Below, one piece after another: positions 1-64,000 of a DNA stretch of 64,000 nt. The translations under genes were made by a program, and so were the position numbers. Under the pieces are notes generated by a model. It did no database searches. It saw nothing but the letters and a program-made list of their open reading frames with translations, and was not told where the DNA came from. The DNA lies in the NCBI RefSeq assembly GCF_900066015.1, contig NZ_LN890655.1:62001-126000 (forward strand), given 5' to 3'. Origin of the DNA: Candidatus Promineifilum breve (GTDB taxonomy: Bacteria; Chloroflexota; Anaerolineae; Promineifilales; Promineifilaceae). How positions within the stretch are numbered: position 1 is the stretch's first letter; each line of letters starts with the position of its first letter.

Positions 1-86
1 CTAACAGCGTCATAAGCCCAGGCCAATTGATGATAGAGCAGGTGGAAAAAGCGCAAGAGAAGGTTGCGCCGCAGAGATGTCAACAT
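1..86 (-). CDS. Partial N-terminus, probable class I SAM methyltransferase
   Basis: Only the first 28 codons are visible, and the gene runs off the left edge. The ATG at 84-86 opens a frame with no stop to position 1. The peptide contains LLRFFHLLYHQLAWAYDAV, an amphipathic start with a Tyr-Asp pair. I recall this from N-termini of Chloroflexota class I methyltransferases, where the Y-D sits just before the SAM-binding core. No catalytic motif is in view, so the assignment is an inference. The start lies 12 bases downstream of the GH13 stop, which suggests co-transcription. Confidence 0.4.
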   Translation of the reverse strand, partial: MLTSLRRNLLLRFFHLLYHQLAWAYDAV

Positions 87-98
87 CGACCGGCAGCC

Positions 99-1973
99 TC
101 ACGACACAGCTTGCAGCATGATCGCCCCTTGCGGCAGGGACGGCAAGGCCAACGCGCCATGCTCCACAACGAATTCAGCCCCCGACGCCCAATCCACAAA
201 GCGCGCCTCATCGGCCACGCCGCCGTGGGCCACGTCGAGGACGCCGGCCGGTCTGGGGTTCTCGCCCCGGTGGGCGACGACGATGATCCGTTCGTCCACA
301 CTCTCGCGTTGGTAGGCAATCGTGTCCGGTTCAACCGCCAGCAATTGGAAGCCGCCGCGTTGCAATGCCGGCGACCGGCGGCGCAATTGGATCAGGTCGC
401 GATGAAAGCGGTGGAGCGGCCGGTTCCAGCGCGTCTCGTCCCACACCATGCAGCCGCGCGCGGCCAGCGCCGGCAGGTCGGTCAGCCCGATCTCGTCGCC
501 GTAGTAGAGGCCGGGCACGCCGGGGAAGGTCATCAGGATGGTGACGGCCAGACGGTGCAGAGCGTCGTTTTCGCCCAGCGTGGTGCGAATGCGCGGCGTG
601 TCGTGGCTATCGAGGAGATTGTACTGTTGCCGGGCGATGGCCCAGGGCACGACGGCCAACCGGCTGCGCCACGTCTCGGCCAGGGCGGCCGTCGGCCAAT
701 GCGGCGCGCTCAGCAGGCCGGTGAAGCCATGCGCCCCCTGACGGTAGCCGCTCAGCCAATACAGCAGGGGCTGGGTGAAGCCGCCGTAATTCATCACCCC
801 GTCCCACTGGTCGCTCTGGAGCTGGGCCGTGGCGTCGAAGAAATGCTCACCGAGCAGATAGCTGTCGCCGTTGGTTTCCTTGACGGCCCGGCGAATGCCC
901 CGGCTAACGTCCAGGCCGACCTGGGTTGCGCCTTGCCGGCCGAGCATATTGGCCACGTCCACGCGCCAGCCGTCGGCCGAGAAGGGGGGCCGCAGCCAGC
1001 GCCGGAACACGGCCTCCGGCCCATCGTAGACGCGCCGCCGTAGCTCCTGACTCCGATAGTTTAGCTTCGGCAATGTCCACACGCCGAGCCATGTCGCATA
1101 GTCATCAGGGTGGCGGCGAAAGGTGAAGAATTCGGCCTCGGCCGCCGTTTGGTTGGTCAAGGCGTCCTGGAACCATGGATGCCAATAGCCGCAATGGTTG
1201 GGCACGATGTCGAGGATGTAGCGCATCCCGCGCGCGCTCAAGGCCCGGCGCAGGGCAATGAGGGCCTCGTCGCCGCCGAAGTGGGGATCGACGCGGTCGT
1301 AGTCGGCCACGTCGTACTTGTGATTGGAGAGGGCGTGGAAGACAGGGTTCAGGTAGAGCGCGTTGACGCCTAAATCGGCCAGGTAGTCCAGCCGCGCCTC
1401 GATACCGGCCAAGTCGCCGCCATAGAAGACGAGGGGGAAGGGATGGTCAGGATCGGGCGGCGCTTCCCAGGGGTAGGTTTTCGGCCGTTGGCCGCGATAC
1501 TCGTAATCAGACGGCTGGGGGTCGTTACCCGGATCGCCGTTGGCAAAGCGGTCGGGGAATATCTGATAGAAAACGGCCGATTCCAGCCAATCCGGCGCGT
1601 GATAATCGGCAATGATGCGAAAGTCCGTGGCGTCGAGCGGCACGTGGGCCGTTGCCCCGGCCGCCGAGTAGTGCCACAGGCCATCGGCGGCGTCGATGAT
1701 GAAGCGGTAATGGGTGATCGGTTCGTCGATCACCAGGTCGGCCTCCCACCATTGCGCCGCCGGCGTGGTTGCCGTGTGGCTCATCAGCGTGAAGGCTTGC
1801 TCCCCATCGGGAAACGCGCGCAGGACGACCCGCCGCACCCCGGCCGCCGGCGACACCCGCAAGCGCAGGCGCACCGTCTCGCCCAGCCGTGGATAGAGCG
1901 CGGAGACGTACTTCTGCGAACCGTCGTGATGAATCGTGGACAACCAGTCAGGCAAGTTCAACAGAGCGTTCAT
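99..1973 (-). CDS. GH13 alpha-amylase family (cyclomaltodextrinase/neopullulanase/maltodextrin glucosidase type)
   Basis: This 624-residue enzyme should hydrolyse alpha-glucosidic bonds in maltodextrins, cyclodextrins or pullulan fragments. An N-terminal beta-sandwich (about residues 1-125) resembles the starch-binding N domain of the cyclomaltodextrinase/MalZ group. The TIM barrel follows with all four GH13 signatures: DIVPNH (about 255-260), DGWRVDVA with nucleophile Asp339, LLGEHF with acid/base Glu376, and DSHD with Asp458. No signal peptide is seen, so a cytoplasmic role on imported or stored glucans is likely. The ATG at 1973 has a GGGAAG a few bases upstream. The substrate cannot be settled from sequence; the family is secure. 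Confidence 0.92.
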   Translation of the reverse strand: MNALLNLPDWLSTIHHDGSQKYVSALYPRLGETVRLRLRVSPAAGVRRVVLRAFPDGEQAFTLMSHTATTPAAQWWEADLVIDEPITHYRFIIDAADGLWHYSAAGATAHVPLDATDFRIIADYHAPDWLESAVFYQIFPDRFANGDPGNDPQPSDYEYRGQRPKTYPWEAPPDPDHPFPLVFYGGDLAGIEARLDYLADLGVNALYLNPVFHALSNHKYDVADYDRVDPHFGGDEALIALRRALSARGMRYILDIVPNHCGYWHPWFQDALTNQTAAEAEFFTFRRHPDDYATWLGVWTLPKLNYRSQELRRRVYDGPEAVFRRWLRPPFSADGWRVDVANMLGRQGATQVGLDVSRGIRRAVKETNGDSYLLGEHFFDATAQLQSDQWDGVMNYGGFTQPLLYWLSGYRQGAHGFTGLLSAPHWPTAALAETWRSRLAVVPWAIARQQYNLLDSHDTPRIRTTLGENDALHRLAVTILMTFPGVPGLYYGDEIGLTDLPALAARGCMVWDETRWNRPLHRFHRDLIQLRRRSPALQRGGFQLLAVEPDTIAYQRESVDERIIVVAHRGENPRPAGVLDVAHGGVADEARFVDWASGAEFVVEHGALALPSLPQGAIMLQAVS

Positions 1974-2012
1974 TCACTTCCCACAGCCTACGAACGTGGA
2001 CTTGATGGGATA

Positions 2013-2038
2013 AATCTGTGCAATCTGTGAAATCTGTG
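2013..2038. repeat. Short direct repeat, AATCTGTG x3
   Basis: The 72-base gap between the universal stress protein stop and the amylase start holds three copies of AATCTGTG spaced by one base (2013-2020, 2022-2029, 2031-2038). There is no inverted partner. The word resembles other short-period words found in gaps of this window. Confidence 0.6.
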
Positions 2039-2045
2039 GATTCTC

Positions 2046-2501
2046 TTACTTCTGCGCCCGCACGATGAGCAGCGGCCGGTCGATGCGTTGCAGCACCCCG
2101 GCGGCGACGCTGCCGTAATACACATCAGCCGGGCCGCCGCGGCCGTGGCTGGCCATGGCGATCAGGCCGGCCTCTTCCTGGCGGGCCACGCGCAGGATGG
2201 TGACGACGACTGGGCCGTTCTCGACCAGGGCGCGGGCGCTGATGTCGTCGGCGTCCAGGCGGGCCACCAGCCCATCCAGGTAGCGCCGCGTTTCGCCCAA
2301 TTGTTGATTGACCTCGGCCGGCGTCAGTTGCGGCAACGCATCGTATATTTCGCCCTTGGGCAGCGCGATCAGGTGGGGAAGCTCCATGACCTGTAGCAGG
2401 ATGACGGTCGATCCGAACAGCTTGGCCAGTTCTTCGACGTGGGGCAGGATGGCCTCGGCCACTTCGGAGCCGTCGAGGGGCACCAGGATTGTCTTGTACA
2501 T
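2046..2501 (-). CDS. Universal stress protein (UspA family)
   Basis: This 151-residue single-domain protein starts MYKTILVPLDGSE, the typical first beta strand and Asp of the Usp fold. It ends with the nucleotide-binding signature GLIAMASHGRGG followed by GSVAAGVLQRIDRPLLIVR, which matches the G-x2-G-x9-G(S/T) ATP-binding type. It probably acts as a cytoplasmic ATP-binding stress or signalling protein. I chose the internal ATG at 2499-2501 rather than the upstream ATG at 2585 because GGGAG sits just before it and the upstream extension looks non-conserved. Confidence 0.9.
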   Translation of the reverse strand: MYKTILVPLDGSEVAEAILPHVEELAKLFGSTVILLQVMELPHLIALPKGEIYDALPQLTPAEVNQQLGETRRYLDGLVARLDADDISARALVENGPVVVTILRVARQEEAGLIAMASHGRGGPADVYYGSVAAGVLQRIDRPLLIVRAQK

Positions 2502-2612
2502 TGCATCTCCCGCGCAACGATTGGCGCGCTCCTCTACTTTACGCTGTCTGCCGCAAAAGGCCAAGCGTAACCCGGCCGGTCTCAAGGCTATTGCAAAGGC
2601 GGGCTAAGGAGC

Positions 2613-2718
2613 AAAGAACACAGAGTTCACAGAGCGCGGACACAGAGCACGCAGAGAAACCAGAGATTATCGTCCTCTGCGCTCTCTGTGTCTGCTCTCC
2701 GTGCCCTCTGTGTTCTTT
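2613..2718. repeat. Intergenic quasi-palindrome built from ACACAGAG words
   Basis: The outer arms AAAGAACACAGAG (2613-2625) and CTCTGTGTTCTTT (2706-2718) are perfect inverse complements. Between them are further CACAGAG/CACGCAGAG words and their inverted copies (CTCTGTGTC, CTCCGTG). The element can fold into one long imperfect hairpin. It fills most of the gap between the azlD stop and the universal stress protein start, both on the minus strand. Confidence 0.8.
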
Positions 2719-2755
2719 AACTTTCGAAAAGCCCCGCGGTAGGTCTGTATGCCCA

Positions 2756-3085
2756 TCAAAAAGGATTATAAGTTTGCAGCAGCCACAGCAGAATGAGGCC
2801 AATGGCGACGGTCAGCACGACGTTGCGCGTCCGCCAGGCGATGAGGATGGCGACCAGCCCGGCCAGCAGGCGGTCGTTGCCCAGCGATACGTCGAGCGTG
2901 CCCCCCGGCTGGAACAACTCCGGGGCGATGATGGCCGTCAGCACCGCCGCCGGCACGTAGCGCAACCCCCGCAATAACCACGGCGGCAGGATGACCCGCT
3001 CCGGCAACAAAAAGAGCGACAGCCGGATCGCATACGTAATCAGCCCCATGCCCACAATGCTCAGCGCGATCAAGCCGGTGTTCAT
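2756..3085 (-). CDS. azlD: AzlD-type branched-chain amino acid export subunit
   Basis: This 109-residue hydrophobic protein has four predicted membrane segments. It shows the AzlD features TYAIRLSLFLL near the N-terminus and LLRGLRYVPAAVLTAIIAPEL in the middle. AzlD is the small partner of AzlC, and the pair exports branched-chain amino acids or their analogues. Its start overlaps the azlC stop by four bases (ATGA), so the two are translationally coupled. Confidence 0.88.
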   Translation of the reverse strand: MNTGLIALSIVGMGLITYAIRLSLFLLPERVILPPWLLRGLRYVPAAVLTAIIAPELFQPGGTLDVSLGNDRLLAGLVAILIAWRTRNVVLTVAIGLILLWLLQTYNPF

Positions 3086-3807
3086 GCCGTGTCCTCATCG
3101 TGAATCACTTTCGCGGTCGTTTGCCGCTGCCACCCCTCCAGCACGACGCCCACCACGATGCCGGTGAGCGCCGCGGCCATCAGCCCCAGCTTGAAAGGCC
3201 AGGCCGCGGCCAACACCGCCACCAGCCCGGCGCTCAGGGCCGCGCCAACGTGCGGCCGATCGCGCAACGTCGGCACGACGATGCCGGTGAAGGTCAGCGC
3301 CAGCGCGAAATCGAGCGACCAACTGGCCGGGATAGCCGCCCCCAGGATGATGCCCAATGCGGTTGAGGTCTGCCACACGCTCCACAGGGCCAGCCCCGCG
3401 CCCAGGAAGAACCAGTGCCGCGTCGCCGGTGGCGAGTCGGACTCCGTATAGTGGATAATCGTGACGGCGTAGGCTTCATCGGTCAGCAGATAGGCCAGCA
3501 GCATCTTCCAGCGCAACGGCAGCGCGCGCACGTGGGGAGCCAACGACGCGCTATAGAGCAAATGGCGTAAATTGACGATCAACGTCGTCGTCAACAGGAC
3601 AAGCGCCGGTGTGCCGACGGCGATCAATTCCGCGGCGATGAATTGCGCCGAACCGGCAAAGATGACCGACGACATGGCCTGGGCCAATGTCGCGGGCAAC
3701 CCGGCCGCCATGGCAATAGCCCCAAAGATCAGCCCGAACGGGGCGACGCCCAACAAGATGGGTAGTTCGGCCCGCACGCCGGCGAGGAATTGTTCGCGTG
3801 GTGTCAT
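3082..3807 (-). CDS. azlC: AzlC-type branched-chain amino acid export permease
   Basis: This 241-residue membrane protein carries the AzlC family pattern GVAPFGLIFGAIAMAAGL near residue 20, then SSVIFAGSAQFIAAELI and VNLRHLLYSASLAPH. It is the main permease of the AzlCD exporter. About six to seven hydrophobic segments are visible, as usual for the family. The downstream azlD overlaps it by four bases. The ATG at 3807 lacks a clear ribosome-binding site; no better in-frame start is evident. Confidence 0.9.
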   Translation of the reverse strand: MTPREQFLAGVRAELPILLGVAPFGLIFGAIAMAAGLPATLAQAMSSVIFAGSAQFIAAELIAVGTPALVLLTTTLIVNLRHLLYSASLAPHVRALPLRWKMLLAYLLTDEAYAVTIIHYTESDSPPATRHWFFLGAGLALWSVWQTSTALGIILGAAIPASWSLDFALALTFTGIVVPTLRDRPHVGAALSAGLVAVLAAAWPFKLGLMAAALTGIVVGVVLEGWQRQTTAKVIHDEDTA

Positions 3808-3843
3808 CGTTCGTGTTGCATCAGCCGGCCAAGGCGTGGGCTA

Positions 3844-6822
3844 TCAGCCCGACGGTGGCGGCGGGATGCGCTCAATCGAGGCCGCCGTCGGCAGCCAAAC
3901 CGTTTGCAAGAGTTCGTCGGCCGGGTCCGGCCCCTCGGCCCAGACGGCGATTTCCGTCTCGCCCTCCAGCCGGCTGAGCAACAACCCGGCCACGTTAGCC
4001 CCGTCGGCGTCGGTATAGCGGAAATCGTTCCGCTCCCAGAGATGTCCGCCGTAGAAGAGGCGTTGCGGTTCGTCGGCGGTGAAGCCGGCCACGCCCTCGG
4101 CCGCCGTCTGCAACAACCCGGTCATGGCCTCGGCCGGTGTTCGCCCGCCGGGCTGGATGCGCACGGCCACGAAAGTCCGCGCGTCGGCGGCGAAACGATG
4201 CCAGCTATTGAAGTCCTGATAGGAATAGCCGGCCGGATAGCTGAGGCGAAAATCGGCCACGTTCAGCGCCGCCCAACGCTCCGGCCCAAACCCCAACCGC
4301 TGCGGCAGAAATTGCCACGTGGCGGCAATCGTCCCGATGGTCGCCAGCGTCGCCGTCTCCTGCTCGCGGGGCGCGTCCAGATCGACCACGTAGCCGACGC
4401 CATCCTTCAGGAAGGTCAGGAACATGCCTGTCCGCGCCCCTTGCTCGGCGCTGTCGTAGCCGTAGGCGGTGCGCAGCGCGGGAACCGCTTCGGCGCCGAC
4501 GGTTGTGGGTTCTTGCAGCAGGATACTCACCTCGCCGAAGGTGGTCAGGACTTCGGTTTGCAGGGCGGCCAGGTCGGCCGTCCAGCCGGGATAATAGCGG
4601 ATCTGCATCTGCGCTGTGCCGCTGATATTGCTGGTGAAGGTCACATCTTCCTGCGGCACGGGCGGCAACCAGTCGGCCGGATAGAGGAACTGGGCGTTAT
4701 TGTCGGCATCGACGAAGGCGCGAAAGCCGGTCGCGGCCCCGGCCGGATCGATAGCCAACGGCTGGACGGCCTGCACGCTCGCTTCCGTCAACGGCTGCGC
4801 CCGGACGCCGACGGTATAGCGGCCGGCGGGCAGCGCTCGCGTACTGCGATAAATGGCCGGCGCGTCGTCGAAAACCAGGGCCACACCCGGCTCGGTGGTC
4901 TGCGCGCCGTCGGGCTGGACAAATATCGTGTCGGCCTGAAAGACATCGCCGGCCAGCGGGGCTAACTCCCCGACGAGGCGCGTCCCGCTGCTGACATCGG
5001 CCGTGGCCCACAGCCGTTGCGACGCGGCATCGATCTCGTTAAAGACGGCCGTGACGACCATCCCCCCTTCGCCGCCCCCCGGCCGAATTCGCCCGACGGC
5101 GATCGATTGTGAGCCGAAGGACGACACATCGACCGGCCGCAAGACGGCAAAATCCCCTGCTCCGGCGGCGTCGGCCAGGTAGGCCGCCGTGGCGTCCCAG
5201 ATGATGAGCGACTCGTGCCGGCCGTCGCGCCAGAGTGTGGCGCTGGTTCCGCCCGCCAGCGTCAGCGGCGCCGGCGCCACCGGCTGGTATTGGCGCAACA
5301 CCCTCCGGCCGTCGGCCGCTTCCTGATCGGCCACCAGGGCTACCTCGTCCAGCCGTTGGCCGATTACCTCGGCGCGCATCAGCGCCGGGTTGGCGATGTG
5401 GATGGGGTCGCGCGGGGTGCTCTCGACGATGACACGCGGCGCGTCGATTGTGGCCGGTTCAGCCGCGGCCACATAGGCCGCCCACGACGGCAAGCGGGTG
5501 ACCTGATTGTAGAGGGGGTCGAATGCCGCCGGCGTGGCCGGCCAATAGATCGCCACGCCGCGCCCGGCCGGCAGCCCCAGCCCATGATCGTAGGCCACCA
5601 GCGACTCGGTCACCGCGCTGCTGACGGCCGTGGCCGCGGTTTGCAGCTCGCCCGCCGGGGCCGATTCGGCGATGATGGCCGCCGCTTGCAGCAGATCGAT
5701 GGCGGCGATGGCCGGGTCGCCGGCGGCCGCGCCATAGCGTTGCGCGCCGCGCCGCCCCTCGGCGGCGATGGCCCCGTGGAGCGCCGGATCGTTGCCCAAT
5801 GTCAGGGCCAGCGTCTCCACCGCCGCCGTCACCACCGGCACGCGGGCCAGATCGACCGCGGCCAGCCCCACAAATTCGTCGCCGGCCACCTGCCGCTGAT
5901 AATTGACGTAGGCCGTCACCAGATCGCCGGCCAACTGCCGCCCATCGACCAGCGGATCGGCGTTGAGTTGGGTCAGGACGGCGGTGTAATCCCAGCCCGA
6001 CCCCGGCATCAACCCGGCCGAGGCCACGGCAAACGCGGCGTGGGACTGCATGGTCTGCAACACGTCGAGATCGCTCATCAGACCGGCCGTAAAGGCGATG
6101 ACTTCCAGCCGCGCCCCGGTCTGCCCGGCGGCGTTGGCCAGGGCCTGGTCGATGTCGGTCAGGCTGAGGTGATCGCTTTCGCCCGTCACGCCGATGGTCG
6201 TGTCGAAGCAGCAGCCGCGCCAGCCGCCGCCGAAATCGCCCAGGAACAGGGCGTAGCGGTTGGCCGGATAGGTGGCAATGGCCCAGGACACAAACTCGGC
6301 CAGGGCCACCGGGTCGCCCATGTTGACCTCGCCCAGCGTCGCCACGGCTTCCGAGGCCAACTGGGCCGTGTCGGCGTCCGGGTTGACTTTGTAGCGCACG
6401 GCCTCGGCCGTCGCCGCCGGCCCATCGGGCGGCCAATCGATCTGGGCGATGACCTGCACCTGATCCGTCGGCCCGGCGGCTTCCATCTCATTCAGGTCAT
6501 CCCAGACGAACCCGGCCCGACCGGCTGTGTCGGCCGAAGCGTAGTAGAGGATCGTCCAGGCCGGGCGGGCCGCGTCGTAGGTCGGCGTCGGCAGCAGAAT
6601 GGGCGCGTCGGCCGTCACCAATGGCTGTTCCGGCCCGGCCGTCGCCGCCGCGCCGATGCCCGGCGACTCGGCCGTGACGCCCAGCAGCAGCGGCGTCGCC
6701 GGCGGCGGCTGGGGCGTCAGTTGGTCCAGTCGCCCGCCGGGATCGCAGGCCACCAGGCCCAGCAATAGCCCCATCGTCACCACGACCCAATTGCATTGTT
6801 GATGAAGTTTCCCTCTGGTCAT
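3844..6822 (-). CDS. C11 clostripain-like lipoprotein, catalytic residues lost
   Basis: This 992-residue protein starts at the ATG 6820-6822, giving an N-region, a hydrophobic stretch and the lipobox LVAC, so it should be a membrane-anchored lipoprotein. A proline-rich linker leads to a C11-peptidase-like domain beginning WTILYYASAD and containing LFLGDFGGGW and TAGLM. Active family members read DHG(G)GW and DxCLM, so both catalytic His and Cys are replaced here (Phe codon 6232-6234, Gly codon 6082-6084). The C-terminal half has beta-rich modules of unknown role, two of them containing similar YPAxW/YPAGY motifs. It is probably a pseudo-peptidase scaffold or binding protein. Neighbours give no clue. 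Confidence 0.78.
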   Translation of the reverse strand: MTRGKLHQQCNWVVVTMGLLLGLVACDPGGRLDQLTPQPPPATPLLLGVTAESPGIGAAATAGPEQPLVTADAPILLPTPTYDAARPAWTILYYASADTAGRAGFVWDDLNEMEAAGPTDQVQVIAQIDWPPDGPAATAEAVRYKVNPDADTAQLASEAVATLGEVNMGDPVALAEFVSWAIATYPANRYALFLGDFGGGWRGCCFDTTIGVTGESDHLSLTDIDQALANAAGQTGARLEVIAFTAGLMSDLDVLQTMQSHAAFAVASAGLMPGSGWDYTAVLTQLNADPLVDGRQLAGDLVTAYVNYQRQVAGDEFVGLAAVDLARVPVVTAAVETLALTLGNDPALHGAIAAEGRRGAQRYGAAAGDPAIAAIDLLQAAAIIAESAPAGELQTAATAVSSAVTESLVAYDHGLGLPAGRGVAIYWPATPAAFDPLYNQVTRLPSWAAYVAAAEPATIDAPRVIVESTPRDPIHIANPALMRAEVIGQRLDEVALVADQEAADGRRVLRQYQPVAPAPLTLAGGTSATLWRDGRHESLIIWDATAAYLADAAGAGDFAVLRPVDVSSFGSQSIAVGRIRPGGGEGGMVVTAVFNEIDAASQRLWATADVSSGTRLVGELAPLAGDVFQADTIFVQPDGAQTTEPGVALVFDDAPAIYRSTRALPAGRYTVGVRAQPLTEASVQAVQPLAIDPAGAATGFRAFVDADNNAQFLYPADWLPPVPQEDVTFTSNISGTAQMQIRYYPGWTADLAALQTEVLTTFGEVSILLQEPTTVGAEAVPALRTAYGYDSAEQGARTGMFLTFLKDGVGYVVDLDAPREQETATLATIGTIAATWQFLPQRLGFGPERWAALNVADFRLSYPAGYSYQDFNSWHRFAADARTFVAVRIQPGGRTPAEAMTGLLQTAAEGVAGFTADEPQRLFYGGHLWERNDFRYTDADGANVAGLLLSRLEGETEIAVWAEGPDPADELLQTVWLPTAASIERIPPPPSG

Positions 6823-6831
6823 TAGACATAA

Positions 6832-6859
6832 AATGTAGCATAGAACTGCCGACAGGCAA
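6832..6859 (-). promoter_or_regulatory. Candidate near-leaderless promoter for the C11-like gene
   Basis: On the minus strand TTGCCT (6854-6859) is followed by 16 bases and TACATT (6832-6837). Only 9 bases separate the -10 from the start codon at 6822. No ribosome-binding site precedes that ATG, which fits a leaderless or nearly leaderless transcript. Each hexamer matches consensus at four of six positions. Confidence 0.35.
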
Positions 6860-6872
6860 CGAACCATGCCCC

Positions 6873-6901
6873 TTGTTCGTGGTTCATAAACGGGATAGGA
6901 T
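6873..6901 (+). promoter_or_regulatory. Candidate promoter for the PHP gene
   Basis: TTGTTC (6873-6878), a 17-base spacer and TAGGAT (6896-6901) lie about 30 bases before the PHP start codon. It is back to back with the candidate promoter of the C11-like gene. The hexamers are weak; the spacing is ideal. Confidence 0.3.
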
Positions 6902-6932
6902 TCAGGGGGCAAACGCACCACCTCATAACCAC

Positions 6933-8042
6933 ATGGCCGAACAATGGCAGCACTACAGCGGCAATATGCACATCCACACCCGCTACTCGGACGGCGAGAA
7001 GTGGCATGCCGCCGTGGCCCACGACGCCATCGCCGCCGGGCTGGACTTCATCATCGTCACCGACCACAACGTCTACGTGACGGGGGTGGAGGGGTATTAC
7101 GAGAGTGAGCGCGGCCGCGTCCTGCTGCTGACCGGCGAGGAAGTCCACAACGTGCGCCGCCGGCCGCAAGCCAGCCATTTCCTGGCCTACGACGCGCGCC
7201 GCGAACTGGCCGCCTTCGCCGCCGACCCGCAAGCCCTCATCGACCACACCCTCGAAGCCGGCGGCTACGGCTTCCTGGCCCATCCCCATGAGGATGATCT
7301 GCCGCTCATCGACGCGCCCGATCTGGGCTGGCACGATTGGGACATCGAGGGCTTCAGCGGGCTGGAAATCTGGAACTACATGTCGGTGTTCAAGAATACC
7401 ATTGCCCACCGCCTGGAGCGGATGCGCTGGAAAAACCGCGTCCTGGCTTCCCTGGTGGCCTTGCGCATGACCCTGCGGCCGGAGCGCTACATGGTTGGCC
7501 CCGATGCCCGAACGCTGGCGCTGTGGGATGACTTTCTGAAGCGTGGTCTGCGCGTGGCCGCCATCGGCAACAGCGACGCCCACGGCACACCGATGCATCT
7601 CGGCCCCATCCACCGCGAAATCTATCCCTATGAGTTCCTCTTTCGCGCCGTCAATACCCACGTCCTGTTGCCGGAGGCGCTGAACGGCGACATCGACCAC
7701 GACCGCCGGCTGCTGGTGCGGGCCATCGGCCGCGGCCATAGCTGGGTGGGCTACGACATGGCCGGCCCCACCGACGAGTTTCGCTTCACGGTGCAAGGCG
7801 CGGGCGGCGGCATTATGGGCGACGAAATGAAGGTGGGGGTGGGGGCCACGCTGCAAATTCGCGCCCCGGCCCGCTGTCGCATTCGCGTCGTCTGCCACGG
7901 CACGGTCGTGAGCGAAGTTGAGCGCGAGAGCAACCTGACCTACATCCCCACCGAACCCGGCGCCTATCGCGTTGAATGCCTGATTCCCTACGAGGGCCAG
8001 GAGCGGGGCTGGATCTACAGCAATCCGATCTACCTGCGCTGA
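6933..8042 (+). CDS. PHP-domain metal-dependent phosphoesterase
   Basis: This 369-residue protein carries a PHP metal site: HIHTRYSDG near the start (the paired HxH), VTDHNVY, a central FLAHPHEDD histidine block and the closing IGNSDAH. Such enzymes use two or three metal ions to hydrolyse phosphate esters; the substrate is unknown. The last 100 or so residues look like a beta-sandwich (VGVGATLQIRAPARCRIRVV), as in PHP proteins with a C-terminal accessory domain. No signal peptide is seen. I chose the ATG at 6933 because the metal-binding motif begins about 11 residues later and the upstream codons look like leader sequence. It is the only plus-strand gene among minus-strand neighbours. Confidence 0.85.
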   Translation: MAEQWQHYSGNMHIHTRYSDGEKWHAAVAHDAIAAGLDFIIVTDHNVYVTGVEGYYESERGRVLLLTGEEVHNVRRRPQASHFLAYDARRELAAFAADPQALIDHTLEAGGYGFLAHPHEDDLPLIDAPDLGWHDWDIEGFSGLEIWNYMSVFKNTIAHRLERMRWKNRVLASLVALRMTLRPERYMVGPDARTLALWDDFLKRGLRVAAIGNSDAHGTPMHLGPIHREIYPYEFLFRAVNTHVLLPEALNGDIDHDRRLLVRAIGRGHSWVGYDMAGPTDEFRFTVQGAGGGIMGDEMKVGVGATLQIRAPARCRIRVVCHGTVVSEVERESNLTYIPTEPGAYRVECLIPYEGQERGWIYSNPIYLR

Positions 8043-8059
8043 CCTGCTACAGGTATTAC

Positions 8060-10855
8060 CTAGGGGCTGATCGCCTGTGCCAGGACAGCGCGGCCGATCG
8101 CTTCCGCCGCCGCGACATTATCCATCCCTTCCAACGCCAACGCGATCACGTACCGCGGGTTACCGGCCGGGGCAAAGGCCAGAACCCAGGCCGTGCGGCT
8201 ATTCTGCGGCCCGGATAGGGCCGTGACGGTGAATTCGGCCACGTCGTCAGTCACCGGCCAATCGCTACGAACGGCGGCGGCCACCGACGAAGACACAGCC
8301 GCCGCTGAGGCCGCCGACGCGCCGGGCAGCTGGGTTTCCCATTCGCCGCCGGGCAAGGCTAATGCCTCAACCAGACGCACCGCCGGCAACTGCCCATCAC
8401 CGGCCAACGCCGCCGTCGCCAGCGCCGCCTGCAACGGCGTCACCGTGAGCGCCTCTTGCCCGATGGCCGCCAGCCCGGGATCGGCAATCGTCGCCGTGCT
8501 GCCCTCGGTCGGGATGGGCAGCCCCGGCGCGCTGTGCAGGCCAAAGCGGGCGAAGGCTTCATCCAGGGCTGTCGCGCCGAGCCGGTTGCCGAGGGTTTGG
8601 AGCGGGGCCGGGCAGCGCAAGACCGCCATATCGGCCCAGGTATAGGCGCGGCCGCCCACGGCACGGGGCGTGGCGCAGCGCAATACCTGCCCGTTGAGGG
8701 TGACCGGCAGGTGGGCATCGGCCAACGGGTCGGCGAGGCGCAACTCGCCGGTATCGACCGCCGCGGCGGTGATGAACGGCTGCACGATCAACCCCGGCTG
8801 ATAGAGGCCCTGGGCCGCCCGGTTGACCAATGGGCCGGGGTCGGCCGCCGCCAAGGTTTCAAATTCCTCATCGATGCGGTTGGGATCGTAGCCCGGCGCG
8901 CTGACCATCGCTAACACGTCGGCCACGGGCAGGCCGCCGGCTGTCGTCACTTCCAGCAGCACCAGGCCGCCGGCCGCGCCCGACTCGGCCATGAGTGTCG
9001 TGGCCGCCTCTTGCAGTCCGGCATCCAGCGTCAGACGCACGTCCCCGCCACGCGGCGCAATGTGCGCCAGCCGCCGGATGGCTTCGGGCCAGAACGCCTC
9101 GCTCCGGCCGCGCAGATGGCTGTCGAACGCTTCTTCGCTGCCCGCCGCGCCGAAACGCAGGCTGTAGTAGCCGACGGCCGGGCCGCCGCCGCCGGCCAAC
9201 GGATAGTGGCGCGTCAGGTTGTCGGGCGAGCCAACCGATTCGGCCAGCACCGCGTCGTCGCGGGCCAGGATGCGGCCCCGGTTCACCCGACGTTCAGCCT
9301 CGACCAGCCGCGGGTTATCCTCGCGCGCCGCCAGCGCCTCGGCCCGCACCACGCCCCAATAGGCCAGGGCCAGGGCGATGATGAAATAGACCACCAGAAA
9401 CGCGCTCCCCAGACGACCGACGCGCCGGGCCAGGTGGCGATCGGCCGGCGGCACGAGGGGCACCGGCTCGGCGGCGGCCGACAGCCACAACAACAAGCCG
9501 ACGGCCACACTGCTGACGAGCAGCGAACTGCCGCCATAGCTGACGAAGGGCAGGGTAATACCGGTCAATGGCAGCAGCCGCGTACTGCCGCCCATAATAA
9601 GGAAGGCCTGCACGCTGAGCAGCGTGACCAGCCCGGCGGCCAGATAGGCGTGGAAGAAGTTCGGCCGCGCGCCGCGAATGCTGTGGACGGCCACGCGCAG
9701 GCCGCGCACGGCCAGCAGCGCGTAGGCGGCGACGACGGTCAGACTGCCGATTAGCCCCCACTCCTCGGCGATGGCCGCCAGGGCAAAATCGGAATGCACG
9801 ACGGGAATATAGTCGGGGAAGCCTTGGCCGATGCCCTGCCCCAGGATGCCCCCGGCGGCCTGGGCATAAAGCGCCTGTACGATCTGGTAGGCCCGGTCGC
9901 TGACGTTGGGCCAGGGGTTGATCCAGCTCAGCACGCGCCCGGCGACCACGGTGTCGAAGGCGAAGAAAGCGATGACCCCGGCCAGCAACAACATGACCAG
10001 CCCGCTGAAGACATACAATCGCTCGCCCGTCGCCACATAAACCAGCCCGACGAAGACGATGAAGAACAGCGCCGCCGCCCCCAAATCCTGTTGCCAGACG
10101 AGCAACAACATCGTGAAGCCCCACATCAACAGCAAGGGGCCGAGAAAGGGCAAATGTCGCCGGAAGGCCGTGCCCATACCCCGGGTTGATGGTTCCGCCC
10201 GCGCTGCCTGGCGGCGGTAGTGGTGCAGCGGTTCCTGCTCGGTGAAATAGCTCGCCAGAAAGACCACGAGCACGAGCTTCAGCAATTCCGACGGCTGGAA
10301 ATAGACCAGACCCAGAAAAGGAAACGGGATGGGCAGCCACAACGCCGCGCCGCTGCCGCTGGGGTTGACGCCAAAGGCCAGCGTAATCGCCAGCAACACC
10401 AGCCCGCCCAACAGAATCAAGTAACGGTAACGGCGCAAGGGTTGCAGCGTCTCGGGCAGAATGGCGACGGCCAGCAAGGCCACCGTCGCCAGCGAAAACC
10501 ACAATGTCTGTCGCCCCAGAAAGTTGGGGGCCAACCTGTCTTGCAGCAGTAAGCCCCAGCCGCTCAGCAGGGCGAAAACGGGCAACAGGAAGGGATCGCG
10601 CCGCGGGCGAAAGGTGCGCAGCGCGCCGTGGGCCAGCGCGATGACCACCAGCCAGACGAGCGGCGCGGCCAGATGTGCCCAGCGCAGCCCCGCCGTGCGC
10701 ACCAGGCTATAGGCGATGGCGTTGCCCAATACGAAGAGGATCGCCGCCAGCAGCAGGAGCGCCTCGCGCCCGTCGCGCCGGCGGTCGCGATCATCGAGCC
10801 ACTGGCTGACCCACCGCCGCCAGGCCTGCCGACCGGAACGCAGAACGGCCATCAA
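8060..10855 (-). CDS. FtsW/RodA-type peptidoglycan polymerase fused to a degenerate PBP module
   Basis: Residues 1-480 form a SEDS glycosyltransferase with ten or more membrane segments. The polymerase Asp is kept in WQQDLG, and the signature GITLPFVSYGGSSLL is clear. After another membrane helix comes a class B penicillin-binding module: the pedestal motif NRGRILARDDAVLAES, then a transpeptidase-like fold to residue 931. The three active-site motifs are gone. YQPGLIVQ (residues 685-692) replaces YPPGSxxK, RCP replaces SxN, and ALSGPQ (about 879-884) replaces KTG. The polymerase should work; the transpeptidase should not. The ATG overlaps the MTA phosphorylase stop by four bases. See the findings for interpretation. 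Confidence 0.88.
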   Translation of the reverse strand: MMAVLRSGRQAWRRWVSQWLDDRDRRRDGREALLLLAAILFVLGNAIAYSLVRTAGLRWAHLAAPLVWLVVIALAHGALRTFRPRRDPFLLPVFALLSGWGLLLQDRLAPNFLGRQTLWFSLATVALLAVAILPETLQPLRRYRYLILLGGLVLLAITLAFGVNPSGSGAALWLPIPFPFLGLVYFQPSELLKLVLVVFLASYFTEQEPLHHYRRQAARAEPSTRGMGTAFRRHLPFLGPLLLMWGFTMLLLVWQQDLGAAALFFIVFVGLVYVATGERLYVFSGLVMLLLAGVIAFFAFDTVVAGRVLSWINPWPNVSDRAYQIVQALYAQAAGGILGQGIGQGFPDYIPVVHSDFALAAIAEEWGLIGSLTVVAAYALLAVRGLRVAVHSIRGARPNFFHAYLAAGLVTLLSVQAFLIMGGSTRLLPLTGITLPFVSYGGSSLLVSSVAVGLLLWLSAAAEPVPLVPPADRHLARRVGRLGSAFLVVYFIIALALAYWGVVRAEALAAREDNPRLVEAERRVNRGRILARDDAVLAESVGSPDNLTRHYPLAGGGGPAVGYYSLRFGAAGSEEAFDSHLRGRSEAFWPEAIRRLAHIAPRGGDVRLTLDAGLQEAATTLMAESGAAGGLVLLEVTTAGGLPVADVLAMVSAPGYDPNRIDEEFETLAAADPGPLVNRAAQGLYQPGLIVQPFITAAAVDTGELRLADPLADAHLPVTLNGQVLRCATPRAVGGRAYTWADMAVLRCPAPLQTLGNRLGATALDEAFARFGLHSAPGLPIPTEGSTATIADPGLAAIGQEALTVTPLQAALATAALAGDGQLPAVRLVEALALPGGEWETQLPGASAASAAAVSSSVAAAVRSDWPVTDDVAEFTVTALSGPQNSRTAWVLAFAPAGNPRYVIALALEGMDNVAAAEAIGRAVLAQAISP

Positions 10856-11721
10856 TCGAAGTACTTGCCGATGATCGGCTCTAGCTCGGCCAGCCGCGAC
10901 GGGACAACGCGGTCACGGTGGGTGATCAGTGCGTCGCGCAGGGCGCTATGGGCGGCGAACTCCCCGGCCCACTGGTCGAAATCGGCCACCAGGCGGCTGA
11001 TGGCGGCCTGGGCCGTGGCTGTATTGGCCATCAGGGTGCGCACCACCAGTTCCGTGGTCACGTGGGCCTCGCTCTCGTGCCAACAGTCGTAATCGGTGAC
11101 GTGGGCCATGCAGGCGTAGGCGATCTCGGCCTCGGCCGCCAGAAAGGCTTCCGGGCTGGTGGTCATGCCGATGATGCTCATGCCCCATTGGCGAAACAGG
11201 TCCGACTCGGCGCGGGTACTGAAGCGCGGCCCCTCGACGGTGATGAACGCGCCGCCCCGGTGGACAACGCCGCCGGCCGCGGCCGTCGCCTGGGCCAGCG
11301 CCGCGCTCATTTCGCCGCTGAACGGATGGGCCGCGGCCAGGTGGGCCACGATGCCCCGGCCGAAGAAGCTGCGGTCGCGCTGCCCCTTGGTAAAGTCGAA
11401 CAGTTGGTCGGGCACGACGATCTCGCCCGGTGCAAAATCCTCGCGCAGTGACCCGCAGGCGCTAACCGAAATGATGTATTTCACGCCAAGCGTCTTCAGG
11501 GCGAAAATGTTGGCCCGGTAGGGCACTTCGCTGGGGGTCAGGGTGTGGCCGCGGCCGTGGCGGGGCAGAAAGGCCACCCGCCGCCCGTGGAGCGTCCCCA
11601 CCGTGACCACATCCGACGGATTGCCGAAGGGCGTATCCAGTTCGACCGTTTCGATCTCGGTCAATTCCGCCATGTGATACAGACCGCTGCCGCCGATGAC
11701 GGCCAACTCGATCGCAGACAT
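10852..11721 (-). CDS. mtnP: S-methyl-5'-thioadenosine phosphorylase
   Basis: This 289-residue enzyme should phosphorolyse MTA to adenine and 5-methylthioribose-1-phosphate in methionine salvage. It shows AVIGGSGLY at the N-terminus (phosphate loop), FLPRHGRGH, PYRANIFALK, the MTAP-type SACGSLRE, and MTTSPEAFLAAEAEI near the base-binding region. The length is normal for the family. The start at 11719-11721 has a strong GAGGAG seven bases upstream, so the 25 extra upstream codons are leader. The stop overlaps the start of the FtsW fusion gene. Confidence 0.93.
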   Translation of the reverse strand: MSAIELAVIGGSGLYHMAELTEIETVELDTPFGNPSDVVTVGTLHGRRVAFLPRHGRGHTLTPSEVPYRANIFALKTLGVKYIISVSACGSLREDFAPGEIVVPDQLFDFTKGQRDRSFFGRGIVAHLAAAHPFSGEMSAALAQATAAAGGVVHRGGAFITVEGPRFSTRAESDLFRQWGMSIIGMTTSPEAFLAAEAEIAYACMAHVTDYDCWHESEAHVTTELVVRTLMANTATAQAAISRLVADFDQWAGEFAAHSALRDALITHRDRVVPSRLAELEPIIGKYFD

Positions 11722-11914
11722 AAAAGACTCCTCAAAACAGTTACAGGTTGATGACATGGGCCGGGTCTTATGTGCCGGTGTATCCCTTTCTCCCATCCGA
11801 TTTTATATCACAATACTACCCATGGGTCGCCCGCAAGTGGGGTTAGATCAGCCCGATCCCGAAGATGGTGTGAGCTATGGGTATTCAATTTCCTCTTACA
11901 ACTTCTGTTGAATA

Positions 11915-11943
11915 TTGTGTTATCAGAGAAAATGATCTATAGT
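11915..11943 (+). promoter_or_regulatory. Candidate sigma-70-type promoter for the DUF4332 gene
   Basis: TTGTGT (11915-11920), a 17-base spacer and TATAGT (11938-11943, five of six matches to TATAAT) lie in an AT-rich stretch. They predict a transcript start near 11950 and a leader of about 65 bases. The rest of the 295-base divergent gap (11722-12016) holds the mtnP ribosome-binding site and nothing else I can name. Confidence 0.5.
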
Positions 11944-11974
11944 TCTCATGGGAAGCTCAGGTTTCTTATGACAA

Positions 11975-11994
11975 TATCGTAGCAAATTACGATA
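11975..11994. promoter_or_regulatory. Palindrome in the DUF4332 leader
   Basis: TATCGTA (11975-11981) and TACGATA (11988-11994) are perfect inverse complements around a 6-base centre. The site ends about ten bases before the GGAGGA ribosome-binding site of the next gene. It could be a dimeric operator or a small leader hairpin that modulates translation. Confidence 0.45.
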
Positions 11995-12016
11995 GAAGTT
12001 GAACGGAGGAAGTCTA

Positions 12017-13432
12017 ATGAAATTCTTGATTGCCTTATTGACCGCGGCAACGGGTTTGCTGCACATCCTTGTTGGGTTCGGTTGGCTGGGTGGTGGCGGC
12101 GGCACGATGTGGATGCTCGTCCTTAACGGCGTCGGCTACCTGGTGCTTTTGGCGCTCTATTGGACGGCGTCGGGGAGCCGCGGCACGATCCGCTGGATTC
12201 TCCTCATTTATACGCTCATCACTCTGGTCGGCTACTTCATTATCGGCGCGGGCTTCAGCGGCGGCACGATTCCCCTGGTTATCAAGGCCATCGAACTGCT
12301 GTTGATCATCCTGCTGTTCCTGGATCGCGGCAGTGATCGCGTGGCCGTCCAGCCGGCTCCCGCCACGCGCATGGCCGGGCCGACGACAACGTCGTCCTCG
12401 TACAGCAGCACGCGCACCGTAACCGCGCCGACGACCGACGTGGCGATGACCGGGATGGCCGCCGGGGCCGCCGCAGGCACCTCATCGACCGCGACGGGCG
12501 CGGCCGGCGTGGCCGGCGCCGCTGCCGCCGCCGCTGCCCTTGATGACCGGGTTGATTACGCGGTCGATCGCACGTTGGCCGCCTCCGGCCAAGTGGGTAA
12601 CGTGGTCGAAGAAGGTATAGATGACGTTGGTTACGCCACGACCGACATGGGTGATCGTGTCGGCACCGTCGTCGACACCGTCCAGGCCGAGGCCGCCGGG
12701 GCCTATGACGCCGTGAGCGACAAGTCTGGAAGCATGGCCGACACCGCCGGCGATATGCTGGATGATACCGGCGATGCTATCGGTGATGCCGTTGATTACG
12801 TGGGCGACAAGGCTCACGATGCCTACGACGCCGCCGGTGACGCCCTGAGCGGTGGCCTGGCCGCCATCGGGGCTGCGGTCGCCGGGGTCGCGGGCGATAC
12901 CGAAGATGTCGTCAGCCGCGACGCCGCGGCCATCGACGCCGCCAATCTGGCCGCCGAGCCGTCCCCCGAGGAACTGCGCGCCGATTTGGAAAACTACCTT
13001 CGTTCGTTCGGCTCCGGCTCCGAGTTCCGCAAGGAAATCGAATACATCGAAGGCATCGGCGCCGTCTATGGGCAGAAGCTGCGGGCCGTCGGCGTCAGCA
13101 CCGTGCTCGACTTGATGGTCAACGGCGCCACCCGCCGCGGCCGCAAGCATATCTCTGATCAATCCGGCATTTCCCAAAGCATGATCCTGACCTGGGTCAA
13201 TCACGTTGACCTGTTCCGCATCAAGGGCGTCGCCCAGGAATATGCCGACCTGCTCGAGCAGTCGGGCGTCGATACCGTCGTGGAATTGGCCCAGCGCAAC
13301 CCGTCGAATCTGCACAAGCGTATGGTGGACATCAACGAGCAGAAGAAGCTCGTCCGCCGTCTGCCGCACGCCTCCGAGGTCCAGAGTTGGGTCGAGCAGG
13401 CCAAAAACCTGCGGCGCGTCGTCCACTACTAG
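12017..13432 (+). CDS. Membrane protein with low-complexity linker and C-terminal DUF4332
   Basis: This 471-residue protein begins with four membrane helices (about residues 1-105). A long Ala/Asp/Gly/Thr-rich region follows (about 115-320) with repeated DxVGDxAHDAYDAAGD-like units, probably extended or helical. The last 125 residues form a DUF4332-type helix-hairpin-helix pair: EYIEGIGAVYGQKLRAVGV, then HVDLFRIKGVAQEYADLLEQSG. Such domains resemble DNA-binding HhH folds, but the role of DUF4332 is not established. GGAGGA seven bases before the ATG fixes the start. The architecture would place an HhH domain on the inner face of the membrane; nucleoid tethering is speculation. Confidence 0.75.
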   Translation: MKFLIALLTAATGLLHILVGFGWLGGGGGTMWMLVLNGVGYLVLLALYWTASGSRGTIRWILLIYTLITLVGYFIIGAGFSGGTIPLVIKAIELLLIILLFLDRGSDRVAVQPAPATRMAGPTTTSSSYSSTRTVTAPTTDVAMTGMAAGAAAGTSSTATGAAGVAGAAAAAAALDDRVDYAVDRTLAASGQVGNVVEEGIDDVGYATTDMGDRVGTVVDTVQAEAAGAYDAVSDKSGSMADTAGDMLDDTGDAIGDAVDYVGDKAHDAYDAAGDALSGGLAAIGAAVAGVAGDTEDVVSRDAAAIDAANLAAEPSPEELRADLENYLRSFGSGSEFRKEIEYIEGIGAVYGQKLRAVGVSTVLDLMVNGATRRGRKHISDQSGISQSMILTWVNHVDLFRIKGVAQEYADLLEQSGVDTVVELAQRNPSNLHKRMVDINEQKKLVRRLPHASEVQSWVEQAKNLRRVVHY

Positions 13433-13444
13433 ATCGCTGAAAAA

Positions 13445-13519
13445 GGGACGCGGAGAACGTCGAGGAGCACGGAGGGTGTAGCGAAGCCCTCCCTGCCCCT
13501 CCGCGCTCTCCGCGTTCCC
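13445..13519. repeat. Intergenic quasi-palindrome, GCGGAGA/GGAGGG words
   Basis: GGGACGCGGAGAACG and later GGAGG words (13445-13476) pair imperfectly with CCCTCC...CTCTCCGCGTTCCC (about 13487-13519). It follows the DUF4332 gene directly and could act as a transcript-end hairpin, although no T-run follows. Confidence 0.7.
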
Positions 13520-13561
13520 ATATCAGTCAACTGAAAACCCATGTCGGTTGACGCGGCCCAC

Positions 13562-13590
13562 TTGTTCTATCCGCGTCTCTCTGCTAAACT
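13562..13590 (+). promoter_or_regulatory. Candidate near-leaderless promoter of the PKD/CAP gene
   Basis: TTGTTC (13562-13567), a 17-base spacer and TAAACT (13585-13590) end nine bases before the ATG at 13600. No ribosome-binding site precedes that ATG. Confidence 0.4.
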
Positions 13591-13599
13591 GCGGGCGAC

Positions 13600-15894
13600 A
13601 TGATTTCCCGTGCTCGCCTGTTGCCGATCGGCGTTTTGGCGCTATTGCTGGGAGCCGCGTTGTTGTTTTGGCGGCCAACCTCTTCGGCTGTCCTCTATTC
13701 CGGCTATGCCCGCGCCGATAGCGGGCCGCTGGCGCTGGAAGTCATCGTCGATCCCCCTGTCGGTCTCCCCGGCGATACCCTGCGCCTGAGCGTGCGCGTC
13801 ACGAACAACGGCCCGTTACCGCTGACGCCCTCGGTGGTGCTGCAATTGCCGCGCGGGCTGGCGGCCGATATGTACGGCCTGCCGTCGGGGGCCACCTTCA
13901 ACATTCAGGAGCAACAGATCGATTGGCTGCCCGTCGTGTCGCCGGGGGTCGCGGTGGAATTCGCCATCGATTTAGTCGTGGAAACGGCCGACGTGCTGGC
14001 CCCGGAGCAGGCGGCCACCGCCATATTGCGCCACCAGGGCGACGAGCGACAGGCCGCCGCCCCACTGTGGCTGGGCATCCCGCCGCTGGTGAGCGACGTG
14101 TTGGCCCAGCAACGGGTGGCCGTCGGCCAACCCATCCAACTCCAGGCCGACGTGGCCGGCCCCGGCCCCATCGCCACCGTCTGGGACTTGGGCGACGGCC
14201 GGCGGCTCGATCTAGCCGCGCCAGAAGTCGTTTTTCCCACCGCCGGGCGGCACACCATCGCCCTGGAGGCATCCAACCCCGGCGGGCGGGTCGTTCGCCG
14301 CTTCGAGTTGACGGTCTTGCCCGATCCGGTGGCCGACTTCCGGCCCGATGACGATTCCCCGGCCATCGGCCAGCCGGTCACCTTCCTTAATGCCGGCGGC
14401 GGCCAACCGCCGCTCAACGTCTTTTGGGACTTTGGCGACGGGGCCACGCTCTTGGGCGAGCAACAGCCGACCCATACCTACCGGCAGGGCGGCGTCTATC
14501 GCGTCCGCCTGACCATCGAGAACGATTTCGGCCGCTCCGAGGCCGTGTGGGACGTGACCGTCGGCGAAGCCCCCATCGCCGACATGGTTGTGGCCGAGCG
14601 CGCCGCCGTGGGCCAACCCCTGACCGGGCAGGCGTTCGGCGACGCCACCACCAACCGCTACACCTGGGACATGGGCGATGGCCGCACCTACGAAGGGGCC
14701 ACCGTCAGCCATTATTACCGGCGGCCAGGCGATTACTATGTGTCCCTGACCGCCGATAACGGCTACGGCCAGACGCAGGTCGGCCGCTGGGTGCGGGTTG
14801 ACCCCGGTATCACCACCATCTTTATGCCGTTGGCCGCCCACGCCGCGGCTGAAACGGTGGCCGCGTGGAGCGCCGACACCCAGGGGGCTGTCACGCTCGA
14901 TCCGGCCGTGGGCGCGCTGAGCGAGGTGTTCGTCCTCGACCCCATTCCCTTCCCGCCGCAGATGACCGGGGCGGAACAGTTGCTGGCCTACATCAACGCC
15001 GCCCGCGCGCGCTTTGAGTTGCCGCCGTTGCCCTATAACTTTGAACTGAGCGCCGCCGCCCAGGCCCATGCCCTCGACAAATCGCGCTTCCCCGACAACC
15101 CCCACACCGGTTCCGACGGCACCACCGGGGCCGAGCGCCTCTTGCGCAATGGCTATCGCGGCGGCTATGCCGGCGAAGCCACCGCCTGGGGCTTCACCGA
15201 CCCGCGGCTGGCGGTGGAGTTTTGGGTCAATAGCGACTCCCACCGGCCGCTCATCCTGAACCGGGCGACGACCGACATCGGCGTCGGCTACGTGGTCGAT
15301 TTCGCCTCGGCCAACGTCTGGCACTGGACGGCCGAGTTTGGTCTCAGCTATGGCGCGCCGGCCCGCGCCGTCTTGCGCTCGCTGCTGCCCGATGGCGGCT
15401 ACGCCGCCCTCGACACGGAAGTGATTAATTTTAACTGGATGTGGCCGCTGCCCCTGGCCGCCGGCGAGCGCTTTGTGGTCTATTTGGTGGACGGCATCGA
15501 ACTCGAGCCGGTGGGCGATATCGCCCAGCCGGTTTATGGCAGTCGTTACGTCCTGTCGGCCGACACGTTGGCCGCGACCCGCCTGCTGTCTGCCGGAGAA
15601 GCCACGGCCGCCACGTATGAGTGGCTGGTGCGGCTGGAGGACGGGCTAGGCGGGATATTGGCCGAGAGCGAGCGGCGGCCAATCGCCATCGCCCCCGATC
15701 CGGCGGCCATTCAGCCCACCGTTGCCCCCACAGCGGCCATCGTCACGGCCACATCGCCCGCGCCGACGCCCACCGCCACAACAACACCGCAACCGACGGA
15801 TGAGCCGCCATCCAACGAGCCGCCGCCGCCGGCCGTCGTCACCGCCACGCCTTTGCCCACCGCCACGCCACAGCCGACGCCGACGGCTCCCTGA
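13600..15894 (+). CDS. Secreted multidomain protein: DUF11-like, three PKD repeats, CAP/SCP domain
   Basis: This 764-residue protein opens with a signal peptide (GVLALLLGAALLFW). A DUF11-like beta domain follows (residues 45-130: VRVTNNGPLPLTPSVVL), then three PKD repeats marked by WDLGDG (195), WDFGDG (276) and WDMGDG (356). A CAP domain spans about 458-590, with AEQLLAYINAARA, the conserved His in NPHTGSDG and a second His in NSDSHRPLIL. The tail is Thr/Pro-rich with no LPxTG or membrane helix. PKD repeats usually space or bind surfaces; bacterial CAP proteins have varied and mostly unknown roles. It is probably an extracellular or wall-associated protein. Confidence 0.87.
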   Translation: MISRARLLPIGVLALLLGAALLFWRPTSSAVLYSGYARADSGPLALEVIVDPPVGLPGDTLRLSVRVTNNGPLPLTPSVVLQLPRGLAADMYGLPSGATFNIQEQQIDWLPVVSPGVAVEFAIDLVVETADVLAPEQAATAILRHQGDERQAAAPLWLGIPPLVSDVLAQQRVAVGQPIQLQADVAGPGPIATVWDLGDGRRLDLAAPEVVFPTAGRHTIALEASNPGGRVVRRFELTVLPDPVADFRPDDDSPAIGQPVTFLNAGGGQPPLNVFWDFGDGATLLGEQQPTHTYRQGGVYRVRLTIENDFGRSEAVWDVTVGEAPIADMVVAERAAVGQPLTGQAFGDATTNRYTWDMGDGRTYEGATVSHYYRRPGDYYVSLTADNGYGQTQVGRWVRVDPGITTIFMPLAAHAAAETVAAWSADTQGAVTLDPAVGALSEVFVLDPIPFPPQMTGAEQLLAYINAARARFELPPLPYNFELSAAAQAHALDKSRFPDNPHTGSDGTTGAERLLRNGYRGGYAGEATAWGFTDPRLAVEFWVNSDSHRPLILNRATTDIGVGYVVDFASANVWHWTAEFGLSYGAPARAVLRSLLPDGGYAALDTEVINFNWMWPLPLAAGERFVVYLVDGIELEPVGDIAQPVYGSRYVLSADTLAATRLLSAGEATAATYEWLVRLEDGLGGILAESERRPIAIAPDPAAIQPTVAPTAAIVTATSPAPTPTATTTPQPTDEPPSNEPPPPAVVTATPLPTATPQPTPTAP

Positions 15895-15928
15895 TGGAGC
15901 CGCATGATGACGCCCGGCCTAACGTTTC

Positions 15929-15957
15929 TTGCGGTCGTGCCCTCTCCGCTCTACAAT
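15929..15957 (+). promoter_or_regulatory. Candidate promoter of the kinase gene, almost on the start codon
   Basis: TTGCGG (15929-15934), a 17-base spacer and TACAAT (15952-15957, five of six matches to TATAAT). The kinase ATG is at 15970, 12 bases after the -10, so the leader would be about five bases. No ribosome-binding site is visible. Confidence 0.45.
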
Positions 15958-15969
15958 CTACCCTATAGT

Positions 15970-17115
15970 ATGGCAGACGAGCAGATAGTTTTTAACGGGC
16001 GCTATCGCGTCCTGGATCGCATCGGCAGCGGCGGCATGTCGGTCGTTTATCGCGCGCAGGACCTTTCGCTGGGCCGCATTGTGGCCGTGAAGGTCTTGCA
16101 CGAGAATCTGACCGATGATGAAGGCTTCCTGCGCCGCTTCCAGCGCGAAGCCCATGCCGTCGCCAATCTCTCCCATCCCAACATCGTCACCGTCCACGAC
16201 ATCGGCGAAGACAACAACCGCCATTACATCGTGATGGAGTTTGTCGACGGCCGCACCCTAAAGCAATTGGTGCGCCTGCAAAACCAGCAGGGCCGGCCGC
16301 TCATCATCAGCCAGGCCCTCGACCTGGGCATCCAGATTTGCGCCGGCATCGGCTATGCCCACCGCGCCAACCTGATTCACTGCGACGTCAAATCCCAGAA
16401 CATGCTCATCACCCGCGACGAGCGGGTCAAGGTGGCCGATTTCGGCATCGCCCGGGCCATGAGCGAGGCCACCCAGCACACGCTGGACGGCCAGATTTGG
16501 GGCACGCCCCACTACTTTTCGCCCGAACAGGCCGCCGGCCAGGCGGCCTCCCCGGCTTCCGACGTCTATGCCATCGGCGTCGTGCTGTTCGAACTTCTGA
16601 CCGGCCGCCTGCCCTTCTTGGCCGATACGCCCACCGCCCTGGCGCTGAAGCACATGCAGGAACCGCCGCCCCGCGCCTCGGAGTTCAACCCCCTGGTGCC
16701 GCACCAACTGGATCAGATATTGCTGAAAGTTCTATCCAAAGAACCGGCGGCGCGCTACCGGACGGGCGACCAGCTCGGCCGCATCCTGAGCGCCTACCGG
16801 GAGAGCAGCCTGCAAGCGACCGCGCCGATCTCGCTGCTCGATCTGGAAATGCCGGCCTACGAACTATCGACCGCCGTCTACCCACGCCCCACCGACAACG
16901 ACCCGGCCTATTTGCCCACCGATGAAATCATTATTCATGGCGGCGAGGGACGGCCGGGGGCAGCCCGTCCCAGTCGTGAAACGGTTCAACCAACCACCGC
17001 CGCCCCCACGACCGGCCGCGACTGGGCGGCCATCGCCCTCGGTATCCTGGCCGTCGCGGCGCTGCTGGGACTCATCCCCTTATGGTACTTTGTATTCCTG
17101 GCCTACAGCGGCTAA
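15970..17115 (+). CDS. Ser/Thr protein kinase with C-terminal membrane anchor
   Basis: This 381-residue PknB-type kinase has the glycine loop IGSGGMSVVY (18-27), ATP-binding Lys41 in VAVKVL, the catalytic loop HCDVKSQN (137-144) with Asp139, DFG at 157-159 and the YFSPEQA segment. Cys138 replaces the Arg of the usual HRD, so it is a non-RD kinase and may not need activation-loop phosphorylation. A linker leads to one membrane helix near the C-terminus (ALGILAVAALLGLIPLW) with only a few residues outside. There are no PASTA repeats, so any signal must arrive inside the cell or through partners. I preferred the ATG at 15970 over 15904 because the kinase fold begins there. ftsH follows after 42 bases. 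Confidence 0.9.
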   Translation: MADEQIVFNGRYRVLDRIGSGGMSVVYRAQDLSLGRIVAVKVLHENLTDDEGFLRRFQREAHAVANLSHPNIVTVHDIGEDNNRHYIVMEFVDGRTLKQLVRLQNQQGRPLIISQALDLGIQICAGIGYAHRANLIHCDVKSQNMLITRDERVKVADFGIARAMSEATQHTLDGQIWGTPHYFSPEQAAGQAASPASDVYAIGVVLFELLTGRLPFLADTPTALALKHMQEPPPRASEFNPLVPHQLDQILLKVLSKEPAARYRTGDQLGRILSAYRESSLQATAPISLLDLEMPAYELSTAVYPRPTDNDPAYLPTDEIIIHGGEGRPGAARPSRETVQPTTAAPTTGRDWAAIALGILAVAALLGLIPLWYFVFLAYSG

Positions 17116-17157
17116 AATGGTAGGCAAGAGATTCGGCGCGTAGCCGGAGGATTACCC

Positions 17158-19107
<1,950 letters not shown>

Positions 19108-19114
19108 ATAGCCG

Positions 19115-21124
19115 GTGGCCCCGGTCACCAACCTGTTGGCTGATATGCTCGTCAACGGCGACATCGCGCAACTCTTCGGCTACGTCAATGATGTTCTGCA
19201 ATCCATCATTGTCATTTTCGGGGCCGCGGTCGTTCTCTATAATATCCCGCGCCTGTCGCGGGGCGCGGTGCCGCGCGCCTTTTCGTCGCTCGTTGGCCTG
19301 GTGGTCCTCGTCTACCTGACGGAACTGCTCGTCAGCCGCGCCGTCGCGCCTGAATCGGCCGAATTCCTGCTGCGCGTCGGCTGGGTCGGCGTAGCGATGG
19401 TGCCCGCCGCCCAATTCCACCTTTCCGATGCCCTGCTGACCACGACGGGCAAAATCTCGCGGCGGCGTCACGTCATGGTCATACTCGGCTTTCTGACCGG
19501 CGCGGCCTTTGCCCTCCTGGGCTTGTTCGGCGATTGGGTCGTTGGCCCGCCGTTGGCCACCGCCCCCACGCCGCGCCTGACCAGCGGGGTGGCCTTCCCC
19601 TTCTTCGCGGCCTATTTCTGGGGCGTGGCCCTGGCCAGCGTCTACAATGTCTGGCGGGCGCGGCAGCGCTGCCTGACCACGACGACGCGCCGGCGCATGA
19701 CGACCACGTTGTTCGCCATTTTGGCCGCGCCGCTGGCCGTGTTCCCCTACACGCTGCTCATCGGCGACCCGACGGCCGACCTGCCGCTCTTCCTCTGGCC
19801 GGTGCTCATCATCGGCAACTTCGCCGTCAGCATCCTGTTCGGCGTGTTGACCTCGCAGTTGGTCTATTTCGGCTCGACCCTGCCCGACCGCGTCGTGCGC
19901 GTTCGCCTCTACAAATATATGGCCCGCGTGCCGATGGCGGCGACCATTGTGTTGCTGGTCTTTGTATTGGTCAATCGCGCCCCGCCGCTGCTCGGCCTGC
20001 ACAAGGAAGTGGTCCTCGGTTTTTCCGTCGTCGCCACGGTGATGATCGTCGAATGGATCATCCACCACTATAAAAAGATCTTCGAGCGCGCCTTCCAGTT
20101 GGATGATGATCCCGACGTGCGCCGCATTCAGGCTCTCAGCGAGCGCCTGCTGACGACCAGCGAGATGAAGCAATTTCTGGAGAGCGTGCTGGCCGCCACC
20201 TGCGAGGCGGTGCGCACGCCCACGGCCTTCGTCGCCGGCCTCACGCCCAATGGCCCCAAGCTGGAGGCTGTCGTCGGCCCGCTCGAAGATCTGCCGAGCG
20301 ACGATTTACAGCGGTTCTCATTCCCCATCCACGGCGAAAACGGTACGACGCCGAGCGATCACCCGGCCGATAATTTTTTCGTCTGGGGTAATTACTGGAT
20401 TCAGCCGCTCTATAACGAACGGAGCGATCTGCTGCTGGGTATCCTGGGGATGCGCGCCCGCGCCCCGCAGCCCGACCTGACGCCCGATGAACTGCGGCTC
20501 CTCAGCCGGCTGCGTACCCAGGCCGCCGCCGCCCTCGAAGACCGTATCCTGCAGCAAGAGGTCTTCGCCGCCGTCGAGGGCATCTTGCCGGAGATCATTG
20601 CCTTGCAGGAACGGCGGAGCGCCGCGGCCTTTGGCGGGCTGCCGGCGCTGACCGCGCCCACACCCCCCTCGCCGGATGGGCTACTCCAGGACCCCGAGTT
20701 CAGCAACATGGTGCGCGACGCCTTGAACCATTACTGGGGCGGGCCGAAATTGACCGAAAGCCCCCTCTTGCAACTGGAAGTTGTCCAGCGTGAATTGGAA
20801 GAGCACGGCAACAACCCGGTCAGCGCCCTGCGCGCCATCCTGACCGAAGCCATCGAGCAGCAAAAACCCGACGGCCAACGCAGCCTGACGACGACGGAAT
20901 GGATTCTCTACAATATTCTGGACCTCAAATTCGTCCAGGGCCGCCGGGTGCGCGATGTCGCCCGCCGGCTGGCGATGAGCGAGTCCGACCTGTATCGCAA
21001 GCAGCGCGTGGCGATTGAAAATGTGGCTCGCACCATCGCCACGATGGAACGCGCCACCCTAGACGAGAGTGAACATCCCTTTGACTCAATTGTCGCCCCC
21101 CATGTCCAAACAATCCCCGGTTGA
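19115..21124 (+). CDS. Membrane sensor-like protein: multi-TM, GAF-like domain, C-terminal HTH
   Basis: Residues 1-320 contain about eight membrane helices in a pattern like histidine-kinase 7TM/N-terminal sensor regions. A GAF-like domain follows (about 345-485: LLTTSEMKQFLESVLAATCEA, PLYNERSDLLLGILGMR). There is no kinase core. The C-terminal 100 residues instead hold a helix-turn-helix, VRDVARRLAMSESDLYRKQRVAIENVA, resembling sigma-70 region 4 or LuxR-like folds. It could be a membrane-bound one-component regulator. The start is uncertain: GTG at 19115 (seven bases after the ftsH stop) or ATG at 19145. The 3' end overlaps lysA by 23 bases. Confidence 0.7.
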   Translation: MAPVTNLLADMLVNGDIAQLFGYVNDVLQSIIVIFGAAVVLYNIPRLSRGAVPRAFSSLVGLVVLVYLTELLVSRAVAPESAEFLLRVGWVGVAMVPAAQFHLSDALLTTTGKISRRRHVMVILGFLTGAAFALLGLFGDWVVGPPLATAPTPRLTSGVAFPFFAAYFWGVALASVYNVWRARQRCLTTTTRRRMTTTLFAILAAPLAVFPYTLLIGDPTADLPLFLWPVLIIGNFAVSILFGVLTSQLVYFGSTLPDRVVRVRLYKYMARVPMAATIVLLVFVLVNRAPPLLGLHKEVVLGFSVVATVMIVEWIIHHYKKIFERAFQLDDDPDVRRIQALSERLLTTSEMKQFLESVLAATCEAVRTPTAFVAGLTPNGPKLEAVVGPLEDLPSDDLQRFSFPIHGENGTTPSDHPADNFFVWGNYWIQPLYNERSDLLLGILGMRARAPQPDLTPDELRLLSRLRTQAAAALEDRILQQEVFAAVEGILPEIIALQERRSAAAFGGLPALTAPTPPSPDGLLQDPEFSNMVRDALNHYWGGPKLTESPLLQLEVVQRELEEHGNNPVSALRAILTEAIEQQKPDGQRSLTTTEWILYNILDLKFVQGRRVRDVARRLAMSESDLYRKQRVAIENVARTIATMERATLDESEHPFDSIVAPHVQTIPG

Positions 21125-22364
21125 TACCCCTTTCCACTATCGCGCCGGCGAACTCACTTGTGAAAACGTGCCGCTGGCCCGTGTCGTCGCCGCGGTGGAT
21201 ACGCCGGTCTACGTCTATAGCCGGGCCGAAATAGAGAGCCGGGCGCGCACCTACGTGGCGACGGCCGCCGACGTGACCGGCGGCGCGGCTCTGGTGTGCT
21301 ACGCCGTGAAGGCCAACGGCAACCCGGCCTTACTGCGCTTGCTGGCCGCGGCCGGCCTGGGCGCCGACGTCACCAGCGGCGGTGAACTGTTCCTGGCCCG
21401 CCACGCCGGTTTTCCGGCGACGAACATCATCTTCTCCGGCGTGGGCAAGAAGGGCGGCGAAATCGCCGAGGCGCTGGCGGCCGGCATTCGCGCCATCCAC
21501 GTCGAATCGGAGATGGAACTGGCCGCCGTGGCCGCCGCGGCCGCACGGCAGGGCGTCGTGGCTCCCATTGGCGTGCGCGTTAACCCCGACGTCAGCGCCG
21601 ACACCCACCCCTACATCAGCACCGGCCTGCGCGACCACAAGTTCGGCGTGCCCCGCGAGCGGGCGGCGGCCATTCTGCGCGCCGCCGCGGCCGACCCCTG
21701 GCTGCGTCCCGTCGGTCTGGCCGCCCATATCGGCTCGCAGATCACCGACCTGGCCCCCTTCGCTCAATCGGTCGGCTTCCTCGTCGCCCTGGCCGACGGG
21801 CTGAAGGCCGAGGGGATCACCCTCGACTACATCGATGCCGGCGGCGGGCTGGGCATCGACTATCAAGGCCCCGCGCCCGACGTGGCCGCCTGGGTGCGCG
21901 CCGTCGGCCCCCAGGTGAGCGCGGCCGGCTACCGGCTGGTCGTCGAGCCGGGGCGGTCGATTGTCGGCCGGGCCGGGGCGCTGCTGACTCGCGTCGTCTA
22001 TACCAAGGATCAGGGCGAAAAACGGTTCGTCATCGCCGACGCCGGCATGACCGACCTCATCCGGCCGACGCTCTATCAGGCCTATCACCCCATCGTGCCG
22101 TTGGTCGAATCCGCCAGCGCGCCGGAGACGGTCGACATCGTCGGCCCGATTTGCGAGACGAGCGACTTCCTGGCCCGCGCCAGATCGCTGCCGCCCGTCG
22201 CCCGCGGCGACCTGCTGGCCATCCTCCACGCCGGGGCCTATGGCTATGCCATGAGCTCCAATTACAACGGCCACCTGCGCCCGGCCGAGGTGCTGGTCGA
22301 GGGTGACTCGTTCCAGGTCATCCGCCGCCGGCAGACCTATGACGACTTGCTCTCCGGGACGTAG
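21102..22364 (+). CDS. lysA: Diaminopimelate decarboxylase
   Basis: This 420-residue PLP enzyme makes L-lysine from meso-diaminopimelate. PLP Lys70 lies in CYAVKANGNPA. Other family marks are HIGSQI, the phosphate loop GGGLGIDY, VVEPGRSIVG, and the C-terminal substrate loop GPICETSDFLA with GAYGYAMSSNYN. The ATG at 21102 is chosen over 21069 because the conserved fold begins soon after it; both overlap the upstream gene. Confidence 0.95.
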   Translation: MSKQSPVDTPFHYRAGELTCENVPLARVVAAVDTPVYVYSRAEIESRARTYVATAADVTGGAALVCYAVKANGNPALLRLLAAAGLGADVTSGGELFLARHAGFPATNIIFSGVGKKGGEIAEALAAGIRAIHVESEMELAAVAAAAARQGVVAPIGVRVNPDVSADTHPYISTGLRDHKFGVPRERAAAILRAAAADPWLRPVGLAAHIGSQITDLAPFAQSVGFLVALADGLKAEGITLDYIDAGGGLGIDYQGPAPDVAAWVRAVGPQVSAAGYRLVVEPGRSIVGRAGALLTRVVYTKDQGEKRFVIADAGMTDLIRPTLYQAYHPIVPLVESASAPETVDIVGPICETSDFLARARSLPPVARGDLLAILHAGAYGYAMSSNYNGHLRPAEVLVEGDSFQVIRRRQTYDDLLSGT

Positions 22365-22385
22365 CCCACAGGCTAATTGCAAATA

Positions 22386-22481
22386 ATTAAACACGGATCA
22401 ACACGGATTGAACGGATCGAACGGATATGAATGCGTTCTATCCGTTCGATCCGTTTGATCCGTGTCCTATCCGTGTTTAAT
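22386..22481. repeat. 96-bp quasi-palindrome of CACGGAT/AACGGAT words
   Basis: ATTAAACACGGAT (22386-22398) pairs perfectly with ATCCGTGTTTAAT (22469-22481). Inside, three more xACGGAT words face matching inverted ATCCGT words around a short centre. The element fills the gap between the convergent lysA and DUF971 genes and could end transcripts from both sides. Confidence 0.85.
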
Positions 22482-22506
22482 CTCTTAACCACCCAATAGA
22501 ACCTGC

Positions 22507-22830
22507 CTACAAGCCCGCCTCGTACAGATAATCCCAGGTGTAGATGCCGGAATCGTGGCCGTCGTTCCAGGCGAACTGGACGGCATAGCTGCCGACAGGC
22601 GTGGCCGCGTCGAGATTGAGCGCGTCGTTCTGGCTCTTCGCCAGCAGCAGCCTGTCGGCCGGGCGGCCCATCAGGGCGTGGCCCCCCTGGCACAGCACGC
22701 ATGGGCAAACCGCCCGCAGCCCGGCAAACGAATAGCTGCATTCCCGTCCATCGCTCCACTGAATGATCACGACGCGCCGCTCGCGGTCGGCGGTCACGTG
22801 GGTGGGTCTAACCTTGTTCGTCATACTCAT
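22507..22830 (-). CDS. DUF971 (gamma-butyrobetaine hydroxylase N-terminal-like) protein
   Basis: This 107-residue protein carries the DUF971 pattern RRVVIIQWSDGRECSYSF, then LRAVCPCVLCQGG with the Cys cluster and YAVQFAWNDGHDSGIYTWDYL. The domain is linked to iron-sulfur biogenesis or found alone in bacteria; a role here is not established. The start ATG at 22828-22830 overlaps the valS stop by four bases (ATGA), so the long upstream reading frame inside valS is not coding. Confidence 0.85.
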   Translation of the reverse strand: MSMTNKVRPTHVTADRERRVVIIQWSDGRECSYSFAGLRAVCPCVLCQGGHALMGRPADRLLLAKSQNDALNLDAATPVGSYAVQFAWNDGHDSGIYTWDYLYEAGL

Positions 22831-25496
22831 TCCCACGCGCCCAGCCGTTCGCGTATTTCGCGCTGCCCGGCTTCCAGATCGGCCAGCTTGTCGCGCTCTT
22901 TCTGCACCACCGCCGCCGGCGCTTTTTGGGCGAAGGGGCTGTTGAGCAAGCCGGTCAGCCGCTCGATTTGCTGGGCCAGTTCGGCCGCTTCTTTCTCCAA
23001 CCGCGCCCGTTCGGCGGCCAGATCGACCATGCCCGCCAGCGGCAGGTAACAGGTGATGGGGCCAAGGGCCAACGTGACCACCTGGGCCGGCGGGGTCACG
23101 TCGGCGGCGATGGTCAGGTCGGCCCCATCGAGGCGGGCCAGCGCCGCCAACGCCGCCCGTTCGCTTGCCAGCAGGCTCAATTTGTCGCCGGCGGCGATGA
23201 GCGCGGGAATGAAGCGGCTCGGCTCCACCCCGGCTTCGGCGCGCGCGTTGCGAATGCGTCGCACCAAGTCGCGGATTAACTCGAAATCCTGGGCCGCCGC
23301 CGCCTCGCCCGGCGCGGGTCGCGGCCAGTCGGCGATGATGAGCGCCTCGGCCCAACCCTCCGGCGGGGCAATGCCCAGCCCCGATTCCCGCGCCGCCTGC
23401 CGCACCGCCTGCCACGTCTCTTCGGTGATATAGGGCATATAAGGGTGCAGCAGCCGCAGCGTTTGATCCATGACGGTCGTCAGCGTGTGGAGCGTCGTCC
23501 ACGCCGCCGCGCCGCCGCCGCTCATCTGCGTCTTGGCGACTTCGACGTACCAGTCGGCGAAATCGTCCCAGAAGAAATCGTAGACCTGCCGCCCCGCCTC
23601 GCCGAATAGGTAGCCGTCCATCAGCCGGTCGACGGTGGCGTTCGTCTCGGCCAAGCGGGCCAATATCCAGCGATCGGCCGCGCTCATCGTCGCCGTCATG
23701 TCGGCCGGCCGGTCGGCGGCCTTTGCCCGATCGTACGAGCGGACAATGAAGCGAGCCACGTTCCATATTTTGTTGCTGAAGTTGCGGTTGCTCTCCACGC
23801 GCTCTGGGGCCAGATTCATATCGTTGCCCGGCGTGGCCCCGGTCAGCAGCGTAAAGCGCAGCGCATCCGTGCCGTTCTTCTCGATCTCGCCCAGGGGATC
23901 AACCACGTTGTCGAGCGATTTGCTCATTTTGCGGCCCAGTTCATCGCGCACCAACCCATGTAGATAGACAGTGTGGAAGGGGATGTCGTTGGTGAATAGC
24001 GCCGCGGCCATCACCATGCGGGCCACCCAGAAGAACAGGATGTCGTAGCCCGTCTCCATCACGTCGGTCGGGTAGTAGCGGGCCAGATCGGCCGTCTGCT
24101 CCGGCCAGCCCAGCGTGGAGAACGGCCACAGGCCGCTGCTGAACCACGTGTCCAGCACGTCCGGGTCCTGAGTGATGGCCGCGCTGCCGCAATGCCCGCA
24201 GGCGGTTGGGTCGGTGGTCGCCACCGTCTGCCGCCCGCAATCGGCGCAATGCCAGACGGGGATGCGATGCCCCCACCACAACTGGCGGCTGATGCACCAG
24301 GGCCGGATATTGTTGAGCCAGTTATCCCACGTCTTGACGAAATGATCGGGCACGATGGTGATGCGGCCGCTATGGACGGCCTCCAGCGCCATCTGGGCCA
24401 TCGGTTGCGTATTGACGAACCACTGCTTGCTGACCATCGGCTCGACGATCTCCCCGCCGCGCTGGCTGCGCGGGATGTTGAGCGTGTGTGGCTCGGTCTT
24501 GAGCGTCAGGCCCGCGGCTTCCATGTCGGCCCACAGCGCTTCCCGCGCCTGGAAGCGATCCAGACCGGCATACGGCCCGGCGGCGGCGTTCAGCGAGGCG
24601 TCCCTGTTCATGATCGAGATGACCGGCAACCCGTGGCGGCGGCCTATCTCGAAGTCGTTGGGGTCGTGGCCGGGGGTGATCTTCAGCGCGCCGGTGCCGA
24701 AGCCCATCTCCACGTACTCGTCGGCGATGACCGGAATCTCGCGGTTCAGCATGGGCACCAGCGCCGTGCGGCCCACGTAGGCGGCGAAGCGTTCATCGGC
24801 CGGATGCACCGCCACGGCCGTATCACCCAGGATCGTCTCCGGCCGGGTCGTCGCCACCGGCAGATAGCCGCCGCCCTGAATCGGATAGTTGAAATAGTAG
24901 AGCACGCCCGTTTCCTGGTTGGATTCCACCTCCAGATCGGAGACGGCCGTCTGTAGCCCCGGCGACCAGTTGACCAGATACTCATCCTGATAGATGAGAC
25001 CCAACCGATAGAGGCGCACGAACGCCTCGCGGACGGCGGCCGACAGCCCCTCGTCCAGCGTGAAGCGCTCGCGCGTCCAGTCGCACGACGCCCCCAGCCG
25101 GCGCAGTTGGTTGGTGATGGCCCCGCCTTTCTCTTCTTTCCAGTCCCAGGCGCGGCGCACAAACGCCTCGCGGCCGGCGGCCACGCGCGTCGTGCCTTCC
25201 TTGATCAGTTGCTTCTCAACTTGCAGTTGCGTGGCGATCCCGGCGTGATCGCTGCCGGGAACCCACAGGGCGGCCCGCCCCTGCATCCGCGCCCGGCGGA
25301 TCATCAAGTCTTCCAGGGCGACGAACATCACGTGGCCCATGTGGAGTTCGCCGGTCACGTTGGGTGGGGGGATGGAGATGACGAACGGGTCGCCGTCCGG
25401 TCGCGCCTCCGGCCGGAACCAGCCGTTCTCTTCCCACCATTGATAGAGCCGCTGCTCGGTGCTGTGAAAATCGTAAGCCTTGGGCATTTCGGTCAT
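22827..25496 (-). CDS. valS: Valyl-tRNA synthetase
   Basis: This 889-residue class Ia synthetase has the HIGH motif as HMGH in PPNVTGELHMGH, KMSKS in GRKMSKSLDN, a CP1 editing domain after about residue 190 (VATTRPETILGDTAVAVHP), and an anticodon-binding region. The C-terminal coiled coil (LAAERARLEKEAAELAQQIERL) is typical of ValRS. The start at 25494-25496 puts the conserved MPKAYDFHSTE block at the N-terminus. A T-box leader controls the gene. Confidence 0.97.
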   Translation of the reverse strand: MTEMPKAYDFHSTEQRLYQWWEENGWFRPEARPDGDPFVISIPPPNVTGELHMGHVMFVALEDLMIRRARMQGRAALWVPGSDHAGIATQLQVEKQLIKEGTTRVAAGREAFVRRAWDWKEEKGGAITNQLRRLGASCDWTRERFTLDEGLSAAVREAFVRLYRLGLIYQDEYLVNWSPGLQTAVSDLEVESNQETGVLYYFNYPIQGGGYLPVATTRPETILGDTAVAVHPADERFAAYVGRTALVPMLNREIPVIADEYVEMGFGTGALKITPGHDPNDFEIGRRHGLPVISIMNRDASLNAAAGPYAGLDRFQAREALWADMEAAGLTLKTEPHTLNIPRSQRGGEIVEPMVSKQWFVNTQPMAQMALEAVHSGRITIVPDHFVKTWDNWLNNIRPWCISRQLWWGHRIPVWHCADCGRQTVATTDPTACGHCGSAAITQDPDVLDTWFSSGLWPFSTLGWPEQTADLARYYPTDVMETGYDILFFWVARMVMAAALFTNDIPFHTVYLHGLVRDELGRKMSKSLDNVVDPLGEIEKNGTDALRFTLLTGATPGNDMNLAPERVESNRNFSNKIWNVARFIVRSYDRAKAADRPADMTATMSAADRWILARLAETNATVDRLMDGYLFGEAGRQVYDFFWDDFADWYVEVAKTQMSGGGAAAWTTLHTLTTVMDQTLRLLHPYMPYITEETWQAVRQAARESGLGIAPPEGWAEALIIADWPRPAPGEAAAAQDFELIRDLVRRIRNARAEAGVEPSRFIPALIAAGDKLSLLASERAALAALARLDGADLTIAADVTPPAQVVTLALGPITCYLPLAGMVDLAAERARLEKEAAELAQQIERLTGLLNSPFAQKAPAAVVQKERDKLADLEAGQREIRERLGAWE

Positions 25497-25515
25497 AATT
25501 GCACTCTCACACAAT

Positions 25516-25771
25516 AAAAAACGCTCTCGCCTGTTCAAGGACGAGAGCGCAATGCTCACGCGGTACCACCTTGCTTCCGGCCCATCGCTGGGCCGACGCT
25601 TGTCTGGCTATAACGGGCTGACCCGCCTGGGCTTACTTCAGTTCAGCCGAGGGACTCCCGGGCGACTTTCGGCGCTCCTGCCGTTGCCAAGGCTTACAGC
25701 CGGTGACCCTGGCTCTCTGGTCGGCGGTGGGCGCGTACTGCTCCCGTTCGACGTCGTTGTGTATTTAACTG
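25516..25771 (-). ncRNA. T-box riboswitch leader of valS
   Basis: The invariant T-box AAGGTGGTACCGCG is present on the minus strand at 25572-25559, and it pairs with the tRNA acceptor end. Downstream is a terminator: CGCTCTCG (25549-25542), a 12-base loop, CGAGAGCG (25529-25522) and a six-T run (25521-25516). A candidate specifier GUC (25666-25664) lies in GAAAGUCGCCC near the end of Stem I, which fits Val-tRNA. Uncharged tRNA-Val should favour the antiterminator and raise valS expression. This fills the 329-base gap ahead of valS. Confidence 0.95.
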
Positions 25772-25777
25772 GGCGGC

Positions 25778-25806
25778 AGTATAGCAGCCCGTTGGCCTGG
25801 CGTCAA
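25778..25806 (-). promoter_or_regulatory. Promoter of the valS T-box transcript
   Basis: On the minus strand TTGACG (25806-25801), exactly 17 bases and TATACT (25783-25778) match the sigma-70 consensus at five of six positions each. The transcript would start near 25771, giving a leader of about 275 bases. Confidence 0.8.
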
Positions 25807-25825
25807 ACCGGCCGCGACAAGGGTT

Positions 25826-26575
25826 TTACTCCTCGATAATCGTGATCTCGGTGATAACGTCCCCCGGCTCCGTCGCCGACGCCGGGTCGCGCAGCGTGAG
25901 ACCGCTCAACGTCTCGTCCCCTTCTACCAGTTCGCCGAAGATGGTATGCAGGCCGTTCAAGTGGTCGGCCGGGGCGAACGTGATGAAGAATTGGCTGCCG
26001 TTACTGTCCGGCACACCGGGGTTTGCCATTGCCAACAGGCCGCGGCCGTCGAACGTCCGGCCGGTATCGACCTCATCGGCGAACGCGTAACCGGGGCCGC
26101 CCCCGCCGGTGCCGGTCGGGTCGCCGCCCTGGGCCATGAAGTCGACCAGGACGCGATGGAAGGTTGTGCCGTCATAGAAGCCCTGATTAGCCAGAAAGAC
26201 GAAATTGTTGACGGCCAGCGGCGCTTCGTCGTCAAACAGGTTCAATCGCATCTCGCCGCCGTCTTCCATACGGATCACGGCCGTATAATCCTTAGCCGTG
26301 TCGATGGTCATGGCCGGTGCTTCGCTGAAGTAATTGTTGCGTTGGGCCGGTTCGAGGGCTGCCAACGGCCGCTCGCCGGCGGTTACGGTGGTCGTCTCGG
26401 TGGTGGTCGCTTCGTCGGCGCGCCCCCGCAAGTAGACTAATAGCGCGATGGCCGCCAGCACGGCGACGACGATACCGCCGATCATCAGATTGCGTTGCCG
26501 CTCCTTTTGGCGGCGCAACTCCTCTTGCTTCCGCCGCTCGGATACGGACGGGGTTCGGGCTTGATTCTTGGACAT
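25826..26575 (-). CDS. Membrane-anchored cyclophilin-type peptidyl-prolyl isomerase
   Basis: This 249-residue protein has a charged N-terminus rich in Arg/Lys/Glu, one membrane helix (about 31-48: MIGGIVVAVLAAIALLVYL), a linker and a cyclophilin domain. Catalytic marks are TFHRV (the key Arg), FMAQGGDP and GSQFFIT. It should catalyse proline isomerisation of exported proteins on the outer face of the membrane. AAGGAGG precedes the ATG at 26575. The minus-strand neighbours are valS and a cytochrome. Confidence 0.93.
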   Translation of the reverse strand: MSKNQARTPSVSERRKQEELRRQKERQRNLMIGGIVVAVLAAIALLVYLRGRADEATTTETTTVTAGERPLAALEPAQRNNYFSEAPAMTIDTAKDYTAVIRMEDGGEMRLNLFDDEAPLAVNNFVFLANQGFYDGTTFHRVLVDFMAQGGDPTGTGGGGPGYAFADEVDTGRTFDGRGLLAMANPGVPDSNGSQFFITFAPADHLNGLHTIFGELVEGDETLSGLTLRDPASATEPGDVITEITIIEE

Positions 26576-26615
26576 GGCGTGTGATTCCTCCTTGGTAGTG
26601 ATTTCAAAAGACCGC

Positions 26616-26677
26616 TGACCGCCGACCGCGGACCGCCATAAGAGGGACGGCGGTCCGCGGTCAGTCGTCGGCGGTCA
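26616..26677. repeat. Quasi-palindrome of GACCGCCGACCGCGGACC type
   Basis: The left arm 26616-26637 pairs with 26649-26677. Twenty-two bases match, interrupted only by a six-base bulge (AGTCGT) on the right. It lies between the cytochrome stop and the cyclophilin start and could be a processing or termination hairpin. Confidence 0.8.
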
Positions 26678-26680
26678 TTT

Positions 26681-28555
26681 TCATGGCGCTCGATTGATCG
26701 GTATATAGTTCAGGATCGGTTGTGGGAACTCCGCCTGGGCCACCAGTTCCGGCGGGCTTTTGCTGTCGTCCCAGATCGCGCCCAGCGTCTGGCCGTCAGC
26801 CCCGCCCATCTCGCGCAGGAACGTGATGTAGTCGCCCGAAGCTAGCTGGTAATAGAGCGTGGCGACAACGCGCGCCGTATCGGCCGGGACGCTATAGGCC
26901 GTGTCGTCCCAATACTGCCCGTCGGCATACGTCGCCCCCACGGGACGCAGCCCCGGCCGGTCGAACGCGGCCACGGTGTAACCGCGCGGCGGGATGCGAT
27001 TGTCCTTATTGGTCATATTGTTGAGCGCGAAGTGGAAGGTTGGCCCGGCGTCCAACCCCACCAGCGTCGCCAATTGCGGCGTCAGCCCTTGCTCCACTTC
27101 GTAGACCTTGATCGCGGCGTCCTTTGTCAGGTGGCCGGTGGCCGGGTCGTAGGCCCCCGATTCATAGATTAATTCGCCATCGTCATCGTAGGCGCGCAGG
27201 TTGAGCCACATGCGCCGCCCCTCCGGGTAGCCGGTGGGCAGCTTGTGGCCGGTCTCGTTGATGACCCGCACGGTGACGTCCTTCTGATCGCCGTCATCGA
27301 CCACGTCCAGTTCCAGCGTGGCCGCGCGACGGAGCATACTCTGGGCCGCCAGCGCGGTCTGGTTCAGCGCCGCCGCGTCGGCCGGGTTGCGCAAGCGCCA
27401 ACGCGGGTCCTGGATGATCTTCGGCACCCACGAATTGCCGCCGGCGAAGATATGCGCCGGCAGGCAGCCGGTCGTGGCGCAATCGCGGAAGACGGGACTG
27501 ACGAAAGACTCGGCCGCCTCGCCGGTCTGGCGCACCATGTGGCAATCCTGGCACGAGGCGACGATGCCGTCCGGCTTGGCCCCGGCAAACTGCGGCGCGT
27601 AGACGCCTCCGGTGGCATATTCGCTATTCAGCCATTCGTCGTAGGTGCGCTCCACCGGGAACAGGTCATCCTTGGCGAAAGACGGCGCCGCCGTGTCGAG
27701 GTCGTTGGGCCAGAACTGGGCCGGGCCGCCGCCGGGCGGGTTCTCGTTCCAGCTCAGCAGCGGGTTATCGACGTTGTGGCAACTGCCGCACAGGCGCGAC
27801 GCGGCCAGCGCGTCATCCTGCCCCTGGAAACGGGCTTGCCAGCGCTGGTGCGGCCCGGATTGGGGATCGGGAAAGGCGAACGGGCCGCGCCGCCTGTCCA
27901 GCGGATCGAGGATCAGCATGGCTGTGGCGAAATGATCGCTCGGCGGCGGATCGGTTAGCGCGGCGCGTATGGCGGTGTCAATCGCGGCCGTTTCATCGGT
28001 CGCGCCGGAGACGGGATCGACCATCCGGTGGCAGACCTCGCAGGCCAGCCCGGCGTTGATGTCGGCCGGCGTCAGATCGCCCGGCGTCAGGGCGTGATCC
28101 CGTTCGTCATACCAGGCCGTTGGGGTGTGGCAGCGCAGGCAATACTCGCCGGCGTCGGCCGCGTCATTCTGGGCCACGGCGAAGGCCGCCCAAAACACCG
28201 GGTCGCGCCCCGCCTGGCCCATCATGCTGCCCCGCCACGCCTTGTAGATCGGATCGGTGTGGCAGGCGTCACAGGTGGTGGGGTCGATGAGCGGGTGACT
28301 GTCGTCAAGCCCGCCGGGTTGGGTTCCCGGCAGAAAGAAATCCTGTCGGGTGGTGGGCAGGGGCAACGTCGCCACCGTGGCGTGAGGTTGTCCGTCGTTA
28401 GCGCTCTGTGGGCGCTCTCCGGCCACCACACGGCCGATACCCACGGCCAGCATCAGCCCCGCCAATCCCAGCAGCAGCACGCCCAGCCCCAACGCCGCGC
28501 GTCCCTGGCGTCGTTGGCTTTGATTGGGCTTGAATTGGTTATGTTGTCGATTCAT
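26681..28555 (-). CDS. Exported pentaheme c-type cytochrome
   Basis: This 624-residue protein has a positively charged N-terminus and a strong hydrophobic segment (ALGLGVLLLGLAGLMLAVG), a signal peptide or anchor. Five CxxCH sites follow: CDACH, CLRCH, CEVCH, CGSCH and CQDCH, with extra His residues as possible distal ligands. The C-terminal third (VTVRVINETGHKLPTGYPEGRR) is a beta-rich domain seen in some cytochrome c554-related proteins. It should carry electrons outside the membrane; the partner is unknown. The ATG at 28555 is preferred because the signal-type sequence starts there; it overlaps the wecA-like stop by 17 bases. Confidence 0.85.
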   Translation of the reverse strand: MNRQHNQFKPNQSQRRQGRAALGLGVLLLGLAGLMLAVGIGRVVAGERPQSANDGQPHATVATLPLPTTRQDFFLPGTQPGGLDDSHPLIDPTTCDACHTDPIYKAWRGSMMGQAGRDPVFWAAFAVAQNDAADAGEYCLRCHTPTAWYDERDHALTPGDLTPADINAGLACEVCHRMVDPVSGATDETAAIDTAIRAALTDPPPSDHFATAMLILDPLDRRRGPFAFPDPQSGPHQRWQARFQGQDDALAASRLCGSCHNVDNPLLSWNENPPGGGPAQFWPNDLDTAAPSFAKDDLFPVERTYDEWLNSEYATGGVYAPQFAGAKPDGIVASCQDCHMVRQTGEAAESFVSPVFRDCATTGCLPAHIFAGGNSWVPKIIQDPRWRLRNPADAAALNQTALAAQSMLRRAATLELDVVDDGDQKDVTVRVINETGHKLPTGYPEGRRMWLNLRAYDDDGELIYESGAYDPATGHLTKDAAIKVYEVEQGLTPQLATLVGLDAGPTFHFALNNMTNKDNRIPPRGYTVAAFDRPGLRPVGATYADGQYWDDTAYSVPADTARVVATLYYQLASGDYITFLREMGGADGQTLGAIWDDSKSPPELVAQAEFPQPILNYIPINRAP

Positions 28556-29558
28556 GCGTTTCGCTTTCCTGCCATCTGTGCTCCAGCCACCCAATCGCTG
28601 CCAGGCCCAGCAGCGCGGCCAGCGCGCCGACGACGTAGCCTTCCACAATGGAAGCCTGGGTGATGAACAACGCCATCATACCCAAAATTCCGCTAAAGAG
28701 GTAGAGAATGAGCACCGCCTCGCGCGGCGTATAGCCTAGCCGCACCAGCCGATGGCTGGTGTGATCCTTGCCGGCCGTGTTGGGGCTGAGGCCGCGCCGC
28801 AGCCGCGAGATGACCACCAGCGTCATGTCGAAGATGGGCAGGCCGAACAGGAACACCGGCACCATCCACGTGACGAAGTTGGAATTATCGGGGAAGCGCA
28901 ACTGGATGCCCAGCACCGCCAGCAGAAAGCCGAGGAAAAGGGAGCCGACGTCGCCCATAAAGATCCGCGCCGGGGGAAAGTTGTAGCGCAGGAAGCCCAG
29001 ACACGCGCCCAGCAACCCGGCCGCCAGCGCCCCGACGAGGAATTGCCCGTTGAACAGGGCCAGCAATAGGATAAACGACGATGTGACCGCGGCGATGCCC
29101 GCGCTCAAACCGTCCATATTATCCAGAAAGTTGATCGCGTTGGTGATGCCCAACAACCACAGTAGCGTGATGGCATAGTTGACCGCGCCGGGCACGGGCA
29201 GCCGCACCCGGATGCCGAAGTAGGCCAGGATGAGAAAACCCAGGAATTGACCGGCCAGCTTGACCCAGGCGGGCAGCGGGCGGTAATCATCCACCAAGCC
29301 GGTCAGGGCCACCACGGTGGAGGCTAACAGCACGCCCAGCACGGTCGGCTCCGGGTCGCCACGATACAGGATGAGGACGGCCAGGATCGCGCCGATGAAG
29401 ATAGCCGCGCCGCCCAGCAAGGGCGTCGGCGTGCGGTGAACCTTGCGCGCCGACGGCGTATCGACGATGTCCAGTGCCAGCGCCACGCGCCGCACCCACG
29501 GCATACCGGCGACGGTCAGCGTCAGGGCGATGAGGAAAACAGCGAGGAAGGCGCGCAT
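28539..29558 (-). CDS. WecA/MraY-family polyprenyl-phosphate sugar-1-phosphate transferase
   Basis: This 339-residue enzyme has about ten membrane helices. It should move a sugar-1-phosphate, probably an N-acetylhexosamine, from UDP to undecaprenyl phosphate. Family motifs are LVDDYRPLPAW, NFLDNMDGLSAG with the catalytic Asp residues, and FMGDVGSLFLGF. The C-terminal loop SPNTAGKDHTSHRLVRLGY carries the WecA/TagO-type His motif rather than the MraY one. It is the likely first step for the glycan made by the downstream-facing cluster at 29.6-43.4 kb. Confidence 0.9.
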   Translation of the reverse strand: MRAFLAVFLIALTLTVAGMPWVRRVALALDIVDTPSARKVHRTPTPLLGGAAIFIGAILAVLILYRGDPEPTVLGVLLASTVVALTGLVDDYRPLPAWVKLAGQFLGFLILAYFGIRVRLPVPGAVNYAITLLWLLGITNAINFLDNMDGLSAGIAAVTSSFILLLALFNGQFLVGALAAGLLGACLGFLRYNFPPARIFMGDVGSLFLGFLLAVLGIQLRFPDNSNFVTWMVPVFLFGLPIFDMTLVVISRLRRGLSPNTAGKDHTSHRLVRLGYTPREAVLILYLFSGILGMMALFITQASIVEGYVVGALAALLGLAAIGWLEHRWQESETHESTT

Positions 29559-29573
29559 AGGTTGTGCTGATCC

Positions 29574-29607
29574 AGAAACCGAGTTTTTTCCTGAAAACTC
29601 GGTTTCT
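29574..29607. repeat. Perfect hairpin AGAAACCGAGTTTT
   Basis: Fourteen-base arms (29574-29587 and 29594-29607) pair perfectly around a six-base loop. It sits between the TPR/ligase stop and the wecA-like start. No T-run follows on the minus strand, so intrinsic termination is weak. Confidence 0.75.
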
Positions 29608-29618
29608 ATCTCCAGACC

Positions 29619-32600
29619 TCATTCATCGCCCAACCCAGCCAAAAATGACGCAATTTGCGCCGCCGTCTCGTCCCCGGCCGTCAGCAAGGCGCTCTCGGCC
29701 AACTCGCGCGCTTCGGCCACATTGCCCAGCCCCGCCGCGATTTGCGCCGCCAGAAAATCGATTTCCGCTGTCGGGAAGGTGGCCGGATCGTGATGGGCGC
29801 GCGCCTCTTCGATAGTCGCCGCGGCCTGCTCGAATTCGCCTAGCTGGCGATAGATCTCCGCCAGTTGCACCCAGGCCCGCACGTTGTTGGGATTGCCGGC
29901 CAACGCTTCTTCCAGCGCCACCGCCGCCGCGCGGAACAGCGTGTCGCGCTCCGCCTCCGGCCGGCCGCTGCTGCACAGGATGTAGGCATCGGCGCGGGCC
30001 AGTTGCGTCTGGCTATAGAATGGATCAATGGCCGCCGACTCATCGTAGAGGGCCAGCGCCCGATCGCAATCGCCGCGAATCTCCAGAATGAGCCGGGCCA
30101 GTTCGTTGCGAATGACCGAATTTTGCGGGCTGAGGATCAGGGCCTGCTCGTAGTAGCGTTCGGCCAGATCGAGGCGTTCGGCTTTTTCGGCGTCATCATC
30201 CACGGCGGCATACCAGCGCGTATTCAGGCGGGCCAGATTGGCGGTATGGTCGGTATTGAGCGGGTTAATGTCCTGCGCCTGAAGCAGCAAGCTCTCGGCG
30301 CGGGCCAATAGCTCGGTCTGCTCGGCGGCGTCCTCCGTGATGCCGGCCCGTTCCAGATAGGCCCGACCCAGAAAGAGATAATAGAAATCCTCCAGCGGCA
30401 GCCGTTCGATGGCCGCGCTATAGATGGCGATGGCCGTATCCCAGGTGTCGCGCCGCGTCGCCGGGTCGGCCTGGGTGGCGCGGGTGGCCTGGTCGTCGTA
30501 GGGCCGGGCGCGCTTGTAGACCATGTCGGCTTGCACCGGCCGGACGTTCGTTTGGCCCAGGATAATCACCGCCGCCAGCAGAGTGAGGGCCAGAGACCCA
30601 TAGGCCGCGGCCGGATGAGCCGCCGTTCGTGGCCTGCGCCCCTCGGCCAGTTCGGGCCAACTGAGGGCGAACGCCAACAAGATGGTCATCACGATCACAA
30701 AGCCGAAGAAAAACGTCAGCAGCCCGCCGGCCTGCGCCGCTTCCAGCGACCGCAGGACGGGCACCGAATCCACCGCCTCGCCGCGATAGAACAGCAGCGT
30801 TCGGTAATTGATGGCATGAAGGTAGATAAAGAGAAAGCCGCCCATGAGCGAAGCGAGCACCACCGCCGCCGCCGGAACAATGGAATGCCCCCGCCGGCGA
30901 TCCCCCACCAGCCACAGGACGGCCGCCCCGCCGGCGATCAGGACCAGCCCCGGCAGATAGCCGCCGGCGATGAGTACCGGTACGCCCAGAATGACCAGCG
31001 CCGCGGCCATTACGCTGACCGTGCGCCGCGCCGCCGGCCATTGATAGAGCAGATGTGCCCCCGCCGCCGCACAAATGATGGCGGCAATCTGCGCCAGGCT
31101 GACCCCTAGGGCCGCCGTGGCCGTGTCCGGGGTCGCCAGCACCCCGCCGGCGACGCCTGCGAGGGCCAACGCCAACAGGAAGCCCGCCGCCGCCCGCCGC
31201 CGCCCGATGGACACGTTGCCGTCAATGGCCGGCAACGTCAACTCGCCCTGCTTGATCATCTCGCTCAGGTACACTAACCAGCCCAGCAGCCAGGAGAGCA
31301 CCAACAACGACAGGATGAACGGCCACTCGACGAAATCGCGGCGCGCATTTTGCAGCAACGCCTGCCGAAAGATCTCTGCCGCCGACAGATCGGCCGGCCC
31401 GGTGATCACTTTGTCCGGCGGCAGGGCGTAGGTGATGAAGCCATAGCCCAGCGTACCCAGCATCAGGACGAGCAGCAGCGCGGGCACGATCAGCTTGTCC
31501 CAGTCGGCGCGGGCCGTGGCGGTTGGGGCGACGACGGCCGCGCGGCGCTTGCGCTTGTCGCCGCGCGCGGCCACCACCACCGGCGCGGGCGCTTCCGGCT
31601 CTTCACTCGACACCTGCCTCAGCCGATAGCCGAGGGCCAGCATCAGGGCCACGTAGACGAAGAAGTAGAGCCGCGTGGCCGAGATGGCGATGCCGAAGTG
31701 AATCTCGACGTAGTGGGCCAGCACGGCCGCCACCAGGGCATTCATCAACAAGCGATCGGCGGCGAAAGGCCGCTTCAGGTCGGCTTCCTCGCCCGCCCCT
31801 GTCTCTGCCGGCCGGCCCAGCAGCGCGAAATAGACGAGATAGACAAGGACGCCCAGGATGACGCCCACGGGCACGGCCACGCCCACATAGACAGGATCGG
31901 CCACGATCAGCGCCGTCGCCGCGGCCAGCAATGCGCCCCCCGCCCACAGCCCGGCAAATACCCACGTGTCCCGCCGCGATCGGACGACGCCCAGATAACG
32001 AAAGGCGAAATGGACGACGGTCAGATAGAGCGCCTGCCAGGCCAGCAATCCGGCCAGCCCGGTGATGACCAGCGTGTCGAACGTCTCATTGTGCGAGCGA
32101 TCGGGCGAGGCGTTGCGCGCTTCGACCGTCGCCAATTCGGGCGGGTAGAAGCGATTGTAGACCGTGTACATCGACTCCGGCCCATAGCCAAGGATCGGCC
32201 GCAGCCAGTTGAACGGATCGGCGCGGCCGTCGGGGTAGGTCAACGGCTCGTGGGGCGAGATGAGGTCGATGACCCCTTCCCAGATGAGCACGCGCACCCG
32301 GCCGCTTTTCTCCCGGCCGGTCGTGTCGCTGGGGTCGAGCATACGGCCGTAGGAGCCGATGCCCGGTAAATCGCGCCACTCATCCAGCGTATCGAAGACA
32401 CCGCCCACCAGCGGAATCCCGCGCCAGCCGGCCGTGCGCTCGGCGGGGATGTTGAACAACAGCAGCCAGCCCGCCACCAGGACGGTCAGCAAGAGCCAGC
32501 CCAACCACAACCAACGCCAGCCGCGTCGCGCGGCCACCAGCAGAAATATCGCCAGCACCGACAGGCCAACCACACCGCCGAAGAATGCGAAGGCGATGGC

Positions 32601-33524
32601 CGGCCCGGCGGCGCGACTGACCAGCGGGCTGAGCAGTAGCGCTACCAACGTTGGGGCCAGGAAGAGCAGGGCGGGCCATAGTTCGCGCGGCCGATCGTGC
32701 CCCTGTTCGCCGGCCGCATCGCGCAGCGAGACCAGCAGCACCAGCGTGAACGAGAACAGCCCCACGGCCAGACCGATGAGCGGGCCGCGGCTGCCCGACC
32801 AATAGAGGGTCAGTAACTGGATCGCCAGGGTGAAGATGTAGATCGACGCGCGGGCGACGTCGGCCGCGGCCAGCTTCTCGTCGGCCAGGATGTTGCTGAA
32901 GGCATCGACCACCCGCGCCAGGGTCAGGGGGATGACCATGATCAGGTAGGCGGCGATGAAAATGGCGTTGCCCATGTGACCGGCCACCCGCGTCTCCACG
33001 TCGCCGCCCCAGGGCAACGGGTCATGGCCGAAGTGTTGCAGCAGGCCGTAGAGGGCCACGGGAATGCTGGCGACGATGGCCGTCGAGACAACCCGACGCA
33101 CCTGTTCCTGGCTGCGAATGGTGATCGCCATCAGGCCAAAGATGACGATGTAGGCCAGCGTGGTATAGGTTCCCTGCAACCGCTGGTAAGACCCGGCCCA
33201 GCTGATGCGCGGCCCGATGGAGAAGATCGTTGCCAACAGATAGACCACGACCAGTGCCGCGATCGGCAGCACAAACGGCTTGTGCCAGAAAGATTGGGGG
33301 TCGGCGAATCGCCATCGACCGAGATTGCGCCAACCTCGCTGATCGATCCAGCGCGCCAGCGCCACGGCGACCATCAGGACGGCCAACGAGCGCAATAGAG
33401 CCAGCTTATCCGGCTCGAATACACGTTCCGAATGAATATTGAAGAATAGGGGGATAGTGAGAATGGCGACCAGCCAGCACGCTTCTAGAAAGCCATCGCA
33501 CCAACGAGTGAGCCTGGAGTCCAT
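29619..33524 (-). CDS. O-antigen ligase/polymerase-like membrane protein with C-terminal TPRs
   Basis: This 1301-residue protein has some 20 membrane helices in two blocks, an extracytoplasmic loop with the Wzy_C-like sequence around DRSHNETFDTLVITG (about residue 475), and a soluble TPR region in the last 300 residues (for example LARLNTRWYAAVDDDAEKAERL, DLAERYYEQALILSP). The family joins or polymerises lipid-linked glycans on the outer face of the membrane. The TPRs may recruit other proteins. The start ATG at 33522-33524 is preferred; six codons upstream of it are also open. Confidence 0.85.
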   Translation of the reverse strand: MDSRLTRWCDGFLEACWLVAILTIPLFFNIHSERVFEPDKLALLRSLAVLMVAVALARWIDQRGWRNLGRWRFADPQSFWHKPFVLPIAALVVVYLLATIFSIGPRISWAGSYQRLQGTYTTLAYIVIFGLMAITIRSQEQVRRVVSTAIVASIPVALYGLLQHFGHDPLPWGGDVETRVAGHMGNAIFIAAYLIMVIPLTLARVVDAFSNILADEKLAAADVARASIYIFTLAIQLLTLYWSGSRGPLIGLAVGLFSFTLVLLVSLRDAAGEQGHDRPRELWPALLFLAPTLVALLLSPLVSRAAGPAIAFAFFGGVVGLSVLAIFLLVAARRGWRWLWLGWLLLTVLVAGWLLLFNIPAERTAGWRGIPLVGGVFDTLDEWRDLPGIGSYGRMLDPSDTTGREKSGRVRVLIWEGVIDLISPHEPLTYPDGRADPFNWLRPILGYGPESMYTVYNRFYPPELATVEARNASPDRSHNETFDTLVITGLAGLLAWQALYLTVVHFAFRYLGVVRSRRDTWVFAGLWAGGALLAAATALIVADPVYVGVAVPVGVILGVLVYLVYFALLGRPAETGAGEEADLKRPFAADRLLMNALVAAVLAHYVEIHFGIAISATRLYFFVYVALMLALGYRLRQVSSEEPEAPAPVVVAARGDKRKRRAAVVAPTATARADWDKLIVPALLLVLMLGTLGYGFITYALPPDKVITGPADLSAAEIFRQALLQNARRDFVEWPFILSLLVLSWLLGWLVYLSEMIKQGELTLPAIDGNVSIGRRRAAAGFLLALALAGVAGGVLATPDTATAALGVSLAQIAAIICAAAGAHLLYQWPAARRTVSVMAAALVILGVPVLIAGGYLPGLVLIAGGAAVLWLVGDRRRGHSIVPAAAVVLASLMGGFLFIYLHAINYRTLLFYRGEAVDSVPVLRSLEAAQAGGLLTFFFGFVIVMTILLAFALSWPELAEGRRPRTAAHPAAAYGSLALTLLAAVIILGQTNVRPVQADMVYKRARPYDDQATRATQADPATRRDTWDTAIAIYSAAIERLPLEDFYYLFLGRAYLERAGITEDAAEQTELLARAESLLLQAQDINPLNTDHTANLARLNTRWYAAVDDDAEKAERLDLAERYYEQALILSPQNSVIRNELARLILEIRGDCDRALALYDESAAIDPFYSQTQLARADAYILCSSGRPEAERDTLFRAAAVALEEALAGNPNNVRAWVQLAEIYRQLGEFEQAAATIEEARAHHDPATFPTAEIDFLAAQIAAGLGNVAEARELAESALLTAGDETAAQIASFLAGLGDE

Positions 33525-33545
33525 TGGCCCGTAGCATAGCACACA

Positions 33546-34733
33546 CTAGCCGCGGCGCGCTATCTTCTGTTCGATTCCATTCATGCGTTCGGCCACTTCT
33601 TCCCAGCGGTAATGGCTGAGAACGAACTCCCGGCCGGCATGGCCCAACCGGCGGCGGTAGGCGCGGTCGTTCAACAGGGCGATGACGGCGGCGACAAACT
33701 GCTCCGGCTCATCGGCAATGAGTAAGTGACGCCCCGCCTCGGCCTGGAGGCCATTGTTGACATAACTTGTTGTCACCACCGGCAGGCCCGCGGCCATCGC
33801 TTCCAGCACCTTGTTCTGGATGCCCGCGGCAAAGCGCAACGGGGCGACGAAGACGGCCGCCTCGTTCAGCGCCGCGTTGAGGTCGGCCACGTGGCCCAGC
33901 ACCCGTACCCCCGGCAAGCTGCCCAACGCCGTCACCTGCGCCGCCGGCTCCGCGCCGACCAGCGCCAGCCGAGCGGCCGGAATGGCGGCGCGAATGCCCG
34001 GCAGCAGGTCGCGGGCCAGGTAGTCGGCAGCGTCGATGTTGTGGAACACGCCCATGTGACCGACGAAGATCAGCGCCGGGGCGTCGTTGGCCCGTCCGGA
34101 GGGGCGATACCGTTCGCTATCCACGCCGTTGGGCACAACGATCAGGCGATCATCCACGCCATTGCCCAACAGATGTTGCCGCTCGGCCTCGGAGATGAGC
34201 CACGTCTCGTCGAAGTGGCGCACGATCTCGCGCTCGTAGCGCCGGATGCGCGGCAATTCCTGGCCATAGACCAGCCGCCACTTGCGGTCGCGATAGGGCA
34301 GGGAGCGCTCGATCTCGCTGGAGATGGCATCGGTCAGATCGAGGACGCGATACAGCGCGCGCTGCTGGGCGACGAACTGGGCCATGCGGAAGAGGTGAAC
34401 GTAGGCGGCATCGAAACGGCGGCGGCTGATGAGCCGGTCGACCGCGCTCTGCATGACCGGCGACCGATAGTAAAGCGATTGCAGGGGCAAGGGCCGCCAC
34501 GCATTCAACCCCGTGGTCGCCGTCGCCGGCCATTGACCGCGATGAATCAGTTGAATGTCCTCGCAAAAGGCGCGCAGCGGGCCGACGTTGCCGGTCTCGC
34601 GGCTGTCGCTGATGAACGACAGCAGCGTGATCTCATGCTCGCGGGCCAGCACGCGCAGGAAGTTATAGGCCCGCAGGCGGTCGCCACGATTGGGCGGATA
34701 GGGTAGTCGGGCGGTCAGAAATAATAGCCGCAT
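33546..34733 (-). CDS. GT4 glycosyltransferase
   Basis: This 395-residue GT-B enzyme begins MRLLFLTARLPYPPNRGDR, a start I recall from exosortase/EPS-associated sugar transferases (TIGR03087-like). The C-terminal donor domain has APLRFAAGIQNKVLEAMAAGLPVV, the EX7E-type nucleotide-sugar region. The true start is 34731-34733, in line with the first Rossmann strand; upstream open codons lie across the divergent promoter. It belongs to the polysaccharide locus. Confidence 0.88.
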   Translation of the reverse strand: MRLLFLTARLPYPPNRGDRLRAYNFLRVLAREHEITLLSFISDSRETGNVGPLRAFCEDIQLIHRGQWPATATTGLNAWRPLPLQSLYYRSPVMQSAVDRLISRRRFDAAYVHLFRMAQFVAQQRALYRVLDLTDAISSEIERSLPYRDRKWRLVYGQELPRIRRYEREIVRHFDETWLISEAERQHLLGNGVDDRLIVVPNGVDSERYRPSGRANDAPALIFVGHMGVFHNIDAADYLARDLLPGIRAAIPAARLALVGAEPAAQVTALGSLPGVRVLGHVADLNAALNEAAVFVAPLRFAAGIQNKVLEAMAAGLPVVTTSYVNNGLQAEAGRHLLIADEPEQFVAAVIALLNDRAYRRRLGHAGREFVLSHYRWEEVAERMNGIEQKIARRG

Positions 34734-34743
34734 AACTCGCTCG

Positions 34744-34772
34744 CTGACGCCAAAGGACGACCAGGGTATCAT
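34744..34772 (+). promoter_or_regulatory. Candidate near-leaderless promoter of the plus-strand sulfotransferase
   Basis: CTGACG (34744-34749), a 17-base spacer and TATCAT (34767-34772) end nine bases before the ATG at 34782. The gap between the two divergent genes is only 48 bases, and no ribosome-binding site is visible. Confidence 0.4.
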
Positions 34773-34781
34773 AGCGGAACC

Positions 34782-35774
34782 ATGATTCAATCGCCAGTGC
34801 TCATTATCGGTTGCGCCCGCTCCGGCACCACGTTGCTCTATCAGGTGTTGGCCGAGTCGCCGGAGTTGTGGGCCATCGGTTATGAGAGCAAGGCCATCAT
34901 CGAGCGCGATCACCATCCGGCGGTCAAGGGGTGGGAATCGGGCGCGCTGACGGCCGCTGATCTGACGCCCGCATCGGCGGCAGCCATCCGGCGCGCTTTC
35001 GCCGAGCAGGCCGCGCCGGGCGGCTATTGGCAGTGGGTGAATGCGCTGCGCGGGTGGGTGAACCACAGCTCTGTTTACGCGGCCATCAAGCGCCGCGGCC
35101 GGTCATCGGCTCCCGGCGCGGCGGTCAGCAATACCGTGCCCGGCGGCGGGCTGGCGCTATTTCGGACCTTGGCTCAACTGCGCAACCGCCTCGCGCCACC
35201 GCGCGGGCCAATCCGCCTGCTGGAGAAGACGCCGGAGAACTGTCTGCGCTTGCCGTTTCTCCAGGCCCTCTTCCCCGACGCGCGGGTGATCTTCCTGACC
35301 CGCGACGGCCGGGCCAACGTCCATTCGCTGCTGGAGGGCTGGCGGCAACCCCACCTCTTCCCCGGCTACCGGACGCCCGTGCCGGTGACCAGCCCCGGCC
35401 AGACGCGCGGCCGTTGGGCATTCACGCTCATCCCCGGCTGGCGCGAACTGGTCGATTCGCCGTTGGAGGAGATTTGCGCCCGGCAGTGGGTGGCCTGCAA
35501 TCAGGCCGTGTTGGACTATGCCGCGTCGCCCGGCGCGCTGCCGGTCTTGCGGCTGAGCTATGAGGGGTTGATCGCCGCGCCTGACGAGAGCTTACGTCGC
35601 CTCGCCGCTTTTCTGGCAATCGATGTGGCCCGCATCCCGGCCTATGGCCGCCCCTTGCCGGAGGTCAACGTCGTCTCGCCGCCGGGCGCGGAGAAGTGGC
35701 GGGAAGAGAGCGCGGCCCTGGCCCGCGTCGAGCCGATTATCGCGCCGCTGATGGCGCGGTTGGCCGAAAGCTGA
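34782..35774 (+). CDS. Sulfotransferase family protein
   Basis: This 330-residue protein begins VLIIGCARSGTTLLYQVL, the 5'-phosphosulfate loop for PAPS, with the catalytic-type residues after it. LEKTPENCLRLPFLQALFPDARVIFLTRDGRANVHSLL contains the 3'-phosphate-binding Arg/Ser motif. It should transfer sulfate from PAPS, probably to a sugar, given its place within a glycosyltransferase cluster. It is the only plus-strand gene in the locus. Confidence 0.88.
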   Translation: MIQSPVLIIGCARSGTTLLYQVLAESPELWAIGYESKAIIERDHHPAVKGWESGALTAADLTPASAAAIRRAFAEQAAPGGYWQWVNALRGWVNHSSVYAAIKRRGRSSAPGAAVSNTVPGGGLALFRTLAQLRNRLAPPRGPIRLLEKTPENCLRLPFLQALFPDARVIFLTRDGRANVHSLLEGWRQPHLFPGYRTPVPVTSPGQTRGRWAFTLIPGWRELVDSPLEEICARQWVACNQAVLDYAASPGALPVLRLSYEGLIAAPDESLRRLAAFLAIDVARIPAYGRPLPEVNVVSPPGAEKWREESAALARVEPIIAPLMARLAES

Positions 35775-35885
35775 TTGGGGATTTGACAGAATTTACAAGA
35801 TTTACAGGATTGATTGTTTTCAGAGGGCCTGGAATTACCCATCGAAGCGCTCAAATCCTGTTAATCCCGTTAATCCTGTCCCCAA
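35775..35885. repeat. Quasi-palindrome of TTACAGGAT/ATCCTGTTAAT words
   Basis: The left side TTGGGGATTTGACAG...TTTACAGGATTGA pairs imperfectly with AATCCTGTTAATCCC...CTGTCCCCAA on the right. It starts directly after the sulfotransferase stop and lies between convergent genes, so it may end both transcripts. Confidence 0.75.
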
Positions 35886-35914
35886 CCTCATTCGCATACC
35901 CCCCATTATCCGTA

Positions 35915-37075
35915 TCAACTCGCCCCTTTCCTTCCCCTCAAAACAGCCTCATAAAGTCCCAACAACCGCCCCTCCATCGCCGCCCAATTGAACCGCGTCG
36001 CCACCAACTGCCGCCCGCTCTCGCCCATCCGTGCCGCCGCCGGGGCATCCGTGAGCAATTCGAGCAGCGCAGCCGCGTGGGCCGCCGGATCGGCCGCCGC
36101 CGCCAACAGGCCATTGTCGCCGTGGGTCACGAACGGCCGCGTGGAGGGCAGATCGCTGCTGACCACCGGCAGGCCAAAGGCCATGTATTCAAACAGCTTG
36201 GTGGGAATATTCTTGCGGTTCTTGGCGATCGGCTGCCAGGGAACCCAGCCGACGGCCGCCCGTTGCAAATAATCGCCGATAGCCGCAAAGGGCACGCGCC
36301 CGGTGATTTCCACCGCCTGGCCGATCCCCCGCGCCGCCGCTGCCGCCCGCACCTCGTCTTCCAGTTCGGGCGGCATGAAGTGACCCACAATGAGCAGCCG
36401 CGCCGCCGGCAAGCGCGCCGCTACCTGCGCGAACGCCTCAATCATCAGGTCGGAGCCGCGATTGCGCTCCAGACCACCCAGATAGAGGATGACCGGCGCG
36501 CGCTCGCCTGTCCGGTCGCTCTGCGCCCCGCGCCGGATGAGGTCTTCGCCCGGAAAGTTGAACAACGTCGTCTTGGGGCCGTTGTAGGCGGCGAAATCGG
36601 CGGCGATGGCGTCGTCGGCGAAGATCAGGCCACTCTCGCCACGGACCAGCCGCGGCTCCAGGACGCGAAAGGCGGACGATAAAGGATGACGGATCGGCGC
36701 GGGTAAGTAATCTTTAACAGCGATGAAATCGGCGTTGGCCTCGTGAATGTCGTAGATCGTCGGCCGCCCCGTTGCGCGCCGCAGATAGGGCGTCACCAGC
36801 AACAACTCCGGATCGTGTATCTGGAAAACATCGGCCCCGGAGGCGACGGCCAGCCGGGCCAGCGCCCGCCACAACAGCGGCCGGCGGCTGCGCGCCACGC
36901 GCGGCAATGCCCGGATGTGGATGCCGTCCCGCTCCTCATCCCGCTCATGGACGGCGATGAGTGTCACGTCATAGCCCGCGCCGGCCAGCGTGCGCGCCTC
37001 GCGGTAGAACACGCGGTTGTCCAGCGCCAGATGCACCGATGACAGGATGGCGACGCGGGTGGGGGCGTGGCTCAT
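35915..37075 (-). CDS. GT4 glycosyltransferase
   Basis: This 386-residue GT-B enzyme has the N-terminal acceptor half VAILSSVHLALDNRVFYREARTL and the donor-binding part with VILYLGGLERNRGSDLMIEAF and PTKLFEYMAFGLPVVSSD (EX7E-like). The start at 37073-37075 overlaps the stop of the next upstream gene as ATGA, so the two are coupled. Donor and acceptor are unknown. Confidence 0.88.
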   Translation of the reverse strand: MSHAPTRVAILSSVHLALDNRVFYREARTLAGAGYDVTLIAVHERDEERDGIHIRALPRVARSRRPLLWRALARLAVASGADVFQIHDPELLLVTPYLRRATGRPTIYDIHEANADFIAVKDYLPAPIRHPLSSAFRVLEPRLVRGESGLIFADDAIAADFAAYNGPKTTLFNFPGEDLIRRGAQSDRTGERAPVILYLGGLERNRGSDLMIEAFAQVAARLPAARLLIVGHFMPPELEDEVRAAAAARGIGQAVEITGRVPFAAIGDYLQRAAVGWVPWQPIAKNRKNIPTKLFEYMAFGLPVVSSDLPSTRPFVTHGDNGLLAAAADPAAHAAALLELLTDAPAAARMGESGRQLVATRFNWAAMEGRLLGLYEAVLRGRKGAS

Positions 37076-38112
37076 GGGTTCAGGCATCCTTGGTACACGG
37101 CCGCCGTCCGGCGGCCGATGTCGTCCCAATCATAGCCGGCGGCCACTTGTCGCGCCGATGCACTCATGGCCGGCAAATCGTGGCCCTTGATGTCCGTCAG
37201 CGCCCGCGCCAATCCGTCCGATTCCTCGGCGCGATAAATGAGTCCGGCCTCGGCCGTCACCAGTTCCGGCAGGCAACCGCGATCCGGGGCGATGACCGGC
37301 AGGCCATAGGACAGACCGACCATGACCGAACTGGAGGTCAGCACGTGCTCAAACGGCGCGACCATCACGTCGGCGGCCAGCAAAAAGCACTGCATCCGGT
37401 CATCGGCCACGAACTCCGGGTGCAGGCGGAGGCGGTCATCCCGTTGGGCGGCGGCGTGCAACCGGCCGACCAGCGCCGCGTCCCGGTTGCGCCCGGCGAT
37501 GATCGCCACGTCCTGCTCGCCGCCGATCCGGCCGAACGCTTCGGCAAACGACTCCAGCCCTTTGTAGGCGGCGATGTTGCCCAGGGCCAGGTAGACGAAC
37601 TCGGCCGCGCCCAGCCCCAACGCCGCCCGCGCCTCGCCCCGCGTCATCGTGAGCGGATAGACGCCGCCGTAGTGGCCGATGGGGATGACGACCACCGGCT
37701 TCGTCCGCGGAAAGCGGGCCAGCAGCTCGCGCCGTCCGTGCTCACAATGGACGATCACCGCGTCGGCCTCGGCCATCATCAGGCGGCGGATGGCCCGATG
37801 CAGCGGCGGCCACGGCGCGCGATGGGGCAGGATATTATGCGCCGTCCACACGACGCGATAGCCCAATTGCCGCGCCAGCCGCAGCCGGGCCACGAACCGC
37901 ACCACCTGTACCGGCGTGGCAAAACGGGCCATGTACAGGCCATAGAGCCAATGGTAGTGGAGAATGTCAATAGTATCGCGATATTCGTGTAGCCATTTGG
38001 AAGTTGGCAACGTGTCCACGAAGGTGACCGCTACCCCGGCCGCCGCCAGCCCGGCGCGCAACAGCCGCTGGTAGGGATTGGGATAGACGGGCAAAAAGGC
38101 GACGTTGATCAT
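37072..38112 (-). CDS. GT4 glycosyltransferase
   Basis: This 346-residue enzyme starts MINVAFLPVYPNPYQRLL at 38110-38112. It shows the linker strand EFVYLALGNIAAYKGLESF and the donor-site region EHVLTSSSVMVGLSYGLPVIAPD. It is part of the minus-strand run of coupled glycan genes. The upstream open frame to 38574 overlaps the GT2 gene and is not coding. Confidence 0.87.
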   Translation of the reverse strand: MINVAFLPVYPNPYQRLLRAGLAAAGVAVTFVDTLPTSKWLHEYRDTIDILHYHWLYGLYMARFATPVQVVRFVARLRLARQLGYRVVWTAHNILPHRAPWPPLHRAIRRLMMAEADAVIVHCEHGRRELLARFPRTKPVVVIPIGHYGGVYPLTMTRGEARAALGLGAAEFVYLALGNIAAYKGLESFAEAFGRIGGEQDVAIIAGRNRDAALVGRLHAAAQRDDRLRLHPEFVADDRMQCFLLAADVMVAPFEHVLTSSSVMVGLSYGLPVIAPDRGCLPELVTAEAGLIYRAEESDGLARALTDIKGHDLPAMSASARQVAAGYDWDDIGRRTAAVYQGCLNP

Positions 38113-38117
38113 GGGGA

Positions 38118-38969
38118 TTAGCGCATGTACATGCCGCGCAACAACCACTCGGCCGCGAGGCGGGGCAGGGCCAACGGCAGCCGGATGGGGACGGCCAGAG
38201 CGCGCGGCCAGCCGGCGGTCAGCCTGCGCCCCAGGTCGTCGTAGCGGCGCGTCTGCTGCACCACGTGATTCGGATACCACCACGCCCCATAGCGGCGGGT
38301 GACGCGGCCGTGTTCCAATTGGCGGGCCAATCCGCCGGTGCGGGTCAGGGCGGCCGGCTGAATGCGATAGAGCGCCAAATCGCGCGGCAGGTAGTGAAAC
38401 GCGCCCTGGGCGTGGGCGCGGATGAACCACTCCCAATCGAACACCCAGCGCAGGGACTCGTCCAGCGGGCCGACCTGCTGCCACAACGAACGCCGCCAGA
38501 AAGCCGCCGGCTGCAAGATGGGATCGCGATTCACCAGATAGCGCCGGTCGAAGCGGCGGCGCACGAAGCGGCACGGCTCGATTGGTTGGCTCGCCTCGTC
38601 AATGTACCAGCCCTCGCCATAGACCAGAGACGCCTCTGGCCGTTGGATAAATGCCTCGGCTATGGCGTGGAGCGTACCGGGCAAGTAGGCGTCATCGGCG
38701 TTCAGCCAACCCAGGATGTCGCCACTGGTGGCGGCGAAACCGCGATTGATGGCCTGGGCTGGGCCGCCGTCCGGTTCGCTCAGCCAGTCGCTCAAGTGGC
38801 CCTCATAGCGGCGGATAACGTCGACGCTGCCGTCGGTCGAGCCGCCGTCGCGAATGACGTACTCCAGGTTGGGATACCCCTGAGCCAGCACCGAGCGAAT
38901 GGCCTCTTCCAGATAGAGCGCCTGATTGAACGATGGCGTGACGATAGTGATGCGCGGCCAGGTTGTCAT
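38118..38969 (-). CDS. GT2 glycosyltransferase
   Basis: This 283-residue GT-A enzyme starts ITIVTPSFNQALYLEEAI. It has the nucleotide-contact Asp in VIRDGGSTDGSVD and the metal-binding LNADDAYLPG. It resembles enzymes that add sugars to surface glycans. The start at 38967-38969 overlaps the upstream sulfotransferase stop (ATGA). Confidence 0.9.
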   Translation of the reverse strand: MTTWPRITIVTPSFNQALYLEEAIRSVLAQGYPNLEYVIRDGGSTDGSVDVIRRYEGHLSDWLSEPDGGPAQAINRGFAATSGDILGWLNADDAYLPGTLHAIAEAFIQRPEASLVYGEGWYIDEASQPIEPCRFVRRRFDRRYLVNRDPILQPAAFWRRSLWQQVGPLDESLRWVFDWEWFIRAHAQGAFHYLPRDLALYRIQPAALTRTGGLARQLEHGRVTRRYGAWWYPNHVVQQTRRYDDLGRRLTAGWPRALAVPIRLPLALPRLAAEWLLRGMYMR

Positions 38970-39991
38970 TCGGCACGCTCGGTGAACAGGCGGGCGAGTT
39001 GGCGCAGGGCGCGCCCCGGTTGGTGCCGCCATTGTCCATCGCCCAGGATGAGCCGCAACGCGTCGCCGCTCGTCTTATCGGCTTTCAGCAGTTGTTGCCA
39101 GGTGTGATGCACCCGACCGGGGCGCAGCGGCACGGCGGCCAGCGCCCTCCTTAACTCAGCGTGATCGTAGCCCATCCGGCCGATTTGCTCCGGCCCCAGT
39201 GCGTCCAGATAGGCGACGAGCAGGTGATGAATTTGGGGATCGCGGGCATGTTCGCGCCAGTTGTCGAGACCGGTGGCCGTAGGCTGGTTATGTTGCCTGA
39301 TGCCCGTGGGATCGCCATAGCGCCCGGCGGGCAGGGGGCGGTCGCCATAGGCCAGCAGCCGGGGGTGATACGGCAGGTCGAGCCGGTCACAGAGAGAACG
39401 CAATGTTTCCTCCGGTGCCTGGACGAGCGCTTCATAGTGGACGGCGATGGTCTGATCGCCGCCGCGGGCCACGTGGTCGGTCAGCAGGCCCGGCGCGGCC
39501 AGCAAATCATCCCGGAACGTGTCGAAGCGCGGCCAGGCGCCATCGACCCAGGTGCGCAGGATCGACGAGAACACGGCCGCCGGGTTGCGCAGCAGGATGA
39601 CGATCCGCGCCGCCGGGAACACGCGGCTCAACTCCGGCAGAATTTTGTAATAGCGCGGTGTCTTATCGAGGAAGATGGCTTGGCCCGCCTGACGGCAGGC
39701 CCGGCCGTAGAGTTCCAACGCCATAGCTCGCACGGCGGCATCGTAGGCCGCCGCGCCCTCTTTGAGCTGGCCGAGAAAATCATCCAGGGCGCGGGCGGCG
39801 AGGGTGGCGTCGTAATCGGCGGTGTGGCCTGTCTCGCGCCGGGCGTAGAGCGGGTGGAGCATAAGCCACGGCTCGGCTGTCGTATGCACCCCCTCGCAAC
39901 CGGCCAGCAGGCTCTGGAGCAGCGTCGATCCGGCGCGCGGTTGCGAGACGATGAAAATCAGGTGGCGGTCGGTGAAATCGCTCGACATCAT
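38966..39991 (-). CDS. Sulfotransferase family protein
   Basis: This 341-residue protein carries the PAPS loop LIFIVSQPRAGSTLLQSLL, then FLDKTPRYYKILPEL and RIVILLRNPAAVFSSIL (3'-phosphate motif). With the gene at 34782 it makes two sulfotransferases in one glycan locus. The start codon pair ATG-ATG at 39986-39991 overlaps the upstream GT2 stop. Confidence 0.88.
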   Translation of the reverse strand: MMSSDFTDRHLIFIVSQPRAGSTLLQSLLAGCEGVHTTAEPWLMLHPLYARRETGHTADYDATLAARALDDFLGQLKEGAAAYDAAVRAMALELYGRACRQAGQAIFLDKTPRYYKILPELSRVFPAARIVILLRNPAAVFSSILRTWVDGAWPRFDTFRDDLLAAPGLLTDHVARGGDQTIAVHYEALVQAPEETLRSLCDRLDLPYHPRLLAYGDRPLPAGRYGDPTGIRQHNQPTATGLDNWREHARDPQIHHLLVAYLDALGPEQIGRMGYDHAELRRALAAVPLRPGRVHHTWQQLLKADKTSGDALRLILGDGQWRHQPGRALRQLARLFTERAE

Positions 39992-40923
39992 GAGGGGGTC
40001 GAATGGGTGTTACCGCGTATAAGATACCACAAGAGGCGCAGATCGGGCCGCGCCTCGTAGCGCAAGCTTTGCCGATAAAGCCGCCACGCCTCGCGCCGGA
40101 AGCCGGGCGCGCGCCGCAAGGCCGCCCCACGCGCCCCGCCGCGCAACAGATGCGCCCGCCAGCCCGCCAACTGGTGGTTGAGGTAAGCGCCGTGGCTCAC
40201 TTTCAACGATTCATAAAGGGCGGCGTGTTTGCGCGCAATGTGGTCGGTGGCCGCCAGATGGGCGGCGGTGTCGGCCATCGATAGCCCTTGCCCGTGGCGG
40301 CGGTATTCGCTGAGCGGCTCGGCCAAGTAGCCGAAACGCAGCGTTGCCGCCAGCGCGATTTTCATATCCCAATCTTCGTATAGACCGAAGGTTGGGTCGA
40401 AGCGACCGGCCTGTCGCCAGAGGCGCAAATTCACCAGTTCGGCGCGGAAAAGGGTGCGGCGGGGGAAGTCGCGGGCCAGGACGTGCGGCAATAGTTGACC
40501 TTCCGGCGGCCGGCGCTCGGCCGCCCAACGATATGAGCGCGAGCCGTCGGCCGTGGTGAAATAGAAATCGGCGAAGACCGCGTCCGGCCGGTCGGCGGCC
40601 GTCAACCGTTGCGTTTCCCGTTCCAGCTTGGCCGGCAGCCAGCGGTCATCCCCGGCCAGGTAGCTGAGATAATCGCCGCTAGCCGATTCCAGCCCTTCAT
40701 TGAACGTCGCGGCCACCCCCTGATTGCGCTCGCGCAGGATGGGGCGAATAAGGCCGGGGTAACGGGCGGCATAGGCGGCGATGATCGCCGGGGAGTCATC
40801 GCTGGAGGCGTCATCGACGATGAGGATTTCCGCCGGCGGCAGGGTTTGGGCCAGGACACTCTCGATGGCCTCGACCAGATAGCGGCTCTGGTTATAGGAG
40901 GTGATGCAGGCCGAGATGTTCAT
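39988..40923 (-). CDS. GT2 glycosyltransferase
   Basis: This 311-residue enzyme starts MNISACITSYNQSRYLVEAIESV. It has ILIVDDASSDDSP and the DxD-like LAGDDRWLPAKLE, typical for GT-A inverting transferases. The start at 40921-40923 overlaps the flippase stop (ATGA). The long open frame upstream to 41445 is inside the flippase gene and not coding. Confidence 0.9.
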   Translation of the reverse strand: MNISACITSYNQSRYLVEAIESVLAQTLPPAEILIVDDASSDDSPAIIAAYAARYPGLIRPILRERNQGVAATFNEGLESASGDYLSYLAGDDRWLPAKLERETQRLTAADRPDAVFADFYFTTADGSRSYRWAAERRPPEGQLLPHVLARDFPRRTLFRAELVNLRLWRQAGRFDPTFGLYEDWDMKIALAATLRFGYLAEPLSEYRRHGQGLSMADTAAHLAATDHIARKHAALYESLKVSHGAYLNHQLAGWRAHLLRGGARGAALRRAPGFRREAWRLYRQSLRYEARPDLRLLWYLIRGNTHSTPS

Positions 40924-42395
40924 GAGGGGGAGCCGGGCCGGGGGAAGAGCGCCCGCCGGACGATGTGGGCCATGCGGCTCATCTCGCGCCGCTCCATGAG
41001 GAACAGCAGACCGCCATAGGTCGCGACGAATGGCGCGCCCTTCAGGGCCATCGCCAGCCAATCCGATTCGCAGGTGAGGTCGGCCGTTCGCCCGCAACCG
41101 AGATACACTGCGGCCAGCGCTGCCAGTACGCCGCCCGCCAGAGCCACGGCCGGTGGGACAAATAGCCGCGCCGCCGAGAAGCGCACGAACTCCCGCGCCC
41201 GATGGAGCAGCCAGACCAGCCCGGCCATCAGCATGACGTTGACCACGATCGCCACACCGTTGATGCCCCATCGTTGCCCCAGCGTAAATAGCCCGACGAC
41301 GAGAATAGCCAGTTGCACCAGCCGCGTGCGCCACAGCCGTTCGGGGCGGCCGACGGCCACGAAAAGCTGGCCGACCGTCACCCGCACCGGGTCCAGCAGC
41401 GTATAGACGAACATCAATTGAAAGGCGGTGACCATCGGCAGCCACTTCTCGCCCAGCAGCAGGCGCACAAACTCCGGCGCGATGAGCACCAGCAAGCCGC
41501 CCATCAGGAAACCGCTGCGCAACAACAGCGCGTTGACGCGAAAAAAAGCCTGGGCCAGCTGATGCGCGTCGTCTTTCAGTTCGGCATAGGTTCCGCCGGC
41601 CACCTCGAACACGGGAAAGGCCAGCAAGCGCCGCGGGTAGGTGGCGAAGGTGAAGGCGCGGGAGTAGAGGCCCAGCGCCTGATCGCCCAGGTAGACGCCG
41701 GTCCAGATGTCATCGAGGTTGTCGAGCGCCTCGCTGAGGGCCGACTCGGCCATCGTGCGCCGGCCGAAGCTGAGATAGTAGCCCACGACCTGGCGCAGCC
41801 ACAGCAAGCGCGGCCGCCACACCGGCCGCCACAGCAGCAGCACGACGACCGTAACGGCCAACGTAATGAAATCGGTCGCCAACAGCGCGGTCAACTGGTA
41901 GCCGCGTCGGGCGAGGATCACCGCGACGATGGTGGTGGCTATGGCGTTGAGCAAATCGAGAACGGCCAGCCGGCGATGCTGAACCCGCCGCACCAGCACC
42001 ATCCGCGCCGTATCGGTCAGATAGAGGCCGCCGTAAAGGAGCGTAAGGACGACCAGCGCCAACCGCAAGCCGCCATCGGCCAGCAGCAGAGACAGGCTCA
42101 GCAACGCCACGGCCCAAATCGCCGTCAGAACCAGGCGCAGCGTGAAGTGGACGGCCGCGGCGCTTTCCTCGTCGGCCGTCTCGGCGGCGCGATGGAGAAA
42201 CGCCCCGCCCAGGCCGAATTTGGGCAGGATGCCGCTGAAAGTGACCACGGCCGTCGCCAGGGCATAGACGCCAAACGTCTCGATGGGCAACAGGCGGGCC
42301 AAGAGAATCGACCGCGCCAGCAGGATCGCCACCTTGAACAGATTGGCCCCGGCGTTCCAGGAGGCGGACGTGACACTGCGCTCGACGAGGCTCAT
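40920..42395 (-). CDS. Wzx-type polysaccharide flippase
   Basis: This 491-residue protein has 12-14 membrane helices and the MATE/Wzx start SVTSASWNAGANLFKVAILLARSILLARLLPIETFGVYALA. It should flip lipid-linked glycan units across the membrane for the ligase/polymerase at 29.6-33.5 kb. The start ATG at 42393-42395 begins the conserved region. Only 28 bases separate it from the fucose synthase-like gene. Confidence 0.9.
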   Translation of the reverse strand: MSLVERSVTSASWNAGANLFKVAILLARSILLARLLPIETFGVYALATAVVTFSGILPKFGLGGAFLHRAAETADEESAAAVHFTLRLVLTAIWAVALLSLSLLLADGGLRLALVVLTLLYGGLYLTDTARMVLVRRVQHRRLAVLDLLNAIATTIVAVILARRGYQLTALLATDFITLAVTVVVLLLWRPVWRPRLLWLRQVVGYYLSFGRRTMAESALSEALDNLDDIWTGVYLGDQALGLYSRAFTFATYPRRLLAFPVFEVAGGTYAELKDDAHQLAQAFFRVNALLLRSGFLMGGLLVLIAPEFVRLLLGEKWLPMVTAFQLMFVYTLLDPVRVTVGQLFVAVGRPERLWRTRLVQLAILVVGLFTLGQRWGINGVAIVVNVMLMAGLVWLLHRAREFVRFSAARLFVPPAVALAGGVLAALAAVYLGCGRTADLTCESDWLAMALKGAPFVATYGGLLFLMERREMSRMAHIVRRALFPRPGSPS

Positions 42396-42423
42396 CGGGG
42401 CAACGGTTCCCCTCGGCTGCCCG

Positions 42424-43395
42424 TCAGCGCGACGACAGGGAATCGGCCGGTTGCGCTTCGGCCAGCGTCTGCCGATACCACTCAATCGTCCGGCGCAGCC
42501 CTTCGTCGAAATCGGTGCCGGCCCGGAAGCCGAAGCGCTCATAGGCGCGGTCGGTGTTCAGCGCCCGGCGCGGCTGGCCGTTGGGCTTGGTGGTATCCCA
42601 GACGATTTGGCCGGAGAAGCCGGTGTGATGGGCGATGGTCGTCAGCAGCTCCCGGATGCTGATCTCCCGGCCGGAACCCAGATTGACCGGCTCGCTGTCG
42701 TCGTACCGCTCGGCGGCCATTACGATGCCCTCGGCCGCATCTGCCACGTACAGGAACTCGCGCGTCGGCGAGCCGTCGCCCCAGGCGACGATACTCTCGT
42801 CGCCGCGCTGCTCCGCTTCCAGACACTTGCGAATGAGCGCCGGGATGACGTGGGAAGATTCCAGATCAAAACTGTCGCCCGGCCCATAGAGGTTGACCGG
42901 CAGCAGGAAGATGGAGTTATAGCCGTACTGCTGGCGATAGGCCTGGCTCTGCACCAGCAGCATCTTCTTGGCCAGCCCATAGGGCGCATTGGTTTCTTCC
43001 GGGTAGCCGTTCCATAGCTCTTCCTCACGGAAGGGGATGGGCGTGTACTTGGGGTAGGCGCAGACGGTGCCGATGGCGACGAATTTGGCAACGCCGGCAC
43101 GCCAACTCTCGTGCAGCAGTTGGACGCCCATCATCAGATTGTCGTAGAAAAATTCGGCCGGATGGGCGCGGTTGGCCCCGATGCCGCCCACCGACGCGGC
43201 CAGGTGGATGATCAACGTCGGCCGGGCCTCGTTGAGCAGGTCGAGGATGGCCTCGTGATAGCGCAGATCGTACTCCTGTCGCGCCGGCGCGATGATTTCG
43301 GCCGCGCCTCGCTGCCGCAGTGCGTCCACCACGTGGGAACCGAGGAAGCCCGCCCCACCGGTGACGACCACACGCTGTTGATCCCAATGAATCAT
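42424..43395 (-). CDS. fcl: GDP-L-fucose synthase-like NAD(P)-dependent epimerase/reductase
   Basis: This 323-residue SDR has [15 protein letters not shown] (nucleotide-binding loop), [20 protein letters not shown], the catalytic Ser-Tyr-Lys set with YGLAKK, and [14 protein letters not shown]. These match GDP-4-keto-6-deoxymannose epimerase/reductases, which make GDP-L-fucose. No GDP-mannose 4,6-dehydratase is in the window, so the substrate must come from elsewhere or the activity may differ. The start overlaps the uridine kinase stop by four bases. Confidence 0.85.
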
Positions 43396-44072
43396 GTCCC
43401 GATCTCCTCTTCGACCTTCTCCTCGCGGAGGCGCAACAGCATTTGCAGCCGGCTGACGACCATTTCCATGGCGACCCGGTTGTGGCCGCCGCCGGGGATG
43501 ATGACGTCGGCGTAGCGCTTGCTGGGTTCGACAAATTTGAGGTGCATCGGCCGCACCGTCTCCAGATATTGGTGGACGACCGAATCGAGCGACCGGCCGC
43601 GCTCGTGCATGTCGCGCTGCAAGCGGCGAATGAAGCGCACGTCCGAATCGGTATCGACGTAGACCTTGATGTCCATCAGGTCGCGCAATTTGCGCTTGGT
43701 GAAGATGAGGATCCCGTCAACCAGGATGATCGGCGCCGGTTCGACGAAGATCGTGTCCGTCGTGCGCCGGTGGGTCGTGAAGTCATAGACCGGCACGTGG
43801 ACCGGCGCGCCCACGATCAGGTCCTTGATGTGGCGCACCAGCAGCTTCGTCTCCAGCGAGTCGGGATGATCGTAATTGAGGTTGGCGCGATCCTCGAACG
43901 GCAAGTCGTCGCGGTCGCTATAATAGGCGTCGTGGGGCAGATAGGCGATCTGTGACGCGCCGACCGCCTCCAGCACGGCGCGGGCGACAGTTGTCTTACC
44001 CGAGGCCGTGCCCCCGGCCACGCCGAAGACGATGGGCTTGTATTTCAGGGACACTGCTCTCTCCGCGCTCAT
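43392..44072 (-). CDS. udk: Uridine kinase
   Basis: This 226-residue P-loop kinase carries [17 protein letters not shown], the acceptor-site [29 protein letters not shown], and [16 protein letters not shown]. It phosphorylates uridine and cytidine for salvage. The C-terminus continues normally to residue 226. Its stop couples it to the fucose synthase-like gene; a functional link is not obvious. Confidence 0.93.
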
Positions 44073-44111
44073 ACTTGGTATTGAACTCCGTGGACAGACG
44101 CAAAAGCCAAC

Positions 44112-44137
44112 AAAAAAGCCCTGGTTGCTCCAGGGCT
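44112..44137 (-). terminator. Intrinsic terminator after tRNA-Thr
   Basis: AGCCCTGG (44137-44130) and CCAGGGCT (44124-44117) form an eight-pair stem around a five-base loop, followed on the minus strand by a six-T run ending at 44112. It lies directly after the tRNA. Confidence 0.9.
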
Positions 44138-44142
44138 GATAG

Positions 44143-44215
44143 AGCCACCCATCGGAATTGAACCGATAACCTATCGCTTACGAAGCGATCGCTCTGCCGA
44201 TTGAGCTAGGGTGGC
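44143..44215 (-). tRNA. tRNA-Thr (anticodon CGT)
   Basis: The minus strand folds as a 73-base cloverleaf. The acceptor arms GCCACCC (5') and GGGTGGC (3') pair fully. A D-arm CTAGCTCAATCGGCAGAG, an anticodon stem ATCGC/GCGAT with loop TTCGTAA and a T-arm with GGTTCAATTCC follow. The anticodon CGT sits at 44182-44180. CCA is not encoded. Confidence 0.95.
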
Positions 44216-44347
44216 ATCGTGGAAAGGATTATATCAGTTCCTGGCCGGTCGGCAAATCCACCAAATCCCGCGAGTGACCGATTGGCCGCGGGCGGTTATA
44301 ATACGGCCGCAATAAAACCAACGCAGCACGCAGGAGAATACCTATCC

Positions 44348-45766
44348 ATGGCCAGAAAAATCGAGATAATGTCCCCCGTGGATGTGGCCTGGCTCAGTAT
44401 GGAAGAGCCGACCAACTTGATGATGGTCAATTCGGTCATTCTGTTCGACCGGCCGCTGAACATCGACCGCGTGCGGCAAGTGCTGGAATACCGCTGGCTG
44501 CGTTACGAGCGCTTTCGGCAGCGTGTTGTCCAACCGCCCGTCCCCTTCATGCGTCCCTATTGGGAGACCGACCCCCATTTCAATCTTGACCTCCATCTGC
44601 AACGCATCGCCCTGCCCGCCCCCGGCGATCGCGCCGCCTTACAGGGGGTGGTCAGCGATCTGATGAGCACGCCGCTCGATTTCTCGCGCCCGCCGTGGAA
44701 GTTCTACATCATCGAAAACTATGGCGACGGTTGCGCCGTCATGGCCCGCCTTCACCACTGCCTGGCCGACGGCATGGCGCTGGTGGCCGTCTTCCTGTCG
44801 ATGACCGATTTCTATCCCGACGCGCCGCTGGTTCCGGCCGAGCCGGCCAACCCGCTACCGGAATCGGGCCTGTTGGGCAGTCTGGCGCGCGACGCGGGCC
44901 AGACGTTGGGCCTGGCGCGGCGAATGACCGGCCGCGTGCTGCATGGGGCTGTCGGCGCGCTCCAGGAACCCGAGCGACTGCGCACGGCCGGCGAGCAGGG
45001 CGCGGGCCTGGGGCTGGCGGCGACGCGCTTGCTGGCTCGCAGCGCCGACCCGACGACGCGCCTGAAGGGCAAGCTGGGCGTTATGAAGCGGGCGGCCTGG
45101 TCGGGCGCGATCCCTCTGGCCGACGTCAAACTCATCAAAAATAATCTGGGCGGCACGGTGAACGACGTGCTGGTGACGGCCGTCGCCGGCGGCCTGCGCC
45201 GCTATCTGCTGGGCAAGGGCGACAATCCGGACGAGCTGGAGATACGCGCCGCCGTGCCGGTCAATTTGCGCGGCGAAGAAGACAACGGCAAGCTCGGCAA
45301 CAAATTCGGCCTGGTCTTTGTGGGGTTGCCCATCAGCATCGAGGAGCCGTTGATGCGCCTGAGCGAGGTGCGGCGGCGGATGGGAGACCTGAAGCGCTCG
45401 GCCGAGGCCCCGGTGACGCTGGGCATTCTGGGCATGATGGGCGTCGGCACGGATGCGTTCCGCGAGTTCGTCGTCAATACCCTGGAACCCAAGGCGACCA
45501 TCGTGTTGACCAACGTCCCCGGCCCGCCCATTCCCCTCTATCTGGCGGGCGAGAAGATCAGCGAGATGATGTTCTGGGTTCCGCAAGCCGGTCGGCTCAG
45601 CGTCGGGATCAGCATCCTCAGCTATGCCGGCAACGTGTTCCTCGGCGTCGCCACCGATGCCGGTTTGGTGCCCGACCCGGAGGTCATCCTGGCCGGAATC
45701 TACGAAGAACTGGAGCGGATGAAGGTGATCGCCCGCGCGGTGGTGGCCGGCAACGGGCACAAATAG
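44348..45766 (+). CDS. Wax ester synthase/diacylglycerol acyltransferase (WS/DGAT)
   Basis: This 472-residue acyltransferase uses acyl-CoA to make triacylglycerol or wax esters as storage lipid. It starts near the family block MSPVDVAWLSMEEPTNLMMV and carries the catalytic HHCLADG (136-142). Later comes the NDVLVTAVAGGLRRYL segment and the C-terminal VLTNVPGPPIPLYLAG. AGGAGA lies upstream of the ATG at 44348; the in-frame extension to 44219 overlaps the tRNA side and is not coding. Confidence 0.93.
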   Translation: MARKIEIMSPVDVAWLSMEEPTNLMMVNSVILFDRPLNIDRVRQVLEYRWLRYERFRQRVVQPPVPFMRPYWETDPHFNLDLHLQRIALPAPGDRAALQGVVSDLMSTPLDFSRPPWKFYIIENYGDGCAVMARLHHCLADGMALVAVFLSMTDFYPDAPLVPAEPANPLPESGLLGSLARDAGQTLGLARRMTGRVLHGAVGALQEPERLRTAGEQGAGLGLAATRLLARSADPTTRLKGKLGVMKRAAWSGAIPLADVKLIKNNLGGTVNDVLVTAVAGGLRRYLLGKGDNPDELEIRAAVPVNLRGEEDNGKLGNKFGLVFVGLPISIEEPLMRLSEVRRRMGDLKRSAEAPVTLGILGMMGVGTDAFREFVVNTLEPKATIVLTNVPGPPIPLYLAGEKISEMMFWVPQAGRLSVGISILSYAGNVFLGVATDAGLVPDPEVILAGIYEELERMKVIARAVVAGNGHK

Positions 45767-45775
45767 ACGGGAGTT

Positions 45776-46312
45776 TTAGAGCAAGTAACGCGGCGCATCC
45801 ACCCGTTTGAGTTCATCGGTGAGTCGCAGCTTGAGGAGTTCCAACTGCCCGCGCGGCCGCTTCAGGTTATAGGAGTCGATGGCTTTGTTGAGTTGTTCGA
45901 TCGTCGTTTGCCAGCGCCGGCAGGCATCGTCCCAGCCGATGGATAGCGCCGGCCGGTGGCTAGTGCCCGCCGCCTGCTCGAAGGCCAGGCGATAGCGCTC
46001 CCAGGTGACGCGCACCTCGGCCCGGAAGGCCTCGATTTTCTCGGTCACGTCGATGCGATACGAGAGCCAGGCCGGACGAATGTCGTTATTCTTCATCAAC
46101 TGATTCGCCAGCGTGGCGCTGCCCTCGTAGATGTTTTGCTCCAGATCGAGCGGCCGGCCGGCGCCGGTCAGCCCCTCGAACAGCCCGCGCCGCTGCCCAT
46201 CCTCGATTAACTCCTCGATGAGGTCTTCCCGCTGAAAGCGCATCCGCCGGCGATACTCGTCCCCTTCCGGCGGATTGCCGGAGGTGGATGGTGTTTGGTT
46301 CTGATCGGACAT
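45776..46312 (-). CDS. DUF1992 (DnaJC28-like conserved) protein
   Basis: This 178-residue protein has the DUF1992 core LIEELIEDGQRRGLFEGLTGAGRPLDL followed by ATLANQLMKNNDIRPAWLS. Remaining residues are helical and charged. Function is unknown; the eukaryotic relatives carry it next to a J domain, absent here. The ATG at 46310-46312 is preferred because the next upstream ATG adds an unlikely leader. Confidence 0.85.
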   Translation of the reverse strand: MSDQNQTPSTSGNPPEGDEYRRRMRFQREDLIEELIEDGQRRGLFEGLTGAGRPLDLEQNIYEGSATLANQLMKNNDIRPAWLSYRIDVTEKIEAFRAEVRVTWERYRLAFEQAAGTSHRPALSIGWDDACRRWQTTIEQLNKAIDSYNLKRPRGQLELLKLRLTDELKRVDAPRYLL

Positions 46313-46465
46313 TGGCCGGATTTTAATATGCCTTGTTTCATCTTTCAAGCCGGCCTCCCGTCAAATCGGCAACACTGATCCGCCGCTAAACATTTGGCCG
46401 AATGGCTGAAAAAGGGCAGAATTAGACCAACTCGTCGCGGACGAGCGCATGATTTCTGTAACTGA

Positions 46466-47380
46466 ATGGATAAGCGAGCCAACCCAACCACCCCTACCCA
46501 GTCACTTGTGCAATGGCAAGATTACCGGGCTTACTATAGCCAATCCGCCGGTCACCGCGTCAGCGGCACGATTCGTGTGGCCCCGAATGTCTATAGCCCG
46601 GAGTTGCGCAATTCGCGCGATATTTTGGTCTATCTGCCGCCCACCTATCATCGTCAGGAGAGCCGGCGGTTTGCCGTCATCTACATGCAGGACGGCCAGA
46701 ACCTCTTCGACAACGCCACCAGCTACGCCGGGGAATGGGGCGTAGACGAGACGATGGAAACGCTGGGCCATGAGGAGGGTCTGGAGGCGATCATCGTCGC
46801 CGTCCCCAACGCCGGGCTGCGCCGCCTCGACGAATACACCCCCTTTCGCGACCGGCGAATGGGCGGCGGTCACGGCGATGATTATCTGCGCTTTGTGACC
46901 CAAACCCTCAAGCCGCAAATCGACCACGATTTCCGCACCCTAAGCGGACGCCGCTATACCGGTATCCTCGGCTCATCACTGGGCGGGTTAATCGCCCTGT
47001 ACGCTTTCTTCCGTTATCCGGCCGTCTTCGGCTTTACCGGGGTGATGAGTCCATCCCTGTGGTTTGCCCAGGAGGCCATCTACGAATTCGTCGAAGAGGC
47101 CTCCTATTACCCCGGCAAAATCTATCTCGACGCGGGCACGCGCGAATTGGGCGAAGACACCAACAGCGGTCTCATCCACCGCGCCACGGCCTCGCGGCGC
47201 TATTATGCCAGCGTGCGCCGCATGAAGGCCCTGCTGGTGCGCAAGGGCTACCGGCCCATGCGCGACCTGATGCACGTCGAAGAGAAGTGGGCCGGCCATA
47301 GCGAATCGTCGTGGGGCCGCCGCCTGCCGCCGGCAATGCGTTTCCTGCTGCGCGAAGCCTTGCGCGAAACACGCGGCTAG
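46466..47380 (+). CDS. Putative esterase, enterochelin-esterase-like alpha/beta hydrolase
   Basis: This 304-residue hydrolase has the family pattern ILVYLPPTYHRQ, FAVIYMQDGQNLFDNAT, and the nucleophile elbow GSSLGG with Ser171. The acid may lie in IYLDAGTREL, and the base His in GHSESSW. Related proteins cleave esters such as catecholate siderophores; the substrate is unknown. There is no signal peptide. The ATG at 46466 lacks a clear ribosome-binding site. Confidence 0.85.
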   Translation: MDKRANPTTPTQSLVQWQDYRAYYSQSAGHRVSGTIRVAPNVYSPELRNSRDILVYLPPTYHRQESRRFAVIYMQDGQNLFDNATSYAGEWGVDETMETLGHEEGLEAIIVAVPNAGLRRLDEYTPFRDRRMGGGHGDDYLRFVTQTLKPQIDHDFRTLSGRRYTGILGSSLGGLIALYAFFRYPAVFGFTGVMSPSLWFAQEAIYEFVEEASYYPGKIYLDAGTRELGEDTNSGLIHRATASRRYYASVRRMKALLVRKGYRPMRDLMHVEEKWAGHSESSWGRRLPPAMRFLLREALRETRG

Positions 47381-47412
47381 ACCGGCGCGGCTACAGCCCG
47401 TTAAGGAGAACC

Positions 47413-48906
47413 ATGAACAAGAAACTTGACGAATTGAAGAACCGCCTGCGCGAAGTCGAGGACCTGAACAACGCCTCGGCCGTACTCGGATGGGATCAAG
47501 CCACCTACATGCCCCCCGGCGGCGCGCCGGCGCGGGGTCGGCAAATGGCTCTGCTGTCCCGTCTGGCCCACGAGCGGTTCATCGACCCGGCTACCGGCCG
47601 CCTGCTGGATGATCTGCAAGCCCACGCCGAGAGCCTCGGCCCCGACGATGACGACGCCGGCCTCATCCGCAAGGCCCGGCGCGATTATGAGAAATCGATT
47701 CGCGTCCCGCCCCAACTCCTGGCCGAGTTGAGCGAGCATGGCGCGCTCAGCTATCAGGCCTGGACGGAGGCGCGGGCGGCCAACGATTACGCCACCATGC
47801 GGCCGATGCTGGAGAAGACGCTCGACTATAGCCGCCGCCTGGCCGACTGCTTCCCCGGCTATGACCACATCGCCGACCCGCTGATCGATTTCGCCGACGA
47901 AGGGATGAAGGCCGTGAGTGTGCGGGCGCTCTTCGCCGAACTACGCGCCCAGCTGGTGCCGCTCTTGCGCCAGATTCTGGAGCAACCCCCGGCCGACGAT
48001 AGTTGCCTCTACCGCACCTATCCCGAAGACCAGCAGCGCGCCTTTGGCGAGATGGTCATCAAGCAGATGGGGTACGACTTCAACCGCGGCCGGCAGGACA
48101 AGACCCACCACCCCTTTATGACCAGCTTCTCGCTGGGCGACGTGCGCATCACCACCCGCTTCCAGCCCGATTATCTGGGCGACGGTCTGTTTAGCACCAT
48201 CCACGAGGCGGGCCACGCCATGTATGAGCAGGGCATCGATATGAGCTACGAGGCCACGCCGCTGGCGCATGGCACGTCGGCCGGCGTCCACGAGAGCCAG
48301 TCGCGGCTTTGGGAAAACGTCGTCGGCCGCAGCCGCGTGTTCTGGAACTATTACTACGCCCAGTTGCAGAGCGTTTTCCCCGATCAGTTGGGCGACGTGG
48401 AACTGGATACCTTCTATCGGGCCATCAACAAGGTGCAGCCCTCGCTCATCCGCACCGACGCCGACCAGATGACCTATGATCTGCACGTGATGATTCGCTT
48501 CGATCTGGAGCTGGCGCTGCTGGAAGGGACATTGGCCCTCGACGATCTGCCGGAAGCGTGGCGGGCGCGCTACCAATCCGATCTGGGGATCGCTTCCGAG
48601 GACGATCGCGACGGCGTGCTGCAAGATGTCCACTGGTTCGCCGGTGTCATCGGCGGCGCGTTCCAGGGCTACACGATGGGCAACATCATGTCGGCCCTGT
48701 TCTATCGCCAGGCCCTCACCGCCCACCCGGAAATCCCGGCGCAGATCGGCCGCGGCGAATTCGGCACGCTCCACGGCTGGCTGCGCGAGAATATCTATCG
48801 CCCCGGGGCCAAGTACACGGCCAACGAACTGGTCGAGCGCGTCACCGGCGGGCCGTTGACCATCGAGCCGTACCTGGCCTATTTACGGGGTAAGTTCCTC
48901 GATTAG
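47413..48906 (+). CDS. M32 carboxypeptidase (Taq type)
   Basis: This 497-residue metallopeptidase removes C-terminal residues from peptides in the cytoplasm. The zinc site HEAGH is at 264-268, and the family block FLTxF is represented as FMTSFSLGDVRITTRF. HESQSRLWENVVGRS and the C-terminal GTLHGWLRENIYRPG also match. AAGGAG precedes the ATG at 47413. The esterase gene lies just upstream. Confidence 0.94.
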   Translation: MNKKLDELKNRLREVEDLNNASAVLGWDQATYMPPGGAPARGRQMALLSRLAHERFIDPATGRLLDDLQAHAESLGPDDDDAGLIRKARRDYEKSIRVPPQLLAELSEHGALSYQAWTEARAANDYATMRPMLEKTLDYSRRLADCFPGYDHIADPLIDFADEGMKAVSVRALFAELRAQLVPLLRQILEQPPADDSCLYRTYPEDQQRAFGEMVIKQMGYDFNRGRQDKTHHPFMTSFSLGDVRITTRFQPDYLGDGLFSTIHEAGHAMYEQGIDMSYEATPLAHGTSAGVHESQSRLWENVVGRSRVFWNYYYAQLQSVFPDQLGDVELDTFYRAINKVQPSLIRTDADQMTYDLHVMIRFDLELALLEGTLALDDLPEAWRARYQSDLGIASEDDRDGVLQDVHWFAGVIGGAFQGYTMGNIMSALFYRQALTAHPEIPAQIGRGEFGTLHGWLRENIYRPGAKYTANELVERVTGGPLTIEPYLAYLRGKFLD

Positions 48907-48930
48907 TCTGAACGCATTTTGCGGAGTGAC

Positions 48931-49118
48931 CAAATAATGACGTAAGGTGTAGGGGTCAGGCAACCGGGAGAGGTGTTGCTGGAAAACGAACGGTCTTCTC
49001 TCCCGGTTGCCTGACCCTCTTCGGTCGCGGCTAAGGAAGGGCGAGGCGGCGGCGAGACAAGGCCCATTGTTTCAACCACGTCCATCGCCGCCGCCTCGCC
49101 CCTACGCCGCATTATTTG
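48931..49118. repeat. 188-bp nested palindrome (three-way junction)
   Basis: The outer arms CAAATAATG (48931-48939) and CATTATTTG (49110-49118) pair perfectly and continue imperfectly as GGTGTAGGGG against CCCCTACGCC. Inside are two further hairpins: a 20-base perfect stem GGGTCAGGCAACCGGGAGAG with its complement, and a 17-base perfect stem GGGCGAGGCGGCGGCGA with its complement. No coding frame is seen. It sits between convergent genes. Confidence 0.85.
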
Positions 49119-49140
49119 TAAATCTGCAACAGGCGATAAC

Positions 49141-49181
49141 AAAACCGCGCAGTCAGATCACGATCCGACCGCGCGGTTTTT
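49141..49181. terminator. Bidirectional terminator between convergent genes
   Basis: AAAACCGCGC (49141-49150) and GCGCGGTTTT (49171-49180) pair over ten bases with a 20-base loop. T-rich tracts follow on both strands, so it can stop both the M32 peptidase and the LON-domain transcripts. Confidence 0.8.
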
Positions 49182-49203
49182 ATCATATGGATTGGCCTAC
49201 CGT

Positions 49204-49845
49204 TTAGTTGAGCGAGAAGATGCCGACATCCTCGGCCGGCATGGTCTGCATCAACGCCAGTTCGCGGCGGTAGACGTGGCTCAGCTTGCGGACGAGTTCC
49301 GATGCCCGGTCGATAGCCAGGAAGGCTTGCTTTTCCTCGGTGGGTAGTTGAATCACCGTCGCCGCCAGATAGCTCAAGCCCGCCGGGTCGCTGGGGATTT
49401 GATCGGCGTCAAGGTCGATATGACCAAAGCGGGCCAACTTATGCAGATAGGCCAGCACCAACGGCTCCAGACCATCGGCTGCCTCGGCCGTCCTGGCCTC
49501 GTCTTCCACGTCCAGCGGCGCGGGGGCCACCGTGCCGACCAGATACGGCTTATCGTAGTCCAGGCGCACAATACGAAAGCGCTCGCGGCCCACGGTCATA
49601 ATGAACATGCGCCCCTCGTCCAGCGGCTGCACCTGGGCGATCTCGGCCGTGCAGCCGATAGCCACCGGCCTGGCCGGCGCGCCATACTCGGCCGAGCCTT
49701 CCTCGATCATGACCACGCCAAACGGCCGATTATCACGAATGCAATCGGCGACCATCGCCTTGTAGCGTTCCTCAAAGATATGCAACGGCAGAGGCATGCC
49801 GGGAAACAACACGACGTTCAAAGGAAACAGGGGGATTTCGTACAT
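49204..49845 (-). CDS. LON substrate-binding domain protein
   Basis: This 213-residue protein starts YEIPLFPLNVVLFPGMPLPLHIFEERY, the N-terminal domain of Lon protease, and ends without AAA or protease modules. Stand-alone LON-domain proteins are common in bacteria and probably bind peptides or unfolded substrates; the role is unproven. The ATG at 49843-49845 is preferred over 49863 because conserved residues begin there and a GAGG lies upstream. Confidence 0.88.
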   Translation of the reverse strand: MYEIPLFPLNVVLFPGMPLPLHIFEERYKAMVADCIRDNRPFGVVMIEEGSAEYGAPARPVAIGCTAEIAQVQPLDEGRMFIMTVGRERFRIVRLDYDKPYLVGTVAPAPLDVEDEARTAEAADGLEPLVLAYLHKLARFGHIDLDADQIPSDPAGLSYLAATVIQLPTEEKQAFLAIDRASELVRKLSHVYRRELALMQTMPAEDVGIFSLN

Positions 49846-49970
49846 CTCAAGCCTCGATCTCATTTGATCATACCTCGGTTCCCATTATACAGGCAGTGGG
49901 ACAATAATGATCAGAAATTGCCGAGTTCTTATCCGGCCAGGGGCGCGGGCCGGCGAATGGGCTAAAGCAA

Positions 49971-50000
49971 ACGCCCGAAGGTCGCATGACCTTCGGGCGT
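49971..50000 (-). terminator. Terminator-like hairpin after pckA
   Basis: Thirteen-base perfect arms, ACGCCCGAAGGTC (49971-49983) and its inverse complement (49988-50000), flank a four-base loop. On the minus strand the sequence TTTGCTTTAG follows. It lies 38 bases after the pckA stop. Confidence 0.75.
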
Positions 50001-50037
50001 CCAGCTATACCCCGCAGAGGGTGCTCAATCGACTGCT

Positions 50038-51642
50038 CTAACGCGGTCCGGCCGCTTTCACGTCGTCGGATACGAGTTCCTCAAATTGCTTGAAGTTCTC
50101 CTTGAACATGCCGACCAGGCGCGTGGCCTGAGCGTCATAGGCGTCCTTATCGGCCCAGGTGTTGCGGGCCATGAGGATCTCATCCGGCACGTCGGGCACG
50201 CATTCGGGAACCATGAGGCCGAAGTGCGGCTCCTCGACCATCCGCACGTTGTCCAGCTCGCCGTCGAGGGCGGCGTGGATCATGCGGCGCGTGTAGGCCA
50301 GCTTCATGCGGCTGCCCACGCCGTGGGGGCCGCCCGTCCAGCCGGTGTTGATCAACCACACCTTCGCGCCGGACTTTTCGATCTTGTCGCCCAACAGCTT
50401 GGCATAGACGCCGGGCCGCAAGGGCATGAACGGCGCGCCAAAGCACGTGGAGAAGTTCGGCACTGGCTCGGTGATGCCGCGCTCGGTGCCGGCCACCTTG
50501 GCCGTGTAGCCGCTGAGGAAGTGGTACATGGCCTGGGCGTTGCTCAGACGGGCGATGGGGGGCAACACGCCGAAGGCGTCGGCCGTCAGGAAGAAGATAT
50601 TGTTCGGATGTCCGGCCACACCGTCGCGCACGGCATTGGAGACGTGGGAGATGGGGTAGCTGGAGCGGGTATTCTCGGTCAATGAGCCGTCATTCAGATC
50701 GACCCGGCGCGTGCTGGAATCCATGATGACGTTTTCCAGGATGGTGCCGAAACGGCGGGTCGTCTCGAATATCTCCGGCTCGCCCTTCGGGTCCAGCTTG
50801 ATGACCTTGGCGTAGCAGCCGCCCTCGTAGTTGAAGACGCCGTCGTCGCTCCAGCCGTGCTCATCGTCGCCGATGAGGGTGCGCGAGGGGTCGCTGCTCA
50901 GGGTTGTCTTGCCCGTGCCGCTGAGGCCGAAAAACAGGGCCACGTCGTTGCGGTCGGCGCCGAAATTGGCGCTGCAATGCATCGACATGACGCCCTGCTT
51001 GGGCATGTAGTAGTTCATGGCCGAGAAGATGCTCTTCTTGATCTCACCGGCATATTCCGTGCCGCCGATCAACACCAGCCGCCGGCCGAAGTCGATCAGG
51101 ATAAACGTCTGGCTGTTCGTGCCGTCGAGCGTCGGCTCAGCCTTCAGGCGGGGCATATCGATCACGGTGAATTGTGGCTCGTGAGTGCGCAGCTTCTCCG
51201 GGTCGAATTCGCGGATGAACATATTGCGGGCGAACAGATTGTGCCAGGCGTACTCGGTGATGATGCGCACCGGCATCCGGTACTTCGGATCCGCGCCGAC
51301 AAAACCATCGAAGACAAACATGTCTCGATTTTGGGTATAGGCCAGCATCTTGCGATAGAGATAATCGAAGTTCTCCTGCGAGAAGGGGCGATTGACTTTG
51401 CCCCACCAGATGTCGCCTTCGCTGCTCGGTTCCTGGACAACGTATTTGTCGTTGGGCGAGCGGCCGGTATGGCTGCCGGTCTGGACGACCAGGGGGCCGA
51501 GATGGGCGATCGCGCCTTCGTGACGGCGAATCGCCTGTTCATAGAGCATCGATGTTGTGAGGTTCCAGTAGACGGTTTCAGCGTTATTGATCCCGTGGTT
51601 TTCTACGCCGAATTGACTCACAAAAGCGCCAAAGTTCTGCAT
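50038..51642 (-). CDS. pckA: ATP-dependent phosphoenolpyruvate carboxykinase
   Basis: This 534-residue enzyme converts oxaloacetate to PEP in gluconeogenesis, or the reverse in anaplerosis. Motifs are the ATP loop GLSGTGKTTLS, HGWSDDGVFNYEGGCYAK, and the N-terminal TGRSPNDKYVV. AGGAG lies just before the ATG at 51640-51642, so the 89-codon upstream extension is not coding. Confidence 0.96.
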   Translation of the reverse strand: MQNFGAFVSQFGVENHGINNAETVYWNLTTSMLYEQAIRRHEGAIAHLGPLVVQTGSHTGRSPNDKYVVQEPSSEGDIWWGKVNRPFSQENFDYLYRKMLAYTQNRDMFVFDGFVGADPKYRMPVRIITEYAWHNLFARNMFIREFDPEKLRTHEPQFTVIDMPRLKAEPTLDGTNSQTFILIDFGRRLVLIGGTEYAGEIKKSIFSAMNYYMPKQGVMSMHCSANFGADRNDVALFFGLSGTGKTTLSSDPSRTLIGDDEHGWSDDGVFNYEGGCYAKVIKLDPKGEPEIFETTRRFGTILENVIMDSSTRRVDLNDGSLTENTRSSYPISHVSNAVRDGVAGHPNNIFFLTADAFGVLPPIARLSNAQAMYHFLSGYTAKVAGTERGITEPVPNFSTCFGAPFMPLRPGVYAKLLGDKIEKSGAKVWLINTGWTGGPHGVGSRMKLAYTRRMIHAALDGELDNVRMVEEPHFGLMVPECVPDVPDEILMARNTWADKDAYDAQATRLVGMFKENFKQFEELVSDDVKAAGPR

Positions 51643-51907
51643 GTCGTTACTCCTGTGGTAGTTGAAAAGAGGAATTGCTTTCGAGTGGGTCATGGTTAGT
51701 GTAAGGCAAGGGCAATCGTTTGGCAATCCCAGAGCTTGTTGTTTTGTCATGGTTTGGGTATGCCAAATGTCACTATTTATATAACCCCCGCCGGAAGGGA
51801 TGGGTTCCCATGAATGTCCACCAACTCGACAAGTCATCAGGCTCAGGATTGCCCGATTGCCGATTCTTCGGCACACTTGGGGGCACTTAACATGATGAGG
51901 TAACCGC

Positions 51908-52312
51908 ATGAATGATCAGCAAGCCATCGACAAAATATTACGTGAGTCGCGGAGCATTGCCGTGGTCGGCTTCTCCACCAACCCCCAAAAGGCCGGCTAT
52001 TACGTGCCCGCCTATCTGAAGCGCCAGGGCTACACCATCCACGCCGTCAACCCCAACGCTGGCGAAGGGCTGGACGGCGATCCGGCCTATGGCGCGCTGG
52101 CCGACGTGCCTGTGCCGGTTGACCTGGTGCTGCTGTTCCAGCGCAGCGAAAACGTGCCGCCGTTTGTCGAGCAGGCCATCGCCATTGGGGCCAAGGCGGT
52201 GTGGATGCAATTGGGCATCTCGAACCATGAGGCGGCGCGGCAAGCCGAAGCCGCCGGGCTTGACGTGGTGCAGAACGCCTGCATGCTTGTTGAGCATAAA
52301 AATTGGAAATAG
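51908..52312 (+). CDS. CoA-binding domain protein
   Basis: This 134-residue Rossmann-like protein matches the succinyl-CoA-synthetase-type CoA-binding family: SIAVVGFSTNPQKAGYYVPAYL, YTIHAVNPNAGEGLDG, and KAVWMQLGISNHEAARQA. Its function is not established. GAGG precedes the ATG. The 265 bases between it and pckA hold AT-rich stretches but no promoter I can defend. Confidence 0.88.
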   Translation: MNDQQAIDKILRESRSIAVVGFSTNPQKAGYYVPAYLKRQGYTIHAVNPNAGEGLDGDPAYGALADVPVPVDLVLLFQRSENVPPFVEQAIAIGAKAVWMQLGISNHEAARQAEAAGLDVVQNACMLVEHKNWK

Positions 52313-52385
52313 TCACGTCGCCACTGGGCGCAACGGCCGCAACCGCAACGCTAGCCGGTCGTATAGAGCAGTGGAGGTAAAGGCG

Positions 52386-52796
52386 ATGGACGACGATATC
52401 AAAAAACTGAAGGAAGATGAACCCACGGTTGCCGATTTCGCTGCCGAGGAGACGACGCCTGACACAGCCGATGGGCCGAACATGGCCTGGGTTCCGGGCC
52501 TGGTGCTCATCGCGATTGGCACATTCTTTCTGTTCAACCAGTTGACCGGTTTTCAGCTGAATAACTGGTGGGCCTTTTTTATTCTTATTCCGGCCTTTGG
52601 CAGCCTGGGTAACTTCATGCGCGCCTACAAGAAGGACGGCCGCCTCAGCAATGAAGCCCGTGGCTCGCTCATCGGCAGCCTGATTTTGTTCTTTATCACC
52701 GCCGTTTTCATTTTTGGTTGGAGTTGGGGCACGATTTGGCCGGTGTTCCTGATCATTGGCGGCATCGGGGCGCTTCTGTCGGGCCTGTTTAATTGA
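52386..52796 (+). CDS. Small membrane protein, DUF5668/LiaF-like
   Basis: This 136-residue protein has an acidic N-terminus (DDDIKKLKEDEPTVADF) and then three membrane helices starting WVPGLVLIAIGTFFLFNQL. The layout resembles DUF5668/LiaF-type transmembrane modules. GGAGG lies upstream of the ATG at 52386; the longer reading frame to the left crosses the CoA-binding gene and is not coding. Confidence 0.75.
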   Translation: MDDDIKKLKEDEPTVADFAAEETTPDTADGPNMAWVPGLVLIAIGTFFLFNQLTGFQLNNWWAFFILIPAFGSLGNFMRAYKKDGRLSNEARGSLIGSLILFFITAVFIFGWSWGTIWPVFLIIGGIGALLSGLFN

Positions 52797-52841
52797 TCGG
52801 TGGCCCCGCAATAGCCCAAAGCCGGGAATGGCTAAGCACTG

Positions 52842-53249
52842 TTAGCCATCCCGGCCGACGACCCGCGGCCAAACGGCATGGGCAAAGGCCACGGCCGCGG
52901 CCACTTCCAGCAGGCGGCCGGCCACCAGCGCCCACGGCGACAGGCGAAAGACCGTCCCGGCCGTGACCAGCCAGATGCCGAGGTTGAGCAACGCCAGGGC
53001 CAGATAGGCCCCGGTGACGTTGCCACGGCGCGGTTCTGTCCAAAAGCGGGGCAGGATCCAGAAAGCGACACCCAGCGCCAGTTGGGCCACCCAGCCGATG
53101 AGCAGCCACTCGATGTGGGCCGGCAGCCAACCCCACAGCGCCGGATGCAGCGGTTGCCCCTTATGGGCCAGCAGCAACGCGCCGAAGGTGAAGCCCAGCA
53201 GCAGATAGCCGAACGAGCATTTGACGTACCATTGGCTCAGTGGCGGCAT
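52842..53249 (-). CDS. 4-TM protein resembling part of heme-copper oxidase subunit I (paralog B)
   Basis: This 135-residue membrane protein begins MPPLSQWYVKCSFGYLL and has four helices. Helix two reads AHIEWLLIGWVAQLALGVAFWILP. The pattern GWVxQLxxGVxFWxxP resembles helix II of heme-copper oxidase subunit I, where a heme His precedes it. Here Glu occupies that place, and a His lies two residues earlier. It is the tandem neighbour of the gene at 53252, and the two share the RGN, LN, and AWPRV motifs. A role in heme or NO/N2O handling is inferred from the nos locus. Confidence 0.7.
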   Translation of the reverse strand: MPPLSQWYVKCSFGYLLLGFTFGALLLAHKGQPLHPALWGWLPAHIEWLLIGWVAQLALGVAFWILPRFWTEPRRGNVTGAYLALALLNLGIWLVTAGTVFRLSPWALVAGRLLEVAAAVAFAHAVWPRVVGRDG

Positions 53250-53251
53250 GG

Positions 53252-53683
53252 CTACTCCCCGCGGTAACGTTCCTTGACGCGCGGCCAGGCATTGATGACG
53301 AAGAAAACGGCCGCCAGCCATTGAAACAGCGCCGATAGAACCAGCCCCCAACCCCAGGGGCCGCGCGAATTGACGGCATTCAACGGCTCGCACAACACGC
53401 GCAACAGCAGCCCGACGTTGAGCAGGACGTAGGTCGCCCAGCCCAGGCGTTCGTTGCCGCGCGGCCGGGCCTTGGTGACGATGGGAAACATCCAGAAGAT
53501 GACGCCAAAGATCAATTGCGTCACCCAACCGACCATGATCAGGTGGAAGAACGATGGCGAGAGATAGGCCAGCCAGCCGGGCATCTCCACGACCGCGCTC
53601 AGCGCCAGGGCCACGCCCAGCGTCATGGCCGCCGCCAGATAGAGGAGGGCCGATTTGATGTGCCAGCGGGTTAAAGGAGGCAT
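53252..53683 (-). CDS. 4-TM protein resembling part of heme-copper oxidase subunit I (paralog A)
   Basis: This 143-residue protein starts MPPLTRWHIKSALLYLAAAM and has four helices. SPSFFHLIMVGWVTQLIFGVIFWMFP keeps a His in the position of a heme ligand of oxidase helix II. No other oxidase helices or copper ligands are present, so it cannot be an oxidase alone. It lies two bases ahead of paralog B. The start at 53681-53683 is preferred because both paralogs begin MPPL. Confidence 0.72.
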   Translation of the reverse strand: MPPLTRWHIKSALLYLAAAMTLGVALALSAVVEMPGWLAYLSPSFFHLIMVGWVTQLIFGVIFWMFPIVTKARPRGNERLGWATYVLLNVGLLLRVLCEPLNAVNSRGPWGWGLVLSALFQWLAAVFFVINAWPRVKERYRGE

Positions 53684-53736
53684 ATTGTGCGACAGGTCAT
53701 CACAAGGCTTTGCATCGAAGAAGCTAGATAGCGAAG

Positions 53737-54819
53737 TTAATTCTTTTCCAGCATCCGCCGGCGGTCGGCCGCTCCCCGCGCCAACCCCAGAGCGGTTATA
53801 CCCAGGAACAATAGCAACGTCACGCCATTGAGCAGACCGCCCCATTGGCGCAGGGTTACGAAGTTGAACAGGTCGCTGATCACGCGCAGGGCCAGCGACA
53901 AGTGCAAGGCCACAAGCGGCAGGTAGAACGCGGGCAGATAGGCCATCGGCCGGCCCAGAATCGAGGGAAAGATGAGCGGCGCGTGGCCGAAGATCATGGC
54001 GAAGACGAAGCCCAGGAAGACGCTGTGCAGGATGGCATCATAAATCGGCCCGGCCATGACGCCCCCATAGACGAGCCACAGCGCCCCGCCGGCCGCCAGC
54101 CAGAAGTAGCCGCTGAATAGACACCAGGCGATGAAGCGGGTCAACCCGTCGCGGCGCAGATTGCGGCGGGCGATGTCATAGACCACCAGCCAGGCGGCCA
54201 GGGCCAGCATCCCCAGCCCCGTCAGCCGCACCCCCAGGTCATAAGACACCAACGACCCGATAATGCCGGCCAGAAACAGCGCCACGCCCAGCGTGAACAG
54301 CGCAATCGTCCGCCGCGAATGGCGCAAGACGCGGCTCAACTCCAGACGTTCCCCGGCGATGGTCAGCACCAGGAAGGCCACCCACCACGGCGCGACGGCA
54401 TAGAGTGGCCGGCCCATCAATCCCAGGATATTGCCGGCCAGCCAGGCCACCGAACCGGCGGCCATCGTCCAGGTATAGATCGTCGCGTGTTGGCGGACGA
54501 TGAGCACGAACAGGACGACCAGCCCCAGCGAGGCCAGCCCCAGCAGGCGGCCGGCCCACGTCCAGGACAACCCGACGATGAGCAGCAGCCCGCCCAGCGC
54601 CGACAACAACGGCACCAGATAGGCCCACCGTTTGTTCAGCGCCACCGCCCGCTCCAGGCCGATGACCGTCCCCAGGAAGGCCGAAACCATCAGCGGCCCA
54701 TGGGCGGCGGCCAGATCGGGCTGCACCGGCGGCCAGACCCACCCCATCCGCAACAACCCCGCCCAGATGGCGAAGAGCAGGGCCACAATCGCCAGGAGCA
54801 GGAGGGGAAAACGGATCAT
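53737..54819 (-). CDS. NnrS-like polytopic membrane protein
   Basis: This 360-residue protein has about ten to twelve membrane helices. AAHGPLMVSAFLGTVIGLERAVAL and AILHSVFLGFVFAMIFGHAPL resemble NnrS-family His-bearing helices; NnrS binds heme and copper and relieves nitrosative stress in denitrifiers. The family match is from memory. It shares a direction with the two 4-TM paralogs and the nos genes. The start codon has a heptamer repeat rather than a ribosome-binding site directly upstream. Confidence 0.72.
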   Translation of the reverse strand: MIRFPLLLLAIVALLFAIWAGLLRMGWVWPPVQPDLAAAHGPLMVSAFLGTVIGLERAVALNKRWAYLVPLLSALGGLLLIVGLSWTWAGRLLGLASLGLVVLFVLIVRQHATIYTWTMAAGSVAWLAGNILGLMGRPLYAVAPWWVAFLVLTIAGERLELSRVLRHSRRTIALFTLGVALFLAGIIGSLVSYDLGVRLTGLGMLALAAWLVVYDIARRNLRRDGLTRFIAWCLFSGYFWLAAGGALWLVYGGVMAGPIYDAILHSVFLGFVFAMIFGHAPLIFPSILGRPMAYLPAFYLPLVALHLSLALRVISDLFNFVTLRQWGGLLNGVTLLLFLGITALGLARGAADRRRMLEKN

Positions 54820-54820
54820 T

Positions 54821-54848
54821 GAATTACGAATTACGAATTACGAATTAG
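54821..54848. repeat. GAATTAC heptamer repeat x4
   Basis: Three exact GAATTAC units and a fourth GAATTAG run from 54821 to 54848, one base before the NnrS-like start codon on the minus strand. No ribosome-binding site is visible in this leader. Confidence 0.85.
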
Positions 54849-54867
54849 GAATGAAGAGACTGAATTG

Positions 54868-55191
54868 CTAATTCTTGATTAGCAGCAGAAGCATGACTAG
54901 CGGGGTCTCGGCGATGACGGTATGGGGTAATTGCGGGGCCATGCGCGCCCAGGCCCCGGCCTCGACAATGTGCTCATCCGCGCCGAATTTCACCCGTGCC
55001 CGGCCGCTGAGGAAGTGGAGGATGGCCGGGAAGGCTGAGGTATGCTCCGATAGCTCTTCGCCGGCGGCAAAACTAAAGAGGACGGCGCTCAGGCGTTCAT
55101 CCTTGTAGAACGTGCGGCTCAGGATGGAAGCGTCGGGAACGGTGGGGGCCAACTCCACCAGGCCGGGAAAAAGCGAATAAAGCTCACTCAT
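54868..55191 (-). CDS. Small cupin-domain protein
   Basis: This 107-residue protein has one cupin fold. FSFAAGEELSEHTSAFPAILHFLSG forms the first motif and GAWARMAPQLPHTVIAET the second, with His/Glu residues for a metal. Enzymatic or sensory role is unknown. The ATG at 55189-55191 overlaps the DUF1858 gene by eight bases. Confidence 0.8.
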   Translation of the reverse strand: MSELYSLFPGLVELAPTVPDASILSRTFYKDERLSAVLFSFAAGEELSEHTSAFPAILHFLSGRARVKFGADEHIVEAGAWARMAPQLPHTVIAETPLVMLLLLIKN

Positions 55192-55441
55192 AATTCGGTA
55201 CTCGTGTGGTCTGTATGACGGCCAGTAGTTCGGCCAGAAAATCGTCCACCGGCAGGCGATAGACCAGCGCGGCATCGTTGATCGTGTAGAAGGGGGCGAC
55301 GGCGCAACCGACACATGCCATGGCATGATTTTGGAACACGTCGGCCGTGTTCGGCCAACGCTCCAACACATCGGTGATGATCATCTCACCCAGCGCCTCT
55401 GGCGTGGGCGCCTTTGGCGTGGGCAACGGTATCTGCTCCAT
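55184..55441 (-). CDS. DUF1858 (hybrid-cluster-associated disulfide domain) protein
   Basis: This 85-residue protein shows the DUF1858 pattern MIITDVLERWPNTADVFQNHAMACVGCAVAPFYTI, with the CxxC pair. Such domains occur near hybrid-cluster proteins and in nitrosative-stress genes, perhaps as thiol or iron-sulfur modules. It overlaps the cupin gene by eight bases, suggesting joint translation. Confidence 0.85.
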   Translation of the reverse strand: MEQIPLPTPKAPTPEALGEMIITDVLERWPNTADVFQNHAMACVGCAVAPFYTINDAALVYRLPVDDFLAELLAVIQTTRVPNYE

Positions 55442-55463
55442 CGCGTCACCTTGCTAATCAAGC

Positions 55464-55503
55464 CCCGACAGGTGGGCGTCAGCGACGACGCCCACCTGTC
55501 GGG
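55464..55503. terminator. Perfect 17-bp hairpin between cytochrome and DUF1858 genes
   Basis: CCCGACAGGTGGGCGTC (55464-55480) and its exact complement (55487-55503) flank a six-base loop. A T-run is weak on both strands. It may be a processing or partial termination site for the minus-strand run. Confidence 0.65.
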
Positions 55504-55514
55504 TTTATAGTGGC

Positions 55515-55934
55515 CTACTCGTGCAACGTACGAATGTAGGCGATGATGTCCATCAACTGCGCATCGGTCAGCGCCGGGTTGCCGCCCTTGGGAGGCATAT
55601 CGACGCCGGTCGTGTTATCCGGATGGCCCACAGGCCGGCCGGTCTTGACGAACTCCAGCAGCTCCTGATCATTCACACTCAACAGAAACTCGCTGGTCGT
55701 GAACGGCTTGCCCAGCCCCTCGACGCCAACGCCGCCCGGCCCGTGGCAGGCGATGCAGACGGTGTCGAACTGCGTCTTGCCCGCCGCCGCGTCGCCGGCG
55801 CTGGTGGCCGTGGCTTGGGGGACTTCGGCCACAGGCTCGCTACTCTCGCCGCCGCCGCCGCCGCCACCGCAGGCGGCCAAAGCCAATACCACCAGAAGGG
55901 CCAACAAGGCCAGAATCGTGTACTTACGCATCAT
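55515..55934 (-). CDS. Monoheme cytochrome c lipoprotein
   Basis: This 139-residue protein starts with a lipoprotein signal (LALLVVLALAACGG; lipobox LAAC), then a Gly-rich linker and a small cytochrome c domain with CIACH and the distal Met in VDMPPKGG. It should carry electrons on the outer membrane face and could feed NosZ, given the neighbouring genes. Two ATGs (55934 and 55931) are possible. GGAG lies upstream. Confidence 0.9.
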   Translation of the reverse strand: MMRKYTILALLALLVVLALAACGGGGGGGESSEPVAEVPQATATSAGDAAAGKTQFDTVCIACHGPGGVGVEGLGKPFTTSEFLLSVNDQELLEFVKTGRPVGHPDNTTGVDMPPKGGNPALTDAQLMDIIAYIRTLHE

Positions 55935-56062
55935 CTCTTACTACTCTCCTCAAAAATTTGTTGGTCTTCTCGGCCATCATGCCGGTTGCCTGATCGCCGA
56001 TTGACCTGAATCCGGTCGGGCGCGCCACAGGTATCTGTCGCCTTTCCCGATGCCTGATCTCT

Positions 56063-56068
56063 ATTATA
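56063..56068 (-). promoter_or_regulatory. Candidate -10 box of the cytochrome c gene
   Basis: TATAAT matches consensus exactly on the minus strand. No good -35 lies 16-18 bases upstream, which would suit an activator-dependent promoter. The leader would be about 120 bases. Confidence 0.4.
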
Positions 56069-56086
56069 CTAACATCTGCCCGTCTC

Positions 56087-56653
56087 TCATTGTTCCATAC
56101 CGTGGCCCATCTCGATCATCAGCTCCCCGGCCATCAGACCGGCCGTTAGCTCATCGAAGGTCATCACCATCGCCTCCGGCTGATCGAAGGCCAGCGCGCG
56201 GGCATCCTCTTCGTTGGCGACGGCGGCCACGCCCGTACCCATCGGCGTCATCAGACCGGCGCTCATCACAAACCACGCTTCCTCGGCCCGCAGCCATTCG
56301 GCCGTATTGACATCATGCACCCAGGTCGAGGCGCGCTCCTCAGCGTTCTCGTGCATAAACTTGAGCATCTCGCCCACGTCGTCGAAGCGACGGGCTTCGC
56401 CATCGACCGTCCAATAGGCCGCGGCGAAATTGGCCTCGTTGATGATCATGTTACATTCGCTGCACACGTCCTGCCCGAAGATGATCTCCGGCGGCTCGTT
56501 GGCGAAATCCTCGCCGCCGCCGCAGGCCGCCAACAGAAGAAGGCCAACCAACACCGGCAACAGGCCCCGCGCCCGGCGGCTCCAGTTACCCAAAGCCCTG
56601 AAGGCACTTCTTGCTGCCCGACCATTAACCCTAGACCTCCCTTCGCTGATCAT
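56087..56653 (-). CDS. nosL: NosL-type copper-binding lipoprotein (copy 1)
   Basis: This 188-residue protein has a long positively charged N-region, a hydrophobic stretch and the lipobox LAAC. The NosL domain follows with CSECNMI (the Cu(I) site), ARRFDDVGEMLKFMHE, and the C-terminal MVMTFDELTAG. NosL delivers copper to NosZ. GGAGGAG seven bases before the ATG fixes the start. It is about 60-70% like the adjacent copy by eye. Confidence 0.93.
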   Translation of the reverse strand: MISEGRSRVNGRAARSAFRALGNWSRRARGLLPVLVGLLLLAACGGGEDFANEPPEIIFGQDVCSECNMIINEANFAAAYWTVDGEARRFDDVGEMLKFMHENAEERASTWVHDVNTAEWLRAEEAWFVMSAGLMTPMGTGVAAVANEEDARALAFDQPEAMVMTFDELTAGLMAGELMIEMGHGMEQ

Positions 56654-56656
56654 CGC

Positions 56657-57193
56657 TCACTCCTCCTTCAGGCCCGGCCCCATCTGGAGCTTGACCTCGC
56701 CGGCGGCGATCCCGGTCACAATCTCATCGAAGGTCATCACCAGCGCCTCCGGTTGATCGAAGGCCAGCGCGCGGGCATCCTCTTCGTTGGCGACAGAGAC
56801 GACGCCCGTCCCCATCGGCGTCACCAGACCGGCGTTCATTACGAACCAGGCGTCTTCCGCTCGCACCCACTCGCCCGTATTGACGTCATGAACCCAGGTT
56901 GATGCTCTCTCTTCCTGTCTTTTTTGCATAAACCCCAGCATCCCGCCGATATCGTCGAACCGGCGGGCTTCGCCAGCCGTTGTCCAATAAGCCGCGGCAT
57001 GGTTTATGTCGTTGATGATCATGTTACAGCCGCTGCATACGTCCTGGCCTACTACGATCTCCGGCGGATCATTGGCGAAATCCTCGCCGCCGCCGCCGCA
57101 GGCTACCAGCAGCAGGCAGAAGACGATCACCCACAGGCCACCGACGGCCGTCCGCCGTCGTGTAAAGGCCGGACTCCCAAAAACCCCACTCAT
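56657..57193 (-). CDS. nosL: NosL-type copper-binding lipoprotein (copy 2)
   Basis: This 178-residue lipoprotein (lipobox LVAC) has CSGCNMI, ARRFDDIGGMLGFMQK, and LVMTFDEIVTG. It is the tandem paralog of copy 1 and lies three bases before it. The start at 57191-57193 overlaps the nosY stop by four bases. Confidence 0.92.
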   Translation of the reverse strand: MSGVFGSPAFTRRRTAVGGLWVIVFCLLLVACGGGGEDFANDPPEIVVGQDVCSGCNMIINDINHAAAYWTTAGEARRFDDIGGMLGFMQKRQEERASTWVHDVNTGEWVRAEDAWFVMNAGLVTPMGTGVVSVANEEDARALAFDQPEALVMTFDEIVTGIAAGEVKLQMGPGLKEE

Positions 57194-58020
57194 ATCACTC
57201 CTCTCTTCTTGAAGACCCAGGTCGCCAGCAGAAAAGGCAAGACCACCCAGGCCAGTAATAAACCGACCAGCATGGGCCACAACGCCCCGCCATAGGTGCG
57301 AAAGGCGTAGATGCCCGCCGGCCCTAAGACTTCCAGGTTTTGCCGCAGATCGAACACGGCCGCCAGCTTGAATACCTGTAGCGGGTTGATGAGCGCCAGT
57401 GTCAGCAGTTGCTCCACTTTCAGTCCCACTACAACGGCCGTGCCCATCAATCCCAGATCGCCGAAATAGACCAGCACCAGCCACAGGAACAGCGCCAGAC
57501 CCACGGCCGTGGCCGCCCGTTTCACGGCGGCCGAGATGAGAAAGCCGAGGCTGAGGCTGGCCACCGCCAGCAACACCGACAGGATGAGCAGCGTCAAAAA
57601 GACGCGAAAATCACCCCCGCCGCCCTTGATGACCATGAAAACGCCGGTCAGGCCGAAGCCGATGACCAGCGCCGCGGTCAAGGCCAGCGCCAGACCGACA
57701 AACTTGCCCAGCAACAACTCCGCGCCGCTGATCGGTTGGGCCAGCAGATAGATGAGCGTGCCTTTTTCGCGCTCTCCGGCCAGACTCATCGCCCCCAGCG
57801 TCAGGCCCATCAGCGGCACGATGAGCAGGATGAGGTTGATCAGCCCGGCGGTGGTGCGGCCGAAGCCGGCCACGCCGAAGCTGCCCGCGCCGGACACGGA
57901 GAACCAGGCCAACGCCAGCGATAACGCGGCAAAAGCGATGGCATAGAGCAGGAACCAGCGGTTGCGAAAGGCATCGCGCAGTTCCTTTTGAATCAGGGTC
58001 AATACGTTCTCAAAATCCAT
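57190..58020 (-). CDS. nosY: NosY ABC transporter permease
   Basis: This 276-residue protein has six membrane helices of the ABC-2 type. It starts NVLTLIQKELRDAFRNRWFLLYAI and carries GEREKGTLIYLLAQPISGAELLLGK. With NosF and NosD it forms the complex needed to build the copper-sulfur centre of NosZ, probably by moving sulfur or copper. It is coupled to nosL copy 2. Confidence 0.93.
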   Translation of the reverse strand: MDFENVLTLIQKELRDAFRNRWFLLYAIAFAALSLALAWFSVSGAGSFGVAGFGRTTAGLINLILLIVPLMGLTLGAMSLAGEREKGTLIYLLAQPISGAELLLGKFVGLALALTAALVIGFGLTGVFMVIKGGGGDFRVFLTLLILSVLLAVASLSLGFLISAAVKRAATAVGLALFLWLVLVYFGDLGLMGTAVVVGLKVEQLLTLALINPLQVFKLAAVFDLRQNLEVLGPAGIYAFRTYGGALWPMLVGLLLAWVVLPFLLATWVFKKRGVI

Positions 58021-58025
58021 CGCCT

Positions 58026-58904
58026 TTACTCCACCGAGAAGTCATCGACTTCGATGCCCGCTTTCTGTAGCGCGTTCAACACTTTGCCCTTCGCGCCGGG
58101 GGCCACGTGGACACGCACCCCACGGCCGTTGCGACTGACCGGCATCCCCAACCCTTCCAACGTTTCCAGCGCCGGGTCGATGCCCGCCTCCGGCAGATAG
58201 AGATGCAGCGTCGTTTCCCACCCCAATTGCCGTTCCAGTTGGTCGGGCGGCGAATCGACGACCAGACGGCCGCCTTCCAGCAACAGCACCCGGTCGGCCA
58301 GGGCCGTCACTTCGTCCAGATGGTGGGAGGAGAAGATCATCGTCTTGCCATCGCGCTTCAGCGAGCGCAACAGCAGCAGGAACTCCTCGCGGGAGCGGAT
58401 GTCGAGGCTGGCCGTCGGCTCATCCAGGACGAGGATGGGCGGATCCGACAACAGGGCGGCGGCTAACGCCAGTCGCTGCTTCAGACCGCCCGATAGCTCG
58501 CCCACCCGCTTATCGACGTGGGCAGTCAGGCGCACCTGCTCCAGCAGCGGGCTGAAGTCGTAGCCGTCGGGCACTTTTTTCAGCCGGGCGTAGAAGATGA
58601 GCGTCTCGGCCACGCTCATGTCGTCGTGGAAGCTCAACTCCTGAGGCACAAAGCCGATTTGCCGCCGCACTTCCTTGCTCTGCCGGCGCACGTCCAGGCC
58701 ATTGATGAGAATTTCGCCTTCGTAGGGAAATAAATTAAGCAGGCAGCGCACGGCCGTCGTCTTGCCGGCTCCGTTGGCCCCCCAGAGGGCCACCGCTTCA
58801 CCCGTCCCGACAGAGAAGGACAGGTCATCGACGGCCGTGAACCGCCCGAATCGTTTGGTCAGATTGCGTACTTCAATCGCCTGAGCGACTGGTAGCTTCT
58901 CCAT
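58026..58904 (-). CDS. nosF: NosF ABC transporter ATPase
   Basis: This 292-residue ATPase has Walker A GANGAGKTT, the signature LSGGLKQRL, and Walker B ILVLDEPTASLD. It drives NosY. I prefer the second ATG (58902-58904) because GGAG lies eight bases upstream; the first (58919) overlaps nosD and adds five codons. The last 80 residues are a small extra domain, as in NosF proteins. Confidence 0.94.
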   Translation of the reverse strand: MEKLPVAQAIEVRNLTKRFGRFTAVDDLSFSVGTGEAVALWGANGAGKTTAVRCLLNLFPYEGEILINGLDVRRQSKEVRRQIGFVPQELSFHDDMSVAETLIFYARLKKVPDGYDFSPLLEQVRLTAHVDKRVGELSGGLKQRLALAAALLSDPPILVLDEPTASLDIRSREEFLLLLRSLKRDGKTMIFSSHHLDEVTALADRVLLLEGGRLVVDSPPDQLERQLGWETTLHLYLPEAGIDPALETLEGLGMPVSRNGRGVRVHVAPGAKGKVLNALQKAGIEVDDFSVE

Positions 58905-58908
58905 GGTC

Positions 58909-60333
58909 TTACTCTCCATGGCTCAAACCCCCGGTTTGTGTCGCCAGGGGCGACGGCATGTGATAGCGTCGCCGGCCGACGCGCAAGATGATGAACAAGG
59001 CCAGCAGGGCTAACGGCAGAAGAAAGACGGGCCAAAGCTCCCCTTCGCCGGCGTCGATGGGCAGCGGCGCGGCCGTGGGCATCACCGGCTGGGTCAGTGG
59101 CTTTTCGTCCACCAGGATAGGCTGCGGGCGCACCAGCGGGAAGGCACGCGCGGCAAAATCGACAGCGTTGACGACCGGACTGTAGAGGAAAAGGCGCAGT
59201 TCCGGCCGGCTACCCAGGAGATTATCCAGCAATCGCTCGGCGCGGTAGGCGATTTCGCCCACGCCGTCGGCGTCGCCATCGTAGCCGGCGTAGTCGCTCC
59301 AATAGTTGCCGCGATCGCTCACCGTCCATTCGTTGTCGCGCAGTTGCCCGCCGCCGGCCACGACGATCTGCTGCTCGTTTTCGATAAAGCTGTTGTCGCT
59401 GATCAGGTTGTGGCGCACCGACGGCAGCATCTCGATGGCGATGTCGTTATAGGCGAACAGGTTATTGCGCACGATGCCGGTGCTGTTCAATTCGCGCGGC
59501 GAGCCATCGACAAATGCGCCGACGCGATTGTCCAGAATGCGATTGCCGGTGATGACCGAATCGTCCATGTCCTTCAGGCCGACGCCGTAGCCGCTGGGGC
59601 CGCGATTGAAGGCGATCAGGTTGTCGCGCAGGATCATCCGCCGGCCGTACATGAGATACGCGCCGACCGAGTTATAGGTCAGGCGGTTGCCCTCCATCGT
59701 CGCGTCATCGCAATACATGAAGTGCAGGCCATAGCGGCCATGGGAGAAGTCGTTGTTGCGCAGCGTCATCCGCTCCGAGTACCACAGCACGGCGTCGCGG
59801 CCGTTGCGCGTGACGTTGTTCTCGATGAGCACGTCATCGCTATCCCACAGACGCATCAGATCGCCGCGGCGGGCAATGTCCAACTCCTTGCCGGTGATGT
59901 GGTTGCCGCGCACGATGGTTCCCGGAGCGGCGTTGATGTAGATGCCGAACAGCACGTTTTCCAGCACGTTGTCTTCCACCAGGCCGCGCGGCCCGGCGAT
60001 GATGATGCCCGAATCCTCGCGGTCGAGCGAGTCGCCGGAGTTGCGCACGGTGAAGCCGCGCACGGTGCTGTCGGGGGCCTCGATGCGCAACACGGTGCCC
60101 TTGTTGCCCGCGTCGAGTGTGGCCCCATCAAGGCCAATCAGCGTCAGCGTCTTATCGACGACGAGATTGCCGTGGAACACGCCGCCGGTCACTTCGATGG
60201 TGTCGCCCGGTTCAGCCGCGGCAATCGCCTCGGCCAACTGTTCGGCCGGCACGCGCGTCACACCGTCGGCCCGCGCCACGCGCGCCACGCTGATTGACAT
60301 AATCAACAACAGAACTACCCAATAACGTTTCAT
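58909..60333 (-). CDS. nosD: NosD periplasmic copper-centre maturation protein
   Basis: This 474-residue protein has a signal peptide ending near ARADG, a right-handed beta-helix with repeated N-x-I/L-x2-N turns (IIAGPRGLVEDNVLENVLFGIYIN, NRILDNRVGAFVD), and one membrane helix near the C-terminus (LWPVFLLPLALLALFIIL). It belongs to the NosDFY complex. The C-terminal anchor, absent in some homologs, suits a cell without a periplasm. Confidence 0.93.
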   Translation of the reverse strand: MKRYWVVLLLIMSISVARVARADGVTRVPAEQLAEAIAAAEPGDTIEVTGGVFHGNLVVDKTLTLIGLDGATLDAGNKGTVLRIEAPDSTVRGFTVRNSGDSLDREDSGIIIAGPRGLVEDNVLENVLFGIYINAAPGTIVRGNHITGKELDIARRGDLMRLWDSDDVLIENNVTRNGRDAVLWYSERMTLRNNDFSHGRYGLHFMYCDDATMEGNRLTYNSVGAYLMYGRRMILRDNLIAFNRGPSGYGVGLKDMDDSVITGNRILDNRVGAFVDGSPRELNSTGIVRNNLFAYNDIAIEMLPSVRHNLISDNSFIENEQQIVVAGGGQLRDNEWTVSDRGNYWSDYAGYDGDADGVGEIAYRAERLLDNLLGSRPELRLFLYSPVVNAVDFAARAFPLVRPQPILVDEKPLTQPVMPTAAPLPIDAGEGELWPVFLLPLALLALFIILRVGRRRYHMPSPLATQTGGLSHGE

Positions 60334-60394
60334 ACTTTTATTTCAGGAACAGTCACCGTGTGGATAACTGACTCACTGACCTGCTGAATACTAT

Positions 60395-61051
60395 CTACTG
60401 TTCACTCTCGACCAACGGCTTATAGGCACGCCGTTGGTAGTATAGACCAAACAGAATGAGAGCCACAGCCAGGAAGGCCATCCACAGCCCAATCTGGAAC
60501 GTGGCGATCGTCTCAAACTGACCGACCATGCCCGAGCCGAGAATCGGCGGCACGAACGGGTCAATCGAACTACTGAGCGGCGCATTGGGATCGAGGTTCA
60601 GCCCAAAATGGCGCATCCAGTAGTACATATCACCGATGAAGATGAACGGCCACAGGATGGCCGGCAGGGCGAACAGCAGCGCCCAGGGCGAATGGACAAA
60701 GATGGCCGCCAGCGTCAATAGTACCAGCGCGGCCACGGCCACCATGCTGACCGCCCGCTCCAACTGCGCCGCCTCGCCCAGCGGACGCATACCGATGTAA
60801 TGGTTCAACCCGTCGATCTCGTCCACGTCGCCCGTCATCCGGTTGACGAAGACCTCGACCGATAACCCTTTGGGGTATTGTGGCGCGTGGAGCGTCATTT
60901 TCCAGTAGGGCAGGAACATGGACGCCAGCAACAATATCGCTGCCGCGCCCAGCAGGATATTGGGCAGCCGGTAGAGGGTACGTGTTTTCTCATCGGCCGC
61001 AACCGGCGCGCGCGGCCCAACAAAGCGTCTGAATGCGCTCATGGTTGTCAT
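60395..61051 (-). CDS. Conserved 4-TM membrane protein of the nos locus
   Basis: This 218-residue protein has a soluble N-terminus, a membrane helix (NILLGAAAILLLASMFLPYW), an extracytoplasmic loop with a DGLNHYIGMR motif, two central helices (VAVAALVLLTLAAIFV and WALLFALPAILWPFIFIG) and a final helix. The loop histidines might bind metal or heme. I recall a similar gene between nosZ and nosD in clade II clusters; its function is not known to me. Confidence 0.72.
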   Translation of the reverse strand: MTTMSAFRRFVGPRAPVAADEKTRTLYRLPNILLGAAAILLLASMFLPYWKMTLHAPQYPKGLSVEVFVNRMTGDVDEIDGLNHYIGMRPLGEAAQLERAVSMVAVAALVLLTLAAIFVHSPWALLFALPAILWPFIFIGDMYYWMRHFGLNLDPNAPLSSSIDPFVPPILGSGMVGQFETIATFQIGLWMAFLAVALILFGLYYQRRAYKPLVESEQ

Positions 61052-61109
61052 CTCGCTTACTCAACTTTTCTCCGGAAGGGGAACTTCCAGGAACACAGAG
61101 ATTAGGGAA

Positions 61110-61136
61110 GCTGGGGCAGGTGTTGCCTGCCCCAGC
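61110..61136. terminator. Hairpin downstream of nosZ
   Basis: Eleven-base perfect arms GCTGGGGCAGG (61110-61120) and CCTGCCCCAGC (61126-61136) enclose a five-base loop. No T-run follows, so it could stabilise the nosZ 3' end or attenuate transcription of downstream nos genes. Confidence 0.6.
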
Positions 61137-61176
61137 CTCCGGGGAGGTACGTGAATCGTTAGTCGATGGCCATACC

Positions 61177-63216
<2,040 letters not shown>

Positions 63217-63280
63217 GAATCTTCCATTTCTCCTGTTTCGACGCGCCCCATTAGGGCGTCGCGATAGATAGGGTTAGCAA

Positions 63281-63293
63281 TGGTGACAGGATA
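63281..63293 (-). promoter_or_regulatory. Candidate nosZ -10 and transcript start
   Basis: TATCCT on the minus strand (63293-63288) matches TATAAT at four of six positions. It predicts a start near 63281-63282, giving a leader of about 65 bases ahead of nosZ. No -35 is needed if the palindrome at 63313-63332 binds an activator. Confidence 0.5.
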
Positions 63294-63312
63294 GCGGAAA
63301 AGGGGTGGCGGT

Positions 63313-63332
63313 TCTTTGCAATAATGCAAAGA
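63313..63332. promoter_or_regulatory. Crp/Fnr-type operator ahead of nosZ
   Basis: TCTTTGCA-ATAA-TGCAAAGA is a perfect eight-base palindrome around four bases. Its core TTGCA-N4-TGCAA has the spacing of Fnr/DNR boxes (TTGAT-N4-ATCAA). The centre lies 29.5 bases before the candidate -10, that is at about -41.5. Confidence 0.65.
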
Positions 63333-63394
63333 GGGGCGGGGGAGCAGGGGGGCGGGGGAGCAGGGGAGAAAGAGGGAAAGGGTAAACCAGTTAG

Positions 63395-64000
63395 CTATGA
63401 TTTCGTGGGCGTTTGGCCGGGGTGGGGGATGTCTTCGGCCAGGACGACCAGTTCGTGGGCTTTCAGGAGGGTGATTTTCTTGCGGCCGGTGGCGATGAGG
63501 CCGTCGCTTTCCCATTTGCTGAGGATGCGGCTGACGTTGTAGAGGTTCGTGCCGGTCATCTGGGCCAGGTCTTCGCGGCTCAGGGGCATGTCGATCAAAA
63601 CCCCCTCCTCCGTGCGGCGGCCGAATTGCCGCACCAGCCGCATCAGCGCCCGCGCCACGCGCTGCTCCACGCGCTGCGTCGCCAGCTCCTGGAAGCGGCT
63701 CTGCATCTGGGCGAAGCGCCGGCCGACCATATTCAGCCCGTTGAGGGCCAACTGCGCGTTGTGTTGCATCAGGTCGAGCATCGTCTCGCGCCGCCAGCCA
63801 ACGGCCAGACACGGCTCGATGGCCTCGGCCGATAGCGGATAGGGCAGTTCGTTGAGGGCCATCACGATCCCCAGCCCTTCGCCCGGCCCGAAGTAATTGA
63901 CGATCACCTGATGCCCATCACTCGTCACCTGCGATAGCTTGGCCCGCCCACTGACAAGCACGTAGAGCATGGTCGATTCTTCCCCCTGGTGGAAGAAAAA
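63395..64000 (-). CDS. Crp/Fnr-family transcriptional regulator (partial)
   Basis: The gene runs off the right edge; the frame is open to position 64000. The visible 201 residues include the end of the cyclic-nucleotide-like domain (FFFHQGEESTMLYVLVSGRAKL), the long dimer helix (ALNGLNMVGRRFAQMQSRFQEL), and a winged helix with SREDLAQMTGTNLYNVSRILSKWE. The position that is Glu in Fnr and Crp recognition helices (E-x-x-S/G-R) is Tyr here. N-terminal cysteines, if any, are outside the window. It lies just upstream of nosZ and probably controls it. Confidence 0.9.
   Translation of the reverse strand, partial: FFFHQGEESTMLYVLVSGRAKLSQVTSDGHQVIVNYFGPGEGLGIVMALNELPYPLSAEAIEPCLAVGWRRETMLDLMQHNAQLALNGLNMVGRRFAQMQSRFQELATQRVEQRVARALMRLVRQFGRRTEEGVLIDMPLSREDLAQMTGTNLYNVSRILSKWESDGLIATGRKKITLLKAHELVVLAEDIPHPGQTPTKS

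Follow-up and report, generated by a model that had tools for sequence, protein, structure and literature searches.

Gene, domains and surroundings

The window, by which we mean the whole stretch of 64,000 nucleotides that was analysed, carries a gene in which a SEDS (RodA/FtsW-type) glycosyltransferase is fused to a penicillin-binding protein (PBP) (Table 1). The reading frame, of 931 residues, lies as described in an earlier note on this DNA, and Pfam resolves its product into FTSW_RODA_SPOVE (residues 112-460, E 1.3e-67, 228.8 bits with the cut-off at 26.4), PBP_dimer_2 (PF21922; residues 526-606, E 1.6e-10) and Transpeptidase (from residue 646, E 1.5e-17). The likelier start is the ATG at 10852, which gives a protein of 930 residues and whose A also ends the stop codon of the upstream gene (TGATG, an overlap of one base); homologous starts are seen in the related loci L058/L060. 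As judged from hydropathy and an AlphaFold model, the SEDS half contains many hydrophobic helices, and the membrane anchor, pedestal and transpeptidase fold of a class B PBP (bPBP) are all present according to Pfam and the same model. The PBP_dimer_2 pedestal places the PBP half in the PbpA subfamily, whereas the other class B PBPs of the genome carry PF03717 (PBP_dimer).

Table 1. Coordinates of the fusion gene, its domains and motifs, and the adjoining gene, numbered in the window
Feature	Position	Strand	Basis or remark
mtnP-like phosphorylase gene (PNP_UDP_1)	10852..11796	(-)	directly upstream; stop overlaps fusion start
SEDS-PBP fusion gene	8060..10855	(-)	931 codons counted from TTG 10855
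SEDS (RodA/FtsW-type) glycosyltransferase domain, residues 112-460	9476..10522	(-)	PF01098
WQQD, residues 254-257	10085..10096	(-)	conserved here; taken for the catalytic motif in the earlier note
Codon of Asp356 in VVHSDF, SEDS catalytic Asp	9788..9790	(-)	alignment to 8tj3, P. aeruginosa FtsW
PBP transmembrane helix, residues ~482-503	9347..9412	(-)	hydropathy; AlphaFold helix 473-503
Pedestal/PBP_dimer_2 domain, residues 524-606, with NRGRILARDD	9038..9286	(-)	PF21922
Pseudo-transpeptidase domain, residues 607-930	8066..9037	(-)	fold kept, catalysis evidently lost; Pfam and structure alignment
SxxK site, now LIVQ (689-692)	8780..8791	(-)	alignment to solved PBPs
Cys727	8675..8677	(-)	paired with Cys748 in every dead copy having both columns; predicted disulfide
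SxN site, now RCP (747-749), Cys748 inside	8609..8617	(-)	SSN/SCN of solved PBPs aligned there
KTG site, now FTV (875-877)	8225..8233	(-)	alignment

The surroundings that are typical of PbpA, with a SEDS gene directly upstream and fha genes in the operon, are found in three related loci. An fhaA-fhaB-mtnP-rodA-pbpA operon is common to L170, in which the Ser/Lys pair of the SxxK motif is present (hereafter active or intact), and to L092 and L136, in which it is absent (hereafter dead); for the fusion gene of the window, mtnP is the sole neighbour that remains of this operon. The actinobacterial rodA-pbpA operon likewise includes fha genes. In active and dead loci alike (the window, L092, L136 and L170), the gene immediately upstream of the SEDS gene is the mtnP-like one, which places a putative methylthioadenosine salvage gene beside cell-wall genes.

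The genome of the window contains three SEDS genes, and exactly three were found in every one of 12 Chloroflexota genomes, of which 10 carry a dead copy and 2 an intact one. It also has seven PF00905 loci, among which the search for other class B PBPs that the earlier note had proposed recovered an intact FtsI-like protein, an intact PBP2-like protein and one further class B PBP. The seven loci also include two class A PBPs whose transpeptidase motifs are intact, and three YkuD proteins are encoded elsewhere in the genome.

Active sites and predicted structure

For the PBP half, the motifs were placed by alignment to the solved PBPs 4mnr, 4jbf and M. tuberculosis PbpA (3un7). The PGSTFK of the solved proteins aligns with PGLIVQ, in which Leu689 replaces the Ser and Gln692 the Lys of SxxK, and the columns of KTG are closely followed by ALSG (residues 879-882). 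The earlier note had named the same two residues, had read SxN as RCP and had described KTG as lost; the alignment bears out all three readings and fixes the KTG site at residues 875-877. No second SxxK or KTG came into register under careful alignment, and SxxK was present at the site in none of the 106 dead copies described below. The pedestal motif was also correctly reported as kept, R526 and G527 being invariant in dead and active copies. Taken together, the aligned residues give good support to the conclusion that transpeptidase catalysis has been lost in the PBP half of the fusion.

Chance or a sequencing error as the origin of these replacements was excluded by 105 further distinct homologues without the same motifs, and a sequencing error or a pseudogene also by the breadth of the dead clade together with dN/dS.

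For the SEDS half, V-H-S-D356 lines up with the HTD found in solved SEDS proteins, making D356 the counterpart of D262 in E. coli RodA and of D297 in E. coli FtsW, which sits within H295-T296-D297 (PMC8765783). The catalytic Asp is intact, as had been claimed, but its earlier placement at D257 of WQQDLG did not hold: the residue is Asn in the genome's own canonical RodA and Ala in its own FtsW, by which this motif is ruled out as the catalytic one. The catalytic Asp (HxD, extracellular loop 4) was present in 102 of the 102 dead copies examined, and of the SEDS positions without variation in the active relatives, among them D356, nearly all vary little or not at all in the dead copies. The Asp of QxDLG is invariant in the third SEDS family; in the canonical RodA and FtsW of the genome (L008, L009) its place is taken by Asn and Ala, respectively.

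The AlphaFold2 model of the window protein, which was built with 58 sequences, exhibited a pLDDT of 91.1, a pTM of 0.85 and a complete transpeptidase fold. Residues 524-930 of the model superimposed on M. tuberculosis PbpA with Z 45.6 and an rmsd of 2.0 over 350 residues (VIA-align), and the best Foldseek matches were also of the PbpA type. For L136, a shortened homologue from Anaerolineaceae, the model (pLDDT 88.8) matched PbpA with Z 36.8 over 329 residues, and its SEDS half matched FtsW with Z 35.2. These models indicate that the transpeptidase fold is retained despite the loss of catalysis.

Distribution, selection and history

The sample consisted of 80 named Chloroflexota loci, nearly all from Anaerolineae and including three from Promineifilum near the window, and of a search of 301 genomes of the phylum. 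The scan of named loci gave no match with a single-protein query, and the 80 loci were obtained with an alignment query. Among 139 distinct Chloroflexota PBP halves, 106 lacked the Ser/Lys pair of SxxK and 33 had it, and the absence first noted in the window is thereby shared by 105 further copies. The dead copies came nearly all from Anaerolineae; the intact ones came mostly from other classes, with representatives within class Anaerolineae in the families f24, f26 and f109, and showed the identical SEDS-PBP gene order where the pair is adjacent. In related genomes, the SEDS-PBP pair occurs either fused or as adjacent genes. An orthologue was found in about 78 of the 199 genomes of the class sample, among the matches listed, and 19 loci fetched later comprised 15 dead and 4 intact copies with the same motif types as before.

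The 33 intact copies all have the Ser and Lys of SxxK and the Ser and Asn of SxN, with KTG in 28 and KSG in 5. The dead copies have SxN in 0 of 106, keep the Ser at position 689 in 10, and include a single Lys at position 692, which stands without the Ser. The residues found instead vary widely (L, A, T, G, D and others at 689; Q, E, G, R and others at 692), and Anaerolineaceae and some other lineages have a deletion of the helical part around SxN, which lies mid-way in the transpeptidase domain. A KTG string lies near the end in 4 of the 106, in motif context only in L048. In this locus (4628-5767, reverse strand), the PBP is split from the SEDS protein, and the region from SxxK to SxN is replaced by a repeat rich in E, L and G while KTG is kept; L048 is perhaps an intermediate.

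The estimated dN/dS values for close dead pairs were 0.02-0.13 for the SEDS part, 0.04-0.24 for the pedestal and 0.07-0.28 for the pseudo-transpeptidase, indicating purifying selection on all parts, in fused and split versions alike, with the transpeptidase part evolving fastest. At matched SEDS identity, the ratio of transpeptidase to pedestal identity was 1.07-1.24 for active pairs and 0.75-0.89 for dead pairs, and the pedestal identity of the dead pairs was similar or higher in most bins.

On a quick SEDS tree of 138 rows, the dead/active state changed once. On a careful tree of 74 rows it changed twice, because L112, from outside class Anaerolineae, is grouped with the active genes; support was 98/89 for the branch that sets this group apart from the remaining dead copies, and a single dead clade was not rejected by the AU test (p 0.206). 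These trees suggest one main loss of catalysis and possibly a second one. The fused/split state changed 12 times on the 138-row tree, the calls being taken from stop-to-stop reading frames in draft genomes, in which some "split" pairs are one in-frame stop apart. The fusion is not the key feature because of these repeated changes, and its novelty is ruled out by them and by one active copy that is also fused (L164/L180). This last copy (genome G190), from another class and with an intact active site, represents an independent fusion.

Proposed role of the pseudo-transpeptidase

In the known systems, contact of the pedestal with extracellular loop 4 governs SEDS activity (PMC8078798). B. subtilis cannot do without PBP2b, although it can do without the catalysis of this protein, and the SpoVD S311A mutant, which is catalytically dead, is functional only with its SEDS partner (PMC12713402); inactive S. 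aureus PBP1 retains a regulatory role (PMC9426605). Against this background, our best explanation, to which we assign a probability of about 0.68, is that the fusion is a third SEDS polymerase whose bPBP now serves as a non-catalytic activator or scaffold, with cross-linking supplied in trans. The protein would be the third SEDS-bPBP synthase of Chloroflexota and kin of the RodA-PbpA pair of Actinobacteria, and its transpeptidase active site would have been lost in an ancestor of a large Anaerolineae clade. By still binding extracellular loop 4 in the SEDS half, the pedestal may switch on, or hold open, the polymerase, which would produce uncross-linked glycan strands. Candidates for their cross-linking in trans would be the intact FtsI, PBP2, the further class B PBP, the class A PBPs or L,D-transpeptidases. 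The pseudo-transpeptidase, probably pinned by a disulfide, would act as a folded lever or docking surface and would not be acylatable by beta-lactams. By a narrower margin of belief, we also favour a stronger form, namely that this is a natural polymerase-only SEDS synthase across a large clade, in which the pseudoenzyme PBP is an obligatory allosteric activator, strand initiation is genetically uncoupled from cross-linking, and there is no direct inhibition by beta-lactams.

The earlier note had proposed that the fusion may retain its PBP only as a built-in activator. The loss of catalysis and the retention of pedestal and polymerase held, and they hold across the clade, but "only" is too strong because the transpeptidase remnant is under purifying selection (0.07-0.28) and its fold is kept. 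Since the remnant is constrained and whole in most copies, a role restricted to activation by the pedestal does not explain everything, and the remnant probably does something beyond activation.

One candidate for this is that the main function of the pseudo-transpeptidase is binding or docking, of stem peptides or nascent glycan or of an intact transpeptidase or regulator that it recruits, with activation secondary. The domain is present and folded in nearly all copies, with dN/dS below 0.3; R511, D513 and R582 show a conservation among the dead copies that the active ones lack, and YQPG is strongly conserved. Cys727 and Cys748 were both present in 79 of the 79 dead copies having those columns, compared with 4 of 33 active copies, and 72 of the dead set have exactly two ectodomain Cys, which points to a predicted Cys727-Cys748 disulfide beside the former SxN site. 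However, the deletion around SxN, in lineages that keep the pedestal and the SEDS part, would destroy a peptide-binding cleft, and within the dead copies it is the transpeptidase that evolves fastest. We regard this explanation as unlikely, though it is the strongest of the alternatives.

Far less probable is that the SEDS half makes another glycan, or is a mere scaffold or transporter, the loss of cross-linking reflecting a changed substrate: a third SEDS protein beside FtsW and RodA would be free to change, but the near-invariance in dead copies of positions invariant in active ones, D356 included, and an operon identical to that of the active relatives argue against it. That the transpeptidase is still active through a rearranged site, as the intact fold and the Ser at position 689 in 10 of the 106 dead copies might allow, is very improbable given that no dead copy has SxxK at the site or SxN, that the single Lys692 stands without Ser, that the replacements are heterogeneous and that 20 dead copies lack the conserved Cys. 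A decaying gene heading for loss would account for the faster evolution of the transpeptidase part and the deletions in some lineages, but is scarcely credible given that the frames are open throughout a large clade, that no part has a dN/dS anywhere near 1 and that the SEDS part is very constrained.

The preferred reading, of a polymerase with a non-catalytic PBP partner, has its closest counterpart in the RodA-PbpA pair of Actinobacteria (M. tuberculosis PbpA, 3lo7/3un7), with which the fusion shares the PBP_dimer_2 pedestal and the closest solved fold (Z 45.6), and its family the SEDS gene directly before the PBP gene and, in the operon of the relatives, FhaA and a second FHA protein. In contrast to the Anaerolineae protein, which lacks all three motifs and whose halves are often fused, M. 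tuberculosis PbpA is an active, beta-lactam-binding transpeptidase; here, moreover, mtnP lies between the fha genes and rodA, and no PstP or PknB was seen adjoining. With RodA-PBP2 and FtsW-FtsI (6pl5, 8tj3, 8bh1), the fusion has in common the SEDS fold, the catalytic Asp in loop 4, the PBP transmembrane helix, the pedestal and the transpeptidase fold, whereas the bPBPs of those pairs are active enzymes on separate polypeptides.

The engineered dead bPBPs (B. subtilis PBP2b, C. difficile SpoVD S311A and S. aureus PBP1*) likewise represent a transpeptidase-dead bPBP that supports its SEDS partner, and in the B. subtilis and C. difficile mutants another bPBP supplies the cross-linking. These are laboratory mutants, whereas the dead state in Anaerolineae arose naturally, is old and has been conserved throughout a large clade. 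In the open-access literature we found neither a naturally transpeptidase-dead SEDS partner nor the Anaerolineae fusion described, an absence that is weak evidence.

The separability of the activator and transpeptidase roles of bPBPs has so far been studied by point mutants. The Anaerolineae proteins offer a natural, long-lived case in which the activator part outlasted catalysis, which was evidently lost. Active sister genes are available as a reference, and the dead pair is carried by a cultured species, Bellilinea caldifistulae GOMI-1 (L128); lineages with a shrinking transpeptidase domain reveal which parts such a partner can spare. Activation of the polymerase seems here to have been uncoupled by nature from wall cross-linking, and the result, if true, would be a penicillin-blind SEDS synthase.

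The fused copies also resemble class A PBPs in carrying a polymerase and a PBP module on one polypeptide, although class A PBPs combine a GT51 polymerase with an active transpeptidase and the window fusion a SEDS polymerase with an apparently dead one. Among the class A PBP homologues, L007 of the same genome (872 amino acids, G000:C1 at about 2,471,979) is seemingly dead in both halves. The Glu of the glycosyltransferase motif EDxxF is Val or Ala in L007, L233, L234 and L235 and falls in a gap in L236, and SxxK, SxN and KTG are gone in L007 and L233-L236 and kept in L237-L242 from other genomes. The L007 group appears to be a second conserved pseudo-PBP in Anaerolineae.
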